Under the pieces are notes generated by a model. It did no database searches. It was not told the DNA's origin and saw nothing but the letters and a program-made list of their open reading frames with translations. From the NCBI RefSeq assembly GCF_900166595.1, contig NZ_LT745762.1, forward strand, positions 117,971 through 181,970: a stretch of 64,000 bases of DNA. Reading direction: 5' to 3'. The DNA is from Virgibacillus dokdonensis. Lineage in GTDB: Bacteria; Bacillota; Bacilli; Bacillales; Amphibacillaceae. Positions 1-64,000 of this stretch are shown here, one piece after another. The position numbers were made by a program, and so were the translations under genes. Each line of letters opens with the position of its first letter. The first letter of the stretch is position 1.

Positions 1-50
1 ACCTCCGATTGATACTTTGCAAAATCAACTTCATATCTAACTTTCGTCAT
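1..50 (-). CDS. Unknown protein, N-terminal fragment cut by window edge
   Basis: Only the first 16 codons are visible, reading MTKVRYEVDFAKYQSE. The ATG (48-50) is preceded by an AGGAGG ribosome site at 61-66, so the start is well supported. It overlaps the stop codon of the small upstream ORF (ATGA arrangement), which suggests translational coupling as the last visible member of a minus-strand run beginning with the lipase pseudogene. No family can be assigned from so short a piece. Confidence 0.55.
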   Translation of the reverse strand, partial: MTKVRYEVDFAKYQSE

Positions 51-205
51 ATGCTTTTCCTCCTAAAGTCTTTGATACAAAAATATTGTAGTTGGTAGTT
101 ACCTGTTAGCTGCATAGTCAGCGTGTGTGTAAATGGGGCTTTTATGATATTAAAAACACCTTCAGTAACTTGGAACTTATACGCTTTATTTTTTAACAAA
201 CCCAT
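47..205 (-). CDS. Small hypothetical protein (52 aa)
   Basis: An ATG-started frame of 52 codons begins MGLLKNKAYKF and ends in a TGA that overlaps the ATG of the next gene. It starts 12 bases after the stop of the preceding gene. No convincing ribosome site lies in front of it (the upstream bases are T-rich), so it may depend on coupled translation or be a gene remnant. No recognisable domain, signal peptide or membrane segment. Confidence 0.4.
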   Translation of the reverse strand: MGLLKNKAYKFQVTEGVFNIIKAPFTHTLTMQLTGNYQLQYFCIKDFRRKSI

Positions 206-217
206 TTAAAAAAATCA

Positions 218-517
218 TTACAACTGAATACTTTCATAAGCAATATTACGTTTAACGTTCATGCTTGATATCCTTAAAGCATTCATTTCAAGGCGTTCTA
301 CTAGTGCTCTGTTTGCCTTACCGTCAAATTGTTGAGCTAAAACATCTTTCACTTGGGAATGCTTTTCATAAAGTGACTCATCATAAAAACAATCATCAAA
401 GGATGTTCTAAATTCCTTTGCTTTTTTTTGCAAAACATCTCTTATGTGTGTTCTCAATGCTTCCTTTTGCTTTCGTCTAATTAAGTAATTTTCCCACCAT
501 TCTTCCCATTCTTTCAA
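218..517 (-). CDS. Hypothetical helical protein (99 aa)
   Basis: The frame opens further upstream, but the ribosome site AAGGAG (526-531) sits 8 bases before a TTG at 515-517, giving a protein that starts MKEWEEWWENYL. It is rich in charged residues and probably all helical, without membrane segment or signal. It lies 13 bases downstream of the lipase pseudogene and upstream of two further small genes, so it belongs to that operon. Its size and position recall the small partner proteins that accompany secreted lipase-like or LXG proteins in Bacillaceae, but I see no diagnostic motif. Confidence 0.6.
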   Translation of the reverse strand: MKEWEEWWENYLIRRKQKEALRTHIRDVLQKKAKEFRTSFDDCFYDESLYEKHSQVKDVLAQQFDGKANRALVERLEMNALRISSMNVKRNIAYESIQL

Positions 518-530
518 GCTGCTCACTCCT

Positions 531-1952
531 TTAGTTTTTAATCCCAAACCATTGGGCAAGAATTTGGTCTATACGTTCAAAATCTCGAGCCATCTTTTCC
601 ATATGATGGGCTATTTCCCCTGTGTCCTTTTGCAGGTCTTTTAAAGTAGCCAATAAATCCTCAAATTCATCCAAATCAAGCAACATGGGAATGCCGTCTT
701 CCATCTTTACTATTTCGTGAAGCGCATCCTCTACATCTGCAATGGTTAATTTATCATAAGCCCCTAATCCTGCTGTTCCTATAAATGTATTTTTTATTTC
801 GCTCATATCTGCAAAATAATGATCTAAAAATTTTATGAGTGCTTTTCTTGTTATAGCTAGATGTTCTTCACTATTTTTCAGATCCGTAGCTAGTGCATTC
901 ATTAGTGCAGATTGTATGACAATCGAAAAATCCTCAACACCGTTATTTTTTAATTCAAGTGGAGATTTGGTTATACCACCCATAGAAAGCGATCCCTGTA
1001 TGATTTCAACGAATAAATAATCGGAATTAAAATACCCGTCTTTATTGTATAAATCTTTTTCCAAATAATTCTTTATCCCATGAGTAGCAAGTCCAACGCC
1101 CTTTGTTTCGACAGGGTCCTTCATATAATATACAGAACCAACGGAATGCTTATAAAAAGTGCCGACGACGTCGTTAGGATACGTATAGGAGATAATATTA
1201 TCTTTAAACTCGCCATTTAAAGCACGTTCCTGGTCTTCTTTGGATAATAAATGAAACACATCTGCTGCGGCAAAAGTAACCGCATTGGCATCATGTTTCA
1301 CAGCATAATATTGAGCCAGACCTCCGCCAAGAGAATGGCCTGGCCTGTAAAAACGATGTTGTCCGATCCGTGTTTCTTTACGTATTTTTCTACCACTTGT
1401 TCAGCTACTGTAAATTGATTTTTGGTGTCATATGTGAGGGTTTTATCTTTGGAGTCAAACTTAGCTTTACCAGTTAATAAAGCAGCATCTTGAGGGTGTT
1501 CCTAAATAAGGTGTTTTTCTATAATCTTTTTTGGTATAATCGGAATCACCAAGAACAATTCCTTGGATGTCTTCTTCCACATCTTTTAGGGTTTCAGAAT
1601 AGTCTACATCTTTTTGGTTATAAACAATATACCCATTTTTCAATTCTGCTCCACCCCCGGCACCAGCCAACCTAGCATCTTGAGAGGGTGTCCCTAAGTA
1701 TTTTTCTTTCACTTTGGTTGTGGTTGTTTTAGGAAGTTCCGTTCCCCTAAAACTGATAACGATTTCATCTGTATCATCGTTTTGGAGCACATATCCATGT
1801 AAACCTGTATCGGAGTCTTTAATAGTTTCGATGTTTTCCCAAACTTGTATATGATAATCTGTTTCAATGAAAATCTTTCTTGGAATCTGTTTATAAGATT
1901 GCCTAGAAATTGTAGAAGCGGTGAGGTCTGTTATATTGTTATAATTTACCAA
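531..1952 (-). pseudogene. Lipase-like alpha/beta hydrolase, two frameshifts
   Basis: The amino-terminal half (1952 to about 1493) and the carboxy-terminal half (from about 1340 down to 531) are in the same frame, but the stretch between is shifted. Two indels explain it. Two bases are missing near 1491-1494, seen by comparison with the sister sequence around 1680 that encodes the same YLGTPSQDA segment. The 5-bp unit GGCCT is duplicated at 1337-1346 immediately before the catalytic GHSLGG nucleophile elbow. The net change is +3, so frame is restored, but about 50 residues before the active-site serine are scrambled and contain a stop. The intact product would be about 470 residues, with an FRGTE strand and GHSLGG typical of class-3/Mbeg1-like lipases. 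Start chosen as TTG 1950-1952 behind GGAGG. Two separate sequencing errors are possible but less likely. Confidence 0.8.
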
Positions 1953-1996
1953 AATTGCGCCCTCCATACTTTGATAATAGTTAGGAAGTGAAACGA

Positions 1997-2353
1997 ATGA
2001 AAAAACTCTTAATTCTAATATTTTTAACTGTTACAATTATACTATTGGGAGGTTGTTTTGTGAAATCAAATGAGGAAGATTTTAATAATAATACAATTCT
2101 CAAGGCGGAAAAAACTATAGAAAGTTATTTGAGTAACAATTTTAAAAATATCCATACAATAACTTTTAAAAAGAATGATCATAGTACTCCTATGGGTGGG
2201 ATGGTAATTAGCGGTACAGTAAATAATAATGAAAAAGCAACTTTCTCCATTGATGTTGATTATGAAAATGATTTTAAAATTATTTCTAGCGCTGTAGGAA
2301 AAGAATTCCCTGAGAGAAAAGAGGAGTGCAAAGAAAAAACATGCGATTATTAA
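1997..2353 (+). CDS. Small lipoprotein, DUF1433-like
   Basis: A 118-residue protein with a type II signal peptide: MKKLLILIFLTVTIILLGGC, where LLGGC is the lipobox and the cysteine would be lipidated. The mature part resembles the DUF1433 family of Bacillus lipoproteins (IESYLSNNF..I..ITF..., then ISGTVNNNEKATFSID). The ATG at 1997 has AGGAAG (1983-1988) at 8 bases; the upstream GTG at 1988 overlaps that site and is unlikely. It is divergent from the lipase pseudogene. Such lipoproteins are often found beside secreted lipase-like proteins in Bacillus; its function is not established. Confidence 0.75.
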   Translation: MKKLLILIFLTVTIILLGGCFVKSNEEDFNNNTILKAEKTIESYLSNNFKNIHTITFKKNDHSTPMGGMVISGTVNNNEKATFSIDVDYENDFKIISSAVGKEFPERKEECKEKTCDY

Positions 2354-2411
2354 ATTTGTAAAATTTATTTTTACTAATGTCGCTTTTTTGCACCTATAGT
2401 TTATAGTTTTT

Positions 2412-3812
2412 CACTAGCGTTGCATTAATTAAATCTGATGATTAAAAATACTAAAAATGTTCAAAAATTAGTGTTCATACAACAAAAAAATCCTTTACAA
2501 TGGAAGTACAGGTGGTTCCTGTCCAAATCCAAAAGTAAAGGATAACTGCATGGACAAGAATACACTAAAATCATCATTTGGTAAATGGGTTTCACCTATA
2601 AATACGAAAAAACTATATGAACAAGTAGAAGAAAATAAACAAGATTACTACACAAAAAAACTGACAACGGAAGCGTATATAAAGTTGCTGTTGCTTGCTC
2701 AATTACAAGGATTTGAGAGCTTGGAAGAGATGAGCGATGCACTAATAGATGGTGAACTTCAGAAAGTATTGGGGTTTGAATCGATTAGCCCATCGCAACT
2801 TTCAAGGAAGAACAATGAAATGAATCCAGCCATCCTTTCCCATTTATTCTTTGATCTTGCATACAAAATCAAAGGTCTCCAATTTAAAAATGGGAAATAC
2901 ATGCCATTAAAAATCATTGATTCTAGCACGCTTCCATTAAACTTAACGAATCATAAGTGGGCGAAATTCCGTAAAACAAAAGCAGGAGTTAAGCTACATT
3001 TACGACTTGTATTTATGGATAAGGGCACCGTCTATCCTGAAAAAACTGTGATTACAACAGCCAAAGAACATGACAGAAATCAACTGGAAGTTCTCGTAGA
3101 TGACAAAGAAGCCATGTATGTGTTTGACCGTGGATATGTTGACTATGAACGATTTGACCGAATGACGGATGAAGGCTACTTTTTCGTGTCCAGACTAAAG
3201 AAAAACGCCGTCATTCGTGAAGTAGAATCATTTTCTGTACCTAAAGATGCTACAGCTTTATCCGACAAGATGGTTTACATCGGTTCGACGCAAAATCGCA
3301 CAGAGAATGTATTCCGTCTACTTGAAGTAGTGGATACAAAGGGGAACATTTTGCGATTAATTACTAACCGTTTCGATCTAAATTCCGAAGAGATTAGTGA
3401 AATTTACCGTCAACGGTGGGCCATAGAGCTATTTTTCAAATGGCTCAAACAGCATGTAGAGATCAAACACTTTTATGGTATGAGCGAAACTGCCATTCAA
3501 AATCAAATCTTCCTTGCGCTCATTGCTTACTGTTTACATGTACTTATCCAGTTAGCGATGAGGAGTAAGAAGTCCTTACTCCGAATTAGCCGCTGGTTAA
3601 ATAAAGTGCTGTGGAAACCTGCGTACATCTGGATCCGCAGATTTGACGATAGATCTATTCCGTAAATACATACACTGTCGTTGTTGCTAATAGTTTAATT
3701 GTATAATTTTTCCAAATGGACAGCCCACCTTTGCTTAGGTAATGTCTTATTGGCAAAAAATCTTGTGCAAATGATTACTGAATTTTCAAACCAATTTTAT
3801 GCAACGCTAGTG
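2412..3812 (+). mobile_element. IS4-family insertion sequence, IS4Bsu1-like, copy 1
   Basis: A complete element of 1401 bp. Terminal inverted repeats start CACTAGCGTTGCAT at the left and end ATGCAACGCTAGTG at the right. A 9-bp direct repeat ATAGTTTTT flanks it (2403-2411 and 3813-3821). Length, 9-bp duplication and transposase match the IS4Bsu1 group. A related copy lies at 49023-50424 in the same orientation with different target duplications, so the two insertions are independent. Confidence 0.95.
2550..3665 (+). CDS. IS4-family DDE transposase
   Basis: 371 residues, the normal length for IS4Bsu1-type transposases, and intact. The catalytic DDE residues are visible: first Asp in KIIDSSTLPL (about 129), second in VFDRGYVDYERFD (about 192), and the glutamate in the YREK-type signature YRQRWAIELFFKWLK (about 285-300). 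An N-terminal DUF4372-like region with SQLSRKNNEM precedes the RNase H fold. About 92% identical by eye to the copy at 49162-50277, with most differences in the first half. Probably functional. Confidence 0.95.
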   Translation: MDKNTLKSSFGKWVSPINTKKLYEQVEENKQDYYTKKLTTEAYIKLLLLAQLQGFESLEEMSDALIDGELQKVLGFESISPSQLSRKNNEMNPAILSHLFFDLAYKIKGLQFKNGKYMPLKIIDSSTLPLNLTNHKWAKFRKTKAGVKLHLRLVFMDKGTVYPEKTVITTAKEHDRNQLEVLVDDKEAMYVFDRGYVDYERFDRMTDEGYFFVSRLKKNAVIREVESFSVPKDATALSDKMVYIGSTQNRTENVFRLLEVVDTKGNILRLITNRFDLNSEEISEIYRQRWAIELFFKWLKQHVEIKHFYGMSETAIQNQIFLALIAYCLHVLIQLAMRSKKSLLRISRWLNKVLWKPAYIWIRRFDDRSIP

Positions 3813-3858
3813 ATAGTTTTTATAACATGATTTTCTCTTATCAAACCTTACAAAAATA

Positions 3859-3886
3859 GGCCCCGCTCCTCAAAAGGAACAGGGCC
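3859..3886 (-). terminator. Rho-independent terminator of the cell-wall hydrolase gene
   Basis: GC-rich stem GGCCCCGCTCCT / AGGAACAGGGCC with a short loop. On the minus strand it is followed by TATTTTTG, fitting termination of the hydrolase gene that ends at 3976. Confidence 0.75.
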
Positions 3887-3975
3887 ATTTCTATGTTTAC
3901 TAAAAAGAACTCCTTGTATGAGCTCTCGCACAATGCTCATCTTTTCCAAATGTGAACGGCATCCTTTGCCAACAC

Positions 3976-4416
3976 CTAGCCGATATACACACTATCGCAT
4001 GTATTTGCCTGTGGTTCGTAATAACAATGTAACTTGTATTGACCAGCAAATGGTTGACCGTACCATGTAGACGGGCATGGAGCATATGGATTAAAATACC
4101 ATAGCGCATACTTGGAAGGATGCTCTCTCCAATGCTCCAATACTCTTCTAGCTAATTTCTTTTCTACACCTCTCGCTCTGTTGTAGAAAACATTACCTTT
4201 TTGCACAGCTTCAAAAGAGTAATTGCCTCCCTGTATTTGAAAAATTACGTCGTATATGGATCTTAAATCTTTAAAGTCTAAACAATTAGCAACTAAACGA
4301 TTTACAATGACGTTACCGACCATCAGCATCCCTAGCTGGCCTTCACCTTCCGCCTCTGCCCGCATCATCCTTGCCACTAAAGCCACATCACTATCTGTAT
4401 ACGCTACCCTTCCCAT
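3976..4416 (-). CDS. Cell-wall hydrolase, CwlJ/SleB (Hydrolase_2) family
   Basis: 146 residues forming a single Hydrolase_2 domain as in CwlJ, a spore cortex-lytic enzyme that cleaves peptidoglycan during germination. Seen: the signature RMMRAEAEGEGQLGMLMVGN with the probable catalytic glutamate, then VIVNRL, the FYNRARG segment and the C-terminal WYFNP...WYGQPF block. No signal peptide, as in CwlJ and unlike SleB. The ATG at 4414-4416 follows a GAGGTG ribosome site; the in-frame GTG three codons upstream overlaps it. It stands alone with its own terminator. CwlJ normally needs GerQ, which is not seen here. Confidence 0.85.
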   Translation of the reverse strand: MGRVAYTDSDVALVARMMRAEAEGEGQLGMLMVGNVIVNRLVANCLDFKDLRSIYDVIFQIQGGNYSFEAVQKGNVFYNRARGVEKKLARRVLEHWREHPSKYALWYFNPYAPCPSTWYGQPFAGQYKLHCYYEPQANTCDSVYIG

Positions 4417-4740
4417 TTTTATCACCTCTAAAAATTATATGAGGGAATTTGGTAAAAATGATTGCTAATATCATTTTTTACATGGGCTTTGCTTGGTCTA
4501 CTACATCAAAGTGATTGTATTTATTAGCTCCTTATTGGCATAGTCTTCATTCGGACAATATCAATTTTTCGCGATAGGTTCAGGTTTTCAGACATCTTTG
4601 TAAAGCATACGTGTGCATTTCAATATCCGCTACAACCGTCAGCTTCTTGGTATCATACTGGGATATTACCCCACATAAATGGTAGATCGCTTTTTTGTTG
4701 TTTATAGAAGCACTTCATCCAACTAACTTAATCATGCAGC
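4417..4740. other. Intergenic stretch without recognisable gene
   Basis: AT-rich sequence with no supported ORF, RNA or repeat; the part nearest 4417 must contain the hydrolase promoter. Confidence 0.4.
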
Positions 4741-5034
4741 TTATTGCTCTTTAATAAAATAAAACCCTAGTCCATTTTCTTGTGATACATACCTTGATAA
4801 AGCTAATGAATTCTCTACACTACGTTGTTCTTTTGCTGTGATAACTGTCTCAAGGTCTTTCCCTTCCATACTTTTATTTTCACGTAAATCTTGTCCCTCT
4901 ACGGTTACAACTCTGGTTTTATCTTCACCACTCACGTCCGTTTGTTCTTTTGCTAATACATTTGTAAATACAATTGATAATACAAGGGCTCCTATTAATC
5001 CAAAAACTAAGCCTAATTTTCGTCCTCTAATCAA
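4741..5034 (-). CDS. Small secreted or membrane-anchored hypothetical protein
   Basis: 97 residues with a signal peptide/anchor: basic MIRGRK, then LGLVFGLIGALVLSIVF and a possible cleavage after VLA. The remaining 65 residues are hydrophilic and rich in E, D, K and T, without known motif. The TTG start at 5034 has no ribosome site; the bases upstream are pyrimidine-rich, so the true 5' end may be lost or the gene may be fused to a foreign junction near 5035. Unknown function. Confidence 0.45.
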   Translation of the reverse strand: MIRGRKLGLVFGLIGALVLSIVFTNVLAKEQTDVSGEDKTRVVTVEGQDLRENKSMEGKDLETVITAKEQRSVENSLALSRYVSQENGLGFYFIKEQ

Positions 5035-5148
5035 AAGGATAAAAAAGAAAGAAGGACAATCTCAGAAGATTTTAGACGCACCTTTCCGTAAACCTAGAAG
5101 TGAAATTATCAAATACATCGCACAAAACAAACCTGTTTTTCAAGACAT

Positions 5149-5550
5149 TTATTTTTCATAGGCTTTATACCAATGATACGGTTGAATTTCTCCCAACGTT
5201 TTATATTCAATTCTTCCATGTGAATTTGTTACTGCCGCTTTTACATCTCTACCCCAATAAAAAAGACGTTCTTGACATACGCCACAAGGAGTTAATATTG
5301 TAAATTCAGCATTTTCATCTTCCCTTACCACACAAATTGTATGGGTAACCTTTGTATTACGTTTATGTGCTTCGAGGATAGCTCCCGTTTCTATACATAA
5401 TTCCGTTGAAGCGTTAATAACATCTGGGGAAACACTGGTTAGTATATTCCCATCCTCCGTTAACATCGCAGCAGCACCTCCCCATCCAGAAGGATATCTA
5501 TCCTTTATTAACGCAATTGCTGATTGATACAGTTTTTGCTCTATGTTCAT
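5149..5550 (-). CDS. Cytidine/blasticidin deaminase-like protein
   Basis: 133 residues, one cytidine-deaminase fold. The zinc/proton-relay region reads TELCIETGAI (about 47-56; Cys and Glu in the place of the usual C/H-A-E) and the second zinc motif PCGVCQERL (about 88-96) supplies two cysteines. This arrangement fits the small tetrameric cytidine deaminase/blasticidin-S deaminase branch. The product likely deaminates a cytosine nucleoside or a nucleoside analogue in the cytosol. ATG with AGGAGG-like upstream sequence. It is monocistronic; assignment to pyrimidine salvage rather than drug resistance is not possible from sequence. Confidence 0.8.
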   Translation of the reverse strand: MNIEQKLYQSAIALIKDRYPSGWGGAAAMLTEDGNILTSVSPDVINASTELCIETGAILEAHKRNTKVTHTICVVREDENAEFTILTPCGVCQERLFYWGRDVKAAVTNSHGRIEYKTLGEIQPYHWYKAYEK

Positions 5551-5824
5551 ATTTACCTCCTTCTATCCATTGAAACATCACTAATATAAGTATTAAAATT
5601 ACTTAACAAACATGTGTCCATGAAATTATTCTAGCATCACTTTATAATACGAAATATTCTGTGTATTAAAATAAATAACGTCTTTAAACAGTGATACTAC
5701 ATCTAATATTATTACTGCTTGTGGTATTTCCAAAAGTTAATACTTGTTTTACATCAACTTATGATAAGATTCCATTTCGTCACTAAGCAACTCTCCCAGA
5801 TACATGTAGAACAAAACTGAGGTC

Positions 5825-6820
5825 TTATCTCTTTAAGTCCTCATTCTCAATAAACTGCTCAAAGTCATCGTGAGTATTTTTATTTAAACGATGCTGGTTA
5901 AATGTTTCATACTCTTGAATGGCTAACTTATCAGCTACAGCCTTTGAGATCCTTCCTGCATTTTCAAGAATTTCACGCTCATTAAATTGAAGAAAGGCAT
6001 TAAGTTTATCAATCCAATCGTTCATATGCATTGGCTGTTGTCTTTCCGCTTGATCTTCGGCATAATCTAAGTACATTGCGACAATACGATTGAGTGATTT
6101 AAGTTCCTTTTCCGTTAAGTAATTTTTAGCAACTGTAACATCTGTTTTTCTTACCTTATTCCCTTTCCATGCAGTAAGACCCATATTCTCCTTCTCGGCC
6201 TTCGCTCTATCTACTATAAGTTCAGCCGCTGTTTGACCATGAATTGCAAAATGTAGTTTATTTTGAACAGTTGCGAAAAATTCTTGTGTGACTTCTGCTT
6301 TTGGATCGTAGTCAATAGACGTCGCATAAATGTCTGTAATTTTTTGATAGAACCTTTTCTCGGAAGCACGGATATCACGAATTCGTTCTAGTAACTCATC
6401 GAAATAATCTTGTCCAAAATTACGCATTTCTTTCAAACGGTCATCATCCATTGTAAACCCTTTAACAAGATATTCATTTAACCGCTCTGTTGCCCATTGG
6501 CGGAATTGTGTACCTCGGTGAGAACGAACTCGATATCCAATTGCAATAATCATTTCAAGGTTATAGTGTTTTGCTTTTCTTTTCACCTCCCTTGGCCCTT
6601 CATTTTGAACTTGTAAGTAATACTTACAAGTTACTTCTTGCTGTAACTCCCCTTCTTCGTAAATATTTTTTACGTGAAGTGTAATATTTTGAGGTGATGT
6701 TTGAAACAATTCCGCTATTCCCTTTTGGGTCATCCAAACTGTCTCATTCTCCAATCTAACATCTATTTTTGTGTTACCATCCTCTGTTTGATAGATTAGG
6801 ATACTAGTTTCCTTTTGCAA
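5825..6820 (-). CDS. RhuM family protein
   Basis: A full-length RhuM-family protein of about 331 residues. The N-terminal part (ILIYQTEDGNTKIDVRLENE, WMTQKGIAELFQTSPQNITLHV) is a winged-helix/KilA-N-like region, followed by the family core HYNLEMIIAIGYRVRSHRGTQFRQWA and a helical C-terminal region. RhuM was named from a Salmonella pathogenicity island; its members occur widely in mobile islands and phages and the molecular role is unproven. AAGGAG (6829-6834) is 8 bases before the TTG at 6818-6820; the ATG at 6826 is only 2 bases away. No partner gene is adjacent, and it lies just outside the island. Confidence 0.8.
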   Translation of the reverse strand: MQKETSILIYQTEDGNTKIDVRLENETVWMTQKGIAELFQTSPQNITLHVKNIYEEGELQQEVTCKYYLQVQNEGPREVKRKAKHYNLEMIIAIGYRVRSHRGTQFRQWATERLNEYLVKGFTMDDDRLKEMRNFGQDYFDELLERIRDIRASEKRFYQKITDIYATSIDYDPKAEVTQEFFATVQNKLHFAIHGQTAAELIVDRAKAEKENMGLTAWKGNKVRKTDVTVAKNYLTEKELKSLNRIVAMYLDYAEDQAERQQPMHMNDWIDKLNAFLQFNEREILENAGRISKAVADKLAIQEYETFNQHRLNKNTHDDFEQFIENEDLKR

Positions 6821-6840
6821 TGTCATCACTCCTTTTTAAA

Positions 6841-7325
6841 AGAATCCCCGTTTATTATTTTTTTCTAAACATCTAGTTTGTGTACTATTATACCATTTTA
6901 AGTTGGATAACCAAACGAAAAACGAACGCACGTTTTCTTTGTTGTGACTGAATCCAAATGTACAACGCGTTAGTGAGAAATCCATCACTTACACGGATGC
7001 TTTCAAGAACAGGTTTATGGATAAGTATCTAAACTCCCACGACATATTTTTATGGAAAGTGGATTTGATGAAGAAGTAATTGAAATAAAACGATCCGGTG
7101 GAAGAAAACTTATGAAACGAAAGGGTTAATAGGGCTTACTGATACAAGGAAAACAAAAGCTGGCAGAACCCTGAAACGGGAGCTTAATCCTTCTGAAGTG
7201 ATCGTGAGGCAAAATGCACGAGGATGAAGTAGATTATAAATCAGCCAAAACATGAAAGGAATTAAAATGAAAAATCAATCATTACATGACTTACTGTAAC
7301 AATTACCGTTATCAATAGAATCTAA
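6841..7325. other. Intergenic region with a decayed coding remnant
   Basis: No intact gene. The plus strand between about 7018 and 7130 holds two short frames (MDKYLNSHDIFLWK..., then FDEEVIEIKRSGGRKLMKRK) that look like one broken coding sequence, and it ends at a terminator. I cannot name the original gene. Confidence 0.3.
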
Positions 7326-7360
7326 AAAAGATGACCCTATTCCATATAGGAATCATCTTT
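7326..7360 (+). terminator. Rho-independent terminator of the decayed gene
   Basis: AAAAGATGA and TCATCTTT arms with inner CCTAT/ATAGG pairing, followed by T-rich sequence. Confidence 0.65.
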
Positions 7361-7784
7361 TATTTGCATAACTCTTTTTTTATAAGTGCCCTTGACACAG
7401 ATGCCAGTTTAATAGTTACCCACTTAATCTTTCTCAGTAATATTTATTAATTGTTTAAAGAGCTTTACACTCTAATAATTTATGCTCTAGTTCATATTTT
7501 ATAATTGGCGGGTATGATAGCCTAGGTGGTTGAGCCAGATTTCTTGAACATCTGGCTTCCCGGCTCAGGATCTTGCCCGCAGAAACTCTGAGTCAAGTGA
7601 CAAAATGCATCTACTAACTTTAAATAGAGAACATACATTTTGTACACTATAACTAAGTTTATGTTCCTTTGAAAATTTGTACAGTTTAGCGTTAACATAC
7701 CAGATTGCTTGGAATCCTCCAAATACCTTCCCAATTATCAAACTTCAGTTATTCCAATGGTTTACCTCTAATTTATTATTTACT
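7361..7784. other. Intergenic; GC-rich structured patch near 7518-7600
   Basis: Most of the stretch is AT-rich without a supported gene. Between about 7518 and 7600 the base composition rises and an inverted repeat AGCCAGAT...ATCTGGCT is present next to CCTAGG, the same hexamer that borders the MITE at 8435. It may be another mobile-element remnant. Confidence 0.3.
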
Positions 7785-8375
7785 TTATTCTAGCTCTGTA
7801 TATTTCAAGTATTCTTCTACTAGCTCACGTTCTGCTCCTACAATAAAAATATCTTTCATTATAATGTTTTCAAATCTATTTTTGGTGACATTATTGGCAA
7901 GTTTATTAGTTTCTTCCGACTCTAACTGCGCGTAAATTGATGTTAAGCGATCTTTAAATAACTTCAAAAAAGCTAGTTCTGATTGATTGATCTCCTGATC
8001 CTCAAAAAACGGCGGAATTTCATGTCCCTCATAGCTTATTCCACGATTCATAACAACTGCAGCGTAACCAATGTAATTTGTTCCTCCTCCCATACCATCG
8101 AAATAATAAGGAACTCTTCTCACCATGTAATCCAGATAGTTTAGCCTTTCTACAAGGTAAGAAATCTCACGATAATCAGTCTCTTCGTCTGCGATGATTG
8201 ATTTTAACGATAATATGGATTCTTGGAGTTCGTTGAAAAAATCTTCAATATAATATACGGTATAATAACTATTTTTTTCTTGGTTCTCGCTATATAGATG
8301 ATAATTTAAAAAAAGACTAATAAGGAGTAAGCATATTAACGATATATTTAATGCATTTAAATTATTTTTTATCAT
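7785..8375 (-). CDS. Hypothetical single-pass membrane protein
   Basis: 196 residues. Residues about 8-26 form one hydrophobic segment (LNISLICLLLISLFLNYHLY), then a long hydrophilic, helix-rich extracytoplasmic or cytosolic region with many E, Y and L. The ATG is preceded by GGGAG at 8 bases, so the gene looks real. No motif recognised and no neighbour on the same strand close enough to form an operon. Confidence 0.6.
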   Translation of the reverse strand: MIKNNLNALNISLICLLLISLFLNYHLYSENQEKNSYYTVYYIEDFFNELQESILSLKSIIADEETDYREISYLVERLNYLDYMVRRVPYYFDGMGGGTNYIGYAAVVMNRGISYEGHEIPPFFEDQEINQSELAFLKLFKDRLTSIYAQLESEETNKLANNVTKNRFENIIMKDIFIVGAERELVEEYLKYTELE

Positions 8376-8434
8376 ATTAAAGACTCCCGAGTATGAGGTT
8401 TCAATATATCACGCCTAGGTCTAAATAGACCTAG

Positions 8435-8700
8435 TGTATTTCGCAATTGAAAATTGAGCTATTTCGCAACACAATTTGAGCCACTTGAAATTAACAGATT
8501 TCACAAACTTGAGTTAACGATTTTAGTCTAGTGTTGGCTTGACATGGAGCCTCTACGGGCATGACTTCTTTGCGAAAGCAAAGGGATTTCGCAACCCGAT
8601 CAGGGTATCATGCCCGCCTCTCCATATAAAGCCGATAAAGTTTTGTGTAAGATTAAAATTCACAAAGTAACAATAGCTCAAATTTAAGTTGCTATATACA
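8435..8700. mobile_element. 266-bp MITE-like element with IS21-like ends
   Basis: Imperfect terminal inverted repeats of 29 bp begin TGTATTTCGCAA at the left and TGTATATAGCAA (complement) at the right and agree at about 23 positions. The element is flanked by a 6-bp direct repeat ACCTAG (8429-8434 and 8701-8706). Inside the left end the motif TTCGCAA...ATTTGAGC recurs at about 21-25 bp spacing, as in the multiple transposase-binding repeats of IS21-family elements. There is no ORF; instead the centre folds into a long stem with CGGGCATGA/TCATGCCCG arms (about 8557-8617). Interpretation: a non-autonomous derivative mobilised in trans. Confidence 0.75.
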
Positions 8701-8717
8701 ACCTAGGCGTATAAATA

Positions 8718-9042
8718 CTAATATAAGTTTGATCCTAAATCAGTTTTATAGGCCCCGGTTACTCTTATACTACCATCACCTGAATGAATGTCTCCTTTTA
8801 GATTTACGTAAGCTTCTTCATTTCTGATATCGTAATCTTTTAAATTCCCTGAAACTACACGGTATACTTTCCCATGATGGACCTTTTTTTGAGCTTCAAA
8901 ATCTTTTCCTACAAATTCTTCAGCAGTACCTAAGCCTACGTTTTTAGGAGACATCTTACTTAGCGTATCCCAGACGTTATATACGTTATCCCCATATGGA
9001 ATTAAACCTGCAACATACTTTATTAAAGGTGAATTACTTCTT
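8718..9042 (-). pseudogene. 3' remnant of an unidentified gene
   Basis: The open frame runs from just after a TAA near 9044 to 8718, encoding about 108 residues (LIPYGDNVYNVWDTLSKMSP..., ...VNLKGDIHSGDGSIRVTGAY). No start with a ribosome site precedes it, and the internal ATG at 8954 gives only 78 residues in the middle of an evidently continuous domain. It looks like the carboxy-terminal end of a larger protein whose 5' part was lost, perhaps by the event that placed the island attachment site at 9191. Confidence 0.5.
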
Positions 9043-9190
9043 TTTGTAAGTCTTTGTCCTTATATAAGTAGATGAAGTAAGCTAGGTGCTCTTAGGGGAT
9101 TATTGATCTACAGAGTTATTTGGTAGAAAGGACTACGACTTAAAAAATGTATTTCGATAGATTAAGAGATTGAATTTTTTAAAATATTCC

Positions 9191-9215
9191 GCATCTATTT
9201 ATGGTAAGGTTCACC
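9191..9215. other. Left attachment-site copy of the rlmH island
   Basis: Direct repeat of 47045-47069: both contain CTATTTATGGTA followed by a variable base and GGTTC, then a variable base and CC; 22 of 25 bases agree. On the minus strand it still encodes GEPYHK-stop, the last residues of RlmH. The minus-strand sequence CATAAATAGATGCGG also resembles the att core of staphylococcal SCC elements. It marks the left junction of the island, or the att site of an element next to it. Confidence 0.8.
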
Positions 9216-9232
9216 ATGGTGATTTAAGAGGC

Positions 9233-9269
9233 AAAAAATGACGAGAGAAAGATGCTCTCGTCATTTTTT
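9233..9269. terminator. Strong bidirectional terminator
   Basis: Perfect arms AAAAAATGACGAGAG and CTCTCGTCATTTTTT around a 7-base loop; T-runs on both strands. It sits just inside the left island end and would end transcription from the defence-like block. Confidence 0.9.
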
Positions 9270-9338
9270 ATGATGTAAACATTTTACCTCTTCCAAATTG
9301 GCATTATAAGGAGGAGACCCAGCTAAGGCCTCTTCTGC

Positions 9339-10208
9339 TTAATCCTCTAATCCTCTTGTAATTTGCTTTAAGATTACATTATAGTAAGTTTTTATAACAC
9401 TTCTTTCTGTCTCTTCAACAAGACTGTTATGAGCAATTAAATTTCTACACTCAGCCATTTCATCGATTTTAGGAATTATAAAATCTCTACTTGGAAAGTA
9501 TTCTTTGAAAATTTCCCAATTGTTATCTATCAATGAACCGAGGTCCTTAAAATCTAAATAAAAGAGCTTAGAATCTCCTCTGATACTTAACCATTTGTTT
9601 GCGTTTGCCTTTTCAAGCCTATTAGTTATCGTGTTCCGAAGGGGTTTAGGAACTTTAATTTCATCAAAGTAGTGTTCCCCATGTTCTTTTTTGCAGACTT
9701 CTTCAATAAACAGCCTTAAAGAGTTTTCTACTGCATATAGATATGTATAAACTTCCGCCATATAATATCCTTTCTCTTTGATATCATTTGGAAGAATTAT
9801 GGATAATATTTTACCAGAGATTCTATCTGATTGCTTTTCTAAATCTGTAATAAGGTCATCTTCCATTTCAAAATCTTTTGTTAAATCAATCTCAATTATT
9901 ACTCTTTTAACATCATATCCGACCTCTGCTGGAATCAGGGTATCTGAAATAGACCTAAGTAGTTCTTTATTTTCTTTAGTATCTAGTCCATCAATATTTA
10001 CAGGGTTAACATATAAATAGATTGAAGTCGCCATAGCATCTGACCTACCCCAGCCGCCATCATAATAGGAATATCCGCCAGTTTCTATTGATAGACTAGC
10101 CCCTCTTAATAACTGAGCTACTTCAATTTCTTTTTTTCTTTTAAGTGTGAAAATAATTCCATCTAATAATTTTTCGTTACTGAATGGCAATCCATATGTA
10201 AAAGACAT
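9339..10208 (-). CDS. HEPN-domain protein, Swt1 type
   Basis: 289 residues. The carboxy-terminal half (about 150-285) matches the Swt1-like HEPN domain: YTYLYAVENSLRLFIEEV at its first helix, the central FYLDFKDLGSLI segment, and the catalytic-type R-x4-H motif RNLIAH at about 254-259. HEPN proteins of this motif are usually metal-independent RNases in toxin, abortive infection or RNA-processing systems. The N-terminal half, with GGYSYYDGGWGRSD, is unknown and may be a sensor. It is the last gene of the minus-strand accessory block at the island's left end. Arginine and histidine are intact, so an active RNase is plausible, but no antitoxin is adjacent. Confidence 0.75.
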   Translation of the reverse strand: MSFTYGLPFSNEKLLDGIIFTLKRKKEIEVAQLLRGASLSIETGGYSYYDGGWGRSDAMATSIYLYVNPVNIDGLDTKENKELLRSISDTLIPAEVGYDVKRVIIEIDLTKDFEMEDDLITDLEKQSDRISGKILSIILPNDIKEKGYYMAEVYTYLYAVENSLRLFIEEVCKKEHGEHYFDEIKVPKPLRNTITNRLEKANANKWLSIRGDSKLFYLDFKDLGSLIDNNWEIFKEYFPSRDFIIPKIDEMAECRNLIAHNSLVEETERSVIKTYYNVILKQITRGLED

Positions 10209-10556
10209 AGATATCCCCCTTTAGATAAATTAATAATCGTTCCACGTTAAATAATCTTTTTATCTTGAATTATATAAACATACTACACATAACCTATTAA
10301 CATTAATTAAAAAAGTAATTAATATATGACTAAATTCTACAAAATAGTAGTATTGCAAAAGGGAAGTAATTGAATTGATAGAATTTCGAAAAGGCAATAG
10401 GGAGCTTCTATTAGATAAGCTTATTTACCCACATCATCCAAACATATCACAAAAACTTTCGAATCTCTGATGAGGTTTACAAGCAGTTCTCAAAGGCCTG
10501 CAATGAACAACTCCCACACTTGGAAATCCCAGATATGGGCGGCCTTTAGCTTATTA
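10209..10556. other. Intergenic with short decayed frames
   Basis: Contains the leader of the HEPN gene. On the plus strand, 10375-10550 holds a TTG-started frame (MIEFRKGNRELLLDKLIYPHH) that breaks into a second frame ending PDMGGL, as in a small gene with a frameshift. No intact gene is supported. Confidence 0.35.
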
Positions 10557-11726
10557 TTAACTTTTAATAACTTTAATAGATAAATTTCCATTAATTACTT
10601 CTGGATAATTATCAGCATAAATTTCATATTGAATTGATATATTAGAGTCTATGAATTTTGGAAAAATTACTAATCTTATTTCCTCTTGAAATAACTCTGT
10701 TGGTAATTTTTGCTTTATTGTATTGATTTTCTCAGTAATGATGTATAATGATTCTTTTTTCTCAACAATAGGATACCTTGATTGTTGGTAATTATTAATC
10801 AATCTAGAATAGTTTTCTGGTTCATCATAAATATCGTTAGCGATATAAAATCCATCTTTTATAGGAATCCTTAATTTGATAGTACAATTTTTTAATGGCT
10901 CATTACCCTTATTATGAATGAATAAATTTAAACGATGACCCACTTCTTCAAATAAATAATAATTATTATGATCTCGATATTCTCTGTCTACATTAACCAA
11001 CATTTGTTGTAATTCATCATCATCTCTAGATGATAGTGGTTTTTCCCGATCTAACCACATCATACTGCTACTCATCAATTGACTAATGTTTCTGTTATAG
11101 TATGGCATTTTTCTATGGTGTATTTCATTTTGTATTTCTTTTCTTCTTACTTTGGAGGGAATATTCTTAATTTCCGTCTCACTTAATGCTAGTAATTCAA
11201 GTGTAGCATCTATCTTTTCATTAAAACCAACTATAATATCCTTTCGATTTATTTTTTGCCTATTTTGATACATTAAGTCTAATTCTTGTCGTTTTGCGAA
11301 CCGAGTTGAAGTACCAGTTCTAATGTATATCATGCCTTGCTTTATTTTTCGATAATCTTTCTTAAACATATAAGGTGCATTGTCACAAGGACCTATTTTA
11401 AATATAGCTAAGTTTTTATCATTTATCTCTACATACTCAATACTGATTGGTATATTAGGTTCAATATTTTGATCAATAAGCTGTTGATAATTAGCTACAT
11501 CACCAACATCATCACGTTTTACATCAAAGTATTCTTTGAATCCACTTTGTTCCTTTACTCCTATGATTATATAGCGGTAAGTATCGTTCGATAATGCATT
11601 TGCAAGAGCAACGATATCTTTTAAAAACTCATGATTCTTATCTTTATTGTATATTTCTCTCTTGAAATCCAGAGTAACTGATTCATCTTCATTTTCAATA
11701 CGATATTCAATCGGAATCAAGAACAT
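10557..11726 (-). CDS. AlbA_2 (Schlafen-like) domain protein
   Basis: 389 residues. The N-terminal ~150 residues show the AlbA_2/Schlafen ATP-binding-like domain: ESVTLDFKREIY, FLKDIVALANALSNDTYRYI, IIGVKE, and later IYIRTGTSTRFAKRQE. The remaining 240 residues are a beta-rich region of unknown type. AlbA_2 proteins include transcription regulators and RNA-cleaving defence proteins. ATG follows GAGAGGAG. It is about 75 bases downstream of the Abi_C gene and probably in one operon with it and the second AlbA_2 gene. I cannot say which nucleic acid it acts on. Confidence 0.75.
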   Translation of the reverse strand: MFLIPIEYRIENEDESVTLDFKREIYNKDKNHEFLKDIVALANALSNDTYRYIIIGVKEQSGFKEYFDVKRDDVGDVANYQQLIDQNIEPNIPISIEYVEINDKNLAIFKIGPCDNAPYMFKKDYRKIKQGMIYIRTGTSTRFAKRQELDLMYQNRQKINRKDIIVGFNEKIDATLELLALSETEIKNIPSKVRRKEIQNEIHHRKMPYYNRNISQLMSSSMMWLDREKPLSSRDDDELQQMLVNVDREYRDHNNYYLFEEVGHRLNLFIHNKGNEPLKNCTIKLRIPIKDGFYIANDIYDEPENYSRLINNYQQSRYPIVEKKESLYIITEKINTIKQKLPTELFQEEIRLVIFPKFIDSNISIQYEIYADNYPEVINGNLSIKVIKS

Positions 11727-11800
11727 TATCTCCTCTCAAATATTCCAAAATAAATTTATTTAGGTTGCGGCTTTCATCGTTTTTTATAGTACTCACTTTA

Positions 11801-12589
11801 TTAATTCTCCTGATGTGTTTGCATAAGAAATAAAGCCATTGAACCAGCTAGATTAACAGCTAGCTCTGCATGCCGAGTAGAAGGTCTATAGTACTGTACC
11901 TTCCCTTTCCCGTGTGCATCGCCATGTATATTTCTTAGATTACCTAAGCCATTAACAATTGATGAGCATCCACCTAATATTTTTTTGAAAATTTTAACGT
12001 CATGTTGTTCGGGAGACAGTTTTAAATCTTCAGCTACCAGTCTATATATTTCATGTAAACTAGCATTACTACTATAATCTATATTTCTTTCATCTAATAT
12101 ATGTTTCAGAACACTTTCCACAAGTGTTCTTGATATAGTTATAGCACCTTCTGGATCATTTTCTTTTCTCTCTAGAGCCTTGTTCCAATAATTAAAAATA
12201 TGTTCCGAATTAAATATCCGCAAGTTCTCATCAATCGATTCTATTAATGGTACATCTTCCTGATCCTCCAAATAATTTAACAGTTTATTAAAGTCATTCC
12301 ATATTAATTGCCTTCTTTCAGCATATGTCGGTAACTCATGCTTTATAAATTGCCAAAATTGTTGAAGGTCTCTATATTCTCTTACATAGCTTGGTAATAA
12401 CTCTTTTATTTTAGTATCTTTTAGGAAGTACCTTCTAAGTTCTACATAATGGTCATTATCAGTTGGCCCATCATTAGTACTCATGTTAATTAATAATCTT
12501 TGTAAGTATTCTGCTTTCTCAAAATCACTACCAAAATTATTTAAATTAGGATTGGCGTTTCCCCCTATTAGACCAAATATATCCTTCAT
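11801..12589 (-). CDS. Abortive infection protein, Abi_C domain
   Basis: 262 residues from the ATG at 12587-12589, preceded by AAAGGGTG (12595-12602). The carboxy-terminal domain has the Abi_C signature: ISRTLVESVLKHILDE at about 155, then GLGNLRNIHGDAHGKG near 225-240, ending with a helix of small residues. The RN...DAH cluster resembles a HEPN active site. Proteins with this domain cause phage-triggered growth arrest in several lactococcal Abi systems. The N-terminal part is helical and unassigned. It lies between two AlbA_2 genes on the same strand. Confidence 0.8.
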   Translation of the reverse strand: MKDIFGLIGGNANPNLNNFGSDFEKAEYLQRLLINMSTNDGPTDNDHYVELRRYFLKDTKIKELLPSYVREYRDLQQFWQFIKHELPTYAERRQLIWNDFNKLLNYLEDQEDVPLIESIDENLRIFNSEHIFNYWNKALERKENDPEGAITISRTLVESVLKHILDERNIDYSSNASLHEIYRLVAEDLKLSPEQHDVKIFKKILGGCSSIVNGLGNLRNIHGDAHGKGKVQYYRPSTRHAELAVNLAGSMALFLMQTHQEN

Positions 12590-12749
12590 TGAATCACCCT
12601 TTTTAAATAGTTCATTATTTACCATCGCTATTACAACGTATTAACCAGAATTTTGGGGTCGACCCATTTCCTAATAGTTCTTACTATAGAGCTGATTTAA
12701 ATTTTAGCTTTTAAAATAAAACTAGCCATTAATTAATACTCTTTTTATA

Positions 12750-13877
12750 TTAAATAGTCCTTTTTGGAATTTCATTTAATCCGGCAGCGTTACACAATAG
12801 AAGGATTGTAGATTCCAACTGACTCTCTAAGTTCTCAAAATCATTTATAACAACTTCAGGTAACAGTAAGTCTTCTTTCCTAATCATTCGCCCTCCAAAT
12901 CCATTGTTATAATAATTAATTTTTATTCCCTTGATGTTTAGTAGCGATATCATTATTACAAAAGGTCCGTTAATTTGTAACTTCTGCATATTTTCTCTAA
13001 CTCTTTCCAGCACGCCATTTAAATACTTTGATAATAAAACTATGCTTAAACTATTGTCATACGGTATAATTGTAGTATCTATAATTTCCGTTATCCCTTT
13101 TCGACTAAGGTGGTGATATCCACCCACTGTTTCTTGGTCTTTATTGTATGTACGGTCATAGCCAGTTACACCATCGATGTCAGTAATTGTTGTAATGCCA
13201 TTCGATACTAATGCCCATAAACTCAAGTCATCTGGTTTTCCTAAATTATAAAAAGGACTTCCAAAAACTAAGGAATTCATTGGTACAATATGGACACTTA
13301 TAATCCCTTGATTCTCTACTTTTAAATGACCTTCATTCGCTTTTATTTTAAATATTCGATCCAATCGGTAATCTCTTATTTTATCGCCTAGCTCTGCCAG
13401 ACCTAAGAATTTTGCTCTTATCTCGTCGATATCTAAGGGATATTTTCCTACAGAGTTTCGCCCGTAAAAACGTCTACCATCAACCACATGAGGACCGTTA
13501 TATGATTGTGGAACCCGAATTTGAATAATATAATTATTATCGAGTACTGGAATTACTTGTATTTGAAGACCTATTATTCTAGGTGTCACGAGATCTCTAA
13601 TAGTATTTTCAATTTTTTGCAATAAGTAATCTATATTTTGAACTTCAATACCTACAATACTCTTTATCACACCTTTATCTTCTTTTATACCGAATAAAAG
13701 ATCACCACCAACTGTATTTGCAAAGGATGTAATGTCTGCAGCTAATTCTTTTCGTGCTGACTTATCATTAATATTGATCTGTTCTTTATAATCAATAGAT
13801 TTACCCTCTTTCACAGAATTTTGTTGTAATTCTTTGATATCATCAAGGGTAATATCTGTAAATGATTTATTAATCAA
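12750..13877 (-). CDS. AlbA_2 (Schlafen-like) domain protein, second
   Basis: 375 residues. The N-terminal region reads EGKSIDYKEQI, ELAADITSFANTVGGDLLFGIKED and HVVDGRRFYGRNSVGKYPLD, the conserved blocks of the AlbA_2/divergent ATP-binding family. The carboxy-terminal ~220 residues are of mixed alpha/beta composition with no recognised motif. The TTG start is supported by AGGGGG at about 8 bases. It differs clearly from the AlbA_2 protein at 10557 and is the upstream gene of the pair around the Abi_C gene; three such genes side by side suggest a functional unit. Confidence 0.75.
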   Translation of the reverse strand: MINKSFTDITLDDIKELQQNSVKEGKSIDYKEQININDKSARKELAADITSFANTVGGDLLFGIKEDKGVIKSIVGIEVQNIDYLLQKIENTIRDLVTPRIIGLQIQVIPVLDNNYIIQIRVPQSYNGPHVVDGRRFYGRNSVGKYPLDIDEIRAKFLGLAELGDKIRDYRLDRIFKIKANEGHLKVENQGIISVHIVPMNSLVFGSPFYNLGKPDDLSLWALVSNGITTITDIDGVTGYDRTYNKDQETVGGYHHLSRKGITEIIDTTIIPYDNSLSIVLLSKYLNGVLERVRENMQKLQINGPFVIMISLLNIKGIKINYYNNGFGGRMIRKEDLLLPEVVINDFENLESQLESTILLLCNAAGLNEIPKRTI

Positions 13878-14067
13878 TGTAAAACTCCCCCTATAATAAA
13901 CTATTCTTCTTAATAATTTTAACCATAGCTTTGCCTTTTAAAGTACGTCTCATATCATAGATATCTATATTATATCTGAAGACAACTGAAGCCGTTTTAC
14001 CGAAGAGTGGAGACAGTTCATCTGCATCGCTTAGAGAAGGTATTGCTATAAATCCGTTGCAAGTAAT

Positions 14068-14784
14068 TCACTCCCAAAACCAAATTTCCCTCTTATCTTC
14101 TTGATATGGGGAAATAAGATCCCAAAGTGCGATTATTCTATTCCTTTTAGATTTATCTTTCTCATATTGCGCCTGTAAATAATGGAAAACAGTTCTAATT
14201 TGCTTAGATGAAACTTCATCTTTATAGTCACTCAAAAACAATAAATGCTCCGGTATAGTATCTTTTTTAAATAGTATATTCATTATATCAACATACTTTT
14301 TGTCAGGTGTTGCAAATTCCGTAAATGCCTCCTCAATACCTATTACCCTACAAGCCTTCAATAAATTTCTATATAGTCTTGAACCCACATTATTGGATAG
14401 ATATTTTTCCCTTTCTATATAATCAGTAATAATTTCGATAGATCGTTTCTCAATTAAAAAAGGGGCGGAAAGCAGGTATTGTTTTCGCTTCGGAAAACTA
14501 TCGAAGCCAAATGCGAATTTTATATATGCAGCTTCAATTTCTATTATTGAATTAAAAAAACTTAAAGCTACAAACCCTTTTCTTTGGTATTCTTCAATGA
14601 GTTCCATGTGGTCTATATAATTTTGGCGATGAGTACCGTCCTTTGCTTCAGATGCTAATTCTTTTATAATATCTATAACTTTCCTTTCCATATATACAGA
14701 ATTATTAAGCTCGCTATAACGTTCCTCTGGGCTTTTCAAGTTACAAAAGCGAATAACTTGACTCTTTAATTCATAATTGTTCAT
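14068..14784 (-). CDS. Hypothetical protein in the accessory block
   Basis: 238 residues, mostly helical and charged, starting MNNYELKSQVIRFCNL, with no motif I recognise and no membrane segment. It lies 50 bases downstream of the PD-(D/E)XK-like gene on the same strand and probably forms a two-gene unit with it. The 190 bases after its stop (13878-14067) carry a minus-strand open stretch (...NIDIYDMRRTLKGKAMVKI...) without start, which may be a small gene remnant. Confidence 0.55.
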   Translation of the reverse strand: MNNYELKSQVIRFCNLKSPEERYSELNNSVYMERKVIDIIKELASEAKDGTHRQNYIDHMELIEEYQRKGFVALSFFNSIIEIEAAYIKFAFGFDSFPKRKQYLLSAPFLIEKRSIEIITDYIEREKYLSNNVGSRLYRNLLKACRVIGIEEAFTEFATPDKKYVDIMNILFKKDTIPEHLLFLSDYKDEVSSKQIRTVFHYLQAQYEKDKSKRNRIIALWDLISPYQEDKREIWFWE

Positions 14785-14834
14785 ACTTTATATCCCCTCA
14801 TCAATACAATGTACTACCTCTTTTGACTAGAAAG

Positions 14835-15620
14835 TTATAAAAATGCCCCTAGTCTCCATTGATTCCACTGATTTTTCTTTTCTGCTCTTCCGGGCGCAAC
14901 ACAATAGTCCGAAATAACTGTATTCATTCCATCATTAGGTATAGGAAGAGTTTCCTTATTCTGATTTATGTACTTTGCAATCCATCTTCTAGCCTCTTGT
15001 ATGCCACTTAGATTATTATTGATAATAGTTTTTTTGCCATCACACACGTATTCTACTATATAGGGTTTTACCTTTTGACTTCCAGTGATGACAAAGTGAG
15101 GTTCCTTATCTTTATTTATGTGGCTAATAATTTGTTTTGGCATTCCTGAAGATTTCCTTTTTGACTTAAAATTATTAGTCACTAATAGAAATTGCTCCAC
15201 TAAAAACCTTTCAGTACTATCTGCATTTTTATTAACTTCCTTTAAGGAATTAATAATATCTATCCACCTCAACCGGATTACTTTTTTACAATTCTTCAAT
15301 AACCTTTTATGAGCAGATATCTGAGCCTCATCCAAAACTCCTCTTATTTTGAATTCGAATAGCAAATTAAAGTTTCCCCCACATATCCAAGCATCAGGGA
15401 TAGAACCTGAATTATCCTCATATTCATTGTGATTATTTATCGCTTTCTGGTATGGAGATATGCCGATAATATATTCATATTCTTTATGTTCTTGGGGACA
15501 ATACCTAGTTCTAGTAATTATGTGTAATCCACTATAATCAAACATCTCTACTTCATGGGGTATTAAATTCTCTAGGAAACTTTTTGTTAGACTATAATTA
15601 TTTAACTCCAGAATTCTCAT
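14835..15620 (-). CDS. PD-(D/E)XK-like nuclease-fold protein
   Basis: 261 residues. A probable nuclease motif is seen at about 75-95: SIPDAWICGGNFNLLFEFKI, i.e. PD, a hydrophobic strand and ExK, the layout of PD-(D/E)XK enzymes. The rest is unassigned; the carboxy end has AEKKNQWNQWRLGAF. No strong ribosome site precedes the ATG. Together with the downstream hypothetical gene it may form a small defence pair, the nuclease fold acting on DNA and the helical protein as partner. This is inference; the family is not recognised. Confidence 0.55.
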   Translation of the reverse strand: MRILELNNYSLTKSFLENLIPHEVEMFDYSGLHIITRTRYCPQEHKEYEYIIGISPYQKAINNHNEYEDNSGSIPDAWICGGNFNLLFEFKIRGVLDEAQISAHKRLLKNCKKVIRLRWIDIINSLKEVNKNADSTERFLVEQFLLVTNNFKSKRKSSGMPKQIISHINKDKEPHFVITGSQKVKPYIVEYVCDGKKTIINNNLSGIQEARRWIAKYINQNKETLPIPNDGMNTVISDYCVAPGRAEKKNQWNQWRLGAFL

Positions 15621-15726
15621 AAGAATATTTGTATAATGATCTTCTTCTTGACCTTGGTACTGAAAGATATTAATTTTACTCCCCCTCCTCTCCCTTCATC
15701 TTTAGCAAAAACACTTTTACTAATCA

Positions 15727-15806
15727 AAAATGCCAGTCATCCCCAAAAAGTTTCTTCACCAAACTTTTACTAAAAATGACTGACATTCGCTGTTATAATC
15801 TATATT
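15727..15806 (-). repeat. Terminator-containing direct repeat, copy A
   Basis: About 80 bp nearly identical to 20417-20497. On the minus strand it starts GAATATAGATTATAA, continues with a stem ATGTCAGTCAT / ATGACTGGCAT with inner AAAAGTTT / AAACTTTT pairing and ends in a T-run. It serves as terminator of the helicase transcript, while copy B serves hsdR. The EYRL-stop codons of hsdR are present in this copy although no hsdR precedes it. Confidence 0.85.
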
Positions 15807-16145
15807 CTTTTGTTAGTTCCACTAGTCAATCTATTACTGTATCTGGTGCTTCTATGTTCCAAAGATAATAACTCTTTATCTTTGCCGATATGTATAACTA
15901 TTTTAAATCCCGATTCTATACTAATAATATCACTTTGAAACTTTTCTTACAAAAAAGCATATCCTATTTAGCTAGTAATATAGTGTATAAATCAAAGTTT
16001 AATTTGGCATTGAACTCACCTTTTGTGGGTATAGGTGTTTTGATACTAGAGATTTTAAATCTAAATGCTTCTGAACACGAAATGTAGAATTATTTTTATA
16101 TTAAGTTTATAATATATTTAATCGTTAATAAGTTGTCTTATGAAT

Positions 16146-16181
16146 TGCGACAACCCAGCATTTCACAATGCTGGATTGTTG
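16146..16181 (+). terminator. Hairpin terminator
   Basis: GCGACAACCCAGCATT / AATGCTGGATTGTTGC stem with a 4-base loop, then CTTTTCC on the plus strand. Confidence 0.6.
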
Positions 16182-16324
16182 CTTTTCCTACACAATAATC
16201 CACAATATACCGAGGAAGAGGAAATTGTGAGACTTTTTGTTAAGGCTGCAAAAAAGAGTACAAGAGAAACTGGTGCGATATTCATTGGTATTAGAAAAGC
16301 AGATTAATTAAGAATGCACAACAG

Positions 16325-16354
16325 GACCCTAGATTTGTCAATATTTCTAGGGTC
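16325..16354 (+). terminator. Hairpin terminator
   Basis: GACCCTAGA / TCTAGGGTC stem followed by TTATTG, downstream of the short plus-strand fragment. Confidence 0.55.
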
Positions 16355-16489
16355 TTATTGTGCCAATTACAATTATTTCATATATAGGAAAAACTATACT
16401 ATTCTTATTAAAGTACTTATGAACAATACGTATAATTTTAAAGAGAACAGGACTTTTAAGGGAAGTTAATAAGTGTTAAAGTCACAACT

Positions 16490-19204
16490 TTATACAACTG
16501 GCTCACTAATCTTTGATGATAATAGAGAAACATCTCTTTTGCTATTTTTTCTTTCCAGATTACTCAAAACTTTATTCTCCGTTTCTGGTGTCCAGTATAT
16601 TTTTAATTCTTCCTTAGCACGAGTTATTGCTGTATAGAATATGTTGTGAGTAATCATTTCTTCAATTTCATCTGTTATAACAATTTTAACAGATTTGTAT
16701 TCCAGCCCCTGTGCTTTGTGAATAGAAACAGCATAGGCAACCTGAAATGGAACCACAGCATCAGATGATAAATCGTCATCTTCATCAGTGCTTCTATACT
16801 TATTAACAAAAAAGCGTATAATCGAATTTCCATTATCAGAACTACCTATCAGCTGAAAATCATATCCCGCTGCATCCAACTGATTTATTACTTTATCTAG
16901 TTCAATATCGAATTGTATTTTATTATTAAATATTTCTATACCTACTATTTTCCCTTTTAAGTTGTTATAAATTAAAGGAGCAAATCTTTCTGACTCATTA
17001 AACAAAATAGGATCATTGACCTTATAGGTCTGGATACCCCAGTAATAAGCATAGTTTTCATTGCTACTTTGCAAAAATCGATTAATATTGTTTATTCCAT
17101 AAAGACCATCATAATTTAAACATAGTATTATTTCATCTTCTCCAGAATGTTCAAATATCGATTCATTTAGGCTGATAGAATAATTGTTTTTGGTAATGTG
17201 TTCCAATAAATCCTCATCCATGTTCCTAACCTTATTCCACAAAGTAAGCAACTTAGAATTACTAGTTCGATAAGGCTTTGTTAACTCAAATACTGATGTC
17301 TCAGGAACAAAGGAACGAGCAATCTCAAACCAATTTCCGAAGACTATTGAGTCGATTTGATAAACATCTCCAACTAAAACTAATAATTTGAAGGATGCCT
17401 TTCTTATGACTTTAAGCATATCTAAATTACTAACTGTACTACACTCGTCAATAATCAATAAATCAAAATCTGTTTCACAATTCCTTTGTGCTATGAATTT
17501 TGCAATAGTTTTAAAAGTACAATTAGCAGCATTAACTCTCCTTTTTAAGTTATCTACTGCTGGATTAGTGTTTGCCAAATAGAGCTTCTTTTTATCATTA
17601 AAAAAATTAGAGATATGATTTATCATAGTAGATTTTCCTGTTCCAGCAGAACCGTATATAAAAGCTACTTTGGAGTTCTCAAACATTTTATTTATATAAG
17701 ATTTCTTCTCATCACAATCAATATCATAGGCGGAAGATTGCAACCAAAATTGAACAGAGTTTGAGTAATTATCTATACCAGATGAAGCTAACCCTTTAAG
17801 CTTTTGAATTATACTTTGAGTGTCCTTTTCATAACCATTTATATAAATATAATTTTTGTAATTCTCTAATTTCCTATGTTGATGCTTATAATACAATTTA
17901 CTGTTATAGGTCTCCATAAAACCTTCGATATTATCAAAACCTATAATATCGTTCTTAGGGGTATATAATAGACCATTTATTTCTGTATTATTTTTGATAA
18001 ATCTTGCAAAAATTTCATGGCCTCGATTATTTGTATCAATGCAGTCGAGTAAATCCGACAGTTTAGGATTATGATTTTTTAATGATGTATTAAACGGCAT
18101 TTTATCAAACGGTATACACCTATAATCTAGATTTAGATTTGATAATATTTCGCAATCTCCAGATTCATATTGCTGCTTTATAACTTTGTTATTTAGTCTG
18201 TAAAGTAAATATCTAATTACATTACTTCCTAAACTATTATTTTTTGCCAATTCACGGCATTTATCTAGGGTTTCAAAAAAAAGTGCGGCTTTAGATTTTT
18301 GAGTTATACGGCTTTTGGTACTCATATATTCAGTTTCTGGGGAGTCAATGACTTCAACTAAATTCAGTCCAGTTTCAGTTAGATATCTCATTAACTCGCG
18401 ATACTCAGTATGTCCACCTTGTATTTTGGGATTAATTCCAAATATTTTCGCAAAATTATTAAGTTCACAAGGGCGAATTGAAACTTCCCACCCCTCAATA
18501 ATTAGAATCGGCATTTTTTTTCCTAAAATATTTACAGTATCATCCTTTATTGAAAGTTTAACAGCATAGTTATGTGAAAGATCTAGTTTTGTAAATGCAA
18601 TAATTCTATCAAACTTACTTGCTTTATCACTTGCAACAGTTAGTGTAACTTCATAATAAACATTATAATCTACGAAAAATGGCTTTATTCTTTGGATATA
18701 GTAGCGTTCTTTATAAATGCTATTGGTTTTCTGCAAGGGTGATCGATTTATTTTCTCCGATATTTTTCCATAATACTCTTTAAGATTTGAATCTACATTA
18801 ATTGGATACTTATCTATGTTAGTTAAAACATCAAGATTGAATTCACTTTTTAGATAGTTTTTTATTTTAAGTAGATACTCATAGTACTTCAACATTAGTC
18901 TTTCTGAGTTTTCCTCATTAAGAGTATAATGAGAGGCTGTAATCTGTAAAAGCTTATGAAATTTATTCAAAAACTTTAAATTACCTTTAGATTTAACAAA
19001 TTTATTTGCCTTCCCTATATTTTCATAGCTGTTCTCAAGATCTTGTCCATTGGCGTATGCTTTTAATGAAATATGTTCAACGAAATTTCTTAGCTGCGAT
19101 AGAATATTTTGTGATAGTAACCCTCTTTCATACGAGTCAAATCTAGAAATATTTCTGCATATAACTTTATCGATATTTAAGATTTCATAATCAATACTAT
19201 TCAA
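16490..19204 (-). CDS. Large SF1 helicase with N-terminal HEPN-like motif
   Basis: 904 residues, TTG start behind AGGGGG. The last ~390 residues are a UvrD/RecD-type superfamily 1 helicase: Walker A GSAGTGKST (about 518-526), Walker B LLIIDECSTVS (about 581), motif III LVLVGDVYQIDS, motif V YAVSIHKAQGLEYKSVKIV (about 830) and motif VI FYTAITRAKEEL. The N-terminal ~140 residues are helical and contain LRNFVEHISL, an R-x4-H pattern (R39, H44) as in HEPN RNases. About 350 residues between are unassigned. It lies 53 bases downstream of the Ser/Thr kinase and must be co-transcribed. Both are bracketed by direct repeats beside the type I restriction operon. A phage-defence role with kinase-controlled nuclease/helicase activity is inferred; I know no described system with this exact pair. 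Confidence 0.8.
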   Translation of the reverse strand: MNSIDYEILNIDKVICRNISRFDSYERGLLSQNILSQLRNFVEHISLKAYANGQDLENSYENIGKANKFVKSKGNLKFLNKFHKLLQITASHYTLNEENSERLMLKYYEYLLKIKNYLKSEFNLDVLTNIDKYPINVDSNLKEYYGKISEKINRSPLQKTNSIYKERYYIQRIKPFFVDYNVYYEVTLTVASDKASKFDRIIAFTKLDLSHNYAVKLSIKDDTVNILGKKMPILIIEGWEVSIRPCELNNFAKIFGINPKIQGGHTEYRELMRYLTETGLNLVEVIDSPETEYMSTKSRITQKSKAALFFETLDKCRELAKNNSLGSNVIRYLLYRLNNKVIKQQYESGDCEILSNLNLDYRCIPFDKMPFNTSLKNHNPKLSDLLDCIDTNNRGHEIFARFIKNNTEINGLLYTPKNDIIGFDNIEGFMETYNSKLYYKHQHRKLENYKNYIYINGYEKDTQSIIQKLKGLASSGIDNYSNSVQFWLQSSAYDIDCDEKKSYINKMFENSKVAFIYGSAGTGKSTMINHISNFFNDKKKLYLANTNPAVDNLKRRVNAANCTFKTIAKFIAQRNCETDFDLLIIDECSTVSNLDMLKVIRKASFKLLVLVGDVYQIDSIVFGNWFEIARSFVPETSVFELTKPYRTSNSKLLTLWNKVRNMDEDLLEHITKNNYSISLNESIFEHSGEDEIILCLNYDGLYGINNINRFLQSSNENYAYYWGIQTYKVNDPILFNESERFAPLIYNNLKGKIVGIEIFNNKIQFDIELDKVINQLDAAGYDFQLIGSSDNGNSIIRFFVNKYRSTDEDDDLSSDAVVPFQVAYAVSIHKAQGLEYKSVKIVITDEIEEMITHNIFYTAITRAKEELKIYWTPETENKVLSNLERKNSKRDVSLLSSKISEPVV

Positions 19205-19257
19205 AAAAATCCCCCTAATTTATTATCATATATTGTGATAAACTAAAATAGCGATTA

Positions 19258-20394
19258 CTAGAACGGCAAATCATCATCATCAAATGTATAATTTATCTTA
19301 ACTGTATTTAATCTCGATTTGATATTGTTGATTACAACCTTCCGTTGATAAGGCGTAAACCTACTTAACATTTCAATGAAATCGGTTATAACCTCTACAT
19401 TAATAGTCGGCCTTATAGAATAATTAAAACTATTATTAACGAAAGACCGTATTAGAGGTGCGTTGTCTTGTATAATATATTCCAAGGCATTTGCTTCAAC
19501 GATTTTCAAGAGTTCTCTCATTATTTTATCTTCATCATCTACGGGATTAAAATCTGAAGTGAAGTGATTTATAATATTCATCAGATTATCTGCGAATGCA
19601 TTATAAGTTTGTTTGTCCTCATCTAAAAACATTTCAGTAATTAATTGACTTCCATAAACTTCTCTTAATATGGAACTAAAGTCGTTATATCTCTCTGTCC
19701 TAGAAACCTTCATCATGTTCATTATAATAGTCTTATACTTAAAGCTTTCAATCTCATCACCTAATAATTGTTCGAAAAGGCTTCCAATATAAAAAATTTC
19801 TGTTTGATGATCGTACTTTGAACCTGTTTGTATTTCTTCAGGGTGAATACTATATGGCCAGTTTAAAACTATACTATTCCCCTCAGTTTCATTAGCCTCT
19901 AACTTCTTACCAAAGCCGAAGTCAATCACTTTCACATTATTATTTTCATCTATTAATATATTTGACGATTTTATATCTCGATGTAATACTTTTATCTTTT
20001 CCAAATAAGCGAAGGCTTCTACCACTTCCAGAAATATCTTTTCCCAAGGTTTATGAGAACCAACTGGAACATATTCATTAATTGGAATTCCATCAATATA
20101 TTCCATTTCAATATATCCAGTTTTATGTTCAGGGTATAAATAATAATTATAAATCCTCACAATGTTGGGATGTGAAACTTTAAAAAGTATTTTTATTTCA
20201 TTAATAAATCTTTCAAATCCATCATCTGTATCATTTTCAAGAACTGGATTATACTTCTTTATAGCAAATAGAGTATCCGTTAATTTCTCTTTAAATAATT
20301 CTGTCTGTCCTGTACCCCCTTTTCCTAAGTTTCTTACATATTCCAATGACTTACTTTTATCAAATTCAATCACTTTTCCTTCCTTTAGCAACAT
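19258..20394 (-). CDS. Ser/Thr protein kinase with SSB-like C-terminal tail
   Basis: 378 residues from the ATG at 20392-20394, preceded by AAAGGGTGGAG; the frame opens 13 codons earlier without ribosome site. A Hanks-type kinase domain fills residues 18-270: glycine loop GKGGTGQ (24-30), AIKK (Lys46), HRDIKSSNIL (138-147, catalytic Asp140), DFG (158-160) and the PEE segment. All catalytic residues are present, so it should be active. There is no transmembrane or PASTA region, so it is cytosolic. The helical C-terminal region ends FDDDDLPF-stop, practically the acidic tip of bacterial SSB (Bacillus SsbA ends DDDLPF), which recruits repair and replication proteins. It is the first gene of the pair with the helicase. 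Confidence 0.9.
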   Translation of the reverse strand: MLLKEGKVIEFDKSKSLEYVRNLGKGGTGQTELFKEKLTDTLFAIKKYNPVLENDTDDGFERFINEIKILFKVSHPNIVRIYNYYLYPEHKTGYIEMEYIDGIPINEYVPVGSHKPWEKIFLEVVEAFAYLEKIKVLHRDIKSSNILIDENNNVKVIDFGFGKKLEANETEGNSIVLNWPYSIHPEEIQTGSKYDHQTEIFYIGSLFEQLLGDEIESFKYKTIIMNMMKVSRTERYNDFSSILREVYGSQLITEMFLDEDKQTYNAFADNLMNIINHFTSDFNPVDDEDKIMRELLKIVEANALEYIIQDNAPLIRSFVNNSFNYSIRPTINVEVITDFIEMLSRFTPYQRKVVINNIKSRLNTVKINYTFDDDDLPF

Positions 20395-20416
20395 AAACTC
20401 CACCCTTTCTAATATA

Positions 20417-20497
20417 AAAATGCCAGCCATCATAAAAGTTCTTTTGCTTAACTTTTATTAGAAATGACTGACATTCGCTGTTATAATCTATATTCAC
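20417..20497 (-). repeat. Terminator-containing direct repeat, copy B
   Basis: Nearly identical to 15727-15806. It overlaps the last codons of hsdR (EYRL-stop) and forms its transcription terminator: ATGTCAGTCAT / ATGGCTGGCAT arms with inner AAAAGTT / AACTTTT pairing and T-run. The kinase gene begins only about 25 bases further on, so any kinase promoter must lie in this repeat or the kinase is reached by read-through. Confidence 0.85.
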
Positions 20498-23400
20498 CTT
20501 TTGATTCTGCAGCTTGCTGTATATCCCAATCCCTTACTTCCGTATTTTCCGCCATCAATTCTGCTTGATGCATAACAGTATCCAAAGCTTTTTTCGCCTG
20601 TTCTGGTGGATAATCATACTTTTTCAAGAGCCTCTTAATAATTCGTCGCATTCCAGCTCGTGCGCTCTTTCGAACATGCCAATCAATAGTCATGTTACGT
20701 CTTACTGCCTGTGTAAGTTCGTTTGCTATTTTTAGTAATACTTCATCTTCCATTAACTCTTTTACAATGGATTCAGATGTTAAAGCATCATAGAAGGCAA
20801 TTTCATCATCGTTTAAGCCTAAGTCTTCTTCCTCTTGTCGTGCCTTTTTCATATCATTTGCCATTTGGATTAATTCTTCCATTACTTCAGCATTTGTAAT
20901 TGCTTGGTTTTTGTATTTATTTAAGGACTGTTTTAGTTTTTCCGAGTATTTCTTAGATTTAACGAGGTTGCGTTTCTCCATCGTTTTGATGTTGCCTTCT
21001 AATAGCTTTTTAAGCATTTCAACTGCTAAGTTTTTATGCTCGTATGTTCGAACCTCTTCTAAGAACTCTTCCGATAAAATGGATACATCTGGATGTTTCA
21101 GTCCCATTACTTCAAATACATCTACCGCTTCTTCAGAAATAATAGAGCGCTCCAGTAACTGACTAACTCGTGCTTCTACTTCCTTTTTCGATTTACGTTT
21201 CGGTTGTTTTTCTTGAAGTTTATTAAGACTTGCTTTAACTGCTTTAAAATAGCTAACTTCCAGTGCTACAGCTTTACCTTCATCAGTCGCAGCACATAAC
21301 GAATGGGCCTTGGCTAATTCTGTTGCTGTCTGTTTAAATTCCTTTTGTTCCTTGTCATTCTTACCGAAGATGACGTTCATACCACCAGTAATGGCACGAA
21401 TTCGTCCTGATTGTGATGTACTCATATAAGCCGAGTAATCATAACCGTGCATCATATTTTGCAAGATTTCCAATTTCTCTTTCATTACAGCAACAGCAGC
21501 TGAAGTATCAATACCTGTAGTTTCCTTATCACTGTCTGTATATTCATTTAACGCCTTTTTCAAGCTTTCTAATATTCCTATATAGTCAACAACTACCCCA
21601 CCAGATTTATCTTTGAATACACGGTTAACCCTTGCAATCGCCTGCATTAAATTGTGGCCTTGCATTGGTTTATCGATATACATCGTATGCATGGAAGGAA
21701 CATCGAATCCGGTTAGCCACATATCACGAACAATAACGATTTTTAATTCATCACTGTTATCTTTCATTCGTTTAGCTAATAAGTCTCGTCGTTTTTTTCC
21801 GCCAATGTGCGCTTGTAAAGCGTCCTCATCTCCTGCGCTACCAGTCATAACTACTTTTATTTTCCCTTTGTCTTCGTCATCAGAATGCCAATCTGGTCGA
21901 AGTTTAACAATTTCATCGTATAGTGCAACACAAATACGGCGACTCATACAGACAACCATCGCTTTCCCATCAATCGTTTTAGCTTTTTCTTCGTAATGGT
22001 TGACGATATCTTTTGCTAACTTCTGAATTCGACTAGGAGAACCAACAATTGCTTCAAGCCTAGACCATTTAGATTTATATTTTTCACGGGTCGATTCTTC
22101 TTGATCTTCCGTAATCTCTTCAAATTCTTCATCAATTCTGGCTAATTCCTCTTCATTGGCTTCTAAACGAATTATCCGATTTTCATAATAAATTCGAACT
22201 GTCGCTTCATCTTCCACTGCTCGTGTCATATCATATATATCAATATAATTACCAAAAACAGCTGGTGTTGATTTATCCTCTAGTTCAATCGGTGTTCCAG
22301 TAAAACCAATAAAGGAAGCGTTCGGAAGTGCATCACGCAAATATTTTGCATAACCATATTTCACATCGCCTGTTTTTGTATTTGTCTTGGCTGAAAATCC
22401 ATATTGACTACGGTGGGCCTCATCCGCAATAATAATGACATTTTTACGATCAGTTAGGACAGGCACTTCTCCTTCTTCTTCCGGCTTAAACTTTTGGATA
22501 GTCGTAAAAATGATCCCACCTGATTGTCGTTCGTTTAGAAGATCGTACAATCCGTTTATCTCTTTAGATTTTTCATTAGCTTGTTGTTTTTTCTGCTCGT
22601 CAGTTAGCTTCCGAATATCTGCTTGTTTCGGAGCTTGTCTTAATATATCCTGTGACTTAGAGAAAGTAGAAAACAGCTGATCATCTAAATCATTTCGGTC
22701 TGTAATTACGACAATGGTTGGATTATTTAGTTGATTGATAAGCTGTCCTGTATAGAAAACCATTGAAAAACTTTTACCGGATCCTTGAGTATGCCAAATA
22801 ACACCGATTTTACGATCTCCATTTTCACTTGTTGCTGTTTTTGTATGTTCCACAGCCTTTTTCACAGCAAAATATTGGTGGTAGGCAGCCATAATTTTTG
22901 CAATCGTCTTCTTATCCCCGATTTTCTTCCCATTTTCATCTCGTTCCTCTTCGTGCGATTCTTGGAAAAGAATAAAGTTTTGGATAATATCAATTAATCG
23001 TTCTTTTGAGAGCATCCCTCGCAACATGACCTCATATTGCGGAACTTCTAAAGGTTCAATCGTTTCGCCATCCACAGAACGCCAATTCATAAAACGTTCC
23101 TGATTAGCTGTAATGGTTCCAGCTTTAGCATTTATCCCATCCGATAAAATGCAAAATGCATTGTAGTAGAATAAGGAAGGGATATCTCGCTTATACGTTT
23201 GAATCTGTGCATAGGCATTATCAATACTTACGTTTTCATCAGAAGCGGATTTTAGCTCGATGACAACAAAAGGAATACCATTAATGAATAGGATTAAATC
23301 TGGGCGACGCTCTTCTTTTTCAACAATAGTAAATTGATTGACTACAAGAAATTCATTATTAGATGGTTTTTCAAAGTCTATTAAGAAAGCTTTCATTGAG

Positions 23401-23732
23401 CGATTTTGACCATCTTTGTGGAATGATACATCAATTCCCTCTGTTATCAATTTGTGAAAATAGCGGTTATTTTCTTCTAGGCTTGGACTGTTAAACGCAA
23501 TAATTTGGCGAAACGCTTCTTCTAAAGCCTCATGTGGTAAATGCCTATTATTTTTAAATAATGCATCTTTAACACGGTTTTCTAAGATAACAGTTCTATA
23601 ATCTTTCCGTTCCGGTCTTTCCCCATCAGAACTAATTTCGGGTCCAAAGATGTATTCATAGTCAAGCTCTTGAAGAATCTCAATGGCTGCTTCTTCTAGC
23701 TTATCTTCCGTAAAATTTTCTAGGAAACTCAT
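20481..23732 (-). CDS. hsdR: Type I restriction enzyme, R subunit
   Basis: 1083 residues, full length. The N-terminal nuclease has [20 protein letters not shown] (PD..D...ExK type, about 145-175). The SF2 translocase follows: [18 protein letters not shown] (Walker A), [13 protein letters not shown] (DEAH box), [10 protein letters not shown] (motif III), then motif [17 protein letters not shown]. The C-terminal helical region binds the methylase core. With HsdM and HsdS it would translocate DNA and cut unmodified sites. ATG follows AAAGGAG at 8 bases, 30 bases after hsdS, as last gene of the operon. No lesion seen. Confidence 0.95.
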
Positions 23733-23765
23733 TTACCTCACTCCTTTCACAATAAGATAATATTT

Positions 23766-25043
23766 TTAACTCTTACTTTCTAAAACCTCACCCTCTAATA
23801 AGACACGAATTTCCCCAGACATTAATTTTGGAAGAAGAATATCTCTTACTGATGTTAAATGCTTACTTTCTAATATATTGTTATAGATTAATCCTGAGAT
23901 ATTATCAATAAACTTTATAAAGTCTCGTTCTATATTCTTATTTGGCACTAATATTTTATGTTTTTTTACATGGGTGATTTTTATGCTAGGTTGGACAGAT
24001 CCAATATTATAAGAAACCAATTCATTCTTGATATTTTGCAAATACTGATACAAGTAAAGATAAGAAATATTTTTCGTTCTTAAAGCTACTACATTCTGTG
24101 CAATACACCCTATATCTCCATAAAAAAGCTTCAATTCCCCAATGCTACCAACCGTAGACAATAGAATATCCCCTTCTTTTGGATGTCCATTTCTAAACCA
24201 CGAATCATAGGTCTTCTTATCTACGAATTTAGTACAATTATCATAGTTTACGATTCGATTTTTTCCAGACAAAGCCCTTACATCAATAATAGGGTAACAA
24301 GTTACATCTTTGCTTAAAGGTGGCGTTTTACCTCTATTATCAATTACATCCACTAATTCACCTAGTTGACTTACATCCCAATCCTTTGGAATCATCCCTA
24401 ACTCACTTTTGATCATTTCTCCACCACTGGATTTATATGGCTCACCATTCTCATTCGGAAACTCAAAATCCACAAACCAATGTTTAAATAAAGATTGCGC
24501 CATTTCTTCCAACTTTTCGTTGATTTTATTATTTGTTTTTGTTTTTTCGTCTAAGGTTGAGAGAATGTTTGCTATCACTCTTTGTTCTTTATCACTAGGA
24601 AAAGGTAACTTAATTGTCTCTAAACCCTTTTTGTTAATAGATGCAAAAACAGTACCTGTTTCTCTACTAGTTATTTCTCCAACATAGCTTTTTAATAAAT
24701 AGTATAAAAACTCATTATTACCATTAAGCATTTTAAGACTTGCTAATCCACGGCCTATACATAAGTCAGTAGTTGCTACATTCACGTCTCCAACCGGAGC
24801 GCGAACACTCATTAAAATATCACCTTTATCGGCAAGCCTCTTTGGATCAGTACACCAAGTATCTATATCATGATATTTATCACCGAATGTTTTTCGTCCC
24901 TGCATAAAAGGTATTCCTAAACCTTCATTGTTATATGAATCTGACTTCGGAGATTGTCCCATTGTAATACTGGCTTTTAACTTTAACTCAACCACATCCC
25001 AATTTTCAGGGATTAAACCTACCTCAGATTTTTTAAAACTCAT
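23766..25043 (-). CDS. hsdS: Type I restriction enzyme, specificity subunit
   Basis: 425 residues from the ATG at 25043 (GGGGGG ribosome site 7 bases upstream). Two target-recognition domains each begin with the family hallmark: [14 protein letters not shown] at the N-terminus and [18 protein letters not shown] near residue 215. Conserved helical spacers follow them: [22 protein letters not shown] in the middle and [19 protein letters not shown] at the end. It overlaps hsdM by about 11 bases, implying coupled translation. The bipartite target cannot be read from sequence. No inverted second hsdS copy is present, so no phase-variable shuffling is evident. Confidence 0.95.
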
Positions 25044-26550
25044 AGCCAATCCCCCCTAGATTCTTCTTAATCTCTTCTTCCAATCGGTGGGATTTATCAA
25101 ATAACTCTCTTAATTCTCCAGTAAGAGTCTCCATTTTTTCTTCAAACGGAATACCATCATCTTCTATATCACCCAATCCAACATAACGGCCGGGAGTCAA
25201 AACATATTCATTCTCACGAACATCTGCTAAAGTTGCTGATTTACAGAAACCTTTAATATCCTTATATTTTCCATCTGGTCTTCGCCAATTCCGATAGGTT
25301 CCTGCGATTTTTTTAATATCCTCTTCCGTTAATTCACGTAAACGACGGTCAACCATTTGTCCCATGTTCCGAGCATCAATAAATAAAATTTCCTTTTCAC
25401 GGCTTTGGTACGTAGGATGATTTTTTTTATTGCGGTTCAATATCCATAAAGAAACTGGAATTCCTGTAGAGTAAAATAATTTCTCAGGCAATGCAACAAT
25501 GGCATCAACTAAATCGGCTTCCAATAAGTTCTTACGTATTTCTCCTTCATTAGATGTATTGGAACTTAACGAACCATTTGCTAAGACAATTCCAGCTGTA
25601 CCATTTGGGGCAAGGTGATAAATCATATGTTGTAACCATGCATAGTTGGCGTTACCATTTGGTGGTGTTCCATATTTCCATCTCACATCATCAACTAATT
25701 CATTTCCTCCCCAGTCACTGATATTGAAAGGAGGATTTGCTAAGATGTAGTCAGCCTTTAGCGTTTTATGCAAGTCATTATGGAATGTATCCGCATGATG
25801 TTCACCGATATTCCCTTCAAGGCCACGAATAGCAAGATTCATCTTAGCAAGTTTCCAAGTAGTTGAGTTCAACTCTTGACCATATATAGACAAGTTTTCG
25901 ATTTTTCCTTGTCGGCGTTCTACGAATTTTTCACTTTGTACAAACATACCGCCACTACCACAGCAAGGGTCATATATACGACCTTCATATGGCTCAATCA
26001 TTTCAACCAATGTTTTTACAACACTTTGTGGTGTATAGAACTCTCCACCACCTTTACCCTCTGCACTTGCAAATTTACCTAAGAAATATTCATAAATACG
26101 ACCAAGCAAATCCTTTTCTTCTTTACTGTGTAGTTTAATCGTTGAAATTAAATCAATGAGTTCACCTAAACGACGTTTATCAAGTTCTGGTCGTGCATAG
26201 CGCTTATCTAATACCCCTCGTAATGATGGGTTTTCTTTCTCAATTGCAATCATCGCTTCATCAATATATTGTCCAATTTTGGGATCCTTTGCACGGTCTT
26301 TAATGAAGTCCCAACGCGCTTCTTTTGGAACCCAGAAGATATTTTCGTATGTATATTCATCACGATCTTCTTCAAAGCCATCTCCTTCTTCAACTAACTC
26401 GTTATATTTTGTTTCAAATTTATCTGAAATATATTTCAGGAAAATTAATCCTAATGCAACGTGTTTATACTCAGATGCATCCATACTTCCACGTAATTTA
26501 TCCGCTGCTTTCCAAAGTGTTTCCTCAAATCCAATCTTTGCTGTTTCCAT
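25033..26550 (-). CDS. hsdM: Type I restriction enzyme, DNA methyltransferase subunit
   Basis: 505 residues. N-terminal HsdM helical domain ([34 protein letters not shown]) and the gamma-class N6-adenine methyltransferase core: AdoMet motif [14 protein letters not shown] (about 190-202), catalytic NPPF ([12 protein letters not shown], about 270) and [18 protein letters not shown]. It methylates adenine at the HsdS target to protect host DNA. ATG follows AAGGAG, 16 bases downstream of the XRE regulator stop and overlapping hsdS. Confidence 0.95.
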
Positions 26551-26566
26551 GTCCTAAAACTCCTTT

Positions 26567-27160
26567 TTAGTAGTTGTGGTCATCTAATACTTCAAATAAT
26601 TCACTCTCAAATTCATCCTGTTCAGGGCCTGTGGACACCCAATCAGGTAACACTCCTAAGTAATGCGCCAATCCTTCAATTGTCTTATGGAAAGTTGGTT
26701 CATGTTGTGCTTTATCTAAAAGCTCCAGAACTAACTTAAATGTATCTAAATAAGGCTGATGTTCCGTTTTATTTATCATGTTCCGGAACTTTTCAATAAG
26801 CTTTGCCCTTTCAATATCATGCTCAATTTGATTTATTTCCTCTCTATCATAAACAGGAACCTCAATGAGATCGTTTTCTTCACCAATTAGAAATTGTTCT
26901 TCATGTTTCATTATAACAGGTTGAAGATCTCGTTTTAGCTTCTCCTTTTGGATTTCCAGTTTTTCCAATTCGGATAATTCCTTAGAAAAGTATCTGGCCT
27001 CTATACCAAATATAGTTTCTAAAGTAGGTAGATGCTTTTTAGAGATATTCTGCTTTCCTTTAATCCATAGGTTAATATTTTGCTTTTTGATGCCAAGTTT
27101 CTCAGCTAATTCGATGTGCTGCATCCCATAAAGGTCTAAGATGTATTCTAAACCTATCAA
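26567..27160 (-). CDS. XRE-family regulator leading the type I RM operon
   Basis: 197 residues, TTG start behind AGGTAGGTG. The N-terminal HTH reads MQHIELAEKLGIKKQNINLWIKGKQN (about 12-37). A coiled-coil stretch (ELEKLEIQKEKLKRDL) and a helical C-terminal domain with HYLGVLPDWVSTGPEQ follow. It is directly upstream of hsdM with 16 bases between, so it is co-transcribed and probably controls expression of the restriction operon after entry into a new host, like a controller protein. Longer than typical C proteins (about 80 residues), so the C-terminal half may sense something else. Confidence 0.8.
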   Translation of the reverse strand: MIGLEYILDLYGMQHIELAEKLGIKKQNINLWIKGKQNISKKHLPTLETIFGIEARYFSKELSELEKLEIQKEKLKRDLQPVIMKHEEQFLIGEENDLIEVPVYDREEINQIEHDIERAKLIEKFRNMINKTEHQPYLDTFKLVLELLDKAQHEPTFHKTIEGLAHYLGVLPDWVSTGPEQDEFESELFEVLDDHNY

Positions 27161-27253
27161 TTGATCACCTACCTTTAAATATTGTCTGAGTCAATATATA
27201 GTTATATTGTAATAGGAAATTTGTATACAGTCAAATGTTGAGTAGAACTAAAA

Positions 27254-27296
27254 TCCGTAGTGATTATCTAGCTTTGACTAAATAATTACTACGGAC
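27254..27296. terminator. Hairpin terminator between resolvase fragment and RM operon
   Basis: TCCGTAGTGATTAT / ATAATTACTACGGA stem with a 15-base loop, T-rich on both sides; separates the RM operon promoter region from the upstream minus-strand gene. Confidence 0.75.
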
Positions 27297-27393
27297 TGTT
27301 TATTTTTTTATTCGTCAATTATTTTAAATTAATACTTTAATTCTTTTACTTTACAACTGATATCCCATACTGATTAATCAACCATTAAGTCCT

Positions 27394-27735
27394 TTAAATT
27401 AACCCCCAATTCCCTTCAACAGTATTAATACTGTTATCCAATGTAATAATATCAACTTTATGTTGTCGGCAAAGTTCTTGCAAGTGGGTTACTTGATCAT
27501 AAAATCTGAAAAATCGAGTAGCTGTAGCGGCAATGATTACATCAATTTTTCCATCTTGAGCTTCTTTTATCACTTCTTTTAGCCCAACATTTAATCCTGA
27601 CGCTATTTCTTGATATACCTTGCTTAACTGCCAATCTTGATTATCGATATACTCCTCTATCGCTTCCATCTGCATTCCTAAATAATATTCACTATGTTCC
27701 TCGTTTGATGTTCTTACATATGCTACACATTTCAT
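27394..27735 (-). CDS. Serine recombinase catalytic domain, truncated
   Basis: 113 residues only, with AAGGAGAG about 10 bases before the ATG. The N-terminal resolvase fold is evident: KCVAYVRTSNEEHSEYYLGMQ (nucleophile Ser10), then IDVIIAATATRFFRFYDQV and KVDIITLDNSI. The usual arginine-rich LxRLSR segment is altered to ATRFFRF and the protein stops before the long E helix and DNA-binding domain. It is therefore either a decayed resolvase or a small regulatory derivative. It is unlikely to recombine DNA alone. Confidence 0.65.
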   Translation of the reverse strand: MKCVAYVRTSNEEHSEYYLGMQMEAIEEYIDNQDWQLSKVYQEIASGLNVGLKEVIKEAQDGKIDVIIAATATRFFRFYDQVTHLQELCRQHKVDIITLDNSINTVEGNWGLI

Positions 27736-27876
27736 AATATAAATCTCTCCTTAAAATTTTATAATGTCGTGTAAATCAAATTCTTTAATCTTGTTAGTAA
27801 CATTTTTCCTAATAATAAACATCACTAGCTTAATTTCGTATTTTAAATAATCGAGAAATGTCACTCTCCACTCTGT

Positions 27877-28089
27877 TTATTTTTTAATCTGAAAAACGTC
27901 ATTAAATTCTAGACCTAATTGCTGTGATATTTTCTTTGCAACTGCTGGACTAGGGTTTTTCTTATGGTTAATAATTTGGTTAAAATAATTTTCACTTAGC
28001 CCAGTAAGCCTCGAAAACTCACGTTGAGAATACCCTTCTTCTATTAATATAGCTCTTAGTTCCTCAGAATCTTTAACGATAATTTTCAT
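27877..28089 (-). CDS. Small XRE/Cro-type DNA-binding protein
   Basis: 70 residues, almost entirely one helix-turn-helix domain: YSQREFSRLTGLSENYFNQIINHKKNPSPAVAKKI (HTH about 20-54). It lies 210 bases after the DnaI-like gene and before the resolvase fragment on the same strand; a hairpin separates it from the replication genes. Likely a local repressor of the replication or resolvase genes; target unknown. Confidence 0.8.
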   Translation of the reverse strand: MKIIVKDSEELRAILIEEGYSQREFSRLTGLSENYFNQIINHKKNPSPAVAKKISQQLGLEFNDVFQIKK

Positions 28090-28127
28090 GTTTTATCATT
28101 CACCCCTTTCATTAATACCAAGCAAAT

Positions 28128-28207
28128 AAAAAAGAGAAAACCACCTTTAATAGACCGCAGCTTACACATACATCGCTGTCACTCTATAAATTGGGGTTCT
28201 CCCTTTT
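28128..28207 (-). terminator. Long nested hairpin after the DnaI-like gene
   Basis: Three nested paired blocks: AAAAGAGAAAACC / GGTTCTCCCTTTT, TTTAATAGA / TCTATAAA and GACCGCAGC / GCTGTC, with an 11-base loop. It ends the replication operon on the minus strand. Its outer arm AAAAAAGAGAAAA is also present in the hairpin at 30110-30184. Confidence 0.7.
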
Positions 28208-28299
28208 TAGTCCTATATTCAATTCTTTCTTTTGACTACTACAATAATATTTTAACAAAGTTTTTCTATATTCTAAGAGTTTATACACATTAAACCACT

Positions 28300-29151
28300 T
28301 CATTCGGAAAATATTTTTGCAATCTTTTCGTTTTCCTTCTTAGCCATTATCTCCCTTACACTCTCTTCTGGCATAACAACTGGGAATGTCATTTTTTCGA
28401 TACGACTTTTTATTCTCCCAGCAGGGTACTTCTTTTGGAGTAACCGTATTGGCATATTCGAAGTAATAATAGTTGGTCTTTTATAACTCATTCGTTCGTC
28501 TAAAATTTGTGTTAATACTTCCTCCGACCAATCTGTTGTTTTCTCAACACCTAAATCATCCATTACCAATACTGGAGCTTGCTTAAATGATTCCATTAAA
28601 TTATAAAAGTTTCTGTTAGGATCTTTCATAGAAAATGAATGCTTCATCTCATTTAGCATATTTACTACCGAAATATACATTGGCTTGATCTGATACTTGA
28701 TGATGAGTTCGTTGGTGATTGCAATTGACAGAAGCGTTTTACCAGATCCTTTTACATTACTATAAAAGTATAATCCTTTGCCCATGTCCTCCAACTCTGG
28801 ATATTGTTCTACATAGCGTGTTGCAATTTTCTTAGCATATTGCGCTACTCTACCATTATCGTTTATCTGATAGATTTTTGTATCGAAATCTTGGATTCTT
28901 TTATTTAAATATTCATCTGGTATTCTAGCAGTCTTAATTTTACGCAACAGTTCTTTGTATTCTCTGCATTTACACATCATCATATATTCAAATCCATTTT
29001 CCTTAATAACATGAATCAGTCCAGATCCATCACATTCTCTGTACATACAATCATCTGTTGCTTTTGTTAATCTACCCGGCATCTTGTATAATGGCTCAGC
29101 CGTATCGTTGGAAGTATTCGTCTTGGGCAATATATCCTGTAGCTTGTTCAT
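28300..29151 (-). CDS. DnaC/DnaI-like helicase loader ATPase
   Basis: 283 residues. A cysteine cluster near the N-terminus (CMYRECDGSG...MMMCKCREYKE, about 34-65) resembles the zinc-binding region of DnaI. The AAA+ core follows: YFYSNVKGSGKTLLSIAIT (Walker A, about 128-146), VLVMDDLGVEKTTDWSEE (Walker B, about 196), sensor I TIITSNMP and a box VII arginine in RIKSRIEKM. Such proteins load the replicative helicase in phages, plasmids and the host primosome. ATG follows GGAGG and lies inside the 3' end of the initiator-like gene (56-bp overlap), so the two are translated together as an element-borne replication module. Confidence 0.85.
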   Translation of the reverse strand: MNKLQDILPKTNTSNDTAEPLYKMPGRLTKATDDCMYRECDGSGLIHVIKENGFEYMMMCKCREYKELLRKIKTARIPDEYLNKRIQDFDTKIYQINDNGRVAQYAKKIATRYVEQYPELEDMGKGLYFYSNVKGSGKTLLSIAITNELIIKYQIKPMYISVVNMLNEMKHSFSMKDPNRNFYNLMESFKQAPVLVMDDLGVEKTTDWSEEVLTQILDERMSYKRPTIITSNMPIRLLQKKYPAGRIKSRIEKMTFPVVMPEESVREIMAKKENEKIAKIFSE

Positions 29152-30007
29152 CCTCTAAAACCTCCTGTTGATATTTATATGCTTGATCAAAAATGTAATT
29201 TGCTACATATCGAAATGTCCGAATATTATCTAGCTTGTGTTTCGGTTTAAAGTTATTGAAGCAATCTTTTATCCAACCAATAACTCGATGAGTCTCCCAG
29301 TTTTCGTCTACAACATCCTTAATCGCTGTTTGGTCATTAAACGATAACTGCTTGTTTTTGCTAAGACTCAAGTAGGTTTTACTAAATAATTCAAATTGAT
29401 TTGAATCGTAAATATTAATGTCATCTTCAATCCGTTCATTTGATGAAGAAGACTCTGAATTAATTTTTGGAGTAATCTCTGTAGTAATCTCTGTAGTAAT
29501 CTCTGGTATTGCAGCGCAATCACTTAGCTTCGAATCACTTTTTTCCACATTCGGAGAAACAGTTTGTTTACTCGAAGTATCATTTTCTTCCATTCGTAAT
29601 AACTGTTTGTAATCATCTATTGGATATCCTAAATTACCTAAATCTAGGATGACTTTCACTAAGTTCACACGATATTGTAATGTCTTATCCCACTTATACC
29701 GAGGGTTATTTCGTCTTTTAACATAATTTTTTTCTACTATTTTACCTAGATACTTTCGAATCGTATTAGCTGATACACCGAGCATTACTTCCTCAGCCAA
29801 CTCCTCAGCTTTTTTATAAATCCAACCGTGTTTATAAGAATTTGCTGAATCATTTTCTAAGCGCACTCTTTCCTCAAATTTATATTTTTCGGCATCTTTC
29901 ATACGATCTATCCAGTAAATTAATTGACCTAAGATTACAGCTTCTTCCATACTTCCTGTTAATCCTACCAAGTCTTCTCTGATGACAGCCTTTTTTATTT
30001 TCCGCAA
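29096..30007 (-). CDS. Replication initiator-like protein (winged helix, DnaD-type organisation)
   Basis: 303 residues with TTG start behind GAGGTG. The N-terminal part (LVGLTGSMEEAVILGQLIYWIDRM, WIYKKAEELAEEV, SANTIRKYLGKIVEKNYVKR) is a winged-helix DNA-binding domain as in phage/plasmid replisome organisers. A low-complexity linker with the repeat EITTEITTEITPKINSESSSSNE (given here in pieces: EITT repeated, then SESSSSNE) leads to a C-terminal domain ending KYQQEVLEDEQ that fits the DnaD-like fold. It overlaps the helicase-loader gene, which supports an origin-binding role. Exact family not certain. Confidence 0.7.
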   Translation of the reverse strand: MRKIKKAVIREDLVGLTGSMEEAVILGQLIYWIDRMKDAEKYKFEERVRLENDSANSYKHGWIYKKAEELAEEVMLGVSANTIRKYLGKIVEKNYVKRRNNPRYKWDKTLQYRVNLVKVILDLGNLGYPIDDYKQLLRMEENDTSSKQTVSPNVEKSDSKLSDCAAIPEITTEITTEITPKINSESSSSNERIEDDINIYDSNQFELFSKTYLSLSKNKQLSFNDQTAIKDVVDENWETHRVIGWIKDCFNNFKPKHKLDNIRTFRYVANYIFDQAYKYQQEVLEDEQATGYIAQDEYFQRYG

Positions 30008-30109
30008 TTGAATCTCTCACCTCTTACTTAATATGTTTTTAATGTAGGTAGAATTTTATTTCCTGATTATCATCTCCTCGTCTACGTCTGCCAATTGGAT
30101 AAAAAAGAG

Positions 30110-30184
30110 AAAAACCCATGACAGACGTAGCAAAATATATACACGCAATTATGTGTATATTTCACTACTTCCTCATGGGTTTTT
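30110..30184. other. Long hairpin in the leader of the replication operon
   Basis: Arms AAAAACCCATGA / TCATGGGTTTTT enclose a second stem GTAG..AAATATATACAC / GTGTATATTT..CTAC. Positioned about 100 bases upstream of the initiator-like gene on the minus strand and 400 bases upstream of the divergent replication-relaxation gene. It may be an attenuator, a terminator or part of an origin. Confidence 0.55.
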
Positions 30185-30581
30185 CCCTTGTTTGTTGAGA
30201 AAGTCGATCAATTTATTTATTTGACTATCATTATACAACTATCATTTTATTTTGCAAGTCTTTTTTACATTTGTTTTATAAATAACCACTCAGCATTGAA
30301 TTTATTTATATTTCCTTACAAGTCTAGAAATATCAAAATTTGAAAGTAAACTGTTTATAGAACACATCCCTTTCACCATTAACCACACTTGTAATAAGGT
30401 TAGAGATAAAAATTAGCTGCAACTAAGTTAATTACTCAGGAGAAGTGTATTATTCATGTGGCCCACCCCTGTGTAATTCACTTTTTATAAAGCTGACAAT
30501 AATAGTGAAAGATAAAAATCCAAAAGTGTTCTGATAAGCAAATACCATTCACCCAAAGAGAAAGGAGAAAGAAGAAAACAC
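30185..30581. other. Divergent promoter region, no gene
   Basis: About 400 bp of AT-rich DNA between the two replication genes. No ORF with ribosome site. It must hold the promoter of the plus-strand replication-relaxation gene. Confidence 0.4.
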
Positions 30582-31580
30582 ATGCAAGATAAAATCATCT
30601 TAAAGAAAAATGCGAGACAACGATTAGAACTGAAAAAGGTAGATATAGAGCTATTGGCTTTCTTAGAGCAACAACGACTATTAACCTTGCAGCAATTTTA
30701 TCAAGCAGCTAAACACCTATTTGAATTGAGAATAGAAGAATATAGTTTTAAGAATCGAATCAGAAAATTTGAGGACTATCACCTAATACGTTCTGAATAT
30801 TATTCTGAGGGTTTTGATGGAGAACGCTTTAAATATCTTAGTATTGGAAGTAAAGCGGTAGATTTGTTAATAGAAAATGAATTACTAGACCAATCCTACA
30901 ACAAATCTAAAATCTATAAATTTAACCAGAAGAAGAACTTAATGCATTTTCTAGCAACACAGCAAGCAGTAATTAATATATTAATCAACTTAAATGCTAA
31001 ATCAATAAGAGATGTAACGACGGATGAAATAAAGTACCCTATTTTATACAATTTGACATCATTCTCTCATTCGCCAGCCGTTTTTCCTTATACTGAGTGG
31101 AAAAGGAAGGAAAAAAACTTGAATCGACAAAATAGCGGAGCATACCATGCTAAGATTGCCAAACATATGACTGCTGAAAAGTCCAGTACAGGGCCAAATG
31201 GAACAACAATGACGATTGTTAAACCAGACTGGATTATTCAGGTAAAAGGAAGAAGAAAAATAAAGGATGCAATCATTAATATTGAATTGGATATGGCTAC
31301 TGAACCTATCGAAACATTAGTGCAGAAAGTATTTAAATATGCCCTTCTAGCAGAAAAGAACAAGGATGCAATCCATATTATGGATATTGTTATTGCAGAT
31401 GATAGCTTCTCAAACCGTTCTACACTTAGTAACGGAATTAAAAGATCGAATAACATAGCTAAACAATTTGAATTAGATTCTGCAGTTGCAAGTAGAGCTA
31501 AACTATCTGGTTTGAAAATAATCGTTTCTTCTTTGAAGCAAAACGATAAAATAGTATATGAAGCTTTAAGTAGATACTAA
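30582..31580 (+). CDS. Replication-relaxation family protein
   Basis: 332 residues, ATG behind AAAGGAG. The pattern fits the replication-relaxation (Replic_Relax) family of Gram-positive plasmids and integrative elements: a winged-helix N-terminus (LAFLEQQRLLTLQQFYQAAKHLF), a second helical block with MHFLATQQAVINILI and a beta-rich C-terminal part containing VKPDWIIQVKGRRKIKDAIINIELDMATEPIETL. The acidic ...KPDWI...IELD layout is reminiscent of a nuclease-like fold. It stands alone and is followed directly by a cluster of repeats (31603-31965), which suggests it binds there. Confidence 0.7.
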   Translation: MQDKIILKKNARQRLELKKVDIELLAFLEQQRLLTLQQFYQAAKHLFELRIEEYSFKNRIRKFEDYHLIRSEYYSEGFDGERFKYLSIGSKAVDLLIENELLDQSYNKSKIYKFNQKKNLMHFLATQQAVINILINLNAKSIRDVTTDEIKYPILYNLTSFSHSPAVFPYTEWKRKEKNLNRQNSGAYHAKIAKHMTAEKSSTGPNGTTMTIVKPDWIIQVKGRRKIKDAIINIELDMATEPIETLVQKVFKYALLAEKNKDAIHIMDIVIADDSFSNRSTLSNGIKRSNNIAKQFELDSAVASRAKLSGLKIIVSSLKQNDKIVYEALSRY

Positions 31581-31602
31581 TCAATACTACTCACCTCACG
31601 CT

Positions 31603-31965
31603 AGTCATTCATTTCGAATGACTGCATACATACTATTCTACAAAATATTGATTAGAATACATTATTCGTCACCATTAATAGATACCATAATGAAACTCCA
31701 AAATATCAACACTTTCCATACTTTAACCTTCATTATTTTTTTAACCTTTTACTATTCGTTACGATTATTAGTAACCATTAGACAAAGTAATGTATTTATA
31801 CGATAATTATTCACTCTAAATTGCTATTATTATTATATTGGTAACCAATAATAGATACCATACCGAACATTGCCTGTTCCTGTATTTCACTGACTTGTTT
31901 GCTCTATTCTTCCACCTAGTATCTATTAATAGTTACCTTTAATCGTTACCATATCTTATTTGACA
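31603..31965. repeat. Iteron-like repeat cluster downstream of the replication-relaxation gene
   Basis: Copies of a GGTAACCATTAATAGATACCATA-like motif (shown in parts: GGTAACC, then AATAGATACCATA) occur at about 31670-31691, 31840-31862, in inverted orientation at 31918-31938 (AGTATCTATTAATAGTTACC), and as partial copies at 31757-31782 and 31944-31957. A perfect inverted repeat AGTCATTC / GAATGACT lies at 31603-31623. The region is AT-rich and has no gene. This is the layout of a replication origin or a protein-binding control site. Confidence 0.65.
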
Positions 31966-32065
31966 AGTGTTAAGGGAATAAAATTCATAACAGTGCTGCT
32001 GGATGTTTAGGACATTTGTTCCTAGACATATCATTACAATTATTGTTTAGCTTACTACGTAATGT

Positions 32066-32269
32066 TCAGTCCGACTCTGTTATTAGGATGAAAACGAAAA
32101 AGATGACTCCTGTAAATAAGTAACAGAAGCCATCTTTTGCATTTTTCTCCCTCATGACGTACAAGGAAAATGCATCTGCTTTATCGAGTGACATTGCATC
32201 AGTCAGTGTAAATTGTTCGTCTTTTCCTGTTGTTCTTTTTATTACATAATATATTTCCATTTGGTTCAT
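32066..32269 (-). CDS. Small hypothetical protein with C-terminal membrane segment
   Basis: 67 residues from the ATG at 32267-32269 with GGGAGG at 7 bases. The N-terminal half is hydrophilic (MNQMEIYYVIKRTTGKDEQF); the C-terminal end is hydrophobic (CYLFTGVIFFVFILI), probably one membrane helix. An inverted repeat AAAGATGGC / GTCATCTTT lies within the 3' coding part. Unknown role; a membrane-acting small protein is possible. Confidence 0.5.
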   Translation of the reverse strand: MNQMEIYYVIKRTTGKDEQFTLTDAMSLDKADAFSLYVMREKNAKDGFCYLFTGVIFFVFILITESD

Positions 32270-32756
32270 CACTTTTCCTCCCTTCCTTGATTTATATAAA
32301 AAACATTGATGGATTAATAACGATTGTTATCGCCAAGCACCCTACCGATGAATTCTAACTTATTCCTCGATCCAGAAGGTCTCTTATTTTGTTGTTTGTT
32401 GAAACAAAGGTAAATGAAAATATTCTTGCACAATTATTCTATCTTACGTTCAGCCACTTTCTAACCTTTTCATAAAGAATCTTGTTAATAATAACTATCG
32501 GACGTTTGATTAGATTTCCCTAATTTCCAAGAAAACTTTACAACTACTACTGTAGTAAATAGAAGCTATGCCTAGCCCTGTTGATGATAACAACAAAGAA
32601 TTTACTATCTTCTTTCTTCCTCTTCGAATTAGAAACTAGTAAAAGTATAATATTTCAAATTATAAGAAGGGAAGATATATAAATTAACCTAATGCAAATT
32701 TGTCATTCACATTAAAACCACTGCATCAAATATACAACTGGAAAGGAAGCTTTGTA
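32270..32756. other. Intergenic, no feature recognised
   Basis: About 490 bp of AT-rich sequence between divergent genes; only promoters expected. Confidence 0.4.
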
Positions 32757-33299
32757 ATGGAACTAAGTCACAATGAACAAAAGGAACTTTATGAAGAAAT
32801 GCTCAATGTTAACGAGGAAAATATAGAAGGTGCATTCTTTGTCTCATCAATAGAGGAATTGAAAAGAAAAGCAATCGAGTTCTTGATGATAGAGTTGGAA
32901 TATGACCAAATGGATCTGGAAGATATAGATTTGGAAATCCGCTGGAAAGGAAAAGGGTTATACTCTTTCTGGGGGCGTTATTTTACCAACAATCATTCAT
33001 TAGTCCACATTTCTGAAATATTTGAAGATGAAACTGAGGTACTTACATCCATTTTCCTCGGAAACCTTACAGCAATAGAAAGAGAGCGTAGCAAATGGTA
33101 TGAATATGGTGATTTTATATATGCTATTTGGAACAACTGTTTTGATCTAGTGGAAGTTGTCTATAGCGATGAAGAAGAAAAAATGCTTGAAAGAAGACGT
33201 GGTGGCTATCTTATTTCTGAATTACGTGAGTTAGATAACTATGGTTTTTATGATTTTCTAAGACAGTATGCAGAAAAAACAAGGATGGGTGTACTATAA
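32757..33299 (+). CDS. Hypothetical protein, acidic
   Basis: 180 residues starting MELSHNEQKELYEEMLNV at the ATG 32757, which has GGAAAGGAAG 7 bases upstream; the open frame 19 codons before it lacks a site. Strongly acidic, with a conserved-looking core (DLEIRWKGKGLYSFWGRYF) and C-terminal DFLRQYAEKT. No known domain seen. It is followed by its own terminator at 33476. Found on the island's maintenance segment. Confidence 0.6.
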   Translation: MELSHNEQKELYEEMLNVNEENIEGAFFVSSIEELKRKAIEFLMIELEYDQMDLEDIDLEIRWKGKGLYSFWGRYFTNNHSLVHISEIFEDETEVLTSIFLGNLTAIERERSKWYEYGDFIYAIWNNCFDLVEVVYSDEEEKMLERRRGGYLISELRELDNYGFYDFLRQYAEKTRMGVL

Positions 33300-33475
33300 C
33301 ATTACATCACTTGTATTATTTGAACCCACTTCGTGATCAAGAGACAGAGTGGATTGAAACCAAAAGTCTTACAAAAGGAATGCCCATCCCCTAAACATCA
33401 ACCTATGCTGAATAAAATCACTTTAAGTTTCAGATGGGGTTTTAGTCATAATTAATAAGCATTTACAGGAATAGT

Positions 33476-33514
33476 AAGGGTTGCTCCTGTTTCTTCTAAT
33501 AGGAGTAACCCTTT
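33476..33514 (+). terminator. Rho-independent terminator
   Basis: AAGGGTTGCTCCT / AGGAGTAACCCTT stem, then a long T-rich tail; ends the preceding plus-strand gene. Confidence 0.85.
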
Positions 33515-33647
33515 ATTTATTTTTTTAAACACCATATGAAGCAATTAATTGGTAAGGGAGAGTCTATTATGTGGCAAATCAGAAAGTCATTAGATTAACC
33601 CTCTTCATTCCTTTCTTACGAGTAACAAGACCACTTGATAACCTTTT

Positions 33648-33745
33648 ACATAAGTTTCCGTACTGCTATTACTTTTTACATAAAAGCCGTACCAAGTGCC
33701 TGACCTACATAAATCCCGTACCGGTATTACCAATTACATAATACA
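33648..33745. repeat. Four 28-30 bp direct repeats (TACATAA-n-CCGTACC)
   Basis: TACATAA begins at 33648, 33678, 33706 and 33735, i.e. with a period of 28-30 bp. In the first three copies CCGTAC follows 3-4 bases later, and copies one and three share a TATTAC element after it. A fifth copy (TACATAAATTCCGTACCGATAATATG) lies alone at about 36205-36230. There is no gene here. It looks like an iteron array for a DNA-binding protein; repeats are too short and irregular for CRISPR. Confidence 0.6.
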
Positions 33746-33861
33746 TACCTCTAGAATTAAGATTATAAAAATTCCTCACCTATTGTTAATTACTTGTGCT
33801 GCTAAACAAGGTGTTAAGAATCATTTCCAATGGGTGTCAAAAAATTTTCCCAAACCTATCT

Positions 33862-34077
33862 TCAATTGTCCTCATAAACTGAATAACTAAAATCAATAAA
33901 ATCCTCTAGTTTTCCATCTCCAGATTGATTCATCCCCCAGCCGTACCGCTGGTAATCCTTCCCTCCGTCTAGAAATATAGCCCCACATTTACATCTTTTA
34001 AAATCATAACTATCTTTTGATTCAATAATATCGTCACACTTTTTACAACGAACCTTGTTTACTAATACTCTTTTCAC
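33862..34077 (-). CDS. Small zinc-ribbon protein, DUF7695-like
   Basis: 71 residues from the GTG at 34075-34077 (AAGGGA upstream). A four-cysteine ribbon is seen: VRCKKCDDIIESKDSYDFKRCKCGAIFLDGG, i.e. CxxC...CxC, followed by YQRYGWG. This matches the short zinc-ribbon proteins annotated as DUF7695 in Bacilli. It probably binds nucleic acid or protein; no established role. No operon partner. Confidence 0.65.
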   Translation of the reverse strand: MKRVLVNKVRCKKCDDIIESKDSYDFKRCKCGAIFLDGGKDYQRYGWGMNQSGDGKLEDFIDFSYSVYEDN

Positions 34078-34236
34078 TAAATACCATTCCCTTCTAACCA
34101 CTGTGTACGTTCGAGTGATAATGTAATTACAATAAAATTTGAAGATACAAAGCGTATTAAAAGGTGTAGGATTTTTGAATAACGATTTTAGGTATTATGA
34201 TATGCTTTGTAATTTAGTGCATTATTTTATAGTTTA

Positions 34237-34516
34237 ACGGCTTTAGCTAATACATCTTTCTTTATGCTCCAATGAAGGGAATTTTCTGTGACGACATCTA
34301 CTTTTACACCCAGCAGATCTTCAACCTCATGTTTAAAATGAATCAAATCAAGTAAACTTCATGCCTTTTTCAATTTCGACAAGTAAGTCTAGGTCACTTT
34401 TTGGTCCGTCCTCAGATCTTGCTACCGAACTAAATACCCGTATATTACCAATTCCGTGCTTATACCCAATCTTTTTTTTAAGAACATCACACAACACGGT
34501 ACATCCCTCTGATCCG
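34237..34516 (-). pseudogene. MNT-type nucleotidyltransferase, degenerate
   Basis: The minus strand encodes VFSSVARSEDGPKSDLDLLVEIEKG, the nucleotidyltransferase motif GS-A-RG...SDLDLLV with the first glycine replaced. It then shifts frame around 34355 and continues LLDLIHFKHEVEDLLGVKVDVVTEN to a stop near 34237. The N-terminal part is also broken. MntA-like antitoxins have this shape and pair with HEPN toxins; no HEPN gene remains next to it. Confidence 0.65.
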
Positions 34517-34556
34517 TATTTTATCTTCTAATGAGAATGGATTAGGATAATGATCA

Positions 34557-35012
34557 CTAATTATCCTTTTTTTGATCATCAACTATCTTTTGCAAGAATG
34601 CTTCCCACTCTTTATCTTCTAAGTAGAAAAAGTCCAAATATGAGGATTCAGTTTCATCTCCAGATGACCCCTTTTCTATCATCATTCTTTGACCATATCC
34701 TTCGTTTTGCGAAGAATACATATATTGCAAGTTAGAGATTAATTGGTTAAATCGTATGTCCGGTTCCTCTTCCCAAATCCTTTGTATGAGTGACATAATC
34801 CTATTTATTCGTTCTATCTCTCGGATTTTTTCACCTCTATTTTCTTCGGTATTAATTCTTTCAATTCTACCATCGTAATGTTCTTTAACCCATCCCTGTT
34901 CCGTTCTATATACAATAGCAGTCTTATGGACTTTTGCATCAATCCTTGCGCGTTCACCTGTCATCTTTGCCCACTTATCTACCCATTCAAACTTTCTCTT
35001 ATTTTCTGTCAT
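34557..35012 (-). CDS. Hypothetical protein
   Basis: 151 residues, charged and mainly helical, starting MTENKRKFEWVDKWAKMTGERARID, with a central IQRIWEEEPDIRFNQLISNLQYMY and C-terminal DLEDKEW-like acidic tail. Similar proteins of unknown function occur in Bacillus accessory regions, but I recognise no named domain. It stands alone on the minus strand. Confidence 0.6.
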   Translation of the reverse strand: MTENKRKFEWVDKWAKMTGERARIDAKVHKTAIVYRTEQGWVKEHYDGRIERINTEENRGEKIREIERINRIMSLIQRIWEEEPDIRFNQLISNLQYMYSSQNEGYGQRMMIEKGSSGDETESSYLDFFYLEDKEWEAFLQKIVDDQKKDN

Positions 35013-35133
35013 AAGATAACTCTATCCCTTCCCACTTTAATCTTAAAACAACTACGTCATATCTCATTTCATTATCGACTTTCCTTATTTGTTAGCAAGC
35101 AGAAAGTTAATATTTAACGTTTAAGAAACTGAA

Positions 35134-35715
35134 TTAAACCGTTTCACATTGTTCAACTAATTTCACTTTATTTATATATTCGCCATATCCAATATCACCC
35201 TTATATAGATTACACTCAAGACAAGCACAAACACAGTTAAAAGGTGTACTAGCTCCATCTTTTGATTTAGGAACTTTGTGATCAATTGTATCACCGTAAA
35301 AACCGCAGTAATGACAAGTATATCTATCCCGTTCTAATACAAATTCCCTTAATGACTTCCAATTGAAGAAATTGTGGATTAATGTACTATGTACTATACC
35401 AGCCGCTCCCTCTTCCACTAGTTTCTTTGCTCTGTTATAGTTTATTATATTCTCATATCTATAATTACTTGCACTACGCCCACGTATGGTGATTTCCTTA
35501 GACGCATCTAGAATAGATGTATCGAAACTATATTCTAATCTTGGACCTAAAATTACTTCATGCCTACGATCTTTACAATCCCGACAAAATGATTTTCTTT
35601 TTGTTGGATTAGCCTTTCTTCCACCCTTAGCTTGAAATTCCTTTACATATTTAGTTTCCCTACATATTTTACATTTCTTATAGATCCTGCAAGCATCACC
35701 TACACTGACACCCAA
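35134..35715 (-). CDS. HNH endonuclease-like protein
   Basis: 193 residues from the TTG at 35715 (GGAGG 8 bases upstream). The N-terminal part carries a CxxC pair CKICRETKYVKEF and a second pair FCRDCKDRR, a small zinc finger as in phage HNH enzymes. The C-terminal HNH nuclease reads RDRYTCHYCGFYGDTIDHKVPKS, then NCVCACLECNLYKGD: DH (catalytic His), two CxxC zinc pairs and the final N. An active DNA endonuclease is expected. Role within the island (homing, defence, packaging) unknown. Confidence 0.8.
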   Translation of the reverse strand: MGVSVGDACRIYKKCKICRETKYVKEFQAKGGRKANPTKRKSFCRDCKDRRHEVILGPRLEYSFDTSILDASKEITIRGRSASNYRYENIINYNRAKKLVEEGAAGIVHSTLIHNFFNWKSLREFVLERDRYTCHYCGFYGDTIDHKVPKSKDGASTPFNCVCACLECNLYKGDIGYGEYINKVKLVEQCETV

Positions 35716-35964
35716 TATAAACACCTCCATTAAAGATACAATCAAACGGATATACCAAGATTAACAATTTCTAATGTCTTTAAATTAATCTTTTGACCAT
35801 TAACTGACCTGATAGTGTATAAATCTTGTAAATTATTAGTTATAATAGTAGTAAATAAAGTTAGAGAAAAATGAACGCATGAGACAAGGACAATAGTTTA
35901 GGGAACAATTATAAACGGGGTATTCTATATTTTCGGTATGTAGATAGGAATGGGGACGAAAGTA

Positions 35965-36228
35965 ATGAAAAGACACGTTGTAATTGGCTTTGATGCTAGA
36001 GATCATGTTGCTATAGGTATAGTATTTGAGGATTTCAAAGAAGCAAAGGAATATCTTAATTATTTAAACACGGAAAAGATTGGACAAATAATTGGACAGG
36101 AAAATCGTCTTCTCGAATACACAGATTTATTCGAAATGGATTATATTCCTTTAAAAAAGAAACTGGAGGATAATAGTAATCTTTCACAACAAGGCTTTTT
36201 ACATAAATTCCGTACCGATAATATGTAA
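35965..36228 (+). CDS. Hypothetical protein (87 aa)
   Basis: Starts MKRHVVIGFDARDHVAIG at the ATG 35965 (GGGG 9 bases upstream); a start at 35950 is also open. Short alpha/beta protein without known motif. The last codons lie within one copy of the TACATAA...CCGTACC repeat, flanked by TTTTTACATA / TATGTAAAAA arms. Confidence 0.5.
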   Translation: MKRHVVIGFDARDHVAIGIVFEDFKEAKEYLNYLNTEKIGQIIGQENRLLEYTDLFEMDYIPLKKKLEDNSNLSQQGFLHKFRTDNM

Positions 36229-36294
36229 AAATCCATATACGTACATGAACCATATCTCACAAAAAGAAGCTTCCAGTTGGAAACTTCTATATAA

Positions 36295-36717
36295 CTAATA
36301 CTTTACAGAGTATTTGCTATTATGTTCATGTTGTTTGATCCATCTTTTGTATCTGTCCATATTAGATAATGTAAAGTTGAAACGCAGGGCAGTGTTACGC
36401 GTTCGAAATTCATCCCAATTCCTCGTTATACATTCAAAAACCTTATCCATTTGTATACTTTTATTTTTATTAGTAGAGGCAACATAGTAACACGCAAAAA
36501 GAAATGTCAAATCTACAAGAGGCATTGTTCCCTTTTTTGCTTCCACCATAATACTTTGGGGAATTACAAAATACCCATATTGATGAACCAATCTTCTTGG
36601 AACTTCTTTGCCATCATCAATCATGTAACGGATTATATATTCACCACGATTGGTGCTTACTTCCTCATCTTCAAATAAAGCTTTTGGTATTTCAATCATT
36701 CCTGCTTTTTTAACCAT
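36295..36717 (-). CDS. Hypothetical protein, third of three-gene unit
   Basis: 140 residues beginning MVKKAGMIEIPKALFEDEEVS. Contains RRLVHQYGYFVIPQSIMV and a C-terminal NMDRYKRWIKQHE. No known domain. It follows the 36736 gene by 18 bases on the same strand and forms, with the two upstream genes, an operon divergent from an XRE regulator. Confidence 0.55.
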   Translation of the reverse strand: MVKKAGMIEIPKALFEDEEVSTNRGEYIIRYMIDDGKEVPRRLVHQYGYFVIPQSIMVEAKKGTMPLVDLTFLFACYYVASTNKNKSIQMDKVFECITRNWDEFRTRNTALRFNFTLSNMDRYKRWIKQHEHNSKYSVKY

Positions 36718-36735
36718 TATTTTCTCAAAAGCCCC

Positions 36736-37044
36736 TTAGTCAAATTTAATCGTTATTCGATTTGCCTTGTTATAAACTGATTCTGCCCTTCTTATGCATT
36801 CCAATCTATTCTTTTCAATTACTTCTAATTCAACGTCATACGCTACGCCCTTATTTTCCAATGTGGCCCCAATCGACTGGGTGATATAGCCTTTTGCACC
36901 CAAAAGAGCCATTATTTCATCAAATAATTCTGTTGCAAATCCTTGATGTGCCTGATCCGTCATAACCTTCTCTACATCATTTGTTTCCACAGCTGTTACA
37001 AGATCCACAACCAATTTCCCTCTATAAAGATTCTTAGATGACAA
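36736..37044 (-). CDS. Hypothetical protein, second of three-gene unit
   Basis: 102 residues if the TTG at 37044 is used, which sits 9 bases after AAAGGAG; the ATG three codons upstream overlaps the site. Contains QGFATELFDEIMALLGAKGYITQ and VAYDVELEVIEKNRLECIRR. Unknown family. Ends 18 bases before the next gene. Confidence 0.55.
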   Translation of the reverse strand: MSSKNLYRGKLVVDLVTAVETNDVEKVMTDQAHQGFATELFDEIMALLGAKGYITQSIGATLENKGVAYDVELEVIEKNRLECIRRAESVYNKANRITIKFD

Positions 37045-37058
37045 TAAAAACATCTCCT

Positions 37059-37349
37059 TTATTTTTTAGGTATTAATAATGTATCTACAAAAAATGAAAA
37101 TGCATCTTTAAATGCCACGCGATATGTTAACTTACTCTGCTGGAATACCTGTTGAAATATATTTGATTTAAGATCTTCAATAAGATTATTCTTAGCCTCT
37201 TCATCAAGATCGTTAATGCTTGACGATAGCTTCTGCTCTAAATCCTGATAAATGCCCTCCATAAACATTTCGTATTCCTCACTAGTAATAATATTTTCCA
37301 AACGATTTTCGATTAGTTGATTAACCAATCTTGGGAAACCATCAATCAT
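37059..37349 (-). CDS. Hypothetical helical protein, first of three-gene unit
   Basis: 96 residues, ATG behind GAGGAG. All-helical, acidic: LVNQLIENRLENIITSEEYEMF and LIEDLKSNIFQQVFQQSKL. No motif recognised. Its promoter shares an inverted-repeat operator with the divergent XRE regulator, so the three genes are probably repressed by it. Confidence 0.55.
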   Translation of the reverse strand: MIDGFPRLVNQLIENRLENIITSEEYEMFMEGIYQDLEQKLSSSINDLDEEAKNNLIEDLKSNIFQQVFQQSKLTYRVAFKDAFSFFVDTLLIPKK

Positions 37350-37362
37350 TTAAACACTCCTC

Positions 37363-37396
37363 TATTCGTATTATGAATATATTTATATTACGAATA
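37363..37396. promoter_or_regulatory. Inverted-repeat operator between XRE gene and three-gene unit
   Basis: TATTCGTATTAT (37363-37374) faces ATATTACGAATA (37385-37396), 10 bases apart; arms agree at all but one or two positions. Placed in the divergent intergenic region, it is a likely binding site for the XRE protein at 37475. Confidence 0.6.
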
Positions 37397-37474
37397 TAAC
37401 ATAGTATCTATTGATTGTAAAACCAGAAAATAATACGATTAAGTAAATAGAAGAATGTGAAGGGAAATAAATTA

Positions 37475-37837
37475 ATGGATGATACTCAGGCAGGAAAGTT
37501 AATACGTAGATTAAGAAGAGAAAATAAATTAACAATGGTTAATTTTGCAAAGAAAATTGGTCTTTCTCAACCTTCTTTATCGCGGATAGAAAGTGGTAAC
37601 CAAGAGATCACCTTCTCCTTATTAGAAAAAATATGTAAGGCACTTAAAATATCAATGGGTGATTTTCTGTATGCACTTGAAGGGGAAAGTAAGCTACAAA
37701 ACATTGAATTAAGTGAAGAAGATGATGTAGATACAGAAGAGGAACTAGATGCTATATTAAGTAAGATGATTTCAGCTTTATCGTTTGAACAGAAGAAAGG
37801 GTTATATACGCTGTTGCTTCCATATACTAAGGACTAG
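37475..37837 (+). CDS. XRE-family transcriptional regulator
   Basis: 120 residues from the ATG 37475 (GAAGGGA 9 bases upstream). HTH_3 domain MVNFAKKIGLSQPSLSRIESGNQEITFSLLEKICKA (in pieces: VNFAKKIGLSQPSLSRIESG, then ITFSLLEKIC) at about 22-60; the C-terminal 50 residues are acidic (SEEDDVDTEEELDAIL) and likely dimerise. Divergent from three small genes with an operator-like repeat between, so probably an autoregulating repressor. Confidence 0.8.
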   Translation: MDDTQAGKLIRRLRRENKLTMVNFAKKIGLSQPSLSRIESGNQEITFSLLEKICKALKISMGDFLYALEGESKLQNIELSEEDDVDTEEELDAILSKMISALSFEQKKGLYTLLLPYTKD

Positions 37838-37858
37838 TGATGACAGATCTTTATATGA

Positions 37859-37897
37859 CTATAAAAAGGAAGTGCCGTAAAAGTACTTCCTTTTATA
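37859..37897. terminator. Rho-independent terminator after the XRE gene
   Basis: CTATAAAAAGGAAGT / ACTTCCTTTTATAG arms, near-perfect, 11-base loop. Confidence 0.85.
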
Positions 37898-38073
37898 GTG
37901 CTTCATTATATATCTTAAAGCTTCATTCAAAATAAAGTGCCTTACTAAATTATTAAGCACTCTTATTCTTTACACAATATACTAAAAAAAAGATAGCCAT
38001 GATCAACCATAAAAATTTCACATGCTACAAACGCGTTTACTTATGGAAGGAAATCAAGGCTTTGAAAATAATA

Positions 38074-38113
38074 AAGCCTAATTCCTACTCATTTTTACTG
38101 AGGAATTAAGCTT
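38074..38113. terminator. Hairpin terminator
   Basis: AAGCCTAATTCCTaCTCA / TGAGgAATTAAGCTT arms; lies downstream of the minus-strand DUF4268 gene. Confidence 0.6.
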
Positions 38114-38226
38114 CTGCTCATCAGCGTAATATTATCCAATTATTTAGCATTACTTTTTTTATAGTCTGGGAGGGATTAGGCCTCCTATTATTTATCACAC
38201 TATTTTTACATAGGAAAAACTATTAT

Positions 38227-39204
38227 CTATTCTATTTCTGAATCATATATATCCGTACCAAACTCCATAGTTTTTATACGTTTACTAAAAGCCCTTCTAA
38301 ATTTCACCGTCATATCTACAAGCCAATCCAAATATTCATTCCATTTATCTTTGTCTTCAATATTGGCACTCCTTTTTAAACTTATTATCTTATCTCTATT
38401 TTCAGGGTTTGGATTCCACTGTAACTCTTCTCCAATTTCAGACTCAATATCATCTTTATACATTTTTAATTGGCTTAAAGCACTATCGGCAATTTTATTA
38501 TTAATATAAACTCTGACTCCTATTTGATTAGATGAAGTAGACGCAATATTTGATAAGTTGATTCCTGATCTACCTAGTGACACATCATACCAATACTGTG
38601 GACGAGCAGTTTGAACTGAGGGAATATCTGGATGATTTTTTAATTTCTCCCTAAAATTAGACCAGAACTCCAGCTGCAGTTTTTTTGCTGGCGTTAGACT
38701 TTCGGTTGATTTTGAAATTGCTGTCTGTTTAACTATTTCTGTTGGTTGACTTACAACATTAAATCTAACAGCAGGCTTTGAGTCGTCAATTGACCATAAT
38801 TCTAGTGAAACACCATAAAAGGAAATATTATTTGAAATATGGTCATTTAGCCAATCTAGTGCTTTTTTGTGTTCTTCAGTAAAGTTTGTAGCAATCCATA
38901 TAATCGCTGAGGCATCTAATACAGAAGCATAAGTAATAGCCTTACCTAAATGATCATGATCAGTTTTTTCTAATTGATTTTCAATAACAATATAATCGTT
39001 GCTTCCAGCATCCTTTGCTAATATGTCAGCAGAATATGGTCCTACAGCTACTTCAGTACCCTCTACTTCAAGTTCGAGTCCCAGAGCTTTTCCTAATTCA
39101 GCAATATTCTCTTCATTTGCTAACCACGGTGTAAATTCTAAAGCTTCATGTGACCAGATATTTCTAACATTAACCTTTTTTAAATTCCCCAAGTTATCTG
39201 ACAC
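38227..39204 (-). CDS. DUF4268 protein with nuclease-like N-terminus
   Basis: 325 residues, GTG start behind GAGGTG. The N-terminal half has a PD-(D/E)XK-like strand order: VGPYSADILAKD, then YIVIENQLEKTDHDHLGKAITYA (about 70-90), in which ENQ takes the place of ExK. The C-terminal half is DUF4268: LEFWSNFREKL, ARPQYWYDVSLGRSGINLS and VRVYINNKIAD. Family members occur beside restriction systems and in defence islands; they may cleave or bind DNA, but activity is unproven. Single gene next to the recombinase module. Confidence 0.75.
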   Translation of the reverse strand: MSDNLGNLKKVNVRNIWSHEALEFTPWLANEENIAELGKALGLELEVEGTEVAVGPYSADILAKDAGSNDYIVIENQLEKTDHDHLGKAITYASVLDASAIIWIATNFTEEHKKALDWLNDHISNNISFYGVSLELWSIDDSKPAVRFNVVSQPTEIVKQTAISKSTESLTPAKKLQLEFWSNFREKLKNHPDIPSVQTARPQYWYDVSLGRSGINLSNIASTSSNQIGVRVYINNKIADSALSQLKMYKDDIESEIGEELQWNPNPENRDKIISLKRSANIEDKDKWNEYLDWLVDMTVKFRRAFSKRIKTMEFGTDIYDSEIE

Positions 39205-39557
39205 TCTATCACCTCATAACACAAAATGTTCATTTCCTAAAATTACTTATTATAAAGCTTAATAAATTTAATTATGTTAACGTTTATTATACTTATACAA
39301 TATGAATTATAAAAGCCATTTTCCTACCAACTAACTTCTTTTGTTCACACCCCTCTCTAAAAATGATGATGTTTAATTCACAATATTTGTCTATTGATAT
39401 TCATTATGAATTTATTCCAATTTCCAAATAAAATAAAAATATTTCTAATTTCCTCTTAAAATATCATTTTCCCGCGGTTATCATGTTTCAGCAAATGACA
39501 AGCCGGCTGTTATTTGTGTCTTAAAATCACAAATAGATAAGGGGAGTTCATTAAATT
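39205..39557. other. Intergenic before the first recombinase unit
   Basis: About 350 bp with no gene. An inverted repeat TTATTTGTG / CACAAATAG at about 39510-39535 lies just upstream of the small ORF-recombinase unit and may be its operator or a recombinase-binding site. Confidence 0.45.
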
Positions 39558-39734
39558 ATGATGAAAAACGAAATTATAGATTACGATAAAGATTTCAGAA
39601 TTAGACTTGCGACAAATAAAGAGTTAACAAAAATAAAAGGCTATGACTTTCTAAATTACCTAACTGACCTAATGGTTAAATATTCGGATTCTATAGGAGA
39701 AGGGCTTCCTATTGATTTGGAGGGTGAAGTATGA
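39558..39734 (+). CDS. Small protein coupled to recombinase 1 (58 aa)
   Basis: ATG at 39558 with GGGGAG upstream; encodes MMKNEIIDYDKDFRIRLATN and ends IDLEGEV. Its TGA overlaps the ATG of the large serine recombinase (ATGA), so the two are translationally coupled. No known motif. Candidate directionality factor or regulator by position only. Confidence 0.65.
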   Translation: MMKNEIIDYDKDFRIRLATNKELTKIKGYDFLNYLTDLMVKYSDSIGEGLPIDLEGEV

Positions 39735-41266
39735 CAGCGAAGATTGAAATGTCAGAAATGCAAGTTAACATGCCAGTAAAATATATAAGAGCATATGCTT
39801 ATGTTCGTATTAGTACAAATAAACAATTAGATAACACGTCTATTGAACAACAAATTGAAGCTATTGAAAAATATTGTAAGGAAAATAATATTATTCTTGT
39901 GAAAATATTTATAGAGGAACCCGCATCCGGAGAAAGCTTTTCAAATAGACCTGAGTTTAAAGAGATGTTTTATAACGTTTTCCAAAAGGAGAATAACATT
40001 GATTCCATCATCGTATTTAAACAAGATCGTATATCTCGTAATTCTTTAGATTCCCAATATATCTTTAGTCGTCTAAAAAAGGCTAACAAGAACTTAATTT
40101 CTATCGCTGATAATATCGACACAAATGATCCTAATTCAAAGCTAATCTATCAGATATTAGGTATTATTGCAGAAGTCGAAAAAGATCTAATCGCCTTCCG
40201 TACATCACTTGGTATGGAGAAGACATTTGAAAATGGCGACTTTAACGGTGGAATGGTATTTGGGTACAATTTAATAAATAAGAAATTAGTAATTGACGAA
40301 GATGAAGCAAGAGTAGTTAAATATATTTTTGATTGTTACTCTAACAAAATGTGGGGTTATCGAAAAATAGCTAGTAGCTTAAATATGCAAGGTATCAAAA
40401 CCAAAAAGGATAACCATTGGTCTATTACTGCTGTTAGAACTATTCTCAACAATAAAATTTACAATGGTTACGTTAAATGGAAAGGTAAATATAAAAAAGG
40501 TAACCATTATCCTATCATCAGTAACGAGCTTTGGGAAAGAACCCAAAAACTTTTATCACTACGTAGTTATACCCAAGATAAAATACACAACGGCTCCTTT
40601 CCATTATCAGGTCTATTAAAGTGTCCTACTTGTGGAGGCGCAATGGTACAAGGGAATGCAAACAAAAAATACAAATACTACGTGTGTGGCCGTTTCAAAA
40701 ACGGTGGTTCCAAAGCATGTAATTCTAATCTTGTAAGAAAGGAATATGCCGAACAACTAGTTTTATCACAAGTTATGAAACACCTTAACAATCTAAACCT
40801 CTCTGTACCATTGCAAACAGTTGTTAATAATAATCTTAAAAGTGAACTTGAACCAATTGAAGAAGAACTTAAATTACTAGAAAAAAGTTTAAGAGGACTG
40901 AAAAGAGAGAAACAGGAACTCTTGCAACTTTATACGAAGAAAATAATCGATATTGACACACTTAGTGATGAAATGAAGAGAATTCAGAATCAAGAAAGTG
41001 AACAAAAGGAATTTATAACAAAACTAACAAGGCAGATAGAACTAAAAAACAACAATGACCTATTACCGGTAATTAACAGCATTGCTAATGATTTTAATTC
41101 ACTTTTTAACCTATTAGATGACTATGATAAAAAAGAATTACTCCGGTTTCTTATCAAGGAAATTCAAGTAAATAGTGGAGAGAAACCTAAAGATCGAACA
41201 ATCAAGAATATAGTTTACGAGTTTGATCAAGAGTTATTTGAGGAGATAAGTCGTGAACTTGTTTAA
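39731..41266 (+). CDS. Large serine recombinase 1
   Basis: 511 residues. Catalytic resolvase domain: AYAYVRISTNKQLDNTSIEQQ with nucleophile Ser28, IIVFKQDRISRNSLDSQYIF (active-site arginines) and IIAEVEKDLIAFRTSLGM. The recombinase domain follows (GGMVFGYNLINKKLVIDEDE...NNKIYNGYVKWKGKY), then the zinc ribbon LLKCPTCGGAMVQG...YYVCGRF with C...C pairs and a long coiled coil (ELEPIEEELKLLEKSLRGLK). This is the layout of phage integrases, transposon recombinases and staphylococcal Ccr proteins. It is probably one of two proteins acting on the rlmH attachment sites, or the remnant enzyme of a second element. Confidence 0.9.
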   Translation: MTAKIEMSEMQVNMPVKYIRAYAYVRISTNKQLDNTSIEQQIEAIEKYCKENNIILVKIFIEEPASGESFSNRPEFKEMFYNVFQKENNIDSIIVFKQDRISRNSLDSQYIFSRLKKANKNLISIADNIDTNDPNSKLIYQILGIIAEVEKDLIAFRTSLGMEKTFENGDFNGGMVFGYNLINKKLVIDEDEARVVKYIFDCYSNKMWGYRKIASSLNMQGIKTKKDNHWSITAVRTILNNKIYNGYVKWKGKYKKGNHYPIISNELWERTQKLLSLRSYTQDKIHNGSFPLSGLLKCPTCGGAMVQGNANKKYKYYVCGRFKNGGSKACNSNLVRKEYAEQLVLSQVMKHLNNLNLSVPLQTVVNNNLKSELEPIEEELKLLEKSLRGLKREKQELLQLYTKKIIDIDTLSDEMKRIQNQESEQKEFITKLTRQIELKNNNDLLPVINSIANDFNSLFNLLDDYDKKELLRFLIKEIQVNSGEKPKDRTIKNIVYEFDQELFEEISRELV

Positions 41267-41320
41267 CAACTTGTTTGGGATTTTACTGTATATGTGTATT
41301 TTTTCTTAGTCTGAAGCTAA

Positions 41321-41352
41321 TTAGCAGTCTATTATTACAAATAGACTGCTAA
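41321..41352. terminator. Bidirectional terminator between recombinase 1 and nucleotidyltransferase
   Basis: TTAGCAGTCTAT / ATAGACTGCTAA perfect arms with an 8-base loop, TTTTAAT after it. Confidence 0.85.
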
Positions 41353-41360
41353 TTTTAATC

Positions 41361-41672
41361 TCATTGGTTGTCCTCGGTTACATATGTAATGGTTGACAGA
41401 ATATCTGACTTTAAAGCAGGTTTAATATCATTTAATATGACTAAATCAATTTGCTTTTGAAAAAGATCCTCAAGGATAATTTTTAAGTCCATATAATTAT
41501 CAAAAGATATATCTGAGGCATTAAATTCTACTAATACATCAATATCGCTTAATTCTTCTTGTTTATCACGATTATACGAACCGAACAAGCCGATTCGCTT
41601 AACACCGTATTCCACTCTCCATGTATTTAGGTTCTTAGACAATTCATCAATGATTTCTTGTTTCGATAACAT
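41361..41672 (-). CDS. MNT-type nucleotidyltransferase
   Basis: 103 residues from the ATG at 41672. The minimal nucleotidyltransferase signature is intact: RIGLFGSYNRDKQEELSDIDVLVEF (GS motif and DxD, in parts GLFGSYNRDK and SDIDVLVEF), followed by LEDLFQKQIDLVIL. MntA-like enzymes AMPylate HEPN toxins and act as antitoxins. No classical HepT gene is adjacent; the downstream-read neighbours at 41744 and 42769 are candidates for a partner. Last gene of the second accessory block. Confidence 0.8.
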   Translation of the reverse strand: MLSKQEIIDELSKNLNTWRVEYGVKRIGLFGSYNRDKQEELSDIDVLVEFNASDISFDNYMDLKIILEDLFQKQIDLVILNDIKPALKSDILSTITYVTEDNQ

Positions 41673-41743
41673 AACATCAGCACCATTTCCCGATATTTCA
41701 ATTGTTTTGAAGTTCAATGAAAGACAGAAAACGAGTAGGCTTT

Positions 41744-42517
41744 CTACTCGTTCGACTCTTCTAACAATATAGTAAAAATCAAATCATTTTCTAGTAGTTG
41801 TTTCGTTTTAATAATTGAAAGATGTTCGCTAATATCTCCAAGTTCGAGTTGAAGTGGCCCAGATGGATCTCCTCCAAAGGCAACTAAACGATATTCATTC
41901 TGATATTTAAAGAAGTTGTCTTTTTCAAAGAAGAGATCCAAACTTCCTTTATTAAAAGCACTAATTCTATCTGAACGGTTAATGGATTGGTCTTCATATC
42001 TTACAATATTCGTTACCACATTAACTCCTTTTTTCTTTGCAGCTTCATCTACTCGTTCTAAAAACTCACCCACATTTATGAGTGCCACGTGGTCACCAAA
42101 ATCTTTTTCTGCTCTTTCTACCATTTCATTTGGTAGAACAAGTTTTACTTTTGCAATCCCTGTTTCTTTATCGAGACTTACTACTTCTAAGACATCAGGT
42201 GTAATTGCTGTCGCACAATACAAGTGATTTTGAAGATCATCATCGCTTCTTAATACAGATTCAGAAGCCTTTCCTTGAAGAATGACATTATCGCTCTCCA
42301 TCGGCGTTAACTTCCAATCAACATCATTTAAAATTAGTGCCAATTCATTCTTATCTCCTTGCCCTTGATTTCCCTCTTTTTCTTCTTGTTCTTTAAAAAA
42401 TTTAAACTGATTCATGTAAAGCAAGCCATTCGACAAATCCTCTAAATATTTCTTACTTGAAAATTTGAGCAGCCCGATTAATTTATTATCATTAGGAACA
42501 AGTTCTCTTAACTTCAT
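41744..42517 (-). CDS. Hypothetical protein, DUF2971-like N-terminus
   Basis: 257 residues, ATG behind AAAGGAAAA. The start KLIGLLKFSSKKYLEDLSNGLLYMNQFKFFKE (in pieces: LLKFSSKKYLEDL, GLLYMNQFKFFKE) resembles proteins of the DUF2971 type, and NEYRLVAFGGDPSGPLQL near the end fits the same fold. The family is frequent in defence islands; catalytic role unknown. It lies 72 bases upstream of the nucleotidyltransferase gene on the same strand, so the two may be one operon. Confidence 0.6.
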   Translation of the reverse strand: MKLRELVPNDNKLIGLLKFSSKKYLEDLSNGLLYMNQFKFFKEQEEKEGNQGQGDKNELALILNDVDWKLTPMESDNVILQGKASESVLRSDDDLQNHLYCATAITPDVLEVVSLDKETGIAKVKLVLPNEMVERAEKDFGDHVALINVGEFLERVDEAAKKKGVNVVTNIVRYEDQSINRSDRISAFNKGSLDLFFEKDNFFKYQNEYRLVAFGGDPSGPLQLELGDISEHLSIIKTKQLLENDLIFTILLEESNE

Positions 42518-42768
42518 AGTATCATTTTCCTTTCTAGTTTAGTTTCATATTTTTTGAATGCCTATAAAATTATCGGCCTAAAAAGAAACGTAGGGATAGT
42601 GATTCTGAATCACTTAAAGAAAATGATTCAAGAAAACCCTTCACTTTATTATTATAATGTTCAAAAGACTGCCGACACTAAATCATATAGATGTCATTTT
42701 TTAGGTAAATGAATTTTAGGGAATAAATTGACATACTTTTTTAATTAATGGCCAAAAATAATACCAAC
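42518..42768. other. Intergenic, nothing recognised
   Basis: AT-rich; an imperfect palindrome GAATCACTTAAAGAAAATGATTC at about 42605-42630 is the only pattern seen. Confidence 0.35.
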
Positions 42769-44082
42769 CTATTTATCAGTAAATAAAATCTTCCACTCAC
42801 TATCAGAAAGTAATCTTTCTCGATACTTTAATGCATTTGGTATATTTCTATTAATTAAGCATTTATTTTCCAAGCAGTCCAAATATAAGGCTAATTGAAC
42901 CAAAGCATAAAGCTCAAAATCAGACTCAACACCTTTAAATGAAACATACTTTTCTAGAAATGGACGTAACTCTTGTAATTGAATGTAAGCCCATTGTTTA
43001 TTATTATAACCTGAGTCATAACCTAAATAACTAATTTTCTCTAAATTATAACTGTATCTTTTTTGTTCATCGCTTCCACTATAAGGTGAATATAATTCAC
43101 AATATAAAGTTGTTTCTTTATTCTCTTCGTGATATAGCAATCCGTTATTTTCAAACCCACCTTCACTCATATTTTGTATACTATTATGTTCAAATTCAAT
43201 TGCATATTTAAGTGCATTTAGATATAAATCCATCTTATTTTGATTTTTATTATTTGTTAACTTTAGTTCAAATAAATTTATAATAGGATCAAAGGGATAC
43301 CAGATTTCTGAACCGTATCGCTCAATTTGTTCAGTGTTTAAATTTCTAAGATAATCAATATAATTACTAAACTCATTTTCTTTCTTTATAATTTTTTGCT
43401 TGAAATTAGATATAACCTGTTTTTGATACTCGTCAATTGAATTTATTATTTCTAGAAGAAACTCTAATCTTGTTTTTACGAAAGCAAATATTTGTGAAAT
43501 GAATATCCTAACCCTTTTGAAATTGTCTTCATCCTTACTTGTATACACTACTGCGTAGATATCACAATCATCATCAATCCATACTCTTCCGTTATTCCAT
43601 GTTACAAATGGGCTACATTCAAAGTCATTATCCTGATAAGATTTGTGTCTACTTGTTTCTACCGGATGAACAGAACATAAAGAACGCAAGTATGCAAAAT
43701 ATTTCTCATCTGTCCCTGCCCCATCTTTGCCAACTTGATTAAAAATTGCGATTGACTTCTTAATTCTATCATCCGGTACATCAAATATTTTTGCCAGTTC
43801 TTTTACACAATCCACAACAACAGACGCATTATTCATAAAATCAAAGAAGTCAAAAGCACTTCTATTGTACTTACCTGTATTTAATTCAAGTCCATTTAAG
43901 TAATCGACAGTATCGTCAAGCCTGTCCATAATTGCACAAATTTTATCCCATGCACGGTGGACTTTATCTTTTTTGAAATAAATCTTTTTGTTAAAGGTTA
44001 TATTTTGCTCCTCGTTCACTTTCTCTCTTAATAATTTTAGAATTTTAGTATCCAGATTTATCTGAAATGTAACCTTTTTCAT
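42769..44082 (-). CDS. Hypothetical protein with HEPN-like R-x5-H motif
   Basis: 437 residues, ATG behind GAAGGGAG. A mostly helical N-terminal region contains FDFMNNASVVVDCVKELAKIF followed by YFAYLRSLCSVHPVETSRH, an R-x5-H pattern (about 132-138) in a helical pair, the arrangement of a HEPN domain. A beta segment FVTWNNGRVWIDDDCDIYAVVYTS and a long helical C-terminal half follow. Function unknown; if HEPN, it could be an RNase effector whose antitoxin is the nucleotidyltransferase two genes downstream. Confidence 0.55.
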   Translation of the reverse strand: MKKVTFQINLDTKILKLLREKVNEEQNITFNKKIYFKKDKVHRAWDKICAIMDRLDDTVDYLNGLELNTGKYNRSAFDFFDFMNNASVVVDCVKELAKIFDVPDDRIKKSIAIFNQVGKDGAGTDEKYFAYLRSLCSVHPVETSRHKSYQDNDFECSPFVTWNNGRVWIDDDCDIYAVVYTSKDEDNFKRVRIFISQIFAFVKTRLEFLLEIINSIDEYQKQVISNFKQKIIKKENEFSNYIDYLRNLNTEQIERYGSEIWYPFDPIINLFELKLTNNKNQNKMDLYLNALKYAIEFEHNSIQNMSEGGFENNGLLYHEENKETTLYCELYSPYSGSDEQKRYSYNLEKISYLGYDSGYNNKQWAYIQLQELRPFLEKYVSFKGVESDFELYALVQLALYLDCLENKCLINRNIPNALKYRERLLSDSEWKILFTDK

Positions 44083-44216
44083 TTTAAGCTCCCTTCTTTA
44101 ATTAGTTTTCACGATTTTACTCGTATCTCTTATCTTAAAATAGACTGTTAGTATTTAATTTCAAGTTTTATTTTACTTTTTATCCATTTATCGTTATAAT
44201 AATAGTAGAATATAAA

Positions 44217-44279
44217 GAGCTTGACTTTTCTGAAGACTTACGTTCCACGTGAGTTACTAATGTAGGAAAAGTGGGGCTC
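44217..44279 (-). terminator. Hairpin terminator overlapping the end of the DUF3800 gene
   Basis: Outer arms GAGC...ACTTTTC / GAAAAGT...GCTC and an inner ACTTACGT / ACGTGAGT pairing; starts at the DUF3800 stop codon. Confidence 0.6.
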
Positions 44280-45120
44280 ATTTTTTATTTTTTGCTAAAT
44301 ATTGTTTATTAAGATGTCTGTCAACTGGTGTAAACTTCCAATGCCTATATGGATGATCCCATTTATTTTCAGGGTTACCTTTAATACCTGTACTCTCTCC
44401 AACATTAAAATTAGGATATACCTCCCTTATCCTCTTATTAATTAACTTATATAGTTCATGTTTAGCGACTGTTCTCTTTCCTCTTCTTTTTTTCCCATCG
44501 GGAATTACCTTATGTTTTTCATTTAATCTAAATTCTATAGAACCCAATACTACGTCTAAACACTGAAGTATTACATGGTTGTGTGACTTAGCTTCAGCTA
44601 TATCATCTTTACTATGAATAAATAAATTTGCTTCTATAAATTCTTCCTGATATTGGAGATTATAAATAAAGTCCTTAAATTTCTCGTTCTTTTCTTTTGT
44701 ATCAGGTAATTGATCAAAAAAAGGGTAAATTGAAATTGGATTATTACTCTTATTAGAATATCGAAATCCAAAGGCATGTTTAAAAAATTGATAATAAAGT
44801 AAAAAGTACTCATTATCTCTTTGTTCCTTAGAAAGCTGGGCAGGATTAAACATATTATGTGTAAACATAATCCTTATCTTTACCTTATCTTGTTGAATGA
44901 AATTAAAAAATTCCTCCATTAACAACATATATTTATCCAAATAATGTGGTGTTACCTTTTGCCATTTTACTTCACCAAATAAATTTAACTCTTGTTTCTT
45001 ACTTTCCAACTTTGTTCTTACTTCTTGAAAATGTATTGACCTAACTAATGCTCCACCGTAGAAGTTACCGAAGTAGGCACCGTTTTTCTCAGATTCATCA
45101 CAGTAGACAATATATTGCAA
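44278..45120 (-). CDS. DUF3800 protein (RNase H-like fold)
   Basis: 280 residues; TTG start 8 bases after AGGAGG. N-terminal hallmark YIVYCDESEKNGAYFGNFYGG with DES acidic pair, middle YPFFDQLPDTKEKN and C-terminal ILQCLDVVLGSIEFRLN, the conserved positions of DUF3800, which is predicted to adopt an RNase H-like nuclease fold. Members are common on mobile elements and in defence islands. It ends in KRRGKRTVAKHELYK and a basic tail that could bind nucleic acid. First gene of the second accessory block, adjacent to recombinase 2 but on the other strand. Confidence 0.8.
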   Translation of the reverse strand: MQYIVYCDESEKNGAYFGNFYGGALVRSIHFQEVRTKLESKKQELNLFGEVKWQKVTPHYLDKYMLLMEEFFNFIQQDKVKIRIMFTHNMFNPAQLSKEQRDNEYFLLYYQFFKHAFGFRYSNKSNNPISIYPFFDQLPDTKEKNEKFKDFIYNLQYQEEFIEANLFIHSKDDIAEAKSHNHVILQCLDVVLGSIEFRLNEKHKVIPDGKKRRGKRTVAKHELYKLINKRIREVYPNFNVGESTGIKGNPENKWDHPYRHWKFTPVDRHLNKQYLAKNKK

Positions 45121-45404
45121 GTTAACGTCCTCCTAATACTCTATCATCGCAATCTTGTGACTATATTATAACACCTTAATCTATCAATATGAATGAACCT
45201 AAAAATAGTAGATTAGTTATTCATGAGTTCTTATCAACACTACTCTACGATTTACATTTATGTTATAATAATAGTTTTGCATCCTATTTAGTAATAATTT
45301 CCAAGATAAACATTATAAATTAGCTGAATTGTTACTGATTTTTAAAACTTCCATTTCTACTTTCTTTATTTTCATTGTAATATCAACTTATAGGAGGATT
45401 AGAT

Positions 45405-47156
45405 ATGGAGATATCAAAAGTAGCAATCTACGCTCGCGTAAGTACAGAAGAACAAGCAAAAGAAGGTTTCAGTATAGCCGCACAGCTTCAAACACTACGG
45501 CAATATGCACAAATTTATAACTGGGAAGTGATTGATGAATACGTCGATGAAGGAATTAGCGGTAAATCCGTAAAAGGACGTCCGGAAATGAAAAGACTTA
45601 TAAAAGATGTAGAAAATGAAAGATTCGATGCGGTAATAGTATGGAAAATTTCTCGACTTTCAAGAAATATGTTAGACACACTCACGATTCTAGATAAGTT
45701 TGAAAAATACGATGTGAAGTTTATATCTTACTCTGAGAACTTTGATACCAGTAGTCCTATAGGTCGCCTAGTACTTCAAATTATGGCTTCTATTGCTGAA
45801 ATGGAACGTAATACTTTAGCAGAAAACGTTAAACTAGGAATGAAACAACGAGCATTGGAGGGACGTTGGAACGGTGGCATTGTATTTGGATACGACACTG
45901 TAAAAAAGGAACTTGTTATTAATGAAAAGGAAGCAGAAGTAGTACAGCTCATCTATCATATGTACGCAGATGGGAAAGGGCTACGAGCAATTTCTAACCA
46001 TTTAAATAAATCAGGCTATAAGACGAAACGTAACCGATATTTTTCCATCAATGGTGTAGCCCAAATTCTAGACAATGTTGTATATAACGGTAAAATCAGT
46101 TGGCTAAAAGTTGAGAACTGGGACACCAAACGTAGGAAAGGGAAAAATCCCAACCCCATCCTTGTTGAAGGAAAGCATGAGGGTATTATTTCGGATGAAT
46201 TATGGAACATTGTACAAGCAAGGAGAAAAAGCAAATCATTTAAGCAGCGCCAATCAAATGAGCCATTTTTACTAAGTAAGCTGTTGCGTTGTCCAGATTG
46301 TGGCCAAGGGATGGTTCCTTCTATTACAACATACACCCTAAAAGATGGGACAAAACGAAAACATCGCTATTACGTTTGTAGTGATTTTCATAATAAAGGG
46401 TCTGCTGCTTGTAAAGCTAATTCCATTAAAGCATATGATGCAGAAGATACGGTTATCAAGAAAATTGAACAATTTAGTTCTAATAAAAAGAGGCTATATA
46501 AAACACTCACAGACATTAGTTCTAGTTCTGCCCATTCGATAAGTCAGCTTAATAAGGAACTAGAAGAGATTGAAACGCAACTAAAAGAAATAGAACAATT
46601 ACAAGCTAAGTATATGGAAGCCTTTGAAAAGAACACACTCCCTGTAGATATTCTACAAGAAAGACTACAAAAAGTTTCCAATGATAAGAGGGGGTTAGAA
46701 CAAAAGAAAAATGAGGTTATAATACAATTAGGCTCTGTCGATTCCAAAGTAATCCAACCAGAGTTGATCGAAAAACTACTAAAGAAATTCTTATCGGTTT
46801 ACAAAGAGACGTCTAGGGACAACCAAAAACAATTGCTACAGTTGTTAATTGATAATATTACAATCAAACAAAATGACAAATCAAGATGCATAAATAACGT
46901 AGAACTTGAATTTGATTTTTCTGAACTACACATATCGAAAACTTTTACATTAATCCACTTGTTATATCGTGAAACGGATAATGAACTCACCTTTTCAATA
47001 CCCGCTTCCGATAAAGAATTACCACCTTATCTACAACAATTTTTGCCTCTATTTATGGTACGGTTCTCCCCGATTAATCCGAAATGCCCTATACACCTGC
47101 TCCAACAGAATAAACCGCATCACCTGATGTGGAAAAGTCATTTTCGAAAAGGATAG
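45405..47156 (+). CDS. Large serine recombinase 2, overlapping rlmH and the attachment site
   Basis: 583 residues in the integrated state; ATG behind AGGAGG. Resolvase domain: [19 protein letters not shown] (nucleophile Ser13), [17 protein letters not shown] and [20 protein letters not shown]. Then the recombinase domain ([21 protein letters not shown]), zinc ribbon [14 protein letters not shown]...YYVCSDF, and coiled coil [19 protein letters not shown]. The last ~33 codons (from [11 protein letters not shown] on) run through the att core into the 3' end of rlmH antisense. In the excised circle, joining to the left junction would make the frame end MVRFTMVI-stop, giving 558 residues. It is most likely the enzyme that integrates the island, by analogy with Ccr proteins at the same site. 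Confidence 0.9.
47045..47069. other. Right attachment site at the 3' end of rlmH
   Basis: CTATTTATGGTACGGTTCTCC within 25 bp that matches 9191-9215 at 22 positions. It encodes GEPYHK-stop of RlmH on the minus strand and FMVRFS of recombinase 2 on the plus strand. Confidence 0.85.
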
Positions 47157-47528
47157 AGCAAAATTACTTCTATGTTGTACCTCTGCACTGATTCCAAGTG
47201 ATCCGCCAATGACAAAGGCTATTTTGCTTTTCCCATAGGTGGCGAGTTCATCCAATTTGCTGGCAAATTGCTCTGAAGTAAGCATGTTGCCGTTAATTTC
47301 TAACGTGACAACAAATGTGTCTGGATGAATATGGCTTAAAATGCGCTCCCCTTCTTTTTGTTTCACATGTAACATTTGCGCTTCACTTAAGTTTTCCGGG
47401 GCTTTTTCATCAGCTACTTCCACGGTATCTACTTTTGCGTACGTGCTTAAACGTTTTAAATATTCTTGTATGCCTTGCTTTAAATATTTTTCTTTTAATT
47501 TTCCTACTGATACAATGGTAATTTTCAT
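47049..47528 (-). CDS. rlmH: 23S rRNA pseudouridine-1915 N3-methyltransferase
   Basis: 159 residues, exactly the length of Bacillus RlmH, starting [25 protein letters not shown] methyltransferase fold with the knot residues [10 protein letters not shown] and the conserved C-terminal [14 protein letters not shown]...[17 protein letters not shown]. It methylates a pseudouridine in helix 69 of 23S rRNA in assembled ribosomes. The gene (staphylococcal name orfX) is the integration locus of SCC elements; its 3' end is intact here because the att core restores the last codons. Start chosen as the ATG at 47528; the longer frame places a GAGG site inside the coding region. Confidence 0.95.
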
Positions 47529-47609
47529 AATGCGTAACGTCCTCATAGATTTTTTCTTTAGTTTACCATAACTGACCGTGCTTTTTGCTAAAATTTCTTC
47601 TCTTCACTC

Positions 47610-47957
47610 CTACAAACTAAAACCCACTGCAATATACAGAGCTATAATAGCAATTACGCTAATGACTACAAGCACTCGGGTTGTTGTTTGAGGCAGCGGC
47701 TTTACTCGCTTTCCTTTGAACCATCCAGTGAATTGGAACTTATTTCGGTATAGGACAAAAATAAGGATGGCAATGCCTATGGCTTGTAGCGCTAAAAAGT
47801 ACATCAAATATGGATATACTTCCGTCAACTGAGCGATCGGCCTGTTCGTGAATATTTCTAAAAAGTAATTACTTATCGCTCCAAATACGAAATAAAGTAC
47901 TACAAAGATGAACAGCGCACGAACCGCTTCAAGCAATCCTGTAGAAAATAAACGCAT
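47610..47957 (-). CDS. Membrane protein, three predicted helices
   Basis: 115 residues from the ATG at 47957 (GGAGGG upstream). Hydrophobic segments: ALFIFVVLYFVFGAISNYF, LMYFLALQAIGIAILIFVLY and VLVVISVIAIIALYIAVGF, with a basic loop WFKGKRVKP. No family recognised. It is upstream of rlmH on the same strand and part of the chromosome rather than the island. Confidence 0.65.
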   Translation of the reverse strand: MRLFSTGLLEAVRALFIFVVLYFVFGAISNYFLEIFTNRPIAQLTEVYPYLMYFLALQAIGIAILIFVLYRNKFQFTGWFKGKRVKPLPQTTTRVLVVISVIAIIALYIAVGFSL

Positions 47958-48059
47958 GCTAACCCTCCATCCCACACTTTTCTTCCATTATAACAAAGAT
48001 GCATTCAAACAAATTGTTTTTTCAGAAAACACTTTCCGTTTTTAAGTAATTCGTGTATT

Positions 48060-48078
48060 ATATATCTAAATGATATAT
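48060..48078. promoter_or_regulatory. Inverted repeat upstream of the padR-like gene
   Basis: ATATATC-TAAAT-GATATAT, perfect 7-bp arms, ending 23 bases before the start codon. PadR proteins bind such AT-rich palindromes, so autoregulation is likely. Confidence 0.55.
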
Positions 48079-48101
48079 ATCAAATGGATAGGAAGATTTC
48101 T

Positions 48102-48644
48102 TTGAAAACGTATAACAATAGTACCTATGCGCTGCTTGGAATTTTGACTTTAGATTGTCGCACAGGTTATGAAATCAAACAACGGATGGATCAGAGCTTA
48201 AATCATTTTTGGAAAATTAGTTATGGGCAAATTTACCCGAATCTAAAAACGTTAGTTACCGATGGCTTAGCAACCGTTAAGGTCATGTCACAGGATGGGA
48301 AACCAGATCGAAAGGAATATTTCCTTACTACCAAGGGGGAAGAGGTGTTAAAGAACTGGTTGAAAGAACCATTGCAGCATATTGCTAATGAGCGTAACGA
48401 AGTGCTTTTGAAATTGTTTTTTAGTAGACATCAGCCTGCAGACCAGACGCAATCGTTGATACGTCATTATAAAGAAGAATTACAGAAGAAAATAGACACC
48501 TACGAAGCGATTGAAGAAATGATAGGCACTAATTATTCTCAAAACCCTGATGCTACTTATTGGCTGTATACACTAGACTATGGAAAGCGGACAACCAAGG
48601 CTGCTATAGAATGGTGTGAAGCTACCATAGAAAAAATAAAGTAA
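48102..48644 (+). CDS. PadR-family transcriptional regulator
   Basis: 180 residues from the TTG at 48102, six bases after AGGAAG; the ATG at 48084 lies before that site. PadR winged helix: YALLGILTLDCRTGYEIKQRM, FWKISYGQIYPNLKTLVTDGLA and GKPDRKEYFLTTKGEEVLKNWL (about 5-85). A C-terminal helical dimerisation domain follows. It probably represses itself and the downstream DUF4188 gene. Confidence 0.9.
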   Translation: MKTYNNSTYALLGILTLDCRTGYEIKQRMDQSLNHFWKISYGQIYPNLKTLVTDGLATVKVMSQDGKPDRKEYFLTTKGEEVLKNWLKEPLQHIANERNEVLLKLFFSRHQPADQTQSLIRHYKEELQKKIDTYEAIEEMIGTNYSQNPDATYWLYTLDYGKRTTKAAIEWCEATIEKIK

Positions 48645-49022
48645 ACTGGCTTTAGTTATAACTTCTTTTCTGGGCTCTTTCGAAAAGCTTAATTTCTTAT
48701 TCAGCACAAAGATGACTTGAAAAGCAAGATGCGATTGCTTCGAGAAAAGCGTGATCACTGGGGGCGGGGTGCGAGTAAAGAGGCTTCATTTAACCTATAG
48801 AAAAGTTAGAAGCAATAGGCAATATCATAACGCCTCCATATACTGTAGAGGGGAGAGAGGATATCATGATAAAACAGGTCTACTCTGGTCGTTATACCAC
48901 AGAAAATGAAGAAGATATTGTTGTGTTTTTAATAGGGATGCGGGTTAACCGTAGATTAGCTGTACATAAATGGCTTCCCGTCTTTTTAGCAATGCCGCGG
49001 ATGATTAAAGAACTTTACACAT

Positions 49023-50424
49023 CACTAGCATTGCATTAATTAAACCTGATGATTCAAAATACTAAAAATGTTCAATAATTACGTGTTCATGATACAAAAA
49101 ATCCTTTACAATGGAAGTACAGGTGGTTCCTGTCCAAATCCAAAAGTAAAGGATAATCCGTATGAACAAGAATACACTAAAATCATCATTTGGTAAATGG
49201 GTTTCACCTATAAATACGAAAAAACTATTTGAACAAGTAGAAGAAAATAAACAAGATTACTACACAAAAAAGCTAACAACTGCAGGGTATATAAAGCCCA
49301 TGTTACTTGCCCAACTGCAAGGATTCGAGAGCTTGGAAGAAATGAGCGATGCCCTAATAGATGATGGACTTCAGAAAGCACTGGGGTTTGAATCGATTAG
49401 TACATCTCAGCTATCAAGGAAGAATAATGAAATGAATCCAATGATCCTTTCCCATTTATTCTTGGACCTTGTTTACAAAATAAAAGGTATCCAATTTAAA
49501 AACGGGAAATACATGCCATTGAAAATCATTGATTCTAGCACGCTTCCATTAAACTTAACGAATCATAAGTGGGCAAAGTTCCGTAAAACAAAAGCAGGAG
49601 TTAAGCTACATTTACGACTTATATTTATGAATAAAGATACCGTCTATCCTGAAAAAGCAGTGATTACAACAGCCAAAGAACATGACAGAAATCAACTGGA
49701 AGTTCTCGTAGACGACAAAGAAGCCATGTATGTGTTTGACCGTGGATACGTTGATTATGAACGATTTGATCGAATGACAGATGAAGGCTATTTTTTCGTA
49801 TCAAGACTGAAGAAAAACGCCATCACTCGTGAAGTAGAATCATTTTCTATACCTAAAGATTCTACGGTTTTATCCGACAAGATGGTTTACATCGGTTCGA
49901 CGCAAAATCGTACAGAGAATGTATTCCGCCTACTTGAAGTAGTGGATACAAAGGGAAACATTCTACGATTAATTACTAACCGTTTCGATCTAGACTCCGA
50001 AGAGATTAGTGAAATTTACCGTCAACGGTGGGCCATAGAGCTATTTTTCAAATGGCTCAAACAGCATGTAGAGATCAAACACTTTTATGGCATGAGCGAA
50101 ACTGCCATTCAAAATCAAATCTTCCTTGCGCTCATTGCTTACTGTTTACATGTACTTATCCAGTTAGAGATGAGGAGTAAGAAGTCCTTACTCCGAATTA
50201 GCCGCTGGTTAAATAAAGCGCTGTGGAAACCTGCGTACATCTGGATTCGCAGATTTGACGATAGATCTATTCCGTAAATACATACAGTGTCGCTGTTGCT
50301 AATAGTTTAATTGTATAATTTTTCTAAATGGGCAGACCACCTTTGTTTAGCCTTTGTCTTTTTGGCAAAAAATCCTGCAAAGATGTTTACTGAATTTTCA
50401 AACCATATTTATGCAATGCTAGTG
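49023..50424 (+). mobile_element. IS4-family insertion sequence, IS4Bsu1-like, copy 2
   Basis: 1402 bp bounded by CACTAGCATTGCAT / ATGCAATGCTAGTG inverted repeats and the 9-bp direct repeat TTTACACAT (49014-49022, 50425-50433). Same orientation as copy 1. Ends differ from copy 1 by one paired base (A for G), consistent with a related but distinct copy. Confidence 0.95.
49162..50277 (+). CDS. IS4-family DDE transposase, copy 2
   Basis: 371 residues with the same catalytic blocks as the copy at 2550 (KIIDSSTLPL, VFDRGYVDYERFD, YRQRWAIELFFKWLK) and about 28 substitutions, most before residue 170 (for example KPMLLAQ for KLLLLAQ). Intact, so both copies may be active. Confidence 0.95.
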   Translation: MNKNTLKSSFGKWVSPINTKKLFEQVEENKQDYYTKKLTTAGYIKPMLLAQLQGFESLEEMSDALIDDGLQKALGFESISTSQLSRKNNEMNPMILSHLFLDLVYKIKGIQFKNGKYMPLKIIDSSTLPLNLTNHKWAKFRKTKAGVKLHLRLIFMNKDTVYPEKAVITTAKEHDRNQLEVLVDDKEAMYVFDRGYVDYERFDRMTDEGYFFVSRLKKNAITREVESFSIPKDSTVLSDKMVYIGSTQNRTENVFRLLEVVDTKGNILRLITNRFDLDSEEISEIYRQRWAIELFFKWLKQHVEIKHFYGMSETAIQNQIFLALIAYCLHVLIQLEMRSKKSLLRISRWLNKALWKPAYIWIRRFDDRSIP

Positions 50425-50780
50425 TTTACACATATAAAGATACGTTAGGCTTTTTATCTATGGAAAGTTATTTTGGCCTGCGCACGACGTTGATGGTGCA
50501 ATATTGGCGGTCTACCGAAGATTTGCTTGCCTATGCAAAGGGTAAACAACATCTAGCTGCATGGAAACGGTTTAACCAAAAAGCAAGCCATACAAATGCG
50601 GTTGGTATCTATCATGAGACGTACATCGTACCAAAAGGTAATTATGAAGCGATTTATGCGAATACGCCGTTATACGGTTTAGCAAAGGCAAACGAACATA
50701 TACCTGTTTCTCCTAAACGTACAACGGCTAAGCAGCGTTTGACACAGGATGCAGTTAACCAAATAAATGCTTGGAAGTAA

Positions 50781-51195
50781 AGTGGAACAGCTTGCTGATG
50801 TACTAAATCAAAGCTTGCGAGTTGTTCCTACAGGAATATCACATCTTTTCCTCCGGTAGGTTGCGGGTATGCTTACATCAATCTGTTTACGAGACTTTTA
50901 TTTGCTCATATGGTTAAGCGCCACAAAGGTTTGGCTTGAAAACCTCTTTATGACATACGAGAGTGAGGTTCTATTTTCTCCCCCTAGATTTTATTCCACA
51001 CATAATACTGTGTCTTACATGATACAATCAACCATAACGTAGCAATTTCTAGAAAAACTTTTAAATGAAGTGAAAAATTTCACATCTAGATGGCAACTAC
51101 CTTCCATAATCCACCTAAAATTTTACATGCTAAGTCGTACAACATGTTTCCTAAAAGCACCTCCTATGTACATACCTATCAATTGGAGGAGAAGG
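50781..51195. other. Intergenic, no gene recognised
   Basis: About 415 bp between the DUF4188 remnant and the SDR pseudogene. No ribosome-site-backed ORF and no convincing hairpin. Confidence 0.4.
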
Positions 51196-51969
51196 ATGAA
51201 AATATTAACTGGCAAAATTGCTATTGTAACTGGAGTTCGTAATTCGAAAGGTATTGGAGCTGCAACATGTTTGTCTCTTGCAAAAGCAGGAGCTGACATC
51301 TTTTTCACGTACTGGTCTCCATTTGATGAAGCGGAAGGAAGATTGGAAAGAGATTTCCCTAGTAAGCTTTGTGAAAAAATAAATAGCTTTGGAGTGCGCT
51401 GATCACATGGCGTTAGACTTAAGCCTAGAAGAGTCCCCAAACAACTTGCTAAATACAGTCCAGAATAAATTAGGTACTGCTTCCATTTTAGTCAATAACG
51501 CAACCTACGAAGCTCCAACGAATTTCCATACGTTAACTTCAGAAAATCTAGATAACCATTATCAAGTAAATAATCGCGGAACCCTTTTATTAGCGGTTGA
51601 ATTTGCTAAAAGATATGAACAGCAATTTCCCAACGAGAAAAAAGGCTGGATTATCAATCTCGTCTCTAGAGGGCCAGACCCAAATAATATAGCTTATATT
51701 GCTACAAAAGGGATGACTATTCCTACTACAGAGCCATTATCCGTTGCTCTAGCTCCCATTGGCATAACGGTTAATTCTATTGATCCAGGTCCAACGGATA
51801 CAGGTTGGATAAATAAAGAAATAAAAAACATTTTATTACCTTTATTCCCAACTGGTCGGATCGGCCGTCCAGAAGATGCCGCTAAACTGATCACCTTCTA
51901 GCAAGTGAAGATTCCTATTGGATAACGGGGCAAACCATTCACTCTGAAGGCGGGTTTTCAGGGAAATAA
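51196..51969 (+). pseudogene. Short-chain dehydrogenase/reductase, two frameshifts
   Basis: Starts MKILTGKIAIVTGVRNSKGI with the TGxxxxxG nucleotide-binding motif. A frameshift near 51395-51400 leads to a second frame (LVNNATYEAPTNF; AYIATKGM with YxxxK; IDPGPTDTGWI; GRIGRPEDAAKLI). A second shift at about 51900 moves the C-terminus (ASEDSYWITGQTIHSEGGFS) to a third frame. The assembled product would be about 257 residues, the normal SDR length. Decayed oxidoreductase. Confidence 0.85.
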
Positions 51970-51978
51970 CAATACACT

Positions 51979-52026
51979 AAAAGGACTGTTGCACCATACA
52001 TTTCTGACCGTGCAACAGCACCTTTT
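51979..52026 (+). terminator. Rho-independent terminator of the SDR pseudogene
   Basis: AAGGACTGTTGCAC / GTGCAACAGCACCTT arms followed by T's. Confidence 0.75.
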
Positions 52027-52273
52027 TCTATGATTTTACAATATATCATCATATACTTTTGTCGCTTCAGCAATGCTTCATAAAATCTCAATGACTAGTT
52101 TCAAAGTACTTTCCATTATAAAGTTGCATTTTGTAAACATGAAGCCTGTAAAATAATATAGGAAAAATTCTAAGGTTGGAGTAGTTTATAATAGTAAAAT
52201 GAGATAGGTCTTTTGTTTATGAAAACTATAACCAATGGGCATTGAATACATGTATGATTTATAGCTTATTTGT

Positions 52274-52402
52274 TTAGCTTGTTTCATAGTCTGTTAATGG
52301 CTTAGGTTCATATGCTGATGCTGTTTGAAAATCATCATTTGAAAACAAAATCCCGCAAACAACAATTGCTCCACATATAAATGAGACGATAAACTTCTTC
52401 AT
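52274..52402 (-). CDS. Phr-like secreted signalling pro-peptide (42 aa)
   Basis: A 42-residue ORF starting MKKFIVSFICGAIVVCGILF, a secretion signal, and ending SAYEPKPLTDYETS. AGGAGG sits 6-8 bases before its ATG (52400-52402). It begins 11 bases downstream of the RRNPP regulator stop on the same strand. This is the standard layout of regulator-peptide cassettes (Rap-Phr, NprR-NprX, PlcR-PapR), in which the C-terminal part is cleaved outside the cell and re-imported. The mature peptide is likely within the last 10-12 residues. Confidence 0.75.
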   Translation of the reverse strand: MKKFIVSFICGAIVVCGILFSNDDFQTASAYEPKPLTDYETS

Positions 52403-52413
52403 ATTCTCCCTCC

Positions 52414-53682
52414 TTACAATTTTATTAATTGGTCATAACTACTAGTTGCTAATTTATAGTACTGCATAGATTCCCTGTGCTTGCCCATTTTTTCTAAATG
52501 GGAAGCTAACAACTTTGAATAAAACACTAAATATTGGTAGTCTTTCCTTTGCTTTAAATACGGAATAAATTTCTCTTCTAGTATGGACTCAAAATCTTTT
52601 AGTTTTCCGTTCAATAAGTATGTGTACACTAGAGTTGTGTATTTATAAAAATCGTAATATTCCTTTTCTTCGGATAGCCTAAGCGTATCCTCCGCGAGGA
52701 TTAAATACTCCTTTGCTTTCGTGTTCTCATTATTCTGGTGAAAATTTTGTATTAAAGAGGTAATGGCTTCTAACTTGGCTTCATATTCTAAGCTTTCAGA
52801 ATCTAATACACGCAAATAGTTTTTGATAGACTGTTTTAAATCTCCTATTAATCCATAAAAGCGACCTAAATTAAGATAAGCTAACTGAATAATTTGTTCT
52901 TCGCTATTTATTTTACTTAAAGAAATTGCTTGTTCAAAGTTTTCTAATGCGTTATCATTCATTTTAATTCGTTGATAAGAAATTCCTAGTAAGATATGAC
53001 ATTGGGCGCAACGTATAAAGTTGTACTCCTGTTGAAACACAGTCATTGCTTTTTTCGCATAATTAATAGCCTCAAGTCCATTTAGCAAATTACTATACTG
53101 AATAGAAATTGCGTAACACAAATCAGCAATCTCTTCTTCTTCAATTTCAGCTGATCGATGCACTTTCTCGGCTTTTTTATAGCATTGTAAAGATTGCTGA
53201 TGTTCTCCTTTAAAAGAGTAATAATTCCCTTGAAATTTATTCCAAAAATATTTATGTGGGGAGTTAAAAGAGTCTGCCATCTCATGGAGTTCATTAATTT
53301 TATGTAAGGCTTTTTGGAAATCACGTAAAATCATATAGTAACGAATTTTATGAATCTCAAACATAATTGTTTGATTGTTAATACTTTTATCCATTACGTT
53401 TTGCAATTCTTCATATCTTGTTATAATTTCCTGTTTATCAAAACGGTCATATAGCATGTCGTACCATTTCTTACATTTGTCTTCAAAATTTGAATCAGGA
53501 ATATTTGTAAGCTCAATTCCTAGACGATTACATAATGCTTGAATAATCTCAGAATTGGCTTTTGCTTTCTGATTTTCTATTTTTGATAAATAGGACAAAG
53601 AAACAATACCTTCTGATAATGCTTCTTGTGTCATATTTTGCTTGGTTCTATGTAATTTTATAATATAGCCTATATCTATCAA
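52414..53682 (-). CDS. RRNPP-type quorum-sensing regulator (HTH + TPR)
   Basis: 422 residues, TTG start after a GGGGGG site. The N-terminal XRE HTH reads IGYIIKLHRTKQNMTQEALSE then VSLSYLSKIENQKAKA (about 4-40). The remaining ~350 residues are TPR-like repeats: RDFQKALHKINELHEM, GEHQQSLQCYKKAEKV, NALENFEQAISLSKI, GDLKQSIKNYLRVL and HRESMQYYKLATSSY. Such proteins bind a re-imported peptide and change DNA binding. Translationally adjacent to a Phr-like gene that probably encodes its ligand. Target genes unknown. Confidence 0.9.
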   Translation of the reverse strand: MIDIGYIIKLHRTKQNMTQEALSEGIVSLSYLSKIENQKAKANSEIIQALCNRLGIELTNIPDSNFEDKCKKWYDMLYDRFDKQEIITRYEELQNVMDKSINNQTIMFEIHKIRYYMILRDFQKALHKINELHEMADSFNSPHKYFWNKFQGNYYSFKGEHQQSLQCYKKAEKVHRSAEIEEEEIADLCYAISIQYSNLLNGLEAINYAKKAMTVFQQEYNFIRCAQCHILLGISYQRIKMNDNALENFEQAISLSKINSEEQIIQLAYLNLGRFYGLIGDLKQSIKNYLRVLDSESLEYEAKLEAITSLIQNFHQNNENTKAKEYLILAEDTLRLSEEKEYYDFYKYTTLVYTYLLNGKLKDFESILEEKFIPYLKQRKDYQYLVFYSKLLASHLEKMGKHRESMQYYKLATSSYDQLIKL

Positions 53683-54305
53683 ATCCTAGTCCCCCCTTTA
53701 ATGCGTTATATTATGTAATATTATACCACAAGTCTAAATAGTTAGTGTTTGAGAAAAAATATGATTAATCTAAAATTTTACACCTAAATTAGGGTTACTA
53801 ATCAACAAATTTTCTTTTAACAGGAAAATGTACATGGTGTAGTAGAATTACGCATTATTAACTGTCAATTTTTGTGATCTACTCTTTTTTGTTTAAAACA
53901 ATACACATTTGCTACGAAGATAAAAAATTATTTTTTTAGTATTATCATAAATGAAATAAGCAACCTTAAATGAACAACCTTTATAAAACCCCCTCCACAA
54001 CTTAAATTTTCCCCTTCCATTATCATATTACTAGATATCCCTCTTAGATAAGCTGCTTGTCACCGAGTCTTTATGCACATTTATCGTTTTTCTTACCCTA
54101 TAAAGTAAAGCTTAAAATATATATAGAACAAAAAAGATTGCTGCCGCACGTTTTTTCTAACATCTTTATATCCCTTTTCCCAAACGTATAAAAACCCCTC
54201 TCAGAATAATTTAGCTTCCTACAAATCTTTATGACGTTAAAACGCCGTCGTTGCAAAAACTATAAACTCTAATATGACATGCTTCCCTGTCGCGGATATA
54301 AAATT
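53683..54305. other. Intergenic between divergent regulator and guaC
   Basis: About 620 bp, AT-rich, no supported gene. Promoter of the RRNPP regulator expected near 53700-53760; no riboswitch fold recognised. Confidence 0.4.
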
Positions 54306-54334
54306 TTGACTTCTCATTCAAAATCATGTACATT
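54306..54334 (+). promoter_or_regulatory. Sigma-A promoter of guaC
   Basis: -35 TTGACT (54306-54311) and -10 TACATT (54329-54334) with 17 bases between. Confidence 0.65.
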
Positions 54335-54339
54335 ACTAA

Positions 54340-54381
54340 TAGACGAACATTAAATATAAACGAATAATTTTTATTCGGATT
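54340..54381 (+). promoter_or_regulatory. Probable PurR operator (two inverted PurBoxes)
   Basis: TAGACGAACATTA (54340-54352) and, on the other strand, AATCCGAATAAAA (54369-54381), separated by 16 bp. Bacillus PurR binds paired CCGAAC-type boxes in opposite orientation 16-17 bp apart; guaC is a purine-interconversion gene, so repression by PurR fits. Confidence 0.6.
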
Positions 54382-54396
54382 TTAGAGGTGTTAGGT

Positions 54397-55383
54397 ATGG
54401 ATAATGTGTTTGATTACGAAGATATTCAATTAATTCCCGCAAAATGTATTGTACGCAGCCGTTCAGAATGTGATACGAATGTCACATTAGGCAAGCATAC
54501 ATTTAAATTACCTGTTGTACCTGCAAATATGCAGACGATTATTGATGAAAAAATTGCGTTGATGTTAGCTGAAAATGGCTATTTTTATATTATGCACCGC
54601 TTTGAACCAGAAAAACGTACCGATTTTATTAAAGATATGCATGAACGTGGACTTATTGCCTCCATTAGCGTTGGTGTAAAGGACGAAGAATATGATTTTG
54701 TAGAGCAACTAGTAGCAGATAAACTGATCCCAGATTATATTACAATCGATATTGCACATGGACATTCGGAGTCTGTGATAAAAATGATTCAACATATTAA
54801 AAAACATGTACCTGAGAGCTTCTTGATTGCTGGAAACGTTGGTACTCCAGAAGCTGTTCGTGAATTGGAAAATGCGGGCGCGGATGCTACGAAGGTTGGA
54901 ATTGGACCAGGGAAAGTATGTATTACGAAAATTAAAACGGGCTTTGGCACTGGTGGCTGGCAATTAGCAGCGCTTCGCTGGTGTTCAAGAGCTGCAAGCA
55001 AGCCGATTATTGCTGACGGTGGTATTCGTACGCATGGAGATATTGCTAAATCGATCCGCTTTGGTGCAACGATGGTGATGATTGGATCGCTTTTTGCTGG
55101 TCATGAAGAGTCTCCAGGGGAAACCATTGAAAAAGATGGCAAGATTTTAAAAGAATATTTTGGTTCTGCTTCCGAGTTCCAAAAAGGCGAGAAGAAAAAC
55201 GTCGAAGGAAAGAAAATGCTTGTAGAACATAAAGGTTCCTTAAAAGATACACTGCAAGAGATGGAGCAAGACTTACAATCCTCCATTTCCTATGCAGGTG
55301 GCAAAAAGCTAGAAGCCATCCGTACCGTCGATTATGTAGTTGTGAAAAACTCCATCTTTAATGGTGATAAGATTATTTACTAA
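54397..55383 (+). CDS. guaC: GMP reductase
   Basis: 328 residues from the ATG at 54397 (GAGGTG upstream; a GTG three codons earlier overlaps it). IMPDH/GMPR TIM-barrel: [17 protein letters not shown]-terminus, [34 protein letters not shown], the catalytic loop [13 protein letters not shown] with active-site cysteine, and [22 protein letters not shown]. The absence of a CBS insert and the length identify GMP reductase, which converts GMP with NADPH to IMP and ammonia. Monocistronic with its own promoter, operator and terminator. Confidence 0.95.
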
Positions 55384-55400
55384 ATGAAACTTTACCTTAC

Positions 55401-55448
55401 AAAAACGAAGGCTACCCCCATCAAGAATGGTATGAAGCCTTCGTTTTT
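55401..55448 (+). terminator. Rho-independent terminator of guaC
   Basis: AAAAACGAAGGCT / AGCCTTCGTTTTT arms. Confidence 0.9.
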
Positions 55449-55712
55449 ATATTTCTAAATTGCAAAATTATATATTCCCTCTATATTTCTCCTATAGCGT
55501 AAGAACAAATTATTCGTTGCGGTTTTCTTCCAAAATACTTTCTTTTAATTCAAAAAGCAATACAATTCTCTGGAACCCTTCATACAGCATACAGCTTTGT
55601 TAACATAATTTTCTACAACGAAGTTCTATAGCACTTCCCCATTAATAATGGTATACTATTCTTACATTTAAAGGGATTGATACTACTTGGTATCTTGAAG
55701 GAATGGAACAAC

Positions 55713-56297
55713 ATGACAGATTTAGAAAGCTTTATAGTTCATTATGGATACATCGGAATGTTTATTGTTCTTATATTAGGGATTGTAGGGATGCCTTTCC
55801 CAGATGAAGTATTACTTACATATGTTGGCTATCATGTATCTTTAGGAAATATGTCTCTCAATCTAGCTATATTCATTGCCATCTTGGGTTCAATAAGCGG
55901 GATCTCAATAAGCTATTTATTGGGGCAGTGGTTAGGTGTCCCATTTATAAAACGTTTTGGTCCTAAATTACGCATAAAAGAAAAACAGATAGACTGGGTT
56001 CGGAACAATTTTAATAAGTATGGAGCCACATTTCTCATTTTTGGTTATTTCATCCCCGGGATTAGACATGTCACTGCTTATGTAGCAGGATTTAGCAAAT
56101 ATCATTATTTTCGTTTTGCTGTTTTCGCTTATATAGGCGCTATTTTTTGGGCATCCACATTTATTATTTTGGGGAATATTTTAGGTGATCAATGGGAATA
56201 TATTACAACCTTTTTCTCGCAAGCATCAAAAATAATGTGGTTAATCATTCTTACTGGCGTCCTATTTATCATTCTAAGAAAAATCAAACGAAATTAA
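55713..56297 (+). CDS. DedA-family membrane protein
   Basis: 194 residues from the ATG at 55713 (AAGGAA upstream). DedA/SNARE-associated domain: GIVGMPFPDEVLLTYVGY near the N-terminus, GSISGISISYLLGQWLG, the conserved FGYFIPGIRHVTAYVAG (about 110-126) and two C-terminal helices. Family members act as lipid (undecaprenyl phosphate or phosphatidylethanolamine) transporters/scramblases. It converges with psd, whose product makes phosphatidylethanolamine. Confidence 0.9.
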   Translation: MTDLESFIVHYGYIGMFIVLILGIVGMPFPDEVLLTYVGYHVSLGNMSLNLAIFIAILGSISGISISYLLGQWLGVPFIKRFGPKLRIKEKQIDWVRNNFNKYGATFLIFGYFIPGIRHVTAYVAGFSKYHYFRFAVFAYIGAIFWASTFIILGNILGDQWEYITTFFSQASKIMWLIILTGVLFIILRKIKRN

Positions 56298-56299
56298 AA

Positions 56300-57085
56300 T
56301 CAAGCATTGGAAAAAACACCGACGCTCTTTCCAAACGAAATATCATTGTTTCCTGCTATATCTGGTGAAAATTGAAAAGTTGCTCTTTCGATAAATAATA
56401 CAACTGTAGAACCAAATGAAAAATAAGCCAGCTCTTCACCACGACCTAATTTATCCGAACGAGCAGTAAGATGGACACTATTGACATTTAAGGCGCCTAC
56501 TTTAACAACAGCAATATTTCCTAATTCACTTTGGATTTCTGTTATTCTACGATAATTAGTTGATAGAGGGCTATTCCCATATTTTAAACCAATAGAATTA
56601 ACAGGATAAGATTTTTCGCCAAGCACCCAGCTTTCTTTGATTATCCCATCTACAGGACTATGTATTCTATGATAATGACGCGGTGATAAGTACAAAATAA
56701 TATATTTTCCATTTCGATATACATCCGCCTTTTCTTTACTACCTAGCATCTCTTCTAACCTAATTTGTTTGTTTTTTATTGAGTATTTTTCAACATCCTG
56801 AACAAATCCAAAATCGCTTATCACGCCATCTACTGGGCTAACCAAACAATTAGGCTGTGATTCTATAGATCTGCAACCGAATTTTAATTTTCTAGTAAAG
56901 AGTTGGTGTAAGCTTTGATATTCTGACAACGATTTTTCCATTTCTTCTTGGTTAATACGGTATATTTTAGCAAAGATTGGGACAAGCATGCGACTCCAAG
57001 TAGAACTTGTAAAACGAACGAGCAATTGAGATACATAATTATTTCCGGTTAATTCAACAAATAATTTCAACCAAGCTTTTAACAA
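56300..57085 (-). CDS. psd: Phosphatidylserine decarboxylase
   Basis: 261 residues from the TTG at 57085, seven bases after AGGAG; close to the 263 residues of Bacillus Psd. Signatures: FTRKLKFGCRSIE, LVSPVDGVISDFG, LYLSPRHYHRIHSPVDG, the VKVGALNVNSVHL block and the self-cleavage site FGSTVVLF near the C-terminus (GS-T: serine becomes the pyruvoyl group). It converts phosphatidylserine to phosphatidylethanolamine at the membrane. Divergent from pssA, which supplies the substrate. Confidence 0.95.
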   Translation of the reverse strand: MLKAWLKLFVELTGNNYVSQLLVRFTSSTWSRMLVPIFAKIYRINQEEMEKSLSEYQSLHQLFTRKLKFGCRSIESQPNCLVSPVDGVISDFGFVQDVEKYSIKNKQIRLEEMLGSKEKADVYRNGKYIILYLSPRHYHRIHSPVDGIIKESWVLGEKSYPVNSIGLKYGNSPLSTNYRRITEIQSELGNIAVVKVGALNVNSVHLTARSDKLGRGEELAYFSFGSTVVLFIERATFQFSPDIAGNNDISFGKSVGVFSNA

Positions 57086-57552
57086 ATTATCACTCCTATA
57101 TATGAACTTACAGAATGAAACTATAATCGAGGGTTTGCTTTCGCTCACTCTATAAACAAATTATTATATCGTTGCTTCCCTGCTATTAATTTTATAATTA
57201 TTCTTGTATAAAATAAAGATTTATACGTTTCCAACAATTGCTGTTTACCATTTAGTCTATTTTAGCAGTAAAATAAGTAAGAATGGTGAAATGATTAATA
57301 ATATGTAAAGTGCTGTTTTAATTTAGCAAGACTTGTTCAGCTTGCATCTCAAATTCTTGAAATAATTCATACAGCACCTTATATCGGAGTAAACCTAAAA
57401 ATTTTATCTCGATAGCAGAAAAGATTTAACAGCTCTTGATAAAGTTCATTAATTCACATAATGTGATATTACTACATTCACATTTTATAAAGTCATCTAA
57501 ACTTATATGTAGATAAATGTAACATTACAAGTAATAAAATCAGGAGGAAATA
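57086..57552. other. Divergent psd/pssA promoter region
   Basis: About 465 bp of AT-rich DNA without gene. Expected to contain promoters for both genes; I see no clear operator. Confidence 0.4.
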
Positions 57553-58239
57553 ATGAATTTTAAAAAACAAATACCTAACCTTTTTACATTGGGAAACTTA
57601 TACTGTGGCTACTTATCCATCGGTTATACGGCATCTAATCATTATAAAAACGCAGCTATTTTTATTCTTATCGGAATGTTACTTGATAGTATAGATGGAA
57701 GAATAGCCAGATTATTACATGTTGAAAGCCCTTTGGGAAAGGAGTTAGATTCTTTAGCTGACATCATTACTTTTGGTGTCGCACCAAGCTTTTTAATGTA
57801 CTATACAATGTTGTTTGATCTTGGGTGGATTGGTCTAGCAATATCAGGACTATTTCCTTTGTTTGGGGCTTATCGATTAGCTAGATATAATATTACAGCA
57901 AAAGAAGAATCATTATATCATTTTACTGGAATACCCATTACTATAGCGGGGGGAATTCTTGCTACCCTCATTTTATTTAGAGAAGACATTCCGAGTACAT
58001 TTACTATGGTTATTTTTATTTTGCTTTGTTTTTTAATGGTTAGTACCATACAAATACCGAGCCTAAAAAAAGTACGCTTGCCAAGAAACGAAACCATTGT
58101 CACTATCCTTATAGGAATGATGTTATTTATGAATCATGCTAGATCTTGGAGAGTATTTACTTCTCTTCTTTATATAGTTATCCCGCTATACCTTATTTAT
58201 ATGACGTATCGTTTTATCAAAATAAAAGCAAGTAGATAA
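57553..58239 (+). CDS. pssA: CDP-diacylglycerol-serine O-phosphatidyltransferase
   Basis: 228 residues, ATG behind AGGAGG. CDP-alcohol phosphatidyltransferase motif DGRIARLLHVESPLGKELDS plus LAD (about 55-80), fitting DG-AR-G-D-D. N-terminal QIPNLFTLGNLYCGYLSI is typical of PssA of the Bacillus type. About seven hydrophobic segments. It makes phosphatidylserine from CDP-diacylglycerol and serine; divergent from psd, the next step of the pathway. Confidence 0.95.
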   Translation: MNFKKQIPNLFTLGNLYCGYLSIGYTASNHYKNAAIFILIGMLLDSIDGRIARLLHVESPLGKELDSLADIITFGVAPSFLMYYTMLFDLGWIGLAISGLFPLFGAYRLARYNITAKEESLYHFTGIPITIAGGILATLILFREDIPSTFTMVIFILLCFLMVSTIQIPSLKKVRLPRNETIVTILIGMMLFMNHARSWRVFTSLLYIVIPLYLIYMTYRFIKIKASR

Positions 58240-58249
58240 ATAGCTTGTT

Positions 58250-58550
58250 GGTAAAACATAGAGCGGAACATCTATCAGTGAGAATCCTTGCTCCACGGAA
58301 TAGAGTAGCCCTTGAAAATTACCCAAAAAATTCAAAGTCAATTTTCATCGCTCTGACAGTACGGAGGAACGACCTAAAACCTCCTAAATTTGTAATCAGG
58401 GCTGTGCCTAGTACGTTTTCCAGCTCGTCGTTACGCCAAGGTTTACAGAATTTTAGATACGAGATATATTTTAGACCATCTTCTTTTTCAAAACAGAACG
58501 ATAGAACTTTCTGTCAATTACCTATATAATAGGGAAAATACGAAAAAGGA
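58250..58550. other. Unexplained intergenic stretch upstream of metA
   Basis: About 300 bp of higher GC than its surroundings. No ribosome-site-backed gene. A TATAAT box lies at 58525-58530 just before metA. I looked for the S-box (SAM riboswitch) and T-box consensus and do not see either. Confidence 0.4.
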
Positions 58551-58560
58551 GGGTTCCTAG

Positions 58561-59469
58561 TTGCCGATTACAATTCCTAAGCAACTGCCAGCACACGCTA
58601 CTTTGGAAAAAGAAAATATTTTCATTATGGATACGGTACGAGCAACGACCCAAGATATTCGACCATTAAACATTGTGATCGTTAATTTAATGCCGGAAAA
58701 AGAGCGCACGGAAACACAGCTTCTCCGGCTATTAGGTAATTCTCCCTTGCAAGTGCTAGTGACATTTCTGCATACAGCAACACACGATTCAAAAACCGTC
58801 AGTAAATCACATCTGAACCAGTTTTATCAAACGTTTCATTCCATCAAGCATAAACGGTTTGACGGAATGATTATTACCGGTGCACCTGTGGAAATGCTCG
58901 CTTTTGAAGAGGTGAATTATTGGGAAGAGCTGAAAATGATTATGGAATGGTCGAAAACCCATGTAACTTCTGTATTACATATTTGCTGGGCAGCTCAAGC
59001 AGCACTATATTACCACTATGGAATAGGAAAATATGCGCTCCCAGCCAAATGCACAGGAGTGTTTTCTCATACGATTTCACATTCTACCGTCGAGCTTATT
59101 CGTGGGTTCGATGATGAATTTCTAGCGCCACATTCCCGTTATACGGGAACATCACTAGCAGACGTTCAAGCTGATAGTCGTTTAATGGTGCTCGCTGCAA
59201 CAACGGACGACGATCCGTTTATTATGATTTCCAAAGACGAGAAGCACATTATGCTTACAGGGCATTTTGAATATGATTTTGATACCTTAGCAGAAGAGTA
59301 CGATCGAGATAGAAAAAAGGGGCTTAACCCAGCAATACCGAAAAATTATTTCCCTGATAATAACCCTAAAAAGACGCCACTCCATCGTTGGCGCTCCCAT
59401 GCACACCTGCTATTCTCTAACTGGTTAAATTATTATGTCTATCAGGAAACACCATACGAATGGAAATAG
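58561..59469 (+). CDS. metA: Homoserine O-acyltransferase
   Basis: 302 residues; TTG start behind AAGGAGG. Class I glutamine-amidotransferase-like fold of Met[22 protein letters not shown], the catalytic cysteine in [14 protein letters not shown] (about 142), APHSRYTG, and the His-Glu pair in [13 protein letters not shown]. It activates homoserine for methionine synthesis; Bacillus enzymes of this type use acetyl-CoA despite the old name homoserine succinyltransferase. Substrate choice is not decided here. Own terminator at 59572. Confidence 0.95.
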
Positions 59470-59571
59470 TTGATTTGCTAAGCATCCATTTTAGCTTCTG
59501 TTAGGTGAAATTGAAATGTCATTAAATCTGAATCTCTGTTAGCATTTAGCTTTATTACTTATGAAATAAAT

Positions 59572-59608
59572 GCGCAAGCCCCTTAGCATCTGTGGGACTT
59601 GCGTTTTT
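59572..59608 (+). terminator. Rho-independent terminator of metA
   Basis: GCGCAAGCCCC / GGGACTTGCG arms followed by TTTTTAT. Confidence 0.85.
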
Positions 59609-59641
59609 ATTATAAATGGGAGGGGATTACATTTGCAGAAG

Positions 59642-59950
59642 CTAATAGCCATAATAAGGAGGATAAGCTCCATAGCCTTGATAATATGGAGGGGCGAAAG
59701 CATTTACTAACGATCCAGCTAATAAACCACCAGCTAATCCTCCGACAAAGGGAGCTACTCCAAAACCAAATCCAGGAAAAAATCCAGGACCGCCAAATCC
59801 GAAGCCTGGTCCAAAGAATGACCTAGGCCCAAAAAATGGTCTCGGACCGAAAAATGGTCTAGGTCCAAAGAACGGTCTTCCAAAACCAATTGGACGACGC
59901 ATCCAGTCTTGTTCTTCGTAATATGCAGGATCATTCCATTCATAACTCAT
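59642..59950 (-). CDS. Gly/Phe/Pro-rich repeat protein, possible spore-coat type
   Basis: 102 residues from the ATG at 59950 (GAGGG 8 bases upstream). After MSYEWNDPAYYEEQDWMRRP comes the repeat (R)PFFGPRPFFGPRPFFGP, then glycine-phenylalanine runs and a Tyr/Pro-rich end YQGYGAYPPYYGY. A hydrophobic Gly/Ala/Leu segment lies in the middle. Such proteins are common in Bacillaceae spore surface layers, but no sporulation promoter was identified. Confidence 0.7.
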   Translation of the reverse strand: MSYEWNDPAYYEEQDWMRRPIGFGRPFFGPRPFFGPRPFFGPRSFFGPGFGFGGPGFFPGFGFGVAPFVGGLAGGLLAGSLVNAFAPPYYQGYGAYPPYYGY

Positions 59951-60368
59951 TTCTACTTCCCTCATTTCCATTTTTTTCTCTACGATAAGATATGAAAAAG
60001 ATTGGGTGTTTGTGCGAGAAACTATTGTGTTTGAACAATCATAAAGCGAGGTTGATTTTAAAGATTGAGGGACTTAGCTTGCAAAATCGGCTTTATCTGA
60101 TATCTTTAACCACTTGTTTTCATCTATATGATGACAACATAAACCTTCACAAGCACTTCATATGTTAAAGATACAGTTCATTAAATGAATAATAAGGTTT
60201 AAACCTCTCGTGGAGGTTCTTTGCAATAGAGCATACTTGTGATTTGATGGCATACACCAAATGCAACGGTTTCTCTTTATTTACTAAGCTATTCTTCGTA
60301 ATGTTGAGTTTATTTCAGCGAAACGCGTTACCCTGGTTCGTTTCCACATTAAGGTTTTTTGAATAGTG
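59951..60368. other. Intergenic, no gene recognised
   Basis: About 420 bp between the repeat protein and the small toxin promoter; nothing else seen. Confidence 0.4.
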
Positions 60369-60377
60369 TGATATAAT
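60369..60377 (+). promoter_or_regulatory. Extended -10 promoter of the small toxin gene
   Basis: TGATATAAT, i.e. TGn followed by a perfect TATAAT, 80 bases upstream of the ORF; a long leader is usual for type I toxin mRNAs. Confidence 0.55.
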
Positions 60378-60458
60378 TAAATTTAGGTAGTTGTATATGC
60401 AGGGTGGTATGTGGCACTCGCCTTCCGAAGTTATTTCTTTGGGAAAGGGGGTGATCAC

Positions 60459-60545
60459 ATGATTATTACTACAGACCATTTGCTCGTAATTTGTGCATTC
60501 GGTACTTTAATTGTAGCGATAATCAACTCCAACACAAAAAAGTAA
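60459..60545 (+). CDS. Putative holin-like toxin (28 aa)
   Basis: ATG at 60459 with a strong GGGGGTG site. Encodes MIITTDHLLVICAFGTLIVA then IINSNTKK: one hydrophobic helix and a short basic end, the pattern of the putative holin-like/TxpA-type toxins of Firmicutes type I toxin-antitoxin loci. A terminator overlaps the stop codon. An antisense RNA antitoxin would be expected from the 60545-60780 side, but I could not prove a promoter for it. Confidence 0.7.
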   Translation: MIITTDHLLVICAFGTLIVAIINSNTKK

Positions 60546-60587
60546 TCCACCCTGCTCAGCCAAGTAGGAAGTAGATTACTTTTTTAC
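60536..60587. terminator. Terminator overlapping the toxin stop codon
   Basis: AAAAAAGTAATCCAC / GTAGATTACTTTTTT arms with T-run; works on both strands. Confidence 0.75.
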
Positions 60588-60628
60588 TTTATTGCGCCAC
60601 CGCTGTCTTGCGGTATAGCTACCTTCTA

Positions 60629-60661
60629 GACGTTAGTGTTAGTAACACTAGCACTAGCGTC
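60629..60661 (+). terminator. Second hairpin downstream of the toxin
   Basis: GACGTTAGTGTTAGT / ACACTAGCACTAGCGTC arms, then TTTTATT. Confidence 0.6.
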
Positions 60662-61125
60662 TTTTATTATTATATGTTTTATATATTCATTATATACAAC
60701 ATGCATTTTGTATGCAATCAAAAACGTTTTGAAGCTTTTTACACGTTATAATTCTAATTATGGTTCTTAGTGTTTTTTGGTTCGCTTATCCTCGTTTCAT
60801 TCCTATTCATGAAACTTTCTATACGTTTTAACGCTTCATGTACTCTTTAAGTAGCAAACTCAGTAAGTTTAGTTATTTTACTATTAAATAGTATATTTAG
60901 CCTCTCCCTCTGCTCTTATGCTATATTATTATGTAGTAAATAAACGTCTGTTTGCAGTTATTCAGTTCGATGAGGGAAATGCCGCCCATTGTTGGTACTG
61001 CAAAGTAATAAAAACGCTCACAAACAAAGAAATTAGTTCTAATATACAGCACACAACAATCATTGAAGTGGTGTCTTATTAATACTTCAAATTCGAAATA
61101 AGGTAGAAAAAAACGAGGGGATATC
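60662..61125. other. Intergenic, no gene recognised
   Basis: About 460 bp, AT-rich; no ORF with ribosome site on either strand. Confidence 0.4.
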
Positions 61126-61427
61126 ATGCTTAGAAGGAAGAAATGCATTTGCTGGAATTGCAATAAAAGTACACCATACAAAAGATTATGGTATCGTGGA
61201 CTTGCAACTAGAACAGTAACATGTCCATACTGCCACGCAGAAAACGACTTAAGTCTCAAGCAACTTTCACTTCAATTTGTCATATTTTTCATTGGAATGA
61301 TTTTTTTCTCGTTGGTGGGTTATTTTTCGATTTTAAGAGTTTTTATTTCGCTATCGGAATTTTGTTATATGCGATAACCATGGCGCTTGAATTATATATT
61401 ACCTATGAGCATCAAGCGAAAAGCTAA
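61126..61427 (+). pseudogene. CxxC-x20-CxxC membrane protein, frameshifted
   Basis: The first frame starts MLRRKKCICWNCNK and has CWNC, exactly 20 residues, then CPYC, the spacing that defines the cxxc_20_cxxc family (TIGR04104). It continues into a hydrophobic segment FVIFFIGMIFF, where a T-run near 61300-61306 shifts the frame. The expected second hydrophobic segment (SFYFAIGILLYAITMALELY) and the tail lie in the next frame to 61427. Either a true frameshift or a homopolymer sequencing error. Confidence 0.7.
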
Positions 61428-61457
61428 GGATGGCGATTAATTTATCGCCACCTTAGC
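61423..61457. terminator. Bidirectional terminator
   Basis: GCTAAGGATGGCGAT / ATCGCCACCTTAGC arms between convergent genes. Confidence 0.7.
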
Positions 61458-61478
61458 AATCGCTTTTTAGCCTTTACA

Positions 61479-62240
61479 TTATTCAAACAAGTGGTGGAGC
61501 ATGCGCTGCTTATTTTCAAAAAACTGTGCCATCACCTTGTAATGACTCGTTTGCTCCAATTCTGTTTCCTGCATACCATCTTCCGTTAGCTCCAAAATAC
61601 TCGCACTCGGATAAGCCATCAATATCGGTGAATGCGTAGAAATAACAAATTGCGAACCATCCTCCACAAGATCATGAATCCGTCTTAACATTGATAGTTG
61701 CCGTAACGGCGACAACGCCGATTCAGGCTCATCTAAAATATATAACCCATTCCCTTGAAAACGGTGCATAAACGTCGCAAAGAAAGCCTCCCCATGAGAC
61801 TGCTCGTGCAAAGATGTTCCACCAAAGGAATCAATAATCCTCGGTCCTCCTGATGCAAATTCATCTAATTCTTCTATGTTAGTAGCTACATTATAAAAGG
61901 ACTCCGCCCGAAAGAAAAAGTAATCTTGCGGCTGATACGCTCCGCGCGCAATCTTAATATATTGATCCAATGACGAATGAGAATCATAGCTGGAAAAATT
62001 AAAATTTTTCGACCCGCCTTCAGGGTTAAACCCTAACGCAATCGCAATTGCTTCCAATAAAGTAGATTTTCCCAATCCATTTTCACCAATCATATATGTC
62101 ACATTCGGATGAAAATAAATCCCAGGAAAATCCTTTATCACTGGCAAATGAAATGGAAATGCATCAGCATTTGCAGGTAACCGATCTTTTTTTAAATGAA
62201 CGGTTTTTAAAAATGCTGTATCTGACGTTAGTTTTGGCAC
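61479..62240 (-). CDS. AAA-type ATPase (ABC/SMC-like ATP-binding protein)
   Basis: 253 residues if the GTG at 62240 is used, behind GAGGTG; the ATG six codons upstream has no site. Walker A YMIGENGLGKSTLLEAIAIA (about 50), a signature-like SHGEAFFATF, Walker B LYILDEPESALSP and the switch histidine in FVISTHSPILM. A single-domain soluble ATPase of the kind sometimes annotated as putative ABC transporter ATP-binding protein, without a membrane partner here; related to Rad50/RecF-type ATPases. Physiological role not established. Confidence 0.8.
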   Translation of the reverse strand: MPKLTSDTAFLKTVHLKKDRLPANADAFPFHLPVIKDFPGIYFHPNVTYMIGENGLGKSTLLEAIAIALGFNPEGGSKNFNFSSYDSHSSLDQYIKIARGAYQPQDYFFFRAESFYNVATNIEELDEFASGGPRIIDSFGGTSLHEQSHGEAFFATFMHRFQGNGLYILDEPESALSPLRQLSMLRRIHDLVEDGSQFVISTHSPILMAYPSASILELTEDGMQETELEQTSHYKVMAQFFENKQRMLHHLFE

Positions 62241-62340
62241 ACCTATCACCTCAATCATAACCGTTGCTTTTTATTTTAGCATGAAGCTATGGTTTGGGAT
62301 AGATGTATTAACAAGCAGAGCAAGTAGCTTTATCGCGAGG

Positions 62341-62634
62341 GAGCGTTTTCCGAGCAAAAGCGAGCGACTTCCCACGGGGGGCGAGCGTTTTTCGCGCGGG
62401 GGCGAGCGTTTTCCGCACGAGGGTGAGCGTTTTCTGCGCGGGAACGAGCGTTTTTCGCACGAGGGTGAGCGTTTTCCGCGCGGGGGTGAGCGTTTTTCGC
62501 ACGAGGGTGAGCGTTTTCCGCGCGGGGGTGAGCGTTTTTCGCACGAGGGTGAGCGTTTTTCGCACGAAGGCGAGCGTTTTTCGCACGAAGGCGAGCGTTT
62601 TCCGCGCGGGGGTGAGCGTTTTCCGCGCGGGGGT
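62341..62634. repeat. 14 tandem copies of a 21-bp GC-rich unit
   Basis: Units of 21 bp all begin GAGCG, most GAGCGTTTT, and end in variants of CGCACGAGGGT or CGCGCGGGGGT. Fourteen complete units run from 62341 to 62634, with the first two and the fifth most diverged. Two unit types alternate in the middle. The GC content is far above the surroundings. As 21 is a multiple of three, several frames stay open across it (GERFSHE heptads on plus), but none has a ribosome site, so I do not call a gene. Confidence 0.9.
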
Positions 62635-62665
62635 GAGGGCGGGCAATTTTTATATTTTATACCTC

Positions 62666-64000
62666 TTACTCCAGCTCATGAGCTGCTAAAGTGGAGGCGA
62701 TTTGATCTTCAATTGCCGTTATTTCCTCGCTTGATCCAATATAGTTATTAATCATAATTGAAAAAATGAGTGGTTGTTGATCCTTTGTAGTGACGTATCC
62801 AGATAGTGTTGACATTCCTTTAAGAGAGCCTGTTTTTGCGATGACATTTCCTTTTGCGGGTGCTTCCTGCATTCGATGCCGTAATGTTCCACCGACTAGT
62901 CTATCTTCCACGCCAGCTACTGGTAAGGAATTTTTAAACAGTGGAAACCATTCCTGCTCTTGTACATGGTACAATACTTGCAAAAGTTCGCTAGCAGGAA
63001 TCATATTTTTGTGTGACATACCAGATCCATCGCGTAGTAGCATCGTGTCGGTGCTTGCACCAAACTGCTCCATTACTTGTTCCATTACTGCAAGCCCTTT
63101 TTTCCAGCTTCCTTCTCCATGAACAACTTTTCCCATTTCTTTGGTTAACACTTCGCCATGCCCATTATTGCTTAGTTTCATAAAAGGGATGAGCAAATCT
63201 TTAAGGGGCATTGACTCTTTCTCTGTTAATATAGTGCTGTTAACTGGAGCTGCTTTCATGAATGCCTCAGTTTTACCAATAAAGTCAATACCTTCCTCGT
63301 GTAGTGTTTTCTGGAATACGTCTAGCGTATACATTGTCGGCTCCCAAACGGCAACCCATGACCTCACTTGTGTAGCTTTTTTTGGCATAGTTCCCTCTAC
63401 AATGATTCTGTTCGTCCCGTGTTCTCTCTCTATAGCAATATCTTTCGGCTTATCTGCATCTACAATCTGTGTGCGATTTACAATTTTAATGTAATCTGTT
63501 TTAGGCGTTACTTCGATGATTGCTTTTCCACTTTCGGTGGCCTGTGGTAAAACATGGACAATTACAGTGCCTGCATCATAATCTTGATTCGGAGAAAGCG
63601 TTAAAGCAGACACTTGCGCACCTGTATAAAATGACTCGTCAGACCAATTTAAATCTTGGGAAAGCCGTTCATCATCATACCAAGTATCATCTGCAATAAT
63701 ATTTCCTTTCACTTTACGAATTCCTTGTTCCTTCATATCTACCGCCATCTGCTTCATATCACTTTTTAATAACGTCGGGTCACCTTTTCCTTGTAAAAAT
63801 AAGTCACCGTGCAACACTTTTCCTTTCACTTTCCCGTTCGTTCGCACTTGTGTGGTGAATTGGTAATTTTCTCCCAATATTTCTAATGCGGCAACCGATG
63901 TTAAGAGTTTCATGTTTGATGCAGGGTGCAAACGTCTGTCGCTGTTTTCGGAAAATAGAATATCTCCTGTATTAGCATGCATGACGCTTACAGATGTTGT
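62666..64000 (-). CDS. D-Ala-D-Ala carboxypeptidase/endopeptidase, PBP4 family (5' end missing)
   Basis: 444 visible residues; the frame is still open at the window edge, so the signal peptide lies outside. Serine-peptidase S13 motifs: SxxK in LHPASNMKLLTS (near the visible N-terminus), SxN in MKLSNNGHGEVLTKEMG, and KTG in NVIAKTGSLKGMSTLSGY. The region between the first two motifs is the large insert typical of PBP4/DacB (DacC in B. subtilis). It trims peptidoglycan stem peptides outside the membrane. The stop lies 32 bp from the 21-bp repeat array. Confidence 0.9.
   Translation of the reverse strand, partial: TTSVSVMHANTGDILFSENSDRRLHPASNMKLLTSVAALEILGENYQFTTQVRTNGKVKGKVLHGDLFLQGKGDPTLLKSDMKQMAVDMKEQGIRKVKGNIIADDTWYDDERLSQDLNWSDESFYTGAQVSALTLSPNQDYDAGTVIVHVLPQATESGKAIIEVTPKTDYIKIVNRTQIVDADKPKDIAIEREHGTNRIIVEGTMPKKATQVRSWVAVWEPTMYTLDVFQKTLHEEGIDFIGKTEAFMKAAPVNSTILTEKESMPLKDLLIPFMKLSNNGHGEVLTKEMGKVVHGEGSWKKGLAVMEQVMEQFGASTDTMLLRDGSGMSHKNMIPASELLQVLYHVQEQEWFPLFKNSLPVAGVEDRLVGGTLRHRMQEAPAKGNVIAKTGSLKGMSTLSGYVTTKDQQPLIFSIMINNYIGSSEEITAIEDQIASTLAAHELE

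What the first reader, a model, noticed from the sequence alone, without database searches (positions are those of the whole stretch)
19258..19290. Kinase ends in an SSB-like acidic tip (DDDDLPF)
Seen directly in the DNA: the last codons read FDDDDLPF-stop. Known: SSB proteins end in DDDIPF/DDDLPF and this tip docks PriA, RecG, RecO, RecQ, RecJ and others; the terminal Pro-Phe is essential. Inference: the kinase mimics SSB to dock on SSB-binding proteins, to phosphorylate them or to detect phage factors that bind SSB. I know of no described kinase with this tail.
Basis: partly seen in the sequence, partly recalled or inferred. Interest (0 to 1): 0.85.

Follow-up and report, generated by a model that had tools for sequence, protein, structure and literature searches.

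The report
Kinase family with SSB-type tail
A bacterial protein kinase, found near anti-virus genes, ends in the same short tail by which the cell's single-strand-DNA-binding protein calls in repair and replication proteins; the tail is kept across a wide, apparently undescribed kinase family, which suggests these kinases are aimed at the replication and repair machinery.

Summary
The kinase ORF (19258-20433, minus strand) ends FDDDDLPF-stop. Of 348 distinct listed homologues, 341 end in Pro-Phe after acidic residues; the other 7 are cut off upstream of the tail. The stretch before the tip varies in sequence and length, and AlphaFold2 gives the tip no secondary structure and lowered confidence. 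The catalytic residues are intact. The more distant kinases read, including a 933W-type phage Stk, lack the tail.

The residue before Pro-Phe agrees with a host SSB in 9 of 9 genomes (Leu, Val or Ile; permutation p 0.014, relatedness ignored). In the window's genome the tail pattern falls on only two genes, SSB and this kinase. The gene is patchy and usually single: 3 of 8 other complete bacterial loci have a defence gene nearby, and 3 viral contigs carry it. The adjacent PDC-S53 helicase is not a regular partner.

Best reading: a Ser/Thr kinase that docks by an SSB-tip mimic on SSB-tip receptors (PriA, RecG, RecQ, RecO, RecJ). Docking is supported by sequence only; substrates and an anti-phage role are inference. 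No paper on such a kinase turned up in the searches made.

The parts
19258..20433 (-). Ser/Thr protein kinase gene (391 aa from the first ATG; likely start ATG 20394, 378 aa)
   Evidence: Pfam PF00069 124.5 bits
19681..20340 (-). Kinase domain (residues 32-251) with K59, E79, HRD 151-153, N158, D171; invariant S187 in the activation segment (candidate autophosphorylation site, inference)
   Evidence: Pfam; invariant columns
19306..19650 (-). C-terminal mostly helical domain (residues 262-376), confidently modelled; the Pfam, PADLOC and NCBIfam matches of this protein lie mainly in the kinase domain
19261..19284 (-). SSB-type tip FDDDDLPF (residues 384-391) after a short variable spacer

Best explanation
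An accessory, usually single-gene Ser/Thr kinase family whose C-terminal domain carries a copy of the SSB tip. The tip (acidic residues, then Leu/Ile/Val, Pro, Phe and the free carboxylate) enters the pocket by which SSB-interacting proteins of the host hold SSB (PriA, RecG, RecQ, RecO, RecJ and others), and so places the kinase on the replication-repair hub. There it phosphorylates the docked protein or a neighbour, stopping or redirecting replication, most likely as a response to phage or to fork collapse. SHOWN: catalytic residues, family-wide tip, agreement of the tip with the host SSB in the genomes compared, variable spacer, defence or prophage location of several members. INFERRED: binding to the pockets, kinase activity, the substrates, the trigger, the anti-phage outcome.
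For: Tip in 341 of 348 homologues, the other 7 truncated. P390 and F391 are among 30 invariant columns of 56 hand-picked full-length members down to about 31% identity, beside the catalytic residues. Position -5 is Asp in 76 of 85 and -6 in 63 of 85 non-redundant proteins, while positions -7 to -25 are variable. Residue -3 agrees with a host SSB in 9 of 9 genomes (p 0.014), and the sister kinases L038 (LPF) and L039 (IPF) differ as SSBs of their hosts do. Leu in 113 of 119 Pro-Phe enders of the first set, Ile in 106 of 114 of the second; E. coli SSB ends DDDIPF, own SSB DDDLPF. The last 10-11 residues have no secondary structure and lowered confidence (pLDDT 69 for residues 381-390 and 43 for 391; 58 for the last ten) against 92-97 in the domain. 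Defence genes in the window and at 3 of 8 other complete bacterial loci; three members in viral contigs. One member, P0225, carries an N-terminal DnaG-type zinc finger.
Against: No binding, kinase or phage assay exists. Only 2 of the 9 host pairs are not Leu-Leu, so the host agreement rests on few independent events; relatedness is not removed. One host (G300) has a second SSB ending DDDIPW, and second SSBs of two hosts lack the tip. SSBs of the Pseudomonadota hosts could not be searched here. The spacer before an 8-residue tip is about 3-15 residues, mostly shorter than the 11-20 residues that E. coli SSB needs between its core and its tip (PMC10164576). The tail's pLDDT is lowered, not very low. 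Pattern scans of IMG/VR found 3 contigs only, and plasmids and phages gave no match at E 1e-20. Five of the eight other complete bacterial loci showed no convincing defence gene among the neighbours scanned.
Confidence: 0.63

Rival explanations
1. The tail is a decoy or sensor rather than an address: it competes with SSB for the receptors, or binds the DNA-binding face of free SSB (the SSB tip is reported to touch its own DNA-binding site), so that the kinase senses how much SSB is tied up on single-stranded DNA.
For: Same sequence evidence as the main reading. A weak contact of the E. coli SSB tail with its own DNA-binding site is cited in PMC5928155 (passages), and phage SSBs stimulate several defence systems (PMC13381803, passages).
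Against: The catalytic residues are kept together with the tail, so pure competition would leave the kinase without a role.
Confidence: 0.14
2. The tail is used in cis: it folds back on the kinase as a regulatory C-tail, as the hydrophobic C-terminus of AGC kinases does (recalled).
For: A C-terminal Phe-containing tail on a kinase has such precedents (recalled, not tested). The modelled confidence of the tail is lowered but not very low.
Against: No secondary structure and lowered pLDDT for the tail in both models. Spacer length and sequence vary, and residue -3 agrees with the host SSB, neither of which cis docking predicts.
Confidence: 0.11
3. The tip is a ClpXP degron: LPF at the C-terminus of SsbA targets it and GFP to ClpXP in some Streptococcus mutans strains.
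For: PMC5143411 (abstract and passages): LPF is sufficient there.
Against: Same paper: not recognised in E. coli, S. gordonii, S. sanguinis or three of the S. mutans strains. Most of the Pseudomonadota-like kinases end IPF, and the acidic residues are kept although LPF alone suffices as that degron.
Confidence: 0.06
4. Kinase and the adjacent PDC-S53 helicase are a two-gene system, split Mokosh-like, and the tail docks on that helicase.
For: Same strand, 53 bases apart; helicase matches PDC-S53 with 1368 bits and both genes hit MkoA weakly.
Against: No BLASTP hit (E 1e-4) to the helicase among the ORFs shown in 12 other kinase loci, three of which are short, 3-9.4 kb. PDC-S53 relatives on two annotated plasmids have no kinase annotated beside them. 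The tail is conserved without the helicase.
Confidence: 0.04

Closest known systems
SSB C-terminal tip (SSB-Ct; E. coli DDDIPF, DDDLPF in the window's genome)
   Same: Acidic run, hydrophobic -3, Pro-Phe with free carboxylate, after a variable spacer; same last six residues as the own SSB
   Different: Carried by a kinase without the OB fold of SSB; spacer mostly shorter than SSB's reported minimum
PADLOC PD-T4-6, MADS MAD6 and PknB/Stk1-type kinases
   Same: Kinase domain matches
   Different: Far below the curated NCBIfam cut-offs of MAD6 and PknB (77.8 of 460; 92.4 of 450 bits). Matches lie mainly in the kinase domain and none reaches the tip
Phage Stk of the 933W/phi24B type
   Same: Phage-borne Ser/Thr kinase; 23% identity to family member P0122 over part of its length
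   Different: Ends RLLKDN, no tip; an SPbeta kinase ends AVSKIL
KKP kinase-kinase-phosphatase module
   Same: Prophage kinases linked to phage defence; PfkA overexpression gave DnaG among putative substrates (PMC11341870, passages)
   Different: Two kinases with CSD/FHA domains and a PP2C phosphatase; no phosphatase or second kinase in the ten window proteins scanned
Stk2 of staphylococci
   Same: Anti-phage Ser/Thr kinase (known here from a reference title, and recall)
   Different: Tail not compared here

Membership tests
SSB (PF00436) | OB-fold ssDNA-binding domain | tested here: not met
   Pfam scan of the kinase gives kinase families only
SSB (PF00436) | C-terminal acidic tip ending Pro-Phe | tested here: met
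Ser/Thr protein kinase (PF00069) | Kinase fold with Lys, Glu, HRD, Asn and DFG-Asp residues | tested here: met
   124.5 bits against cut-off 31.7; K59, E79, HRD, N158, D171 invariant in 56 sequences
Ser/Thr protein kinase (PF00069) | Phosphotransfer to a protein | not testable with these tools
   No assay
MADS protein kinase MAD6 (NF047741) | Score over curated cut-off 460 bits | tested here: not met
   77.8 bits
PASTA kinase PknB/Stk1 (NF033483) | Score over curated cut-off 450 bits | tested here: not met
   92.4 bits
Mokosh type I | MkoA with kinase and SF1 helicase in one protein (recalled) | tested here: not met
   Separate genes; MkoA model matches the kinase with 69.6 and the helicase with 18.1 bits, each in part
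KKP | Neighbouring PP2C phosphatase and second kinase | tested here: not met
   Neither is among the ten window proteins scanned, which include both adjacent genes
PD-T4-6 | Model match over whole length | tested here: inconclusive
   Many PD-T4-6 models match, mainly over the kinase domain, best 115.5 bits; PADLOC gives no curated cut-off in this tool
SSB-interactome docking ligand | Binds SSB-tip pockets, dependent on the terminal Phe | not testable with these tools
   Needs a binding assay or complex prediction

The most novel reading that the evidence does not exclude
A widespread kinase family that enters the host's SSB interactome by molecular mimicry and phosphorylates fork-restart and recombination proteins as an immune (or prophage-exclusion) response, its tip re-tuned to each host's SSB: a phosphorylation-based immune arm addressed by the SSB code.
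Probability: 0.4. Interest if true: 0.87.

Novelty: new variant of a known kind. Interest (0 to 1): 0.73.

Why it matters
SSB tips are the address by which repair and restart proteins find single-stranded DNA. A kinase that copies the address would be a direct, so far undescribed link between Ser/Thr phosphorylation and replication forks, and a cheap way for accessory genes to reach a dozen important proteins at once. It also gives a test that can be run at once: remove one Phe. The C-terminal D-D-x-P-F tag on non-SSB proteins may serve as a search key for further fork-directed accessory proteins.

Full report
WHAT IS THERE. The minus-strand ORF 19258-20433 encodes a Ser/Thr kinase (PF00069, 124.5 bits) that ends YTFDDDDLPF-stop. 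The stop codon is 19258-19260, the tip 19261-19284. Homologues begin near residue 14, and a GGGTGGAG stands just before that ATG (20394), so the protein is probably 378 aa. Lys59, Glu79, HRD151-153, Asn158 and Asp171 are invariant in 56 hand-picked full-length members down to about 31% identity, and so are the last two residues, Pro390 and Phe391; only 30 columns are invariant in that alignment.

THE TAIL IS A FAMILY TRAIT. Three protein searches were run, with the window kinase, a viral-contig member (L036) and the zinc-finger member P0225; the best 120 hits of each are listed. Of 348 distinct proteins, 341 end in Pro-Phe with at least two acidic residues at -9 to -4. The 7 others are 217-352 aa and their alignments to full-length members stop at or before residue 349 of 377-385, so they are fragments or broken copies. 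In 85 members under 60% identity (pre-filtered for Pro-Phe), -5 is Asp in 76 and -6 in 63, while -7 to -25 have entropies above 3 bits. The spacer between the last helix motif and an 8-residue tip is 3-15 residues, median 9, in the 83 of 85 where the motif was found. That is the picture of a short recognition motif on a spacer. AlphaFold2 gives 92-97 for the C-terminal domain from residue 271 on, 69 for residues 381-390 and 43 for residue 391; a model of the domain alone gives 58 for the last ten. Neither assigns secondary structure to the tip.

CONTROLS. Of 18 distant kinases in other loci 17 could be read, and of 10 from two genomes, which may partly repeat them, 7; none ends in Pro-Phe. Nor do the phi24B Stk and an SPbeta kinase. 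In the own 4.6-Mb genome the tail pattern marks only SSB and the kinase as genes. In 16 genomes 38 sites were found, against 18 for the reversed pattern. Of the 28 read, 11 are SSB, 7 this kinase, 2 other gene-sized open frames (L106, 149 aa; L096, 184 codons) and 8 ends of open stretches under 60 aa, one of which looks like an SSB remnant.

THE TIP AGREES WITH THE HOST. Kinase and SSB could be compared in 9 genomes (for eight, for the own). Six hosts have an SSB ending DDDLPF and a kinase ending LPF. A seventh (G300) has SSBs DDDIPW and DDDLPF and a kinase DDDLPF. G389 has two SSBs ending IDVPF and a kinase ending VEVPF. G141 has an SSB ending EDIPF and a kinase ending PEIPF. Second SSBs of G869 and G917 lack the tip. 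So 9 of 9 agree with a host SSB; shuffling the kinases gives this in 1.4%, ignoring relatedness. On a quick tree built without the tail, parsimony needs 16 changes of residue -3; the kinases of G300 and G141 are sisters with full support and differ as SSBs of their hosts do. On a larger scale, Leu is found in 113 of 119 Pro-Phe enders of the first set, whose 16 sources' organism names are all Bacillota by my reading, and Ile in 106 of 114 Pro-Phe enders (120 listed) of the second, where 15 of the 16 organism names are Pseudomonadota and one is Chrysiogenes. E. coli SSB ends DDDIPF. SSBs of those Pseudomonadota hosts were not read here.

WHAT THE TIP DOES IN SSB. In PMC10164576 (passages) the terminal Phe sits in a hydrophobic pocket, basic residues hold the carboxylate and the Asp residues, loss of the Phe abolishes or greatly weakens binding, Pro-to-Ser weakens it, and E. 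coli SSB needs a spacer of at least 11-20 residues. In B. subtilis the SSB C-terminus gathers at least 12 proteins, among them PriA, RecG, RecQ, DnaE, SbcC, RarA, RecJ and RecO (PMC3000357, abstract). The kinase keeps the features that those pockets read; its spacer is mostly shorter than SSB's minimum.

SURROUNDINGS. In the window the kinase lies between hsdR of a type I restriction system (HsdR, HsdS, HsdM by Pfam) and a PDC-S53 helicase, with an AbiJ-like gene and an AlbA-domain gene further on. Elsewhere it is mostly a single gene: no PDC-S53 relative showed among the ORFs of 12 other loci, and PDC-S53 relatives on two annotated plasmids stand without an annotated kinase. Some neighbours at each of 8 complete bacterial loci were scanned with PADLOC. 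Three show defence genes: L040 a type I HsdR about 6 kb away, L044 a UvrD helicase and a DruE-like helicase next to the kinase, L039 a PDC-S06 ATPase. L037 has an IS21 element and DUF3800; L038, L042 and L043 show nothing, and L041 only a weak CARF match of 24.6 bits. Three viral contigs carry it: L034 beside the terminase, L035 about 5.7 kb past the endolysin gene, L036 in a region with phage connector and primase genes. It is patchy: 4 of 398, 2 of 299 and 6 of 398 genomes, the own counted each time.

MECHANISM. Most likely the tip is an address that brings an active kinase to proteins that carry an SSB pocket. Shown: catalytic residues, tip, its conservation, its agreement with host SSB, its spacer. 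Inferred: activity, binding, substrates, trigger, outcome. [quoted passage not shown] and overexpression of a prophage kinase, PfkA of KKP, gave DnaG among its putative substrates (PMC11341870, passages). The member P0225 has a DnaG-type zinc finger at its N-terminus, a second hint towards the fork.

RIVALS. Sensor or decoy, cis tail, ClpXP degron and helicase partner are set out in the rival list. The degron is real for LPF in some S. mutans strains but not in E. coli, two other streptococci or three S. mutans strains (PMC5143411, abstract and passages), and cannot explain IPF in most Pseudomonadota-like members or the kept acidic residues.

NOVELTY. Paper searches on SSB tip with kinase or defence (of, 25 of 113 papers were listed) showed no paper whose title or abstract start describes a kinase with an SSB tip; the library holds openly licensed PMC papers only. 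For the four members scanned, no NCBIfam model reached its cut-off. Kinases and SSB tips are both known; the combination appears new.

Noticed in passing
P0225, 491 aa: A member of the kinase family with an N-terminal DnaG-type CHC2 zinc finger (dnaG model 65.6 bits) and the tail DDEIPF; the only one with that Pfam domain in the lists read.
   Followed up: partly
L106 (G973) and L096 (G389), at the pattern site: A 149-aa protein ending EDDFPF and a 184-codon open frame ending FFDDVPF: gene-sized ends of this type that were not identified as SSB or this kinase.
   Followed up: no
L036:18925-20646: The phage primase/helicase on the same viral contig ends QDGDPPF, similar to the NDYPPF end of the HK620 phage SSB described in PMC5928155.
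   Followed up: no
L045 (G1004:C91), 404-1186: A kinase copy that stops at 260 aa, before the C-terminal domain and tail; described only.
   Followed up: no
window 16490-19204: PDC-S53 helicase (1368 bits); relatives on Sporosarcina and Lactiplantibacillus plasmids have no kinase annotated beside them, and one lies on an unannotated Phocaeicola plasmid.
   Followed up: partly
window 11801-26550: AbiJ-like gene (Abi_C domain), AlbA/Schlafen-domain gene, PDC-S53 helicase and type I restriction genes: the window holds a defence island.
   Followed up: partly
G300 SSB, L048: An SSB that ends DDDIPW, Trp in place of the terminal Phe, beside a second SSB ending DDDLPF.
   Followed up: no
PMC5143411 passages: An Abi C family protein of the S. 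mutans pan-genome is reported to end in LPF, perhaps another accessory protein with an SSB-like end.
   Followed up: no
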